DNA from: Gammaproteobacteria bacterium
Lineage (GTDB): Bacteria; Pseudomonadota; Gammaproteobacteria; Burkholderiales; Rhodocyclaceae
Direction of reading: 5' to 3'
Length of the DNA: 33,414 bases
NCBI GenBank assembly: GCA_029289235.1
Contig: JARFTZ010000002.1
Location: 1-33,414, forward strand
Notes under the pieces: generated by a model
Database searches by the model: none
Told to the model about the DNA's origin: nothing
What the model saw: only the letters and a program-made list of their open reading frames with translations
Position numbers and translations under genes: made by a program
Shown here: piece after piece, positions 1-33,414 of the stretch
Layout: each line of letters starts with the position of its first letter
Position numbering within the stretch: position 1 is the stretch's first letter

Positions 1-1674
1 CACCCCGGTGACGACCGGGCGGTCGATGTCGTTCTCCAGAAAGCTGACGAGGACTTCCTGGCCGATGCGCGGGATGTACTGCGTGCCCCACGCCGCGCCG
101 GCGCTGGGGTTGGCGACACGCACCCAGGTACTGGAGCGCTCATCCCGGTCGGCGCCGCCGTCGGGGTGGTCCTGTTTCCGTTGCCAGTGAAACTGGAGCT
201 TGATCCGGCCGTGTTCGTCGGTGAAGATTTCTTCGCCTTCAGGCCCCACGACGGTGGCGGTGGTGCCACTGGGAGCGGTGGGTTTTTGGTGGGCGGTGCG
301 GCTGTAGTCAGGGACGTAGCGGAGGGGGCGGCGGATGGCGTCGAGACGGGCTCGGTAGGGGGTGGTGGCGGTTTCTGCACCGAGCAAGCTATCGACGGGC
401 AGCGGAAAGGGGTCGGCGTCCTTCGGCAGGAGGTTGTTGGTGGCGGCGAAGGTCAGCCGGGTGACGAGGAACTGGCGGTCTTCTTCGCCGTCGGCGTCGT
501 GCAGGGGGTGCTCGGCGAGCGGGAACCAGCCGCCGGCGATCAGGCGGCGGACGCTGCCTTCGCCGGTGAAGGTCTTGGTGGCGCGGTCCTTGGCCTGTTG
601 CCGCAAGTTTGCGTAGCGGGCCATTTCGTCCGGGTCGCTGCCGTAGTAGAGGGTCTGCGGGTCGTAGTCTTCGAGGGCGAGACTGGCGGGGTCGCCGGCC
701 TTGCCCTGGGCGATGGCGGAGTCGTCGTCGCCCACATGGGCGGCAACAGTCTTGTAGTCGTAGGAGAGGAGCGTGCTTTTGCCGCTCCGGAACTGCCGGG
801 TGCCGTGCCAGACATCGAGGGCGTCGTCGGTCTCGACGCCGGCGGTGCGGTGGAAGCGGATCGCGGTGGGGCGGGTGGCGCCGGTGCGGCCGACCGTCTG
901 TTCGGCGGTGAGGAGCGGGAGGTCGGTGTTGTCGTCGAAGAGGACCAGGGTGTGGGCGGGGACGCGGTCGTCGGCGGGGGCGTCAGTCCGGTCGTCAGCG
1001 CTGCGCAGGGAGCGTTCCGGATCGGGGCCGTGGATGTAGCGGTAGGCGATGCCTTCTTCGGCGAGGAGGCGTTCGAGGAAGGCGAGGTCGGTCTCGCGGT
1101 ACTGGAGGCAGTAGGAGCGGATCGGGTAGCGTTGCCGGGTGGCGTCGCGGAAGGTGAAGCTGCGGCAGAAGGCGGGGTGGGTGCTCTGGTGTTCGCGCAG
1201 GAGGGCGGCGACGATCTCGGGGACGGTCTTGTCCTGCCAGACGCGGCTGTTGCGGCGGTGGACGAGGAGCGCCAGGGCGGGTTCGACGGTGAGGGTGAAC
1301 AGGCCGAAGCCGCCGTCGGCGCCGACCTGGTCGGCGCGGGTGACGAGGCCGGTGCAGAGGCGCTCGCCGCCGTCGGGGAGAAGGAGGCCAAGCTCGACCG
1401 GCTGGCCGAGCAGGGTTTTGAGTTCGAGACGGGTGTCGGGGGTGAGGCAGTCCAACGTGTAGCGGTAGCCGACGGAAAGGCCCTCGTCGCCGTGCAGGCG
1501 GTGCGGGAGGAGGCATTCCGGGGAAAGGCCGGAATCAGGAGAAAAACGGAGACGGAGAAGACGGGCGTGCTGGGTGAAGAGGGAGACGCCCGCCGCGGCG
1601 AGGTCGGAGAGCGTGGTGGAGAGAGGCTGATCCAGACGCAATTTGGAGGCTTTCATAAGTCGTTTCATGCTCAT
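1..1674 (-). CDS. vgrG: VgrG (TssI) spike protein, 3' end beyond window
   Basis: VgrG forms the trimeric spike at the tip of the T6SS tube and carries effectors. Reading the minus strand gives 558 uninterrupted codons running off the left edge. The N-terminal part matches the gp27-like fold with the LxxLLAEEGIAYRY region typical of VgrG. Near the end is the gp5/OB-fold signature: DEHGRIKLQFHW, then STWVRVANPSAG, GTQYIPRIGQEVLVSF and DRPVVTG. The beta-helix and any C-terminal effector extension lie outside. Three in-frame ATGs occur at 1674, 1668 and 1656; the first has a weak AGGG eight bases upstream and is used here. Base composition is very GC-rich (about 70% in sampled lines), clearly above the other T6SS genes, and this creates long spurious open frames on both strands. 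It follows the OmpA-like lipoprotein gene by about 50 bases and is probably the distal gene of the minus operon. Family assignment is very secure. Confidence 0.95.
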   Translation of the reverse strand, partial: MSMKRLMKASKLRLDQPLSTTLSDLAAAGVSLFTQHARLLRLRFSPDSGLSPECLLPHRLHGDEGLSVGYRYTLDCLTPDTRLELKTLLGQPVELGLLLPDGGERLCTGLVTRADQVGADGGFGLFTLTVEPALALLVHRRNSRVWQDKTVPEIVAALLREHQSTHPAFCRSFTFRDATRQRYPIRSYCLQYRETDLAFLERLLAEEGIAYRYIHGPDPERSLRSADDRTDAPADDRVPAHTLVLFDDNTDLPLLTAEQTVGRTGATRPTAIRFHRTAGVETDDALDVWHGTRQFRSGKSTLLSYDYKTVAAHVGDDDSAIAQGKAGDPASLALEDYDPQTLYYGSDPDEMARYANLRQQAKDRATKTFTGEGSVRRLIAGGWFPLAEHPLHDADGEEDRQFLVTRLTFAATNNLLPKDADPFPLPVDSLLGAETATTPYRARLDAIRRPLRYVPDYSRTAHQKPTAPSGTTATVVGPEGEEIFTDEHGRIKLQFHWQRKQDHPDGGADRDERSSTWVRVANPSAGAAWGTQYIPRIGQEVLVSFLENDIDRPVVTGV

Positions 1675-1725
1675 GCACAGAGCCCTGCCACGGGTAAGGC
1701 AGCGCCCTGGCGTCCGAACATCCGC

Positions 1726-2268
1726 TTAATTCCGTGCAGAAGTTTTTCCCGACCGGGCGGCGCTCTTTGCCGCAGCGACACTCTTCTTTGTCAATTCAAG
1801 CTCCTCGAACTTGATCTCCGCTGCATGTTTTTTTGGAGTAACGGTGCTGAACTTGATGACGATGTTGGACGGCGCCACCCCTTGGGCGATCAGCTCATCA
1901 CGCGTGACGACGGCACGAGCAACAGCGGAGTCCATGGAATTCCGGATCTGGCGTCGATCACAAAAACCGGTCACGGTGATCTTCCCTGACTCTTTGGCCT
2001 TTTCACCGATCTCGGCGATGGTCTCCCTCCCCTTCTCGTCGAGAACCACACTCATTTTCTCGAAGCTGATGACTGTGGGATTGATGAGCACTACCGGGGG
2101 TTTCGGTGGCACCGGCGCCTCTGCCGGCTTTGTTTCCGGCTGCGTCTGGAGTGTTCCCTCCGCTTGTTTCTCCGACTCATCGGACGTGGGCTGATTGCTG
2201 GCGCAGCCGACGAGCGCGAGAAGCCCCATGGCGGCAAGCCATCCTCTGGTTACGTTTGTGAATTCCAT
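1726..2268 (-). CDS. OmpA-like lipoprotein of the T6SS cluster
   Basis: A 180-residue predicted outer-membrane lipoprotein. The signal peptide ends in a lipobox (LALVGC, Cys22), with Ala at the following position, which fits outer-membrane sorting. A Pro/Glu/Gln-rich linker (about 30-60) follows. Residues about 62-150 resemble an OmpA C-terminal peptidoglycan-binding domain: TGFCD with Asp104, then ARAVVTRDELIAQGV with Arg118, the two positions that normally contact diaminopimelate. The domain is divergent and the match is by eye. AGGA lies eight bases before the ATG. It lies between hcp and vgrG. Since TssL here lacks a fused OmpA domain, this protein may anchor the T6SS membrane complex to peptidoglycan, as TagL/SciZ-type proteins do elsewhere; that role is inference. 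The Lys/Ala-rich C-terminal tail (about 155-180) is unassigned. Confidence 0.8.
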   Translation of the reverse strand: MEFTNVTRGWLAAMGLLALVGCASNQPTSDESEKQAEGTLQTQPETKPAEAPVPPKPPVVLINPTVISFEKMSVVLDEKGRETIAEIGEKAKESGKITVTGFCDRRQIRNSMDSAVARAVVTRDELIAQGVAPSNIVIKFSTVTPKKHAAEIKFEELELTKKSVAAAKSAARSGKTSARN

Positions 2269-2309
2269 TTTCTGATTCCTGTTGTTCCTGCCGGCACAAT
2301 GCCGGGTTG

Positions 2310-2340
2310 AAAAGACACGCGACGGGCTGCGTCGCGTGTC
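2310..2340 (-). terminator. Intrinsic terminator after hcp
   Basis: A perfect 10-bp inverted repeat (GACACGCGAC at 2314-2323 and GTCGCGTGTC at 2331-2340) with a 7-nt loop, followed on the minus strand by TTTTC. It begins 28 bases past the hcp stop and precedes the lipoprotein gene, so it should end or attenuate transcripts leaving hcp, giving more Hcp than VgrG. Confidence 0.8.
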
Positions 2341-2367
2341 GGACAGTTCTGAAAGAAATCCTCAGAA

Positions 2368-2868
2368 TCAAGCGATGGTTTTGTTCGCCGTGAGATCCCA
2401 GCCCGCGCTGACGTTGCCGCCAGCGGAACCGTCTTCACGTTTCTGCTGCGTGTAGGTCCACTTGATCTTGCCGTACGAAAGCGACACGGCCTCGACCGGG
2501 AAGCCGGAGTTGGCGGTGCTCGCACCACTGTCGGAAACGCTCGACACCAGCACTTGCTCCAGCTTGATTTCCATGTACTTCACCTTGTCGCCGCCGGCAC
2601 GGCAGAACTCGACCGTCACCTCCTTGATGTGCTTGCCGGTGCAGCAGGCTTCCAGGAGCTTCGGCGTGGCCTTGTCGAACAGATGGGTGAAATTGAAGGA
2701 TCCATGATTGACGCGCTCAGCCGTGGCACCACCGACCGAACTGGCCGTACTGGAGGCCGGCTGCTCGATCTGGTGATCAAAGCCGAGGACCTCGATCCAC
2801 TCCTTGTGTTTTTCGTCGGTCGATTCACCGGGAATGCCGTCGATCTTGATGAATACATCAAATGCCAT
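2368..2868 (-). CDS. hcp: Hcp (TssD) tube protein
   Basis: Hcp hexamers stack to form the inner tube expelled by the T6SS. The 166-residue protein has the usual length and landmarks of the Hcp1 family: MAFDVFIKIDGIPGES at the N terminus, a charged WIEVLGF segment, a central SFNFTHLFDKATPKL helix region, then EVTVEFCRAGGD and the C-terminal SLSYGKIKWTYT strand. A good Shine-Dalgarno (AGGAGAG, about seven bases from the ATG) lies upstream, in keeping with high expression. The gene has its own 236-base upstream gap containing hairpins and is followed by an intrinsic terminator, so it may be a separate transcription unit within the operon. Assignment is secure. Confidence 0.97.
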   Translation of the reverse strand: MAFDVFIKIDGIPGESTDEKHKEWIEVLGFDHQIEQPASSTASSVGGATAERVNHGSFNFTHLFDKATPKLLEACCTGKHIKEVTVEFCRAGGDKVKYMEIKLEQVLVSSVSDSGASTANSGFPVEAVSLSYGKIKWTYTQQKREDGSAGGNVSAGWDLTANKTIA

Positions 2869-3104
2869 TTATATCTCTCCTAGTAATGCTTACCTAAAAA
2901 AAGACCCGCGCTGGCCAATGTAAAAGCTACGAATCTTCGTAGTATTTCTATCGCCTGTAACCGCTCGGGAATCCGACCGAAGAACTGTTTCGACGCTTCA
3001 TGGCCGCATCTACCGGGATTACCCAGTAGACCGACAAAATCACAAAAACAACAAACCTCGTCGTGCCAACTCTCGGTATTACTTGACGCCGCTGGGCGCT
3101 GAAC
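2869..3104 (-). promoter_or_regulatory. Gap upstream of hcp with two hairpins
   Basis: No gene is seen in these 236 bases. On the minus strand there is a 22-nt hairpin at 3009-3030 (nine pairs with one U-G, TAAT loop). A 16-base palindrome at 2927-2942 (CTACGAATCTTCGTAG) is followed by CTTTTAC. The second could be a weak terminator of the upstream gene pair or an operator for hcp. Composition is more AT-rich than the core genes. I could not identify a convincing promoter. Confidence 0.45.
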
Positions 3105-3434
3105 TCAAAGCCCTAACGATGCGCTCTCAAAATCGGCACGCATTCCCAAAGCGGCCGACTTCATGCAAATCAAATAGTGCTGACTCTCGGGAGTCTTGAA
3201 ATACCGTATAACAGCCAGCCGCACCTGCTTACTTGCCCATTTGACAGGATTCGAAAAGTCCCAAGGTCTCGGCACCAAGTGCATCGCCGTCGTACATTTC
3301 CCGCTTTTAACGATTAGCTTCCCGAGATGCCCATATATCGCGTAGTTGATATCCCAGTGCTTCGCAACCGGGCCGTAAAATTTCTCAAGAATCAATCTGA
3401 CTTCAGTGGCCTCTTCTTGGCTTATCGGATCCAT
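3105..3434 (-). CDS. Unrecognised 109-residue protein in T6SS operon
   Basis: I do not recognise this protein. It is a small, apparently soluble, cytoplasmic protein without a signal peptide or membrane segment. It begins with an acidic helix (MDPISQEEATEVRLILEKF), has a central PRPWDFSNPVKWASKQVRLAV segment split by basic residues, and contains three cysteines or methionine-rich turns near the end. The ORF is supported by a Shine-Dalgarno (AAGGA) six bases before the ATG that overlaps the stop of the preceding 188-residue gene, so the pair is probably translationally coupled. Composition is near 50% GC, lower than its neighbours. Its position between tssC and hcp suggests a T6SS accessory, effector or immunity role, but nothing in the sequence proves that. 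Confidence 0.65.
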   Translation of the reverse strand: MDPISQEEATEVRLILEKFYGPVAKHWDINYAIYGHLGKLIVKSGKCTTAMHLVPRPWDFSNPVKWASKQVRLAVIRYFKTPESQHYLICMKSAALGMRADFESASLGL

Positions 3435-3443
3435 GCTTTTCCT

Positions 3444-4010
3444 TCACTTGATAACTATCGTTGACAGAATTGATTCAAACTCGATGCGATCGATATTTCT
3501 GAACATTCCACTCAATACAACGTCTGGCTTGTCAATGCGAATCAGATAGAACTGATGGCGATCTTCTTTGCCGAAGGCAAACAGCTCCCCTGTGCCAGGA
3601 AACACTGCATGCAGCCGATAGTCCTGCAACTCAAGTTGATAGCCATGCAAATACTGGCAACCGATGGCGTCTTTCGCTTTGAAAACCGAAAGAAAGAACG
3701 AGGCTGGCTGCCCCCCCTTTTTGTGTACCGATAGAGACTCGGACGTTTCATAGCCCAATACCGCGCTTATGCCCTTCGGATGCCCGCCAAACCCGATACT
3801 TCCATTCGGCAGAGAACCGATCTTTGAAAAGTCAGAAGGAATACGCACTTCGGCAATCGGCTGCATCGTTATTGCAAGCCCCCCTGGGTCAGGAGTCACA
3901 CTTGTACCGGCTCTCACGAGTTCCTCGAATTTCGGAGCTTCACAAAAGCTGGATGCAGTGGAAAAACAGGGGAAAAATGCAAACGTCAATACAATGAAGC
4001 GACAATACAT
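3444..4010 (-). CDS. Unrecognised exported 188-residue protein in T6SS operon
   Basis: I do not recognise the family. Residues 1-20 form a typical signal peptide (MYCRFIVLTFAFFPCFSTASS) with likely cleavage after the ASS segment, so the mature protein should be periplasmic. The rest is a mixed beta-rich domain with glycine turns (SIGFGGHPKGISAVLGYE), two cysteines and a C-terminal amphipathic segment; no catalytic motif is evident. GGAGAG precedes the ATG. It starts 37 bases after tssC and is followed nine bases later by the 109-residue gene. Lower GC than the flanking genes suggests later acquisition. A periplasmic protein paired with a small cytoplasmic one in a T6SS operon could be an immunity/effector pair or an assembly accessory; this is inference only. 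Confidence 0.7.
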   Translation of the reverse strand: MYCRFIVLTFAFFPCFSTASSFCEAPKFEELVRAGTSVTPDPGGLAITMQPIAEVRIPSDFSKIGSLPNGSIGFGGHPKGISAVLGYETSESLSVHKKGGQPASFFLSVFKAKDAIGCQYLHGYQLELQDYRLHAVFPGTGELFAFGKEDRHQFYLIRIDKPDVVLSGMFRNIDRIEFESILSTIVIK

Positions 4011-4047
4011 ACTCTCTCCAAGAACAGAAGAACGCCGAACCTACTCG

Positions 4048-5535
4048 TTATCGCGTCACGGGTTTCGGCAATTCCGCGACCAGACGTAGCGAGATCGTCA
4101 GCTCATCCAGCTGGAAATGCGGCCGAAGGAACGCAGCGGCACGATAAACGCCCGGTTTGCCGGGGACCTCGACCACATCGACGCGCGCTTCCCGTAGTGG
4201 ATACTTGGACTTGGCTTCTTGTGACGCCGAGTCGTCAAGCAGGACATACTGCGCGAGCCACGTATTAAGGAAGTCCTGCACGTTCTCCCGTGAAGCGAAG
4301 CTGCCAATCTTGTCGCGCATGATGGCTTTCATGTAATGGGCGATGCGCGATGCCGAAAAAATGTACGGCAACTGCGTCGACAAGCGGGCATTGGCGTTGG
4401 CGGCATCGGTGTTGTACGTTTTGGCTTTTTGCACTGACTGCCCGCCGAAGAACGCTGCGTAGTCGGTGTTTTTACAATGAACGAGCGAAATGAAGCCGAG
4501 ATCGGAGAGCAGTTTCTCGTTGCGGTCGGTAATGGCGATTTCCGTCGGGCACTTGAGCGCAATTTCGCCGTCGTCAGTACTGAAGGTGTGCGTGGGAAGT
4601 CCTTCGACCAACCCGCCCCCCTCGACGCCGCGGATCGCCGCCAGCCAGCCATACTTGGCGAAGGCGTCGGTCAGGCGTGCCGCAAAGGCGTACGCCGCGT
4701 TGCTCCACAGGTACTTCGTATGGTCGGTGCCATTGACATCTTCCTCGAAGTTGAATTCGTCGATCGGGACCGTATCGCGCCCCCATGGCAGGCGGCCTAG
4801 CACGTGTGGCAGAACGATTCCAACGTAGCGGGAATCCTCCGACTCGCGGAACGATTTCCACTTGGCGTACTCGACCGTATCGAAGATCTTGGACAGATCC
4901 CGCGGCTTGCCGATATCCTCGAAACTCTCGAGACCGAAGAGGCCCGGCGCCGCAGAGGTTATCAAGGGCGCGTGCGCCGACGCGGCGACATGCGACAGCT
5001 CGTCGAGCAGGTAGAAGTCTTCCGGATGCCGGGAAAACTCGTAGTCGCCAATCAAGCCGGCATAGGGTGCACCACCGAAGGTACCGTACTCTTCTTCATA
5101 GATCTTCTTGAACAGCGCCGTCTGATCGAATTCCGACGACGACCTGAAGTCCTTGATCAGGTCCTTCTTGCTGGAGTTCAGCACCCGGATCTTGAGCATC
5201 GGACTCGTCTCGGACTGCATGACGAGATACTTGAGCCCCCGCCAGGAGGCCTCGAGTTTTTGAAACTCCGGATGATGCATGATGGCGTTCAGCTGGTCGG
5301 AAAGCAGCTGATCCAGTTGCGCAATGCGCACGTCGAGACTGGTAACCAGATCGTTGGATACGGTGACACTTCCGGCCAGGACCTCATCCACCAACGCCGT
5401 GATTTGCTCCTTGGCGCTGTTCTGCTCGCTCTCCGAAACAGCCACCCTGCTTTCTGCCACGATCCTGTCCAGCAGTCCATCGCTCTCGACAAGCGCGGAA
5501 TTCTCCGTCGCAAGAACTTCCATTTCGCCACTCAT
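4048..5535 (-). CDS. tssC: TssC (VipB/ImpC) sheath large subunit
   Basis: TssC pairs with TssB to build the contractile sheath around the Hcp tube. At 495 residues it has the family length. Landmarks seen include HHPEFQKLEASWRGLKYLV (about residues 85-105), KIYEEEYGTFGGAPYAGLIGDYEF (about 145-168), SRYVGIVLPHVLGRLPWG (about 236-253), and the C-terminal AHYMKAIMRDKIGSFASREN and LRPHFQLDELTISLRLVAELP stretches. The ATG follows the tssB stop after three bases and has GGGAG eight bases upstream, so the two are translationally coupled. The first half carries the acidic N-terminal helical region that interlocks subunits. Secure call. Confidence 0.98.
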   Translation of the reverse strand: MSGEMEVLATENSALVESDGLLDRIVAESRVAVSESEQNSAKEQITALVDEVLAGSVTVSNDLVTSLDVRIAQLDQLLSDQLNAIMHHPEFQKLEASWRGLKYLVMQSETSPMLKIRVLNSSKKDLIKDFRSSSEFDQTALFKKIYEEEYGTFGGAPYAGLIGDYEFSRHPEDFYLLDELSHVAASAHAPLITSAAPGLFGLESFEDIGKPRDLSKIFDTVEYAKWKSFRESEDSRYVGIVLPHVLGRLPWGRDTVPIDEFNFEEDVNGTDHTKYLWSNAAYAFAARLTDAFAKYGWLAAIRGVEGGGLVEGLPTHTFSTDDGEIALKCPTEIAITDRNEKLLSDLGFISLVHCKNTDYAAFFGGQSVQKAKTYNTDAANANARLSTQLPYIFSASRIAHYMKAIMRDKIGSFASRENVQDFLNTWLAQYVLLDDSASQEAKSKYPLREARVDVVEVPGKPGVYRAAAFLRPHFQLDELTISLRLVAELPKPVTR

Positions 5536-5538
5536 CGC

Positions 5539-6045
5539 CTACGCTCCCTTCTTCGCCCGGTCGCCACCGATCTTCTTGAGCTTCTCGGTGTCGCGCATGA
5601 TTTCCTCCAGCAGTTCTTCCAGCTTGTCGTTGCTGGTCACCTTGTTGCGCAAGTCCGCGAGTCGGGTGCGAATATCAAGCAATTCCTTGAGCGGTTCGAC
5701 CTGGCTGACGACCCGTTGTGGATCGAAGTCTTCGAGGCGGGAGAATTCGAGCTCGACGCCCAGTTTTGTATCGTCATTCTTCAACCGGTTTTCGACTCGC
5801 AGATTGAGACGGGGCGCCATTCCCTTGAGCACCTCGTCGAAGTTATCCCGGTCGATTTCGACGAATTTGCGCTCCTTCATCTTGGGCAACGGCGTTTTGG
5901 GACTGCCGCTGTACTCTCCCAAAACGCCGAGCACGAAAGGGAGCTCCTTCGTTTCGATCGCATCGCCGATCTCGACGTCATACGTTATCTGAACCCTGGG
6001 CGGACGCACCCGCGACAGTTTTTTCTGCGTACTCTCTTTTGCCAT
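5539..6045 (-). CDS. tssB: TssB (VipA/ImpB) sheath small subunit
   Basis: The small sheath subunit, 168 residues. Family features are visible: a basic N terminus followed by RVQITYDVEIGDAIETKELPF (about 17-37), the VLGVLGEYSG motif, KERKFVEIDRDNFDEVLKGM, and the conserved ELEFSRLEDFDPQRVV helix. The C-terminal heptad-like helix (about 120-160) packs with TssC and is read by ClpV for disassembly in characterised systems. It is the first of the coupled tssB-tssC pair, lying 87 bases after tagF, a gap in which I see no feature. Confidence 0.97.
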   Translation of the reverse strand: MAKESTQKKLSRVRPPRVQITYDVEIGDAIETKELPFVLGVLGEYSGSPKTPLPKMKERKFVEIDRDNFDEVLKGMAPRLNLRVENRLKNDDTKLGVELEFSRLEDFDPQRVVSQVEPLKELLDIRTRLADLRNKVTSNDKLEELLEEIMRDTEKLKKIGGDRAKKGA

Positions 6046-6132
6046 AAACCTTTCCCTTTCAATGGGTACGTTCGATAAATCCTGCGTTTGATGGACGCCC
6101 CCCGCGATGCCACGAACGCGCTGCGGGACTGA

Positions 6133-7182
6133 TCACCGTTTCATCTCCAGTTGCCTGCTCATGTCTTCGAGAAACCGGCACAGCGACGCGAGCCGGAAAT
6201 CGGGGTCGGCGAGGACGCGGCCGAGCGCATATGAAGCCTCTGCATACATGCGGTGACTTTTCCAGGCGTCCTGCTCGCAGGCGAGATCCAGGGATACCGC
6301 GGGGCCGACGCACCCGCCAAGCATGACGGAGACAAAACTGTCGGAAATGCTGCCCACGCCGATCACGAGAGACGAAAGACCTTCTCGGGCACTGACGACA
6401 AGATGGCTGCACGACCAAGGACCTTCCATTGGCGATGACGGCATCAGGGCGGAAAGCAGGGACAGCCATGCCGACGCAAGCAACGCCTGATCACCTCCGG
6501 ACTCGGGAAGGGGGAGAACAATGACCTGATTGGTCACCCGGCTATCGAAGCGGCGCAGGTAATCCATGTAGAAAGCAATATTGAGCAACGGCTGATGCAG
6601 GCTGGAAAGACCGCCCTCAGCAACAACCAGATCGGCCATCCTCCCGCAAGGCGTCTGCTCAAGGAAGCGCAGGACGACGCTGGCCGCAAGCTGGAAATCA
6701 TCATCTCCGGAGTGCAACGCCTGCAGGCTGCGTTCGAGAAACTGCCTGCACGAAAGAGCCTCTACGGAATTTCGCACGGCGTTTACCGCCTGATCACGCA
6801 ATCCATCCGTAAAGACTTCGTAGGCGATCGGAAGAACCGGCAGGTACTCGCCGAAACGTTCGTTCGGCAGAACCAGGCCCGAGATGAACGGGTACAGACG
6901 TCCGGCAGAATCCTGACTGGGAACGAGCACCCCAACCATGACGTGGCGACGATCTTGCGACACATAGCAATAGTCCACCGGCGCGGCACGGCCGAATGCC
7001 TCACGAAGCGACATGTCGCCCGAGTTCCTTTCGAGCATCGACTGGATACGGGAATCGAGCTCGCGCGCGACGGGATGATTGGCGTTAACGCGAATGAAAT
7101 CCGGGCGACTCGGCAGCTTTCCGCAAAGAACATGGGCCGGTTCAAAAACCGACTCGGTTCGCTGAAACGACAGATTGAGCAT
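6133..7182 (-). CDS. tagF: TagF (ImpM-like) T6SS regulator
   Basis: A 349-residue member of the ImpM/TagF (DUF2094) family. The N-terminal domain shows the typical CGKLPSRPDFIRVNANHPVARELD and a later DSAGRLYPFISGLVLP segment; the C-terminal half is more variable. In Pseudomonas aeruginosa TagF represses T6SS assembly at the post-translational level, opposing the threonine phosphorylation pathway; whether this copy does so is inference, because no PpkA/PppA kinase-phosphatase genes are in the window. The ATG directly abuts the tssM stop (TGAATG) with AGGGGA six bases upstream, giving tight coupling to tssM. Confidence 0.92.
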   Translation of the reverse strand: MLNLSFQRTESVFEPAHVLCGKLPSRPDFIRVNANHPVARELDSRIQSMLERNSGDMSLREAFGRAAPVDYCYVSQDRRHVMVGVLVPSQDSAGRLYPFISGLVLPNERFGEYLPVLPIAYEVFTDGLRDQAVNAVRNSVEALSCRQFLERSLQALHSGDDDFQLAASVVLRFLEQTPCGRMADLVVAEGGLSSLHQPLLNIAFYMDYLRRFDSRVTNQVIVLPLPESGGDQALLASAWLSLLSALMPSSPMEGPWSCSHLVVSAREGLSSLVIGVGSISDSFVSVMLGGCVGPAVSLDLACEQDAWKSHRMYAEASYALGRVLADPDFRLASLCRFLEDMSRQLEMKR

Positions 7183-10100
7183 TCAATTTCCCCTGATCGT
7201 GACTCTTTCCGGCAAACTGAGGCGGCGCAGCCCGGAAAGCGAAAGAGGATTTGCACCGCTGACCAGGCGGAAATTGAAACGGACAACGCCATTTACCTTG
7301 CCCCCGCCGCCAGACTCCTGTCGCCATTCCAGCGTGGCGGAACCGTTCCCGCGGTCCTCGACACGGGCCTGGGTCAGCAAGCGCATCAGCCCGAGTCGAC
7401 CACCATGATTCGCCATCGAAGTGGACACTCCGGCAAAGGAGACCACCTGCAAACGCGCCCCCTGCACACTGGCCTGTGCATTTGGCCAGTTGAAACCGGT
7501 CCACAACTGGGGACCGTTGCGATAGCGGAGAACCTGGCCATCGACCTCGATCAGGATTTCGCTCAGGCCCGGCGTAGGAAACGGTTGCAACTCAAAGCGT
7601 GCAGCATCTCCTTCCTGCAGGACCGAACTGCCGACGGCCGAGAGCGCGGAGACCCCCGAGAGGAAAGCCGGGTTGAACCCGATCCCGAGATTTGCCCAGG
7701 TTCGTGGAACGAACTGTTCGCCGCGCCGTACTACCAGCCCGGCGAGAGTTGTATCAACGAACTTCGCCAGCGTTCCCTCGCCCGGCTTGAGGAACTTGGC
7801 AATTTCGCTCATCGGTGCCTCGTTGGCCGAATCGGCGAACGGATATTTCCCGGAAAGCGAACGCCAACTGGAAAGCACCTCTGCACGCCATTTACGGTTG
7901 ATATCCTGTTCCACGAGCGGAATCAGCGCCGAATACGCCTGAATCAACGGTCGGACCAATAACGGCCGCACCGCTTCTTTGGCTTCCTCGGAAGCCGACG
8001 CGAGAAGGCTACCGTCGACCAGGGCAAGCGCCTCGGCAAACTCCGAGCCAGAGGAATTCAAGGTGGCCTGCATCAGGCTACGCGAGGCAGCTCCAGCGTC
8101 CGAACTGCTCGCCAGCTGAGCCAGACGCCCCTTGAGTTTGGACAGCATTTCCAGATAGGCGGACAACGGCATCCGCCCCCCCTCGCCGGCCCGGACCAGA
8201 TCCTGCAATTGGGAAAACTTCCCGCCGATCTCGCCATAGCCACGCTCGACCGCCGCTGTGCCCGTCGTATTTCCGCGAATCAACTTCTCGGTCCGTTCGA
8301 TGACCGAGCTCTTTGCGCTCTCGATCGAGCGGCTTATCCGGGAGGGATTGTCCCAGGATGTTTCCTGGGCGGCGATTGTCAGAATCTGGCGGATAGCGGA
8401 ATTCTGCAGATCAGACAGTTTCCCGAGAGCCTGCACCGTATTTTCCAAGGTCCCGAAATCCTGTATTGCCACGCCCTGCAGGAACTTCTTCCACTCTCGC
8501 GCAAACTCCTCCTTGTACAGTGACTCAAGGGCCGCTCTGTTGGCTTCCGAGTTCCCTCCTTTTCCAAGATCATCAAGGGATGACGTCGCCAGCACCCAGT
8601 CATCTCCTTTGATGGTCCCACCGGCAGCATCGGCAATCGCGCCTCTGAAGTATTTTTCCCAGGCCTCCCGGGTAAATGCACCGGCGACAGTCGTGCTGCC
8701 GACAACCACATCGAGATCACGGCTGTTGAGAATGCGCCCGACCGTCATGGGCGCAAACTGGGTATTCGCACGGGCCTTGAGCTCGTTGTAGACGCGCTCG
8801 ACCGCAGAAAGCTGCTTGAAACTGGTGCGCAGCACTTCCCTGCTCGATCCGACAAGATCTTCGCGATTGTCGATAAGCGGCAGATCATCCGAGGAAATCT
8901 GGGACAAGTAGAATGCAACCACGCGCTCCGCCATCCGGTTGATTTCGCTTTTGTCGCCGTTTCCGCCGTGCTCACTCAACCAAGGGAGCCAGTACTTCGG
9001 AATCTGGTCGGACAGATGCGGCACATCCATCCGCTCCTTGTGCTTGAGCATCAGATACGTCTTGAGTGCGTTATAGCTGTCTTCCAGGCGAGACTCTCCC
9101 TGCGACAACCCCACAATGGACGATCGGGGACGATCCTTGCCGAGAGTCGTGCTGTTCAGCTGTGTGCGTATCACACGCACTCCGCCCGCATCGTGACGCA
9201 TTGCCGCGGGGACAACGAATCCCCTAGTTGCCCCACCCTCGGGCAAACGATACCCAATCGGGATGAAGGGAAGTTCTCCATCGCTTTGCGAAGGTTGCGG
9301 CGGCCGGACTTTCTTTGGCGGCTCGGCGGGCTGCGGCCGAGCAACGGGAGGGAGGCTGGCTGGCACGGAGCCCAGCCCTGCAAGAGTATTCTCAAGCGCC
9401 AGCTTGACCGGAGCCAGCATCAGCTCCCGAACCCCGGCAAAGTACTCGAGCCGAAGCACCCGCTCAATCTCGCTTCCCTGATAGAGTCCGACTCCCAATC
9501 GGAAGGGATGCCCCTGCTGCTGATACTGATACAACTGTTCGATGCGTAGTTGCAGAACCTGAAGCCCCTTGAGCCGGTCGACCAGCTCGTTGCTTCTTGC
9601 CAGTTGCCGCGCCACCAGCAATTCTTCCTGAGCCGTGGACAGCAGCTTCTGATTACCAACGAACGACCAGGTGAGCAGCCCGGAACAGACGGCCAAGGCA
9701 ATCAGACCAGCCGCCATTCCTGCCACCCGCCAGCGGGCCGCAGCGGGTTTGGTTTGCCGCGTCACCAGATGGCAATCGGGAAACAGGACCTCGCGAAACA
9801 GCGACTGAAGGAAATAGCCATCCGCCTTGCTCGGCGGAACAACATCGACATTCTTTTCTTCGAGATCAAATACCCGCGTAATCCGCTCCCCGGCGAGAGC
9901 CTGCGGCCGCCCCTCCTGGATGGCACTGGTGAAGTAAAAACCACGCAACAGTGGCTTGCTGTGATAGGGATCATGCTGAAACAACATCTCGACGAACTTG
10001 CACAGCGGTTCGCGAAGGCTGTTGAACTCGATCGGAAAGGCAAACAAGGCGGGCCGGCGGACGTTTCCACGGTTATTGGCCAAGCGGTCAAGCCCCATCT

Positions 10101-11025
10101 GCACCAGCCCTCGCTGCAACACATCGAACTGCTGCCCAACCACGCGTGCTGCATCGAAGCCGCTTTCCTGATCGTGAGAAAGTGTGGCTCCCCAGACAGC
10201 ATGCCGTTCCTCCGGAGGAATATCTTCAAAAAACTCCGAAAAGCCCGCAACGAGATCCATTTTCGTGAGCACCAGATAAACCGGCATGCTGGCCGCGAAC
10301 GCGTTGTCGATCTCGTCGATCCTCTCGCGTATCTGCTTCGCATAAAGAATGGTCTGTTCCTGGTTGCGCCCCATCAGTTCCGTATAACTGAGAGCGACAA
10401 GAATGCCGTTTACGGGAGCTCGCGCCCGATGTTTCTTGAGAAGCTTGAGGAATTCCAGCCACTCGCCGCGATCCTCGCGCGCCGTCGAGTAACGACCGGC
10501 CGTATCGAGCAGAACCCCTTCCGAGGAGAAGAACCAGTCGCAATTCCGCGTGCCACTCACCCCGGTCACGGGCTGCCCGTCACCGTAAGGGAAATTCAGC
10601 CCCGACTGACAGATCGCCGTGCTCTTCCCGGCTGCGGAGTGCCCGATAACCATATACCAAGGCAATTCGTAAAGGGCCGCTTTTCCCGCACGCTTGCCGA
10701 GCTCCGAGGAATTGAGCTTGTCAATTGCCGCCAGCAATCTCTGGCGAATCTGAGCTACTTCACGCCGCTGATCGGTACTCGCGCCAATCACTGCCTCGTC
10801 GGCCTGACGCCGCAGCATCTTGTCCAGCATGCGTCCCGCCCGTTCGGCGAGTACGCGACCGAGGAGCAGAAGGAATACCCAAAGAAGCAGGATGCCGACG
10901 ATGAGGTACAGCCGTGATTGCTCGGAAGGCAATCCCAGATAAGGCCCCACGAGCCAGACAAGACTCACGAGGATCACGAACCCCAGCGAGGAAGCCACCG
11001 TCTTGTTATCAAACAACTTGCGCAT
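7183..11025 (-). CDS. tssM: TssM (IcmF) inner-membrane component
   Basis: TssM spans the inner membrane and bridges to TssJ in the periplasm. The 1280-residue protein has two N-terminal hydrophobic helices (about 13-31 and 39-57), a cytoplasmic GTPase-like domain and a third helix (about 430-452). A large periplasmic region ends in the usual beta-rich C terminus. Nucleotide-binding motifs are intact: Walker A GHSAAGKST (128-136), a Walker B-like LLDTAGRY (Asp174) and the LTKMDLV guanine-specificity motif. A TTG at 11028 precedes the ATG directly; I use the ATG at 11025. It starts about 46 bases after the peptidase gene and is contiguous with tagF. Length and order agree with complete, functional IcmF proteins. 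Confidence 0.97.
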   Translation of the reverse strand: MRKLFDNKTVASSLGFVILVSLVWLVGPYLGLPSEQSRLYLIVGILLLWVFLLLLGRVLAERAGRMLDKMLRRQADEAVIGASTDQRREVAQIRQRLLAAIDKLNSSELGKRAGKAALYELPWYMVIGHSAAGKSTAICQSGLNFPYGDGQPVTGVSGTRNCDWFFSSEGVLLDTAGRYSTAREDRGEWLEFLKLLKKHRARAPVNGILVALSYTELMGRNQEQTILYAKQIRERIDEIDNAFAASMPVYLVLTKMDLVAGFSEFFEDIPPEERHAVWGATLSHDQESGFDAARVVGQQFDVLQRGLVQMGLDRLANNRGNVRRPALFAFPIEFNSLREPLCKFVEMLFQHDPYHSKPLLRGFYFTSAIQEGRPQALAGERITRVFDLEEKNVDVVPPSKADGYFLQSLFREVLFPDCHLVTRQTKPAAARWRVAGMAAGLIALAVCSGLLTWSFVGNQKLLSTAQEELLVARQLARSNELVDRLKGLQVLQLRIEQLYQYQQQGHPFRLGVGLYQGSEIERVLRLEYFAGVRELMLAPVKLALENTLAGLGSVPASLPPVARPQPAEPPKKVRPPQPSQSDGELPFIPIGYRLPEGGATRGFVVPAAMRHDAGGVRVIRTQLNSTTLGKDRPRSSIVGLSQGESRLEDSYNALKTYLMLKHKERMDVPHLSDQIPKYWLPWLSEHGGNGDKSEINRMAERVVAFYLSQISSDDLPLIDNREDLVGSSREVLRTSFKQLSAVERVYNELKARANTQFAPMTVGRILNSRDLDVVVGSTTVAGAFTREAWEKYFRGAIADAAGGTIKGDDWVLATSSLDDLGKGGNSEANRAALESLYKEEFAREWKKFLQGVAIQDFGTLENTVQALGKLSDLQNSAIRQILTIAAQETSWDNPSRISRSIESAKSSVIERTEKLIRGNTTGTAAVERGYGEIGGKFSQLQDLVRAGEGGRMPLSAYLEMLSKLKGRLAQLASSSDAGAASRSLMQATLNSSGSEFAEALALVDGSLLASASEEAKEAVRPLLVRPLIQAYSALIPLVEQDINRKWRAEVLSSWRSLSGKYPFADSANEAPMSEIAKFLKPGEGTLAKFVDTTLAGLVVRRGEQFVPRTWANLGIGFNPAFLSGVSALSAVGSSVLQEGDAARFELQPFPTPGLSEILIEVDGQVLRYRNGPQLWTGFNWPNAQASVQGARLQVVSFAGVSTSMANHGGRLGLMRLLTQARVEDRGNGSATLEWRQESGGGGKVNGVVRFNFRLVSGANPLSLSGLRRLSLPERVTIRGN

Positions 11026-11071
11026 CAATCAACCCCAAAAAAACAGCCGGCATGCATACCCTCCTGACGCA

Positions 11072-11836
11072 TCAGAACGCGCCAGCTTCAACATGCCCAT
11101 AGTCCTTGAGCCACCAACGCCCCCCCCACACCATCCCGGCTTTCTCTGCCTCTTCGCCGAGAACCTGATACGCCTCCATCGCCCGCGGATCGCGTTCTGA
11201 GATGACCAGACGACCGTCTCGCACCGGCGCCAGATCGACAGCCAGCCCGAACTGATGCTTGCTTTGGTACGCACGCGCATTGGTCACGTGCGCGCCTTTG
11301 TCGGCCAGCACCTCCTGACGCTCCGGGCTGCGATACCCTTCGAGAAGAGCGAACACATAACCACGCCTCTCAAGCCGACGCAGCAGCTCCAGTACCGGCT
11401 GCAGAAACCGCGGATCGAGCCGGTTCCAGTCCCGGTTGGCCGCCTCCAGATCCTCGCGCCCGCTTCCCACGAAAAATGACGGGGGAAACGCTGGCGGAGG
11501 AGCCAGATACTCCGGATTCAGCGCTTTCTGGATATGGGCCTGCCGGCCCCACTCCCGAATCGCCAACGGGTCCGGCCCGATCGAACCAGAGACGGAGAGC
11601 ACGCCGAATACGCCAATCCCTCCGACCACCAGCCCCATCGCCAAATAGCCAAGCAACTGACCCCGTGGCACGAGACACCGGAAAACCTCCGCAAGCGAGT
11701 TCACGCAGCACGAAGATGATTGCAGTTCGTGGCCTTCAACCACGGCCATCCGCGAAGGCAGAAAGAAACGCCAACCAATCCACGCGGCAAGACCCAGAAG
11801 CGCAGCCAGCCCGACAAGGACCACCATCAATGCCAT
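11072..11836 (-). CDS. Membrane-anchored M15-family peptidase, TagX-like
   Basis: A predicted peptidoglycan peptidase. Using the first ATG the product is 254 residues; an in-frame TTG at 11890 would add 18. Two hydrophobic helices (about 3-22 and 60-82) tether it to the inner membrane. The C-terminal domain is of the M15 (VanY/CwlK-like) zinc peptidase type: LEGYRSPERQ, then SKHQFGLAVDLAPV with His194 and Asp201, and YGHVEAG with His248, the three expected zinc ligands. In Acinetobacter, TagX, a peptidase with an M15-type domain encoded in the T6SS locus, is an L,D-endopeptidase needed for T6SS assembly through the cell wall. Role here is by analogy. It heads the minus operon, 46 bases before tssM. 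AGGGGAGG lies 12 bases before the TTG, so the true start is uncertain. Confidence 0.85.
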   Translation of the reverse strand: MALMVVLVGLAALLGLAAWIGWRFFLPSRMAVVEGHELQSSSCCVNSLAEVFRCLVPRGQLLGYLAMGLVVGGIGVFGVLSVSGSIGPDPLAIREWGRQAHIQKALNPEYLAPPPAFPPSFFVGSGREDLEAANRDWNRLDPRFLQPVLELLRRLERRGYVFALLEGYRSPERQEVLADKGAHVTNARAYQSKHQFGLAVDLAPVRDGRLVISERDPRAMEAYQVLGEEAEKAGMVWGGRWWLKDYGHVEAGAF

Positions 11837-12185
11837 GGTGCTCACACCGGAGAACGTCTTGTCAGTACTGGCAGCCTGACGGCCGTACAAGCATCACCAC
11901 AGCCTCCCCTGACGAACAGAAAACACCTTCTCACCCCCTGGATAACAGGACCAAGCCGAGATGACAAAAGAGAATTTGTTGCGAAACCGAGCATTACCAA
12001 AGAATACGAATGAAGACACAAACGCATATCCATACAAGATCAAATAATGCAATCGTACTATGAAAATAGCCAAACAGTGTATAACATACGCATTCTTACA
12101 AACTATTTTTGCTTTTTAATCATAACGATAGAACATAGGTCATATAACCAACTGTCTATGATCAAACTCATAGTCACATAACCCC
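11837..12185. promoter_or_regulatory. Divergent T6SS control region
   Basis: A 349-base gap (295 if the upstream TTG start is used) between the two divergent T6SS operons, markedly AT-rich from about 11940. It probably holds both promoters. Near tssJ there is an imperfect direct repeat, CATAGGTCATATAACC (12134-12149) and CATAGTCACATAACC (12169-12183), 35 bases apart. Between the copies is an inverted repeat CTATGA(N6)TCATAG (12156-12173). A TATACA hexamer reading toward the minus operon is a possible -10, but I see no good -35. No protein gene is supported. Confidence 0.6.
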
Positions 12186-12911
12186 ATGACGATCAAACCC
12201 ATCTCACAAAATCATCGCCGACCGGCTCTTTTTGCAGCCATGGTATCGATCTGGTTCGCTTTTCTCTGCGCCTGCTCCTCACCCCCCAAAGGACCCATTC
12301 AGTATTCGATCAACGGCGAAGGGGACGAGGTGCTGAATCGGGACATCAACGGGCAATCACTGTCAGTAGTCGTTCGTCTTTATCAATTGAGGGAGGCAAA
12401 CGAGTTTTCGAAACTGACATTCGACACACTCGCCGCCGGGCACTCCGAAAGCGAACTACTGGGCCCTTCGCTGATCAGCAAAACGGATCTGGTACTCGTC
12501 CCCGGAGGAACCTACGCCACCCCCATGAAACTCCAGGACGAAACCCGCTATGTCGGCATCGTCGGGATGTTCCGCAACCCGGACCCCCACCACTGGCGCC
12601 AACTCATCGATGTTCTGGACAAAAAGGGAAACCGGATTGCCGGGGTCAGGTTCCGCGCAAAAGACTGCTACATAGAGATTATCGACTCCGGGCAACTACT
12701 GCTTCCAGGCCAACCCAGCCACCCCAAAGGCGAATGCGGACTGGGAAATGCCACGCCCACCCTCCCGCTCCGCCCCCCCCAAGGGATCAATTCTGTTGAA
12801 ACGACGGAAAACACTTCTCCCGTAATCTCGCACTTTGAAAACCATCAATCAGCAGTCCGGAGGCTCACCCCTGAGTACTACTCTCCGCCGGGCTATCCTG
12901 TTGCCCGATGA
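12186..12911 (+). CDS. tssJ: TssJ outer-membrane lipoprotein, extended C terminus
   Basis: TssJ is the outer-membrane lipoprotein that binds the periplasmic end of TssM. The signal peptide ends in a lipobox with Cys30 (FLCACSS). The core (about 36-165) shows SINGEGDEVLNRDINGQS, LSVVVRLYQLREANEFSKL, the SKTDLVLVPGG loop and YVGIVGMFRNPD, all typical of the transthyretin-like TssJ fold. At 241 residues it is longer than usual: residues about 178-241 are a Pro/Thr/Ser-rich tail of unknown role. No clear Shine-Dalgarno precedes the ATG at 12186, but no better start exists before the lipobox. First gene of the plus operon. Confidence 0.93.
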   Translation: MTIKPISQNHRRPALFAAMVSIWFAFLCACSSPPKGPIQYSINGEGDEVLNRDINGQSLSVVVRLYQLREANEFSKLTFDTLAAGHSESELLGPSLISKTDLVLVPGGTYATPMKLQDETRYVGIVGMFRNPDPHHWRQLIDVLDKKGNRIAGVRFRAKDCYIEIIDSGQLLLPGQPSHPKGECGLGNATPTLPLRPPQGINSVETTENTSPVISHFENHQSAVRRLTPEYYSPPGYPVAR

Positions 12912-12994
12912 GCCCAGCCCCCAACGGCAGCCTCCGGATTCACGCATCAACCGGCCAACCCGGCCCGACCAACGTCAGATTCCAAGAAACCAAC

Positions 12995-14341
12995 ATGCTC
13001 GGATGCAATCGCGTTCTATGGGGCGAGGGACTATTCCTTCGTCCACAACACTTTCAGCAACAAACACTGTTCCTTGAAAACAGCCTGGCCAATGGACTGC
13101 GTCATATCCGGTCTTACCCATGGGGAGTCCGAAACTGCGCTCTCGACCCGGAAGCATTGCGCGGCGGGCTATTGCGTCTCGATCTGCTGGACATCGTGTT
13201 CAGCGATGGAATCCACGTCGACGCGCCGGCAACAACCCCCCTGCCCCCGACACGAAGTCTCGACGACATACAGAACATCGCTGCCGGCACGACCCTTTAT
13301 GCCTGCCTGCCGTCGCTCAACGCGTTCGGAGACAACTGCGCCGAGAACGAAAACACCCAGGCGAGAAGTCCTCGCTTCCTTGCCTCGCACGTTTCCTGCC
13401 CGGACCTGTTCACTGACGCCCTTGAAGCCGACGTGACCACGCTGCACCCCAACGTCCGGTTGATGGTCGAGGAGGAAAACCGCGACGGACACCAGTGCAT
13501 CGCGGTCGCACGAATAGAAAAAAACCCCAGCGGCGTATGGCAGATCGAAACCAGCTTCATCCCGCCATTGCTCAAGATCGAGGCAAGCCGCCACCTGGTG
13601 ATGCTGACACGACGCCTGCTCGACATCCTCATCCTCAAAAGTCAGGCGCTAGCAGCAAGGCACCGGGAAAGAGTGAAGAGCGTCGTCGAATACGGCACCT
13701 CGGACATCGCCTCGTTCTGGCTGCTACACACGGTCAACCGTAGCTTCCCCCTCCTGAATCACTGCGCGCTGACACCGACACATCCTGAAACGCTATACAC
13801 AGCGCTTGCTCAGCTGTGCGGCGAACTGATGACATTCTCTTCGACACGTACTCTCGGCGAAATTCCTCACTACGCCCACGAGAACCTGACCGATGTTTTC
13901 GCCCGAATCGACGCAATGATCCGTGAACTTCTGGAAACCGTCGTATCGGACCGCTACGCGCAAATTCCGCTGGACAACACGAAGCCCTCATTCCACGTCG
14001 GCCGCCTGGACAGCGAAAGTCTTGTCGAGAATGTCGATTATTACCTCTCCGTATCCAGCGAACGCCCCACGGCTGAATTACTGGACACAATCCCTCTCAA
14101 GCTCAAGGCAGGCTCTCCCGACGATGTGGAAAAGATCCTGAATTCCGCACTACCCGGGGTTCGCCTGGCCCACGCTGCCCAGACCCCATCTGCGCTTCCG
14201 GTGCGCGTAGGAAACCACTATTTCGTTCTGGAGCCGCAAGGACAGATGTTCGAACGCATGCGCAAGGCCAGAAGCATCTGCCTCTACGTTCCCCAAACGC
14301 TCATCGACATCAAACTTGAACTGTTCGCAGTCTTCCGTTGA
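12995..14341 (+). CDS. tssK: TssK baseplate protein
   Basis: TssK trimers connect the baseplate wedges to the TssL/TssM membrane complex. The family start signature NRVLWGEGLFLRPQHFQQQ lies right after this ATG, giving 448 residues, the common family length. An upstream in-frame ATG at 12908 overlaps the tssJ stop as ATGA and would add 29 residues unlike the family; neither start has a strong Shine-Dalgarno, so the longer form with coupled translation remains possible. Other family segments seen: LMVEEENRDGHQCIAVARIEK, the helical SFPLLNHCALTPTHPETLY region, and the C-terminal head domain ending KARSICLYVPQTLIDIKLELF. The stop overlaps the start region of tssL. Secure family call. Confidence 0.95.
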   Translation: MLGCNRVLWGEGLFLRPQHFQQQTLFLENSLANGLRHIRSYPWGVRNCALDPEALRGGLLRLDLLDIVFSDGIHVDAPATTPLPPTRSLDDIQNIAAGTTLYACLPSLNAFGDNCAENENTQARSPRFLASHVSCPDLFTDALEADVTTLHPNVRLMVEEENRDGHQCIAVARIEKNPSGVWQIETSFIPPLLKIEASRHLVMLTRRLLDILILKSQALAARHRERVKSVVEYGTSDIASFWLLHTVNRSFPLLNHCALTPTHPETLYTALAQLCGELMTFSSTRTLGEIPHYAHENLTDVFARIDAMIRELLETVVSDRYAQIPLDNTKPSFHVGRLDSESLVENVDYYLSVSSERPTAELLDTIPLKLKAGSPDDVEKILNSALPGVRLAHAAQTPSALPVRVGNHYFVLEPQGQMFERMRKARSICLYVPQTLIDIKLELFAVFR

Positions 14342-14349
14342 GACAAAGA

Positions 14350-15141
14350 ATGACACCGACCGTTACCGCCAACAAAGAAACCGCCACCTCTTCGGCCATC
14401 ACCTTCAGTCGCACTCTGAGCGAATTGATGGAGGAAGGGATTTACCTTCTTTTCCTCTTGCGCAACGGCCAGGCCCCGAAGTCGCACGAAGAATTCCATC
14501 GTCGCGTCGGGAAGTTCCTTGCCCAGTTTGAAGCCGACGCCCGCAATCTGAACAAACCCATGCTGGCGATTGAAAACGCCAAGTATGCATTCTGCGCCGC
14601 GATGGATGAAATCATCCTGGCTTCAAGTTTTTCGATTCGCCCGCTCTGGGAGAGAAATCCTCTGCAACTCCGCCTGTTCGGCGAACACCTCGCCGGCGAG
14701 AATTTCTTCGACAAACTGGAGACGATGCGTATCGACCCGGTGGCCAACGTCGAAGTGCTGGAAGTCTTCTACACAGTCCTGCTTCTTGGGTTCCAGGGAA
14801 AGTACCTTATCGAGGGAACCGAAAAGCTGGATTACCTGATCAGCCGCCTCGGACAGGAGATCACCCACGCGCGGGGAGGACGCAATGCTTTTGCGCCCAA
14901 CTGGCAACTGCCTCACCGGTTTCAGAACTATGTCCGCAACGAACTCCCGCTTTGGCTGTTCTTCGCATTGCTTGGCCTCATCGGATGCTTGTTCTTTTTC
15001 TCTTTTCGCGGCTTGCTGGGCAACGAGACCGACGCCCTGATTCAGACCCAAAGGCAACCGTCCTTGGCAGTCCCTCTACCTGACCATCCGGAGCCCCCCC
15101 CTCGCCAACAGGCCCCTGGCAGGTTGCGCACTGCCAGCTGA
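14350..15141 (+). CDS. tssL: TssL (DotU-like) inner-membrane protein without OmpA domain
   Basis: TssL anchors the baseplate to the membrane with TssM. The 263-residue product shows the DotU cytoplasmic domain: LMEEGIYLLFLLRNGQAP, NAKYAFCAAMDEIILAS, the WERNPLQLRLFGEHLAGENFFDKL motif and EVFYTVLLLGFQGKYLIEG. A single C-terminal transmembrane helix lies at about 203-225 (LPLWLFFALLGLIGCLFFF), followed by only about 35 Pro/Gln-rich residues, so there is no fused peptidoglycan-binding domain. I choose the ATG at 14350, eight bases after the tssK stop; an in-frame TTG at 14338 is a less likely alternative. Confidence 0.95.
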   Translation: MTPTVTANKETATSSAITFSRTLSELMEEGIYLLFLLRNGQAPKSHEEFHRRVGKFLAQFEADARNLNKPMLAIENAKYAFCAAMDEIILASSFSIRPLWERNPLQLRLFGEHLAGENFFDKLETMRIDPVANVEVLEVFYTVLLLGFQGKYLIEGTEKLDYLISRLGQEITHARGGRNAFAPNWQLPHRFQNYVRNELPLWLFFALLGLIGCLFFFSFRGLLGNETDALIQTQRQPSLAVPLPDHPEPPPRQQAPGRLRTAS

Positions 15142-15165
15142 ACAGGACGTCCCCACCCTTCGCCC

Positions 15166-15654
15166 ATGCCTTACGACGTTTCTCAAACCGGCTTCCTCCC
15201 GTCCGTCCTCGACCGCCTTCTCGACGACAACCCCAGAAATGAGGAAGAAATACCTTTTTTTAAGGCATTCGACATTCGCGCCCTCAAGCGCGCCGTTGCC
15301 CGTGACATTGAAGCTCTGCTTAACGCCCGCTGTGTCGACACTGACGAATGCCTGAACGGATTCCCCAACTCCCGGGCATCGATGCTTGATTTCGGCATCA
15401 CCGACCTGTCGAGCCTGAGCCTTCTCGACCCGGGAGATCGAGCCTATCTGCGTGACAAGATCCGCATCGCCATCCAGAAACACGAACCTCGCCTTGACGC
15501 GGTCTCGGTCAGTCTGGACTCACCGAACGGCACGGAGCGCATGCTGCGGTTTCGCGTTGACGCCTATCTGCATGTCGTGCCCACGCGTCCGCCCGTCAGG
15601 TTCGACGCCACCCTGCAACTATCGACCAGTTCATACCAGATTCGGGAAAGCTGA
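15166..15654 (+). CDS. tssE: TssE (gp25-like) baseplate protein
   Basis: A gp25-like baseplate wedge protein of 162 residues that helps initiate sheath assembly. Visible features are SVLDRLLDDNP near the N terminus, the ALKRAVARDIEALLNARC helix, SRASMLDFGITDLSS and the RIAIQKHEPRLDAVSVSL segment containing the EPR triad characteristic of gp25 proteins. It begins 24 bases after the tssL stop and its own stop directly abuts the tssF start codon (TGAATG), indicating coupled translation. Confidence 0.95.
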   Translation: MPYDVSQTGFLPSVLDRLLDDNPRNEEEIPFFKAFDIRALKRAVARDIEALLNARCVDTDECLNGFPNSRASMLDFGITDLSSLSLLDPGDRAYLRDKIRIAIQKHEPRLDAVSVSLDSPNGTERMLRFRVDAYLHVVPTRPPVRFDATLQLSTSSYQIRES

Positions 15655-17514
15655 ATGCTCAAGGAATTGCTGCCGTACTACGAACGTGAGCTCACCTACC
15701 TGCGCGAGCTATCCGGTGAATTCGCCCGCCGTTATCCGAAGATCGCCCGGCGCCTCCTGATCGACGAAAACCAGAGCGAGGATCCGCATGTCGAGCGCAT
15801 CATGGAAGGGTTCGCCTTCCTCGCCGCGCGCATCCACCGCAAGCTGGACGACGAGTTTCCGGAAATTTCCGAAGCGTTCATGCAGGTTCTCTATCCCCAT
15901 TACACGCAGCCGTTCCCCTCCTGCACCATCCTCCAGATGGAACTCGCGCCGGACAATCCGGAAGTCACCGAAAAAACCGTCGTCCCTCGCCACCATCCCG
16001 CCATATCACCTGCCGTTGGGGGCCACCCTTGCCAGTTCCGCACCTGCTACCCGACCGATTTGTGGCCGATGCGGCTAACCTCCGCTCGTCTGCAACTGAC
16101 GCAGAACTCGGACCATCTACGCCGTTTGTGCCCCACGGCAGCCGCGGCCATCTTGTTGCAATTCGAGACACAAGGCGGCCTGCCCATCGGGAAAATCGGA
16201 ATCGACAAACTGCGCTTTTATCTCGATGGCGACCCGGGATTGATGGCTTTGCTTTATGAGCTTCTCACCGTCGGAACGCTACAGATCCGGATCACCGACA
16301 CAACGGATACTCCACGCCATACGCTGACGCTTCCCGGTTCCGCCCTCGTCCCGGTGGGATTCTCTGCCGACGAATCCCTGCTCGACCACGACAACCGCTC
16401 CTTCACAGGCTATCGCCTTCTAAGCGAGTACTTTTCTTTCCCGGAAAAGTTCCTGTTCGTGGATATCACCGGACTCGACCACCCCGACGTACAGCATCCC
16501 GGCAACACGCTGACGATCCAGATATTCCTGCGCAACTACGCAGACAGCGAACGCCACAACCGCCTCGCACAGACCCTGAACGCGGCCAACTTCAAGCTCG
16601 GCTGCACTCCGGCAATCAACCTCTTCAAACAACACGCTGAGCCGCTACGCATCAGCCACCAAAAGACGTGCTACCCGGTCATCGCCAACGCTCGACGCCA
16701 GAGAGCCTATGAAGTCATATCAATCGATTCGGTTGTCTATGCGGAAAAGGATACCTCTTCCGAGGCCGCTCACGTCGTACCCCCCTTCTATTCGATCAAT
16801 CACCTGCATCAAGACGGCATTCCGAGATACTACTGGTACGCCAAACGCGAGGCGTCTGTACTGGACAACGACAACGGTACGGACGTCGAGATTGCTTTCG
16901 TCGATAGCCAATTCTCGCCTTACAGGCCAGAACTCGAAGTGCTTTCCCTGAAACTCACCTGTAGCAACCGCGACCTGCCGGAACAATTGCCGTTCGGCGG
17001 CGCCACGCAGGACAGGCACGCAGACTTTTCCCTGCCCCAGTTTCCGGTGGTGAAGCGGGTTCGGCCGCTGCGCAAGCCTACGCGGGCAGTCCGCCCACCG
17101 ACAAAGACAGGGCTTTACTGGAGACTGATTTCCCATCTTTCCTTGAATCACCTGTCGATTGTCAGCGAGGGCAAGGACGCTTTGCAGGAGATGCTCACAC
17201 TCTACAACCTGACCCAATCGCACCGCGTGACCCGCGAAATCCATGGGATCAAGGCCATATCAACCCGACCGGCGACGACACTGGTCGCCAGCAAGCATTT
17301 CTCCGGATTGGTACGTGGCCTGGATATCAGCCTCACGCTTGACGAAAGCGCCTTCGTGGGCAGCGGCGCCGTTCTCTTCGGCGCAGTTCTGGAGCGCTTC
17401 TTCGCGCTTTACTCAGGCCCGAACAGCTTTACACGACTGACTTTGCACGCCCATCAACTGCAACAGGAGATAGCCAAATGGCCAGCCAGGGCCGGCAAGG
17501 CACTCGTAATCTAG
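15655..17514 (+). CDS. tssF: TssF (ImpG) baseplate protein
   Basis: TssF, with TssG, makes the main baseplate wedge in a 2:1 complex. The 619-residue length is normal. The N terminus is highly typical: LLPYYERELTYLRELSGEFA, then RLLIDENQSEDPHVERIMEGFAFLAARI and DDEFPEISEAFMQVLYPHYTQPFPS. The C-terminal part contains LNHLSIVSEGKDALQEML and VLERFFALYSGPNSFTRL. Reading frame is intact throughout. Its end overlaps tssG by 37 bases. Confidence 0.97.
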   Translation: MLKELLPYYERELTYLRELSGEFARRYPKIARRLLIDENQSEDPHVERIMEGFAFLAARIHRKLDDEFPEISEAFMQVLYPHYTQPFPSCTILQMELAPDNPEVTEKTVVPRHHPAISPAVGGHPCQFRTCYPTDLWPMRLTSARLQLTQNSDHLRRLCPTAAAAILLQFETQGGLPIGKIGIDKLRFYLDGDPGLMALLYELLTVGTLQIRITDTTDTPRHTLTLPGSALVPVGFSADESLLDHDNRSFTGYRLLSEYFSFPEKFLFVDITGLDHPDVQHPGNTLTIQIFLRNYADSERHNRLAQTLNAANFKLGCTPAINLFKQHAEPLRISHQKTCYPVIANARRQRAYEVISIDSVVYAEKDTSSEAAHVVPPFYSINHLHQDGIPRYYWYAKREASVLDNDNGTDVEIAFVDSQFSPYRPELEVLSLKLTCSNRDLPEQLPFGGATQDRHADFSLPQFPVVKRVRPLRKPTRAVRPPTKTGLYWRLISHLSLNHLSIVSEGKDALQEMLTLYNLTQSHRVTREIHGIKAISTRPATTLVASKHFSGLVRGLDISLTLDESAFVGSGAVLFGAVLERFFALYSGPNSFTRLTLHAHQLQQEIAKWPARAGKALVI

Positions 17515-18536
17515 ACGCGGAACTGTTCACGGAGGGATCGCGTTTCGGTTTTTTCCAGGCGGTTCGCCTGCTTGCACTCGGGCCAAAGCGCAACAGCACA
17601 GGCCCTGTTCCCGAAAGCTTGCGCTTCTCGTCCAAGCTGTCGCTTTCATTTCCCGCAAGCGAGATTGACCGCATCACTTTGTGTCGCCCACCGACGGAGG
17701 AAGGGCCCGAATCCAGCCTCACCGAAGGAAGCACTGCAGAAGTGAGCGTCAATTTCATGGGGCTTGTCGGCCCCTCTGGCGTGTTGCCCACCGCTTATAC
17801 CGAACTGCTGATCGACCGGCGCAACCGTTTTCGTGACAGAGCCGGACACGCGTTTCTGGACATTTTCACCCACCGCGCGGTTTCGCTGTTCTACGCCGCT
17901 TGGAGAAAGTACCGATTCTATATCCCCTTCGAAGCGGGCAAGCATGACGGATTCTCGCGCAACATCCTCGACATCGTCGGCGTCGGGTTACAACACATGC
18001 AGCGCCGCCTCAAGCCAAATGACGGAGGGATTCCGGATCTTTTCCTGCTCCACTATGCCGGCCTGCTGTCTCAGCGACCGATCCCGGCAGTCAACATCGA
18101 AGCGCTGGTGAAGGGATTCTTCGGTATCGAGGCGCAACTCGAGCAGTTCACCGGACAGTGGATACAGTTGCCGGAAGAAGAACAGAGCGCCCTGATCACC
18201 GGCCGGAACTGCGTTCTCGGGCGAACCGCGTTCATCGGTGAACGTATCTGGGATCGACAGAACAAGATGCGATTGCGTCTGGGGCCGCTCGACGCCGACC
18301 AGTTCTCTCGATTCATGCCGGGACAGGAAGAAGTCCTGGCACTGCAGGAATTGGTCCGATTCGCCTCAGGACTCACGCTGGATTGCGAAGTCGGACTCAT
18401 TCTGAGGCGAGATGCCATTCCCTCTCCCATTCTCCAAACGAAGCAGAGACCTCCTCGCCTGGGCTACTCGCTGTGGCTCAACTCGCGACCACGAACCAGT
18501 GACGCCGAGGATGTCCGCTTCACGCTGCTCAAGTAA
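17478..18536 (+). CDS. tssG: TssG (ImpH) baseplate protein
   Basis: A 352-residue partner of TssF in the baseplate wedge. Family features include FGFFQAVRLLAL (about 23-34), VSVNFMGLVGPSGVLPTAYTELL (about 88-110), the DIFTHRAVSLFYAAWRKYRF helix and LLHYAGLLSQRPIPAVNIEALVKGFFGI. The C-terminal half with NCVLGRTAFIGERIWDRQNKMR is also standard. The start lies inside the end of tssF, a 37-base overlap commonly seen between these genes. It is the last recognisable gene of the plus T6SS operon; clpV, which often follows, is absent and the next gene is convergent. Confidence 0.96.
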   Translation: MASQGRQGTRNLDAELFTEGSRFGFFQAVRLLALGPKRNSTGPVPESLRFSSKLSLSFPASEIDRITLCRPPTEEGPESSLTEGSTAEVSVNFMGLVGPSGVLPTAYTELLIDRRNRFRDRAGHAFLDIFTHRAVSLFYAAWRKYRFYIPFEAGKHDGFSRNILDIVGVGLQHMQRRLKPNDGGIPDLFLLHYAGLLSQRPIPAVNIEALVKGFFGIEAQLEQFTGQWIQLPEEEQSALITGRNCVLGRTAFIGERIWDRQNKMRLRLGPLDADQFSRFMPGQEEVLALQELVRFASGLTLDCEVGLILRRDAIPSPILQTKQRPPRLGYSLWLNSRPRTSDAEDVRFTLLK

Positions 18537-18573
18537 CCCGGACGCCACCCGTTACGCGCATCCATTGGCGTGC

Positions 18574-18610
18574 AAAAAAGTCTGATCGGCGAACAGGATG
18601 GGAATCAGCC
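18574..18610 (-). terminator. Weak intrinsic terminator after citG
   Basis: On the minus strand CTGAT and ATCAG (18604-18608 and 18582-18586) can form a 5-bp stem over a 17-nt loop, followed by ACTTTTTTG. It sits about 30 bases after the citG stop, between convergent operons. The stem is short, so function is uncertain. Confidence 0.4.
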
Positions 18611-18638
18611 GGCCCATTGGTCGGCATTGCGCATGGAA

Positions 18639-19514
18639 TTAGGCCGCAAGCCGTTGCCTGCTCTCGAAAGTGACAGGGACTCGGCCCGTCACCTCGTCGC
18701 TTATCTCGCCACGGGCCAGCAGGCACCCGAAGGCCACGCCCAGCATGTCGGCGACGCCGCCGATCGTCAGATTCAGTTCCTTGTAACGATCATTGCATTC
18801 TTCGAGGAAGGTGACCGCATCGCCGCGGTCAGCGATCAGGCACTCGAGTCTGCGCCCATCCTCCCTGACCCGATTCAACCCGTCCCGGCCGGCGCGGTGC
18901 AGTGTCGTCGTATCGTCAACGGTCTGCATCAGTCGCGCCATCATCGCGAACGACGCTGTGGTAACGCATCCGTGCCGCGCGAACGCGTCGCGGAACGCCG
19001 GCAAGGCGGCATCGAACAAGGACGGGTAACCACCGATGGCTTCGCCGACGATTCCGCCGGTGTGATAGTTCCGGCGAACCTTTTCGCCGTTGGAGCCGGT
19101 CTTCGCCGCCGTATCGAAAAACGACCGGGAAATGGTCGAAAGCGATTGCCGCACGGCCGCCTCATCGGATACTCCCGCGTGATGGCGCGCGATCAGCAGC
19201 ATACCGCTGAGGAAGATGTAGCCTTTGTGGGTATTAGTTCCCAGCTCGTCGTAGAGGCGACGTTCGGCGTGAATGGCGATGTCGCGCTGGCAGGCAAACG
19301 GTTCGTCCGCGCGCAGCGAGGCCACAATCGCATCGAGGTAATCGGCGACGATGCCGATCGACCGCTCCATCAGCGTGACGGAAAGATCGGGATGCGAGCC
19401 GTTGTCCAGCAGGTCGACGAGACCGGGCTTGGGCGTGAGATAGAGCTCCATGCTCGCGCCGCGTGCCAGCGCGTTGGCGAGATGCTCAAGTTCGGAATGG
19501 CGCGAGGAGTTCAT
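18639..19514 (-). CDS. citG: CitG, triphosphoribosyl-dephospho-CoA synthase
   Basis: CitG condenses dephospho-CoA with ATP to make the precursor of the citrate lyase acyl-carrier prosthetic group. Starting at the ATG at 19514 gives 291 residues, close to the family's usual length; the open frame extends 47 codons further upstream into citX, but that extension is unlike CitG. Seen motifs: ELYLTPKPGLVDLLDNGSH (about 22-41), FACQRDIAIHAERRL, the GTNTHKGYIFLSGML segment and the NYHTGGIVGEAIGGYPSLF region. The start lies 29 bases inside the end of citX. Last gene of the cit operon, probably followed by a weak terminator. Confidence 0.93.
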   Translation of the reverse strand: MNSSRHSELEHLANALARGASMELYLTPKPGLVDLLDNGSHPDLSVTLMERSIGIVADYLDAIVASLRADEPFACQRDIAIHAERRLYDELGTNTHKGYIFLSGMLLIARHHAGVSDEAAVRQSLSTISRSFFDTAAKTGSNGEKVRRNYHTGGIVGEAIGGYPSLFDAALPAFRDAFARHGCVTTASFAMMARLMQTVDDTTTLHRAGRDGLNRVREDGRRLECLIADRGDAVTFLEECNDRYKELNLTIGGVADMLGVAFGCLLARGEISDEVTGRVPVTFESRQRLAA

Positions 19515-20004
19515 GGACCCGGTGGATGACGGTATGGAGGGAATGACGTTTGGCGCGGATGCAATCGACCGCGGGCTGGTCGCAAATGAGGCAGGAACGC
19601 GAGGAAAGACCGAGCGAATTCCGGTCGATCTGACGTCCGTCCGGCGCGTAGACATCGAGGTCGATCAGGCGCGACGACGGATGGCCGGTCTCCAGATGGA
19701 CGCAGGCTTCCTTCACCGCCTTCGGGTCTGCCTCCAGGCAGAGGATTGCATACGGCCCCAGGACGTCGTGAAACCTGCTCGATTCGGCGATGCCGGCCAG
19801 TACCGCCGGCAACTGGTTGAACATCCAGACGAACAGCGCCTCGGCCCCGGGCGGGGTTTTTTCCCCGCCCGGGATGTTCAGCGCCAGAAACAGCGTCGCC
19901 GGATGCCCCCGGCCCAGCGCCCAGGCCAGGGCATCCTGCCGGCTGTCCCGGGCGTCCAGGTAGCTACGCCTTGACCTGGCGGATGACGTCAATGATGGAG
20001 CCAT
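19486..20004 (-). CDS. citX: CitX, apo-citrate lyase phosphoribosyl-dephospho-CoA transferase
   Basis: CitX attaches the CitG-made cofactor to the serine of CitD. The product is 172 residues from the ATG at 20004, which lies 41 bases inside the end of citF; the frame remains open further upstream but that part only shadows citF. Family features are YLDARDSRQDALAWAL (matching the conserved SRDERQ region), LGPYAILCLEADPKAVKEACVHLE, LIDLDVYAPDGRQIDRNSLGL and the cysteine motif RSCLICDQPAVDCIRAKRH. A CTG preceded by AAGG near the citF stop is an alternative but less orthodox start. Overlaps both neighbours, so citF-citX-citG are tightly coupled. Confidence 0.88.
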   Translation of the reverse strand: MAPSLTSSARSRRSYLDARDSRQDALAWALGRGHPATLFLALNIPGGEKTPPGAEALFVWMFNQLPAVLAGIAESSRFHDVLGPYAILCLEADPKAVKEACVHLETGHPSSRLIDLDVYAPDGRQIDRNSLGLSSRSCLICDQPAVDCIRAKRHSLHTVIHRVHELLAPFRT

Positions 20005-21502
20005 CACGGTACTCGACGAGGGCAACAACCTTGTCCTCGAACTCAACGGGCTTCGGCACGCCGGTGACGGCATAGATCTCGTCACGCAGCTGCCGGATGT
20101 CCTTCACCGGTGCGCCGCGCTTGATCAGTTCCGCCTTGAGATCCGGCAAATTGTCGTTCACCGCGATGCCGCGCTCGGTAACGATCACGCCCACCGTCTC
20201 GCCCGGGGTAGAAATGGTCGTCACCTCGTCGCGCACCATCGGCAGACGGCCACGGATCGACGGACAGACAACGATCGACACCTTGGCACCCGCCGCCGCG
20301 TCGCAGTGGCCACCCGTGTTGTGCAGCAGGTAGCCCATCGACTCGGTGTTGACGTTGACGTTGAAATTGACGTCGGTTTCGGTCGCGCTGAGGATCACGC
20401 AATCCAGACGGTTGACGATCGCCCCGCAGTTGAACGGGTTGGCATAGGTGCCGGCGGTGACTTCCACGTGCTTCTGGTTGCGGCCGATCGACTGCACGGC
20501 CTTGAGGTCGAAACACTGCACGTCGAACAGCGCCTCGAACAGCCCTTCCTCGAGCATGTCCACAAAGTAGCCGGTAATCCCGCCAAGGCCGAAGCTGCCC
20601 TTGACCTTGTCACGACGCATCATGTTGCGCACGTGCTCGGCGACGGCCAGCGATATGCCGCCGGTGCCGGTCTGGAACGAGAAGCCGTCCTTGACGTAGC
20701 CGGAGGCCTCGATGACCATCGCCGCGTACTTGGCGATCTGCAGACCGATCGGATCGGTGGTGATCTTGGTCGTCGAAGAGACGATCTTCTTCGGGTCGCC
20801 GAGACGCGGCACCTGGGCAACGAAGTCGACCACCGACTGCGGAATGCCGACAGGCACGGCCGGAAACGGCACCAGGTTGTCGGTCACCGCGACGACCTTG
20901 TGCGCGTGCTGCGCGTCGACCAGCGCGTAGCCGAGGCTGCCGCAGGCAGATGGGCCGTAGTAGCCGTTGAAGTTGCCGTACTCGTCGCAATACGGTGCCG
21001 CCAGGAAGGCGACATCGACCGGTACTTCGCCGGTGATCAGCGCGCGCGCGCGACCGCCGTGCGAGCGAACGATGATCGGGCAATCGAGTTCGCCCTTGGA
21101 CACCAGTTCGGCAATGGGGCCGTTGACCCCGCATTCGAAGCCGGTGATCGTGCCCTTGCGGATATAGGGGATCAGTTCAGCGTTGACGATGTGCACCGAA
21201 CTCGACGCGATCTTGATGTCGCGAATGCCCAACGCGTCGATTTCCTTGACCAGTTCATTGAGCAGGTAATCGCCGTTGCGCAGGCTGTGGTGCGTCGAGA
21301 TGGTCATGCCATCCTTGAGGCCCGAGGCAATGATCGCATCGCGCAGGCCACCGACCAGTTTGCTGCCGTTGTGGGTCAGGCGCCGAATGGCGCGGGTCGA
21401 GCGCTCGGCATGCGGTTGCAGCGACCACGGATCGCTGTAGGGAATCAGCTTCTTGCCGGCAAAGGTTTCCGGGATCAGCCGGCCCAGACTATTCCGTACC
21501 AT
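19964..21502 (-). CDS. citF: CitF, citrate lyase alpha subunit
   Basis: The alpha subunit transfers citrate onto the acyl carrier CitD, releasing acetate (citrate:acetyl-ACP transferase). The 512-residue protein matches the family end to end: GLKDGMTISTHHSLRNGDYLL, HSHGG-like RSHGGRARA, DVAFLAAPYCDEYGNFNGY, FSFQTGTGGISLA, LGGITGYFVDMLEEGL, NVNVNTESMG and the C-terminal VEYRDGSIIDVIRQVKA. The start is set by GAGGAGG six bases before the ATG at 21502; a further ATG at 21517 precedes that Shine-Dalgarno and is unlikely. The start overlaps the citE stop by 14 bases. Confidence 0.97.
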   Translation of the reverse strand: MVRNSLGRLIPETFAGKKLIPYSDPWSLQPHAERSTRAIRRLTHNGSKLVGGLRDAIIASGLKDGMTISTHHSLRNGDYLLNELVKEIDALGIRDIKIASSSVHIVNAELIPYIRKGTITGFECGVNGPIAELVSKGELDCPIIVRSHGGRARALITGEVPVDVAFLAAPYCDEYGNFNGYYGPSACGSLGYALVDAQHAHKVVAVTDNLVPFPAVPVGIPQSVVDFVAQVPRLGDPKKIVSSTTKITTDPIGLQIAKYAAMVIEASGYVKDGFSFQTGTGGISLAVAEHVRNMMRRDKVKGSFGLGGITGYFVDMLEEGLFEALFDVQCFDLKAVQSIGRNQKHVEVTAGTYANPFNCGAIVNRLDCVILSATETDVNFNVNVNTESMGYLLHNTGGHCDAAAGAKVSIVVCPSIRGRLPMVRDEVTTISTPGETVGVIVTERGIAVNDNLPDLKAELIKRGAPVKDIRQLRDEIYAVTGVPKPVEFEDKVVALVEYRDGSIIDVIRQVKA

Positions 21503-22409
21503 TGATGTCCTCCTCATTGATTACCACGTCGACCATGCCGTGCGCGCGGGCCGTGTTCAGCACGCGGGCGGCACGCACCACGACCGGCCGGTCGATCATC
21601 TTGCCCTTCAGCGAGATGACACCGGTACCCATTTCGCGGGCGCGCTTGATGGCTTCCATGACCTCCAGCGCGTAGTCGACTTCTTCCTGCTTCGGCGCAA
21701 ACACGTCGTGAATGACGTCGATCTGGCGCGGGTTGATCATGCACTTGCCGGTGAAGCCGAGCTTCTTGATCAACTCCGTTTCCTTGCGCAGCGCTTCCAT
21801 GTCATTGACGTCGGCAAAGATCGTGTCGATGGCCTGGATGCCCGCGGCTTTCGCGCCCCACAACACCGTCATGCGGGCGTTGAACAGTTCCTCGCCGGTC
21901 TTGGTACGGTTGATTTCCATCGTGGCGGTGTAGTCTTCGGCGCCGAACGCCAGACCGATCAGGCGCGACGAAGCCTTGGCGGTCTTCGGCGCGTTGAGCA
22001 CGCCTTCGGCGGTTTCGATCGACGGCAGGATCTTGAAGTGGCCGACCTCGAAGCCCAGCTCTTCTTCATACTCGGTCAACAGCGTGTCGAGGTGCTCGAC
22101 GACCTCCGGCGTATCGGCCTTCGGCAGACGGATGCCGTCCGGCTTGGCCGGCAGCACCGTCTTCAGGTCATCCAGCGCCCACTTCGTGTCGAGGCCGTTG
22201 ATGCGGATGAGGATTTCCTTGTTGCGGTTCTTGTAGCCGTCGAGGAAGCGGCGCACCAGGATGCGCGCCGCGTCCTTCTCGGCCAGCGGGACGGCGTCTT
22301 CGAGGTCGAGCAGCACGGCATCGCAGCCGAACAGCGGAACGTTCTGCAGCATCGACGGCATGTTGCCCGGCACGTAAAGCAGCGACCGGCGCAGTTTGTA
22401 GTCGGCCAT
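21489..22409 (-). CDS. citE: CitE, citrate lyase beta subunit
   Basis: The beta subunit cleaves citryl-ACP to acetyl-ACP and oxaloacetate. The product from the ATG at 22409 is 306 residues, the usual size. TIM-barrel landmarks are SLLYVPGNMPSML, the metal-site LDLEDAVPLAEKD (Glu37, Asp38), GIRLPKADTPE, RLIGLAFGAEDYTATM, and GKCMINPRQIDVIHDVFAP. A strong Shine-Dalgarno GGAGGA seven bases before this ATG fixes the start; the frame is open 60 codons upstream but that overlaps the DUF296 gene. Homologous enzymes also cleave citramalyl or malyl thioesters; the complete citDEF-XG set favours citrate lyase, though citramalate lyase cannot be excluded from sequence. Confidence 0.95.
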   Translation of the reverse strand: MADYKLRRSLLYVPGNMPSMLQNVPLFGCDAVLLDLEDAVPLAEKDAARILVRRFLDGYKNRNKEILIRINGLDTKWALDDLKTVLPAKPDGIRLPKADTPEVVEHLDTLLTEYEEELGFEVGHFKILPSIETAEGVLNAPKTAKASSRLIGLAFGAEDYTATMEINRTKTGEELFNARMTVLWGAKAAGIQAIDTIFADVNDMEALRKETELIKKLGFTGKCMINPRQIDVIHDVFAPKQEEVDYALEVMEAIKRAREMGTGVISLKGKMIDRPVVVRAARVLNTARAHGMVDVVINEEDINGTE

Positions 22410-22411
22410 GG

Positions 22412-22885
22412 TTATTCCTCCGCGAAGTAGATGGTGGACGTGCCGCCGGACCTGGACTTGTGGCGTTCGATACCGTCCAGCACCAGTTCGATCAGCACGA
22501 TTTCGCAGGTAGCGAAGACCTCGGCGTCTTCCAGTTGCCCGCCGACGACGTCGCCCGAGGCCTTGCCGGCCAGGACGTGCAGATGGCAATCCGGCGTCCC
22601 GTCGGTGCCCGGCACGATGTTGCCGGTGAGTCCGAGCAGTTCCAGCGGCCCTTCGAGTTCATGCGGAGTCAGCCGCGCCGGGGTGATCGGCAGTTTGGCG
22701 CCGCTCTTGATGCCGTTGATGCGCAGCTTGCGGACCGAACCGATCGCCGAGAGGATCACGCCAACCTTGATCTTCTCTTTGACGACCAGCGCCTTGATGT
22801 TTTCCTGGACGCTCTGGCCGGGCAGGATCTTCAGAAAGAAGCGCCGCCCCTGGGTGTACTCCTTGTACCAGTAGGTCTTGTCCAT
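22412..22885 (-). CDS. PPC/DUF296 domain protein inside the cit operon
   Basis: A 157-residue protein of the PPC (plants and prokaryotes conserved, DUF296) family. The central DCHLHVLAGKASGDVVGGQLEDAEVFATCEIVL stretch, split here as DCHLHVLAGKASGDVVGGQL and EDAEVFATCEIVLIEL, carries the paired histidines and GG(Q/H)L motif of bacterial PPC proteins, and VGVILSAIGSV is the family's GxIxxxGxx region. Bacterial members form small trimers of unknown function; plant members are fused to AT-hooks, absent here. GGGAGG precedes two overlapping ATGs: 22888 overlaps the citD stop as ATGA, and 22885 overlaps as TGATG with better Shine-Dalgarno spacing; I use the latter. It ends two bases before citE. 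Its presence within citrate lyase genes is unusual and suggests a role in citrate or cofactor metabolism, but that is inference. Confidence 0.88.
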   Translation of the reverse strand: MDKTYWYKEYTQGRRFFLKILPGQSVQENIKALVVKEKIKVGVILSAIGSVRKLRINGIKSGAKLPITPARLTPHELEGPLELLGLTGNIVPGTDGTPDCHLHVLAGKASGDVVGGQLEDAEVFATCEIVLIELVLDGIERHKSRSGGTSTIYFAEE

Positions 22886-23148
22886 CATTCACCTCCCGCC
22901 CGTTGCAACGCGGCTTCGAGACGCGCCTCGATGGCGTAGTCGAGCGCACCGCGATCGCTGATGCTGACCTTCGCGGCACGCACATCGTGCCGAACCAGGA
23001 CTTCTTCCAGTTTTGCCCGGATCAAGTGCTCGAACTGCTTCTTGACCGTCGATTCGATTTCGATGGACAGCGCATCCGCCGGCTCCACCGTGACCATCAG
23101 GTCACTGGACTGCATCGTGCCCGCCTGGCCTTTCTTCAAGATTTGCAT
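22885..23148 (-). CDS. citD: CitD, citrate lyase acyl carrier protein (gamma)
   Basis: CitD carries the phosphoribosyl-dephospho-CoA arm used by CitE and CitF. The 87-residue product aligns with the family: AGTMQSSDLMVTVEP places Ser14 at the modified position, and the C-terminal helix contains VRAAKVSISDRGALDYAIEARLEAAL. GGAG lies eight bases before the ATG. It is the first cit gene, 101 bases after icd, with a palindrome in that gap. In many bacteria citC (citrate lyase ligase) precedes citD; here isocitrate dehydrogenase takes that place. Confidence 0.95.
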   Translation of the reverse strand: MQILKKGQAGTMQSSDLMVTVEPADALSIEIESTVKKQFEHLIRAKLEEVLVRHDVRAAKVSISDRGALDYAIEARLEAALQRAGGE

Positions 23149-23175
23149 AGCTCATACTCCGTGATTCAAGAATTC

Positions 23176-23214
23176 CAGGCCCGCCGCCCTCGTTGCCGGG
23201 GACTGCCGGGCCTG
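23176..23214 (-). other. Hairpin between icd and citD
   Basis: CAGGCCCG (23176-23183) and CGGGCCTG (23207-23214) form a perfect 8-bp GC-rich stem. On the minus strand it follows the icd stop by about 35 bases but is trailed by GAATTCTTG rather than a T-run, so it may be an attenuator, processing site or mRNA stabiliser rather than a classic terminator. Confidence 0.5.
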
Positions 23215-23249
23215 ACCGAAAAGATCACATCAACATGCCCCTGAGTGGA

Positions 23250-25538
<2,289 letters not shown>

Positions 25539-25851
25539 TCAAAGATGCAGGCAATTCATAAATCATGTTTCCGGAGGCGATGCAGCGCTCAATCACAACC
25601 TGTCCTTCCCGAGCGAACTTGGTGCGGAGAGCTCAACAACCCAGCATCAGAACACCGTCACCGATATGACCGATTCACATTTTTGCAGGGATTGCACACC
25701 GTCACAAACAATGATTCTTCACATGTTTCTGCTTTTTCGGAATCAACTGAACGGAGCGCATACCCCGCTCGCTTTTGCCCGGCCACGACGCAAATGGCGC
25801 AATTACCTCCTCGTCCTGAACAGTTTTGTTCAACCATCTTTTCACCCCCGG

Positions 25852-25888
25852 GCGCATTGCAGGCTTGACGGGGGAGATGCGTTTTTTT
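25852..25888 (+). terminator. Orphan terminator-like stem-loop with T7 run
   Basis: GCGCAT (25852-25857) can pair with ATGCG (25877-25881), followed by seven Ts (25882-25888). A competing stem CCCCC (25845-25849) with GGGGG (25870-25874) interleaves with it, so the two are mutually exclusive or form an H-type pseudoknot. No upstream plus-strand gene is known for it to terminate, so it could end an unannotated small RNA or insulate the iclR promoter. Confidence 0.4.
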
Positions 25889-25919
25889 CCATGGTAGGCC
25901 GGGTCGAGAACAACGTCGA

Positions 25920-25974
25920 TTGACCCTGCTGCAGTTCAGCGCGACAATCGCGCACCGTTGTTTGACAATCGCGC
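25920..25974 (+). promoter_or_regulatory. iclR promoter with repeated operator
   Basis: TTGACC (25920-25925), a 17-base spacer and GACAAT (25943-25948) make a plausible sigma70 promoter. The -10 lies inside a perfect palindrome GCGCGACAATCGCGC (25939-25953). The 11-mer GACAATCGCGC recurs exactly at 25964-25974, 21 bases (two helical turns) downstream. This arrangement fits autorepression by the adjacent IclR protein; binding is inferred. Confidence 0.65.
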
Positions 25975-25989
25975 GGATAAGGATTTGCC

Positions 25990-26763
25990 ATGCAAAGCAA
26001 CAAGCCACCGCTGAACAAAAAGGACTGGATCGCCGGCCTCGAAAAGGGCCTGCAGATCATCGAGGCATTCAACGACACCCACCCGCGCCTCACCGCCTCC
26101 ACGGCCGCGCGCCGAACCGGCATCACCCGAACGGCAACGCGGCGTTACCTGCGTACGCTCGAACATCTCGGCTACGTCGAAAGCGATGGCCACCTGTTCT
26201 GGCTGACGCCGCGCGTGCTGCGCCTCGGCTGGTCGTATTTCGACTCGGCGAAGATACCGCGCGCGGTCCAGCCGTATCTGCAACGCCTGAGCCTCTCGCT
26301 TGGCGGCGCCGCCTACTTCGCGGTGATGGACGAGAACGACATCGTCTTCGTCGCCCGCGACGGGTCGAACCTGGTACAGAACGTCGGCTACGTGCTCGGC
26401 GCGCGCATCCCGGCCAACCTTTCCTCGGCGGGCATCGCGATCCTGTCGACCTACTCGCCGGAAGAAGTCGATCACTGGCTCACGGGGCGGAAGTTCGTGC
26501 CCTACTCGCCGTTCACCGCCACCACCGAGGATGCCGTCCGCGAGCTGATCAACAAGGCCCGCAGCAACGGCTATGCCTTGCTGGAACAGCAGATCGCCCA
26601 GCGCGTACGCGGCATCGCGGTGCCGATCCGCACCCGCGATGGCATCGTCGTCGGCTCGATCAGCGTTAGCCTGCCGATGGGCAACGAAACCACCGAGAAT
26701 GCTGTAGCGCGCACGCTGCCGCTGTTGCGCGAAGCAGAGTACGCGCTGCTGGCGGCATTCTGA
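25990..26763 (+). CDS. IclR-family transcriptional regulator (PcaR/PobR-like)
   Basis: A 257-residue regulator. The N-terminal winged helix-turn-helix (about 14-80) begins GLEKGLQIIEAFNDTHPRLT and has the recognition-helix region ITRTATRRYLRTLEHLGYVE. The C-terminal effector domain (about 90-255) includes YVLGARIPANLSSAGIAILS and RGIAVPIRTRDGIVVGSISVSLP, typical of the PcaR/PcaU/PobR branch that senses aromatic or hydroaromatic acids and central intermediates. AAGGA lies six bases before the ATG. It is divergent from icd and convergent with the TRAP/aldehyde dehydrogenase cluster, so either could be its target; the operator-like repeat sits on its own promoter. Ligand is unknown. Confidence 0.93.
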   Translation: MQSNKPPLNKKDWIAGLEKGLQIIEAFNDTHPRLTASTAARRTGITRTATRRYLRTLEHLGYVESDGHLFWLTPRVLRLGWSYFDSAKIPRAVQPYLQRLSLSLGGAAYFAVMDENDIVFVARDGSNLVQNVGYVLGARIPANLSSAGIAILSTYSPEEVDHWLTGRKFVPYSPFTATTEDAVRELINKARSNGYALLEQQIAQRVRGIAVPIRTRDGIVVGSISVSLPMGNETTENAVARTLPLLREAEYALLAAF

Positions 26764-26793
26764 TGCTGAAACGCTCAGTGTCTGTAAAAAAAC

Positions 26794-26903
26794 AAATCCA
26801 CCGCAGAGACACGGAGACGCAGAGGAAACACAGAGAAGAAACTTGTTTCCTTAGGTTTTCTCTGTGAAAACTCCGCGTCTCTGTGCCTCCGTGGTGAGGT
26901 TTT
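26794..26903. repeat. 110-bp imperfect palindrome between convergent genes
   Basis: Two arms of about 45 bases (26794-26842 and 26855-26903) are imperfect inverted copies, built of CAGAGA/ACGGAGACGC-type purine-rich units, around a loop with a small inner hairpin GAAACTTGTTTC. On the minus strand the element is followed by TTTGTTTTTTTAC and on the plus strand by GGTTTTACGG, so it could end transcripts from both iclR and dctP. Its look (CACCGCAGAGACACGGAG) recalls dispersed intergenic palindromes I associate with several environmental proteobacteria. Copy number cannot be judged from one window. Confidence 0.75.
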
Positions 26904-26922
26904 ACGGCTGATCATACTTTTT

Positions 26923-26941
26923 CCCGCGCACCAAACGCGGG
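26923..26941 (-). other. Short GC hairpin just after dctP stop
   Basis: CCCGCG (26923-26928) and CGCGGG (26936-26941) form a 6-bp stem with a 7-base loop, three bases beyond the TRAP binding-protein stop on the minus strand. It is followed there by As, not Ts, so it is more likely a 3'-end stabiliser than a terminator by itself; the larger palindrome beyond may supply termination. Confidence 0.45.
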
Positions 26942-26944
26942 AGT

Positions 26945-27952
26945 CTACTTGCGCAGGCGGGCAATCTCTCCGAAGACGAACTTTGCGAACTCCTCGCCGA
27001 TGCTGGCGCTGTATTTCTCGACCACCGGCTTCAGTTTAGCCCGGATCTTCTCCACTTCGCCCGGCGCCAGTTCATCGACCAGCAGCGTCTTGCGGATGGA
27101 AGCCAGCGAGCGATCCTGCGCTTCGCGCGACACCTTGCGCTGAAAGACCGCCGACTCGTTCGCCGCGTCGAGAATGATCTTCCGTTCGTCCTCGTTCAGC
27201 CGGTCCCACGTTGCCTTGCTCATAAGGAAAGACTGCGGGTTGTAGATGTGGCGCGTCTCGGTCAGGTATTTCTGCACGGCGTCGAGTTTGTTGGAGGCGA
27301 TGACGGCGAACGGGTTTTCCTGGCCATCGATCTTTTTCTGCTCAAGAGCCGAATAAACCTCGGTAAATGCCATTGGTACGGCCTCCGCACCCAGCGCGGT
27401 GAAGGTATCGATATAGGTGGGCGACTGGATGACCCGGATCTTCAGGCCGGCGATGTCGGCCGCCGTTCGGACCGGGCGCTTGCTGTTCGTCAGATTGCGA
27501 AAACCGAGGTCGTAATAGGCCAGGTTAACCAGCCCCTTTTCCGGCAACTTGTCCGCCAGCCGTTTGCCGACGGGACCGTCCATGATCGCGTCAACCTCAT
27601 TCACGTCGTTGAACAAAAAGGGAAAATCAACGACGGCGAATTCCTTCACCAGCGATTGCAGGATGCCTGAATTCATCGTGGTGAAATCAACCGCGCCGCG
27701 CTGAACGGACGACAGCACCTGATGGTCGCTGCCCAGCACCCCGCCGGTATAGAGCTTGACGATCATCTTGCCGCCGCTCTTCTTCTCGACCAACTCGGAG
27801 AACTTCACCCCGCCTCGCACAACCGGGTGACCGGATGGATTGGTTGTGGCCCAGCGGAAGGCCAGATCACGGACTTCCGCACCGGCATGCGCCGGGACGA
27901 GGGCATAAAACAGCGCCGTAGCGGCAGCAAAGACATGTTTCGTGCAATTCAC
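26945..27952 (-). CDS. TRAP transporter solute-binding protein (DctP family), copy 1
   Basis: A periplasmic binding protein that delivers an organic acid to a TRAP permease. The start is a GTG at 27952, fixed by AAGGAGGAG six bases upstream; the frame stays open nine codons further but lacks a ribosome site. The 335-residue product has a signal peptide (about 1-23, ending VPAHA). Then come DctP landmarks: RWATTNPSGHP, GGKMIVKLYTGGVLGSDHQVL, VDFPFLFNDVNEVDAIMDGPVG, the ligand-site GLKIRVIQSPTYIDTF (the Arg normally pairs with the substrate carboxylate) and ALEQKKIDGQENPF. It is clearly a paralogue of the binding protein at 31666-32679, well over half identical by eye. It lies downstream of a strong terminator, so it may be read from its own promoter or from read-through. 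Ligand unknown. Confidence 0.94.
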   Translation of the reverse strand: MNCTKHVFAAATALFYALVPAHAGAEVRDLAFRWATTNPSGHPVVRGGVKFSELVEKKSGGKMIVKLYTGGVLGSDHQVLSSVQRGAVDFTTMNSGILQSLVKEFAVVDFPFLFNDVNEVDAIMDGPVGKRLADKLPEKGLVNLAYYDLGFRNLTNSKRPVRTAADIAGLKIRVIQSPTYIDTFTALGAEAVPMAFTEVYSALEQKKIDGQENPFAVIASNKLDAVQKYLTETRHIYNPQSFLMSKATWDRLNEDERKIILDAANESAVFQRKVSREAQDRSLASIRKTLLVDELAPGEVEKIRAKLKPVVEKYSASIGEEFAKFVFGEIARLRK

Positions 27953-28001
27953 TTCCGACTCCTCCTTGTTGCTCTGCAATTGTCAGCGGGCAAACGATGT
28001 G

Positions 28002-28047
28002 AAAAAGCCGTTGCGTGGCCGGGATGCTCTCCCAGCCACGCAACGGC
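28002..28047 (-). terminator. Strong intrinsic terminator after aldehyde dehydrogenase gene
   Basis: A perfect 13-bp stem (GCCACGCAACGGC at 28035-28047 and GCCGTTGCGTGGC at 28007-28019) with a 15-nt loop, followed on the minus strand by TTTTTC. It lies 29 bases beyond the aldehyde dehydrogenase stop and separates the enzyme genes from the last TRAP binding-protein gene. Confidence 0.92.
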
Positions 28048-28075
28048 GCGACACGATCAGCGCGAGAACGCGATA

Positions 28076-29569
28076 TCAGAACGGCGAGTACTGGATCTTC
28101 TCGAGTTCCGGATCGTAGAACTCGCCGAAGAGTTCCTCGTCCTTCAGCCAGTCGGGCTGATCATACTCCTTGGACACCCAGGTGATATTCATGTAGTGAT
28201 GCAGGTGAATATTCTCGCTGGTGGCGTTGCCGGCCCAGGTACCGCAACCGATCGACGAGGTCATCGGCATGCCGTTCATCATGCTGCCGGCGTTGGCCTT
28301 GGACTGGGCCTGGCGCACCATGATGCGGCCGACGCGGGCCACCGAGGCGAGGCGATGGATATGGTCTTCGTCGAACGAGAAGATGCCGACCGAGTGGCCG
28401 ATGCCGCCGACGTCATGGATGGCCATGATGGTATCGATGGCGTTCTGGAACTCGCCGCAATACTTGTGCACCGCGAGCAGCGTGGTCAGCTTCTCGTGGC
28501 ACCAGATGCCGTCGAGCGTGCGCTTGAAGACGCCGGTACCGTGCGAGGCGATCAGGAACTTGCGGTCTTCCGGGATTTCGAAGCCGGCAGCCTTGGCCAT
28601 ATCCTGCGGCGACAGGGCGACGGTATCCGGCAGGCGGTGGCACTCGTCGTCCCACATGACCTTGCGCATGGCTTCCTGCTCGGTCGGCGAGAGCATGTAG
28701 CCGCCGACGGTCACGAGTTCCTTCAGCGCGTCTTCCCAGATGCTTTCGTGGATGACGATGTTGCCGTCCGCCGAGCAGCCCGAACCGAAGTCCGAAGTCT
28801 TCGAACGCATGGTGTTGAACGCCGCCTTGTTCAGATCCTGCTTGGCGGTTTCGTCCCAGATCATCGTCGCGTTGCCCGCGCCGACGGCGTAGGCCGGGGT
28901 GCCGGACATGTAGGCGCGGCGCACGACGCCCTGACCGCCGGTGGCGATGATCAGGTCGCACTTGGTCATCAGCGCTTCGGAGATGTTCTTGTTGATCTTG
29001 GCCTTGTAGCCGAGGATCTGGACCAGGTCTTCCGGCGCGCCGACGCGACGCAGGCCTTCGCGCATCAGCTCGATGGTCTTGCGGCTGGTCTTCAGCGTGC
29101 GCGGATGCGGCGAGAAGATGATCGCGTTGCGCGCCTTGATCGCATAGATCGAATTACCGGCCGGAGTCAGGTCGGGGTTGGTCGCCGGGATCACGCAGGC
29201 GATGACGCCGACGGGCTTGGCGTACTTGACGATGCGCTTCTCCGGGATTTCCTCGATGATCCCGACCGACTTCTCGCGCAGGCAGTCGCGCAGGATGCCG
29301 CGGATCTTGAAGCGCTTGGCCTCACGGCTGATCGGATCGCCGAAGGCGCTTTCCTGGATGCCGAGTTCGACCAGTTCGTGGAAGGTCTTGGAGTTGGCAA
29401 CGATCTGGGCCACCGAACGGATGGTGCGGTCGATCGCTTCCTGGCTCCAGGTTTCGAATTCGCGCTGCGCCTTGTCGGCACGGGCAAACGCCTCTTCGAT
29501 CTCGTCGATCTGGTCCTGGTTGAGTTTCAGCTCTTCGTAGCGAGCCTTCATGTCGTTTTGTCTGCTCAT
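28076..29569 (-). CDS. Acylating-type aldehyde dehydrogenase (EutE/SauS-like)
   Basis: A 497-residue aldehyde dehydrogenase resembling CoA-acylating members (EutE, AdhE N-domain, sulfoacetaldehyde dehydrogenase SauS), which make acyl-CoA from an aldehyde. Seen features: KPVGVIACVIPATNP (about 118-132), a nucleotide-site GGQGVVRRAYMSG (about 211-223), GTPAYAVGAGNATMIWD, and the nucleophile region KTSDFGSGCSADGNIVI with Cys265. The acylating group typically has KxxDxGxxCxxxQ here; the glutamine region is replaced by ADGN, so substrate use may differ. GGGGA lies seven bases before the ATG. It follows the HMG-CoA-lyase-like gene by 140 bases and is closed by a strong terminator. Acylating activity and substrate are inferred from family resemblance; a non-acylating role remains possible. 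Confidence 0.85.
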   Translation of the reverse strand: MSRQNDMKARYEELKLNQDQIDEIEEAFARADKAQREFETWSQEAIDRTIRSVAQIVANSKTFHELVELGIQESAFGDPISREAKRFKIRGILRDCLREKSVGIIEEIPEKRIVKYAKPVGVIACVIPATNPDLTPAGNSIYAIKARNAIIFSPHPRTLKTSRKTIELMREGLRRVGAPEDLVQILGYKAKINKNISEALMTKCDLIIATGGQGVVRRAYMSGTPAYAVGAGNATMIWDETAKQDLNKAAFNTMRSKTSDFGSGCSADGNIVIHESIWEDALKELVTVGGYMLSPTEQEAMRKVMWDDECHRLPDTVALSPQDMAKAAGFEIPEDRKFLIASHGTGVFKRTLDGIWCHEKLTTLLAVHKYCGEFQNAIDTIMAIHDVGGIGHSVGIFSFDEDHIHRLASVARVGRIMVRQAQSKANAGSMMNGMPMTSSIGCGTWAGNATSENIHLHHYMNITWVSKEYDQPDWLKDEELFGEFYDPELEKIQYSPF

Positions 29570-29709
29570 TGCATTTCCCCTAACAAAAAAACTTCAAAAA
29601 ACCTGGTTTGATGTTCACTCCGGCAAAACCGGAATCCTGTTCAGTTGTTGTATGAAACACGATTTCGCCGTCGATGCCGGCAGCGATCCCCGTGCGCCGA
29701 TGTTTCCCC
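29570..29709 (-). other. Intercistronic gap with small hairpin
   Basis: A 140-base gap between the lyase and aldehyde dehydrogenase genes. TCCGG(CAAAA)CCGGA at about 29628-29642 is a 5-bp tetraloop-like hairpin; a similar CCGG(AAAAG)CCGG occurs in the next gap upstream (about 30700-30712). No gene or promoter is seen. Confidence 0.3.
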
Positions 29710-30663
29710 CTACTTGTTGTTCTGCCCCTGCGCTTTTTCCTTGACCAGATCGACGCAGCGGCCGGCCTTGAGCACCGTGCTGGACGCCGGGTGGCCGACA
29801 AATTCGGCGGCCAGGCGCGCGGTGTCCATGGCTTTCAGCAGGTCGATGCCGGTGTCGATACCCATCTCGTGCAGCATGTGGATGACGTCCTCCGAGGCGA
29901 CGTTGCCCGAAGCGCCCGGCGCGAACGGACAGCCGCCGAGCCCGGCGAAGGCGCCGTCGAACATGCGCACACCGGCCTGGATGCCCATCACGATGTTGGC
30001 CAGCGCCATGTCGCGGGTGTTGTGGAAGTGCATCACCCACTGCACCTGCGGGAATTTCTGGATCATGTAGGTGGCGAGTTCGTACACCTGACGCGGGTTG
30101 GCCATGCCGGTGGTGTCCGACAGCGACAGCTCGGTGATTCCCAGCTTGACGAAGCTCGCCACGACGTTTTCCACCTGCTCGACCGGCACGCGTCCCTGGA
30201 ACGGGCAGCCGAAGGAGGTCGAAATGGCGCCGGACAGCGTCATGTTGTTCTGGGTGGCGAATTCGACGCAATCGGCAAAGCCCTCGACCATCTTGACCGG
30301 CGAGCTGTTGAAGTTGGCCAGGCAGTGCGCCTCGCTGGCCGAGACGGTCAGCTTGGCCTTGGTCAGGCCCGCATCGAAGGCCCGCTGCACGCCCTTGATG
30401 TTCGGCACCAGCGCGCGGTACTCGACGCCGTCGACCTTCTTCGTCGCGCGGCAGAGCGCGTCGGTGTCGGCCATCTGCGGCACGGCCTTCGGATGCACGA
30501 AGGCGCCAACCTCGATGATCTTCACGCCGGAGGCGACGACCGCGTCGAGCAGTTGCAGCTTCTGTTCGACGCTCGGAATCGTCTTCTCGTTCTGCAGGCC
30601 GTCGCGCAGACCGACTTCGCAAAGAGAGACCTTCGCCGGCCAGACAATACTGGGAGTAGTCAT
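29710..30663 (-). CDS. HMG-CoA lyase family enzyme
   Basis: A 317-residue DRE-TIM metallolyase of the hydroxymethylglutaryl-CoA lyase type, which cleaves a 3-hydroxy-3-carboxyacyl-CoA to an acyl-CoA or keto acid. Key residues of the family are intact: LCEVGLRDGLQNE with Arg20 and Asp21, the metal histidines in VMHFHNTRDMALAN (His212, His214), and the catalytic-loop GLGGCPFAPGASGN with Cys245. Length equals the bacterial enzymes. GAGGA precedes the ATG by four bases. In context (with a shikimate-dehydrogenase-like enzyme and an acylating-type aldehyde dehydrogenase) it may act on a substrate other than HMG-CoA, such as a citramalyl-like thioester or a free hydroxy acid; I cannot tell from sequence alone. 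Confidence 0.92.
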   Translation of the reverse strand: MTTPSIVWPAKVSLCEVGLRDGLQNEKTIPSVEQKLQLLDAVVASGVKIIEVGAFVHPKAVPQMADTDALCRATKKVDGVEYRALVPNIKGVQRAFDAGLTKAKLTVSASEAHCLANFNSSPVKMVEGFADCVEFATQNNMTLSGAISTSFGCPFQGRVPVEQVENVVASFVKLGITELSLSDTTGMANPRQVYELATYMIQKFPQVQWVMHFHNTRDMALANIVMGIQAGVRMFDGAFAGLGGCPFAPGASGNVASEDVIHMLHEMGIDTGIDLLKAMDTARLAAEFVGHPASSTVLKAGRCVDLVKEKAQGQNNK

Positions 30664-30733
30664 GGTTCCTCATCCTTTCAACTAAACAACCTTGCCTCCG
30701 GAAAAGCCGGCGGCACTCAACATTCAATCCGTT

Positions 30734-31573
30734 TCAGTACTCGATCTTCGCCACCGCGCGGAGTTCTTCCGGCGTCGCGGTGCCGAAACCGAAGAATTCG
30801 AGATAGGCGGGAATCATCTCGAAGAGCATGTCGGTTCCCACCTGATATTTGCAGCCACGTTCGATGGCGGCCTTGAGCATCGGCGTAATTTCCTGCTTCA
30901 TCACCACCTCGCCGACAAAGGTCGTCGGCGCAAGGCGCGTCACGTCGAACGGCAGCGGATCGTCGGGTTTCATTCCCAGCGGGGTGGCGTTAACCACCAG
31001 GTCATAACCCGCCGGATCGTTGGAGGTCACGGCGACTTCCATGTCCGGATAGTAGGTTTTGAGACGCGAGGCCAATCCTTCCGCCGAAGCAGTATTCAAG
31101 TCAAACAACGAAATCGACGCCGCGCCATCGGCAGCGAGCGAGGCCGCGATCGGGCTGCCGACACCGCCGGTGCCGACGACCAGAATCCGGCTCCCCTTCG
31201 TCTTGAATCCCTTGCGTGCCACGCCACGGGCAAAACCGGCGCCATCGAACTGGTCGGCAAGCAAGGTGCCATCGGGGCGCTTCAACAATGCGTTAGCCGC
31301 TCCTGCAATCCGGGCCGTAACGCTAACTTCGTCAGCTAGGCCAACGGTGCTTACCTTGTGCGGCATGGTAACGAGCGCGCCCAGAACATTGGAGAACTTG
31401 AAGATCTGCCGCAAAGAAACCGGGTAGTCCTCGGCCTTGACTCCCATCGGCACGACCATCGCGTCGATACCCTTCTTCTCGAACCACGGGTTGTAGATCA
31501 GCGGTGCCTTGAAGGCTTCCGTCGGGTAGCCCAGGTGTGCGATCAGTGTCGTCTTGCCACTTAACATCGTCAT
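30734..31573 (-). CDS. Shikimate dehydrogenase-like oxidoreductase, divergent substrate site
   Basis: A 279-residue member of the AroE/YdiB family of NAD(P)-linked dehydrogenases. The Rossmann motif RILVVGTGGVGSPIAASLA (about 129-147) and the catalytic Lys73 (VTMPHK) and Asp110 (ADQFDGAGF) are present, and Asn94 sits in GAANAL. But the N-terminal substrate loop, normally with two serines (SKS-P) that bind the shikimate carboxylate, reads EAFKAPLIYNPWF, lacking both. The normal NTDG motif is QFDG. So the fold and chemistry look conserved while the ligand is probably not shikimate. Biosynthetic AroE is therefore unlikely. A second ATG two codons in (31567) has GGA at better spacing. It is followed by the lyase gene after 70 bases. 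Confidence 0.88.
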   Translation of the reverse strand: MTMLSGKTTLIAHLGYPTEAFKAPLIYNPWFEKKGIDAMVVPMGVKAEDYPVSLRQIFKFSNVLGALVTMPHKVSTVGLADEVSVTARIAGAANALLKRPDGTLLADQFDGAGFARGVARKGFKTKGSRILVVGTGGVGSPIAASLAADGAASISLFDLNTASAEGLASRLKTYYPDMEVAVTSNDPAGYDLVVNATPLGMKPDDPLPFDVTRLAPTTFVGEVVMKQEITPMLKAAIERGCKYQVGTDMLFEMIPAYLEFFGFGTATPEELRAVAKIEY

Positions 31574-31602
31574 TCCAATCTGTCGTTCAAGGAATCTCCG
31601 TC

Positions 31603-31639
31603 TTCCGCGGCGGCACGTACACGCAACGCCGCCGCGGAA
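31603..31639 (-). other. Perfect 12-bp hairpin between TRAP binding-protein and dehydrogenase genes
   Basis: TTCCGCGGCGGC (31603-31614) and GCCGCCGCGGAA (31628-31639) form a fully paired GC-rich stem with a 13-base loop, about 27 bases after the binding-protein stop on the minus strand. No T-run follows. Such intercistronic stems often protect the binding-protein mRNA so that it is made in excess over later genes. Confidence 0.75.
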
Positions 31640-31665
31640 AAGATCAACTCACGATTACCTGTTGC

Positions 31666-32679
31666 TTACTTCTTGCCGCGGACCTTCTCGATTTCAGCGA
31701 AAACTTTCTTCGCGAAGTCGGCGCCGACGTTGGCGCTGTACTTCTCGATCACCGGCTTCAGCTTCTCGCGAACCTTGGCCAGCTCAGCCGGCGGCAGTTC
31801 GGTCACTTCCATCTTCTGCTTCAGCTCGTTCAAGGCCACTTCCTGCGCCCCGCGCGACAGCGTGCGCTGATAGTTCGCTGCCTCGGTCGCCGCCGCGGTG
31901 ATAATGTCCTGCTCTTCCTTGTTAAGCGAGTCCCACTTCTTTTTGCTCATCAGCATCGACTGCGGGTTGTACATGTGGCGCGTCACGCCGAGGTACTTCT
32001 GGACTTCGGCAAACTTGTTGGCCTGGATCACAGTGAAGGGGTTTTCCTGACCGTCGATCATCTTCTGCTCAAGGGCGGTATAAACCTCGGTGAAGGGCAT
32101 CGGCACCGAGTTCGCGCCCAAGGCGTTGAACGTATCGATGTAGATCGGCGACTGGATCACGCGCATCTTCAGCCCAACGATGTCGTCGGCCGTCTTCAGC
32201 GCCCGCTTGCTGTTGGTCATATTGCGGAAGCCGAGATCGAAATAGGCAAGATTCACCAGACCTTTTTCCGGCAGTTTGGCATCGAGTTCCTTGCCGATGG
32301 CGCCGTCGAGGATTGCGTCGACTTCCTGCGCGTTATTGAACAGGAACGGGAAATCGACGATCGCGAATTCCTTGATCTGCCCTTGCAGGATGCCCGTGTT
32401 CATCGCCGCGAAATCGAGCGTTCCGCCCTGCACTGCGGAGAGCAGTTGCGGGTCGCTGCCGAGCACGCCGCCCGGGAAAACCTTGACCTTCATCTTGCCA
32501 CCGCTCTTCTCCGAAACGAGCTTGGCGAAACGCTCGCCACCCATCGGAATCGGGTGACCGGCCGGGTTGGCCGTCGCCCAACGGAGATTCATCGAACGTA
32601 CTTCAGCCTGTGCTCCACCTGCCATGACCAGGCTGCAGGCAGCCAGGATTGCCACTCCGATTGTTTTCTTGAATTTCAC
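31666..32679 (-). CDS. TRAP transporter solute-binding protein (DctP family), copy 2
   Basis: A periplasmic binding protein of 337 residues starting at a GTG at 32679, fixed by GAGGAGA about six bases upstream; the frame is open 40 codons further but without a ribosome site. The signal peptide (about 1-26) ends in MAGGAQA. DctP features are RWATANPAGHPIPMGG, GGVLGSDPQLLSAVQGG, IVDFPFLFNNAQEVDAILDG, the ligand-site GLKMRVIQSPIYIDTF and ALEQKMIDGQENPF. It differs from copy 1 at several ligand-pocket positions (for example PMPFTEVY versus PMAFTEVY) yet is otherwise closely similar. It lies 101 bases downstream of the TRAP large-permease gene, which suggests the pair forms one transporter. Substrate unknown. 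Confidence 0.95.
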   Translation of the reverse strand: MKFKKTIGVAILAACSLVMAGGAQAEVRSMNLRWATANPAGHPIPMGGERFAKLVSEKSGGKMKVKVFPGGVLGSDPQLLSAVQGGTLDFAAMNTGILQGQIKEFAIVDFPFLFNNAQEVDAILDGAIGKELDAKLPEKGLVNLAYFDLGFRNMTNSKRALKTADDIVGLKMRVIQSPIYIDTFNALGANSVPMPFTEVYTALEQKMIDGQENPFTVIQANKFAEVQKYLGVTRHMYNPQSMLMSKKKWDSLNKEEQDIITAAATEAANYQRTLSRGAQEVALNELKQKMEVTELPPAELAKVREKLKPVIEKYSANVGADFAKKVFAEIEKVRGKK

Positions 32680-32740
32680 TTTAAGTCTCCTCTTGAAAAA
32701 GCACTTGAAGCAACGCGCGGATTGACCGCATTGAATGAAA

Positions 32741-32763
32741 GCCGGAGATGCTGCACAGCCGGC
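32741..32763 (-). other. Small hairpin between TRAP permease and binding-protein genes
   Basis: GCCGG (32741-32745) and CCGGC (32759-32763) form a 5-bp stem, followed on the minus strand by TTTCATT. It may be a weak attenuator in the 101-base gap after the permease stop. Confidence 0.3.
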
Positions 32764-32780
32764 CCCCAATACAGTGATAC

Positions 32781-33414
32781 TTAGAACCCTCCGAACCACT
32801 TGCCGGGCACGATGACGAGCGCCGGGAAGAGAATCAGGAAGGTCAGGATGACGAGATGCGACAGCAGAAACGGCGCGACACCCTTGACCACCTGCGTCAT
32901 GTTGCTCTTGGTCGCCCCGGCGACGACGTTGAGCACGGTGCCGACCGGCGGGGTAATCAGGCCGATCGAGCCGCAGACGACGAAGATCACCCCGAAATAA
33001 ACTTCGTTGATCCCCGCCTGCCGGGCCACCGGCAAGAGCACCGGGGTGAGGATCAGGATGATCGGCGAGAGGTCCATCACGCAGCCGACGGCGAACAGGA
33101 TGGCGATCATCGCCAGCATCAGCAGCGTCTGGCTGCCCATCAGCGGCTGCAGGAGTTCGACCATCTGTCCCGGCAGGTCGGCGATGGTGATCAGCCAGGC
33201 GGCGGCCAGCGCGGCCGCGACGAGGAACATGACGATGCCGGTGCTCTTGGTGGCGGCGACCAGCACGTCGAAAACCTGCCCGACCTTCAGTTCGCGGTAG
33301 ATGACAATCGCCACGAAGAGCGAATAGACGGCGGCAACCACCGCGGCTTCGGTCGGGGTGAAGATGCCGAACTTGAGGCCGAAGATGATGATGCCGGGGA
33401 GGAACAGGGCCCAG
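32781..33414 (-). CDS. TRAP transporter large permease (DctM family), C-terminal part
   Basis: The large membrane subunit of a TRAP transporter, cut by the right edge; 210 C-terminal residues are visible. The segment FGIFTPTEAAVVAAVYSLFVA is the family's most conserved signature (split here as GIFTPTEAAVV and AAVYSLFVA), and the later region includes PIILILTPVLLPVARQAGIN and VYFGVIFVVCGSIGLITPPVGTVLN, also typical. At least four hydrophobic segments are seen. The next gene is the binding protein at 31666-32679; the small permease (DctQ) is expected beyond the edge. Reading continues to the last codon of the window without a stop. Confidence 0.95.
   Translation of the reverse strand, partial: WALFLPGIIIFGLKFGIFTPTEAAVVAAVYSLFVAIVIYRELKVGQVFDVLVAATKSTGIVMFLVAAALAAAWLITIADLPGQMVELLQPLMGSQTLLMLAMIAILFAVGCVMDLSPIILILTPVLLPVARQAGINEVYFGVIFVVCGSIGLITPPVGTVLNVVAGATKSNMTQVVKGVAPFLLSHLVILTFLILFPALVIVPGKWFGGF

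Follow-up and report, generated by a model that had tools for sequence, protein, structure and literature searches.

Which compound is consumed by the products of a contig-end gene cluster that joins TRAP transport genes to an AroE-like dehydrogenase, an HMG-CoA-lyase-like (HMGL-like) CoA lyase and a CoA-acylating-type aldehyde dehydrogenase (ALDH), and in which order would these enzymes act? Quinate and shikimate are plentiful in plants, quinate being released from chlorogenic acids; the textbook route makes protocatechuate from them and then needs oxygenases or aromatic-ring reduction. The stretch of DNA analysed here (the window) is one entire contig (C2, 33414 bases), so the cluster is interrupted by the assembly. 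The five complete co-directional genes, the partial permease and the short gaps described in the sequence-only reading are confirmed by coordinates and Pfam scores (Table 1). All lie on the minus strand, DctM being truncated by the contig end, with intergenic gaps of about 70-140 bases, the last of which varies with the DctP2 start chosen.

Table 1 Features of the cluster in the window. Positions are those of the window; scores are given in bits for the Pfam model named.
Feature	Position	Strand	Remarks
DctM, TRAP large permease	33414-32781	-	C-terminal 210 residues, remainder lost at contig end; PF06808, 168 bits (over cut-off)
DctP1, TRAP solute-binding protein	32679-31666	-	PF03480, 298 bits (over cut-off)
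AroE-like dehydrogenase, altered substrate pocket	31573-30734	-	Shikimate_dh_N PF08501, 52 bits (over cut-off)
HMG-CoA-lyase-like (HMGL-like) CoA lyase	30663-29710	-	PF00682, 186 bits (over cut-off)
CoA-acylating-type aldehyde dehydrogenase (ALDH)	29569-28076	-	Pfam Aldedh, 78 bits (over cut-off)
DctP2, second TRAP solute-binding protein	27979-26945	-	PF03480, 272 bits (over cut-off)
IclR-family regulator	25990-26763	+	PF01614, 84 bits

The window is best explained as holding the 3' half of an operon, the 5' half of which opens another contig of this genome, C3, in the order AroD, ThDP enzyme, xylose-isomerase-like TIM barrel (XI), DctQ. For comparison, 80 public loci with an ALDH relative were used, the best among 170 confirmed matches; in L003, L005 and L038, AroD-ThDP-XI-DctQ, DctM, DctP, AroE, HMGL and ALDH all stand on a single contig. 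A citrate lyase/isocitrate dehydrogenase block is found at 18639-25499 of the window; it adjoins the cluster in L004 alone of the 80 loci, many of which end short of there, and its link with the pathway therefore stays an idea.

Presence was scored anywhere in the fetched locus, with family HMMs made from the same loci (E 1e-15). The ThDP enzyme was found in 65 of the 80 loci, XI in 62, both in 57, HMGL in 54, any AroE in 52 and AroD in 19; the corresponding counts for the 39 well-covered loci, flanked on both sides by 8 kb or more (the other 41 being short on one side or the other), are 35, 36, 34, 27, 25 and 13. The core of XI, ThDP enzyme, ALDH and lyase is much more often linked than AroD or AroE. 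A gene-neighbourhood search had been suggested for the trio of AroE-like protein, lyase and ALDH, which recurs (38/80 loci; 18/39 well-covered loci) and is not scattered. In Sedimentibacter (L009) the ALDH is 85% identical, yet no ThDP enzyme, XI or HMGL lies within 10 kb. Within the family (249 genomes), ALDH, XI and HMGL of the cluster type (at least 87%, 74% and 90% identity, respectively) occur in the identical four genomes, more than chance would give (co-occurrence of ALDH and XI, hypergeometric 6e-9, a value that ignores descent, all four genomes being of one genus); this count leaves out weaker matches, one search giving 6/249 with two at 43-45% and another 7/249 with three at 43-44%. 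At the level of the order (399 genomes), ALDH is found in five genomes and XI in four, three being shared, own genome included; the two genes lie within 3 kb in both other sharing genomes, two genomes have ALDH with no XI above the threshold, and one has XI with no ALDH. The cluster is borne by loci of Propionivibrio soli and P. dicarboxylicus, and the title of Brune 2002 refers to a Propionivibrio species specialised in hydroaromatic compounds.

AroD of C3 is a type I dehydroquinase (TIGR01093, 177 bits; cut-off 139). Its presence in 19 of the 80 clusters and in the own genome, together with the AroE of L059 described below, favours the hydroaromatic substrate that had been guessed from the window. 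XI (PF01261, 60 bits; cut-off 31) has putative metal ligands E135, D165, H191 and E239, invariant in 11 sequences, their identity being assumed from IolI. The predicted structure of XI (pLDDT 93.8) is nearest to IolI, with further matches to 5hmq (a two-domain TIM-barrel/HPPD fusion), AsbF and IolE; identity to the best structural match is only 19%, and the family includes many epimerases. The ThDP enzyme finds its top models among acetolactate synthases (435 bits, under the cut-off of 538), with no IolD model among the 25 of 37 models listed; it scores 174 bits against 2pgn, which we take to be the cyclohexane-1,2-dione hydrolase of Azoarcus. That hydrolase opens a six-ring 1,2-diketone with ThDP, as the enzyme studied here is proposed to do; several other ThDP chains, carboligases among them, score higher against the latter.

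Matches of XI to the dehydroshikimate dehydratase structures 5hmq and 3dx5 would suit an aromatising route, with XI as the dehydratase that leads from quinate or shikimate through 3-dehydroshikimate to protocatechuate, and with ThDP enzyme, ALDH and lyase serving a downstream aromatic or an unrelated branch. PcaR/PobR as the nearest relatives of the regulator agree with it, as does a single domain of the intradiol-dioxygenase type (78 bits) encoded in the own genome. The route is nevertheless judged improbable: XI of L060 reaches 20 bits on the two-domain QuiC model, the equivalog cut-off of which is 1200; a separate QuiC-like family (97 bits) lies beside some loci; the N-terminus of the dioxygenase resembles, by eye, a secretion signal; and the linkage of the core exceeds by far that of AroD and AroE. 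Against the non-aromatising reading, however, stands the presence of this QuiC-like family (cluster c27) in six loci, where protocatechuate could thus be formed as well.

The nearest curated model to the window ALDH is SauS (acylating sulfoacetaldehyde dehydrogenase), at 393 bits and under the equivalog cut-off of 600, and a sulfoacetaldehyde pathway was rejected on that score. The closest relatives are acylating enzymes (SauS, AdhE and EutE-type models; 8cei and AdhE structures), the best solved one being 8cei, an acylating succinate-semialdehyde dehydrogenase. Catalytic C265 in the motif GSGCS[AS]D is kept in 81/81 ALDH copies of the 80 loci, and a plasmid search gave only ALDH relatives of <60% identity. 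The enzyme is proposed to make homocitryl-CoA.

The HMGL-like lyase scores over the curated subfamily model NF004283 (324 bits; cut-off 246), versus 57 bits on the 4-hydroxy-2-oxovalerate aldolase model (cut-off 286). Aligned with 1ydo, 6nds and 2cw6, it retains RDGLQNE, H-x-H and GGCP..GASGN, motifs typical of HMG-CoA lyases, which we take to hold the catalytic residues. HMGL is the only lyase in 54 of the 80 loci; 26 are without it, of which 11 have a citryl-CoA lyase of another fold (L074, L048 and L070, the three of these 11 that were scored, with 436, 381 and 434 bits; equivalog cut-off 261) and 15 have neither type, and the two are found together in none. Well-covered loci with neither lyase are five (L009, L060, L072, L080, L082). 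Both types use CoA thioesters, so ALDH should precede the lyase, with an aldehyde from the ThDP enzyme as its substrate. A DmpG/DmpF-like order, in which AroE-like oxidation is followed by lyase cleavage and the freed aldehyde is captured by ALDH, had been put forward from the window and draws on a DRE-TIM lyase adjoining an acylating dehydrogenase, as in DmpG/DmpF. It has little probability, given the lyase scores, the retained HMG-CoA lyase residues, the replacement by citryl-CoA lyase in 11 loci and the lack of a role that it leaves for the ThDP and XI enzymes; a HMGL/citryl-CoA-lyase-like enzyme means that, unlike in DmpG/DmpF, the thioester would be made before cleavage. Of the pathway first read from the window, the hydroaromatic substrate, the single catabolic unit with TRAP uptake and the trio are thus supported and the step order is not, ThDP enzyme and XI lying on another contig, outside its view.

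The same motifs would be kept if the genes were ordinary neighbours, namely a biosynthetic AroE, the HMG-CoA lyase of the leucine pathway and a dehydrogenase unrelated to them. This is very improbable: linkage is conserved across phyla, the genome holds four further AroE-family proteins, and the cluster HMGL is at least 90% identical to those of three congeners and, among the matches listed, at most 44% identical to others, the ordinary HMGL of its relatives included. The pairing of an ordinary AroE with a leucine-type HMG-CoA lyase was rejected on this linkage and this identity split (among the matches listed), and the context argues against action on HMG-CoA in vivo. The HMGL-like protein is a candidate homocitryl-CoA lyase, yielding acetyl-CoA and 2-oxoglutarate. 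HMG-CoA lyase, citryl-CoA lyase and homocitrate synthase (in reverse) share this 3-hydroxyacyl-CoA cleavage or formation at the acetyl arm, and differ in that the substrate proposed here is homocitryl-CoA, of which no mention was found in a search of open-licence papers.

The AroE-like protein scores at best 132 bits on an NCBIfam model (cut-off 432), with none over its cut-off among the 25 of 27 models listed. K73, N94 and D110 are retained; both serines of the SxS motif, presumably the carboxylate-binding serines known from E. coli, are replaced by F and A, and both are missing in all 12 other aligned members of the group. Quinate or shikimate may therefore not be bound in the usual manner, which makes the putative hydroaromatic dehydrogenase the weakest assignment of the set. 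The closest solved relative, 4k28 (151 bits; shikimate dehydrogenase family), which we take to be RifI2 of Pseudomonas putida, keeps one SxS serine where the window protein has alanine. This unusual pocket would fit another cyclic or sugar-like polyol acid, degraded in the same way by a dehydratase, a ThDP diketone hydrolase, an acylating ALDH and a 3-carboxy-3-hydroxyacyl-CoA lyase, with the AroE-like protein acting on that ring and AroD as an optional side entry; 26/39 well-covered loci are without AroD, and the solute-binding proteins yield no ligand hint. Such a substrate is thought unlikely in view of AroD within the window's own operon, of canonical-scoring AroE (over the TIGR00507 cut-off) in the clusters of L010, L028, L043, L060 and L074, and of the AroE of L059, nearest to the quinate/shikimate dehydrogenase of C. 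glutamicum (265 bits vs 140 for the next).

DctM scores 230 bits on the YiaN model (under the cut-off of 800), DctP1 and DctP2 are 61% identical, and 4p47 is the best solved relative of DctP1; PDB relatives gave no usable ligand clue for the solute-binding proteins. The regulator, called PcaR/PobR-like in the sequence-only reading, is of the IclR type and closest to the PcaR/PcaU/PobR model, but under its cut-off (233 vs 285 bits). Regulators of the same sequence cluster occur at other ALDH loci, and it probably regulates the cluster.

On balance, the cluster is read as one for the non-aromatising breakdown of quinate or shikimate. Directly observed are gene content, protein families, linkage, conservation of catalytic residues and the exchange of one lyase for another. 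Its genes probably make up most of a set for oxygen-free use of these compounds by an inositol-like route, the reactions, substrates, products and step order of which are predicted as follows. After uptake by the TRAP transporter, an AroE-family dehydrogenase would oxidise either quinate, yielding 3-dehydroquinate directly, or shikimate, yielding 3-dehydroshikimate, which AroD would hydrate to 3-dehydroquinate. XI (kin of IolI, IolE and QuiC) would strip the C5 hydroxyl of 3-dehydroquinate, as in IolE or DHS dehydratase, to give the ring 1,2-diketone 1-hydroxy-3,4-dioxocyclohexane-1-carboxylate; 3-dehydroquinate is without a ring double bond, so the product would not be protocatechuate. The ThDP enzyme, by analogy with IolD and cyclohexane-1,2-dione hydrolase acting on their own diketones, would hydrolyse the C3-C4 bond to OHC-CH2-C(OH)(COO-)-CH2CH2-COO-, the aldehyde of which ALDH would oxidise to homocitryl-CoA, its acetyl arm bearing the CoA. 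The HMGL-like lyase (elsewhere citryl-CoA lyase) would then release acetyl-CoA and 2-oxoglutarate; the carbon balance is 7 in, 7 out.

In myo-inositol catabolism (IolG, IolE, IolD, ..., IolA) a ring hydroxyl is likewise oxidised, a xylose-isomerase-like TIM barrel dehydrates to a 1,2-diketone, ThDP-dependent hydrolysis follows, and an acylating aldehyde dehydrogenase acts last. Unlike there, the proposed substrate bears a ring carboxylate and a tertiary alcohol, entry is by AroE/AroD in place of IolG, and the chain would be cleaved by a CoA lyase with no sugar kinase or aldolase step. The known route from quinate/shikimate to protocatechuate (QuiA/QuiB/QuiC, Qsu) shares the entry by dehydrogenase and dehydroquinase and a related TIM-barrel dehydratase; it differs in that no aromatic intermediate is proposed here and that the linked core is XI, ThDP enzyme, ALDH and CoA lyase. 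PMC7442255 also treats that route. In a rumen paper (PMC10054779), predicted quinate use goes towards chorismate, not along the proposed route, and no paper describing such a pathway was found in the search of open-licence papers.

The chances are evenly poised that this is an undescribed O2-independent route from quinate/shikimate via homocitryl-CoA to acetyl-CoA and 2-oxoglutarate with no aromatisation, common to Propionivibrio-like bacteria, gut/rumen Lachnospiraceae and amino-acid-fermenting clostridia, with two unrelated CoA lyases for the last step, and that it accounts for the hydroaromatic-fermenting lifestyle of Propionivibrio. If the pathway is true, eight or nine genes whose present annotations read acetolactate synthase, HMG-CoA lyase, sugar isomerase and so on would become a testable physiological question; functions would be given to the ThDP enzyme and the AroE branch, which now bear misleading annotations; use of dietary quinate by gut bacteria would be added; and fermentative growth on hydroaromatics would find its explanation in a ring opened ahead of any aromatisation.

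The row of co-directional genes and the partial permease that had been described in the sequence-only reading were confirmed (see table), with intergenic gaps of about 70–140 bases; the cluster is truncated within DctM by the assembly, since the window is the entire contig C2. In other genomes a ThDP enzyme and a xylose-isomerase-like TIM-barrel protein (XI) recur beside the CoA-acylating-type aldehyde dehydrogenase (ALDH); a search of the own genome located both at the beginning of contig C3. Gene order and strand on C3 are compatible with C3 continuing C2, and we infer that the two contigs adjoin; AroD, ThDP, XI, DctQ, DctM, DctP, AroE, HMG-CoA-lyase-like lyase (HMGL) and ALDH are seen on a single contig in three fetched loci (L003, L005, L038).

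Features of contig C2 (the window) and of the beginning of contig C3
Feature	Contig	Position	Strand
Type VI secretion gene block	C2	1-18536	
VanY/M15-type peptidase domain protein, within Type VI block	C2	11072-11890	
CitG, CitF, CitE (citrate lyase genes), PCC-domain protein, monomeric isocitrate dehydrogenase; beside cluster	C2	18639-25499	
IclR-type regulator	C2	25990-26763	opposite to cluster
Near-palindrome, intergenic	C2	~26795-26905	
DctM (cut), DctP1, AroE-like, HMGL-like, ALDH, DctP2 (listed in this order)	C2	26945-33414	-
DctQ, cut by contig end	C3	1-444	
XI	C3	512-1351	-
ThDP enzyme	C3	1502-3265	-
Type I dehydroquinase (AroD)	C3	3393-4229	

In a single scan of genome contigs, 170 ALDH relatives were confirmed, the best 80 of which were retained (58–91% identity; Propionivibrio, Accumulibacter-labelled genomes, Sedimentibacter, Acidaminobacter, Lachnospiraceae, other clostridia, Brevibacillus, Rhodoferax, and others). 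Neighbours were counted by ORF clustering, family scans of representatives, and profile searches; the counts describe these 80 loci and are no independent test, because the profiles were derived from them: ThDP in 65, XI in 62, ThDP with XI in 57, HMGL in 54, any AroE in 52, and AroD in 19. Among the 39 well-covered loci (8 kb or more on each side), the respective numbers are 35, 36, 34, 27, 25, and 13. The predicted co-location of AroE, lyase, and ALDH was borne out in 38 of the 80 loci (18 of the 39 with at least 8 kb either side). ThDP, XI, and HMGL are all absent from six of the 80 (L009, L011, L025, L062, L064, L065), and from L009 only among the 39.

An independent test covered 249 genomes of the family: ALDH (87–100% identity), XI (74–100%), and HMGL (90–100%) share one set of four genomes, each from the window's genus, for which 8 genomes are listed. 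Weaker matches were obtained for ALDH in two further genomes (43–45%), for XI in three (43–44%), and for HMGL in 178 at E 1e-50 (at most 44% among the matches listed). At order level (399 genomes), ALDH matched beyond 1e-130 in five and XI beyond 1e-60 in four; three genomes, own genome counted, hold both, two hold ALDH without XI, and one XI without ALDH (hypergeometric 2e-4 with own genome left out and descent ignored). ALDH and XI lie 1.8 and 2.8 kb apart in the two non-own genomes. In G105, a genome of the window's genus, ALDH occurs twice, with about 10 kb between the copies, and XI three times (C1 744028-760302 and C3 200837); the operon appears to be duplicated there, and P. dicarboxylicus likewise has two contigs with ALDH (L011, L012).

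The main mechanistic argument comes from the lyases. A second lyase, forming cluster c31, belongs to the citryl-CoA lyases of citrate-synthase fold (L074, 436 bits; L048, 381; L070, 434; cut-off 261). Of the best 80 of the 170 loci, 54 have HMGL without c31, 11 have c31 without HMGL, 15 lack both, and none has the two together; 7.4 joint loci were expected (hypergeometric 7e-7, descent ignored), a value to be weighed at less than its face since the 11 c31 loci represent few lineages, three Brevibacillus among them. Of the 15 loci with neither lyase, five (L009, L060, L072, L080, L082) are among the well-covered ones, and some are short contigs. The replacement of HMGL by citryl-CoA lyase suggests a common substrate, a 3-carboxy-3-hydroxyacyl-CoA, split into acetyl-CoA and a 2-oxo acid. 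HMGL scores as an HMG-CoA lyase and carries that enzyme's motifs, so that a changed substrate is argued purely from context. In L058, L061, L065, L071, and L074, the acylating ALDH is accompanied by a CoA-transferase of CaiB type, by a further aldehyde dehydrogenase of non-acylating type, or by both; these clusters perhaps have another route to activating the acid.

In the sequence proposed here, XI would remove the C5 hydroxyl of 3-dehydroquinate to give a ring 1,2-diketone, as its relatives IolE and dehydroshikimate dehydratase would suggest; the same dehydration of dehydroshikimate would give an aromatic product. Hydrolysis between the carbonyls by the ThDP enzyme would leave a short-arm aldehyde, provided ThDP attacks C3; the acylating ALDH would convert it to homocitryl-CoA, and the lyase would release acetyl-CoA and 2-oxoglutarate. 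Such a route would resemble inositol breakdown, entered through AroE/AroD and left through a CoA lyase. For XI, a structure model (L005 protein, 11-sequence alignment, pLDDT 93.8) matched IolI most closely (E 4e-16), then 5hmq (7e-13), AsbF (3dx5, 2e-10), and IolE (9zmu, 4e-10), with epimerases also among the matches. The ThDP enzyme scores under the acetolactate synthase cut-offs (435 vs 538 bits) and has 174 bits to cyclohexane-1,2-dione hydrolase, lower than to several other chains; its predicted reaction therefore rests on context. The pathway first read from the window, in which an imported, possibly hydroaromatic acid was oxidised, cleaved by the lyase, and its aldehyde captured by ALDH, is partly upheld: AroD and AroE favour the hydroaromatic substrate, and the lyase-first order is probably wrong, since ALDH would make homocitryl-CoA before the lyase acts.

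That the substrates are quinate and shikimate is indicated by AroD, present in the own operon and at 19 loci, by five loci (L010, L028, L043, L060, L074) whose AroE exceeds the TIGR00507 cut-off, and by the AroE of L059. The L059 protein scores 265 bits with the quinate/shikimate dehydrogenase of C. glutamicum, its nearest match, against 140 bits for the next; it exceeds the cut-off of a shikimate dehydrogenase subfamily and, at 285 bits, stays below the 515 of the NCBIfam quinate/shikimate equivalog. The contig of L059 is short; it carries part of a ThDP gene, and neither XI nor a lyase was seen on it. From L006, L011, and L012 we infer that the window's genus is Propionivibrio, and a title (Brune 2002) presents Propionivibrio limicola as a fermenter that specialises in hydroaromatic compounds. 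A separate QuiC-like TIM-barrel protein (ORF cluster c27) lies near ALDH in L011, L059, L061, L072, L078, and L082; the L011 member has 97 bits to QuiC, under the cut-off.

The AroE-like step is the weak point of this explanation. The window protein scores under the cut-off of every model listed; K73, N94, and D110 are retained, and F and A stand at the positions of the SxS serines of E. coli AroE, both serines being missing also in 12 of 12 other aligned members of its group. It may bind substrate differently or act on another intermediate. Five AroE-family proteins, two type I dehydroquinases, and one type II are encoded in the own genome, and the quinate dehydrogenase may lie among the four AroE proteins other than the window's. 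On contig C45 (L093, L098), an AroE lies near the type II dehydroquinase, the pair being preceded by a CoA-transferase family III-like frame (by eye), possibly a second hydroaromatic locus. The second type I dehydroquinase is on contig C46 (L096), adjoined by a TctA-like reading frame (by eye).

Elsewhere in the window, the Type VI block comprises a VgrG-like end, Hcp, sheath TssC, TagF, IcmF/TssM, TssJ, TssK, DotU/TssL, gp25, TssF, and TssG. A near-palindrome (CAGAGACACGGAGACGCAGAGG ... CTCCGCGTCTCTGTG), read by eye between the regulator and DctP2, may be a terminator or belong to a dispersed repeat. The citrate lyase/isocitrate dehydrogenase block adjoins the cluster in L004 as well and could serve to convert 2-oxoglutarate reductively to oxaloacetate and acetate. 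Were 2-oxoglutarate divided between such a reductive arm and an oxidative one (isocitrate dehydrogenase, citrate lyase), a balance drawn up by hand would come to 4 quinate giving 7 acetate + 4 propionate + 2 CO2. Searches of a library of open-licence papers listed no account of such a pathway, and one may exist in subscription journals or preprints; the cluster is probably a new catabolic route assembled from known enzyme families.
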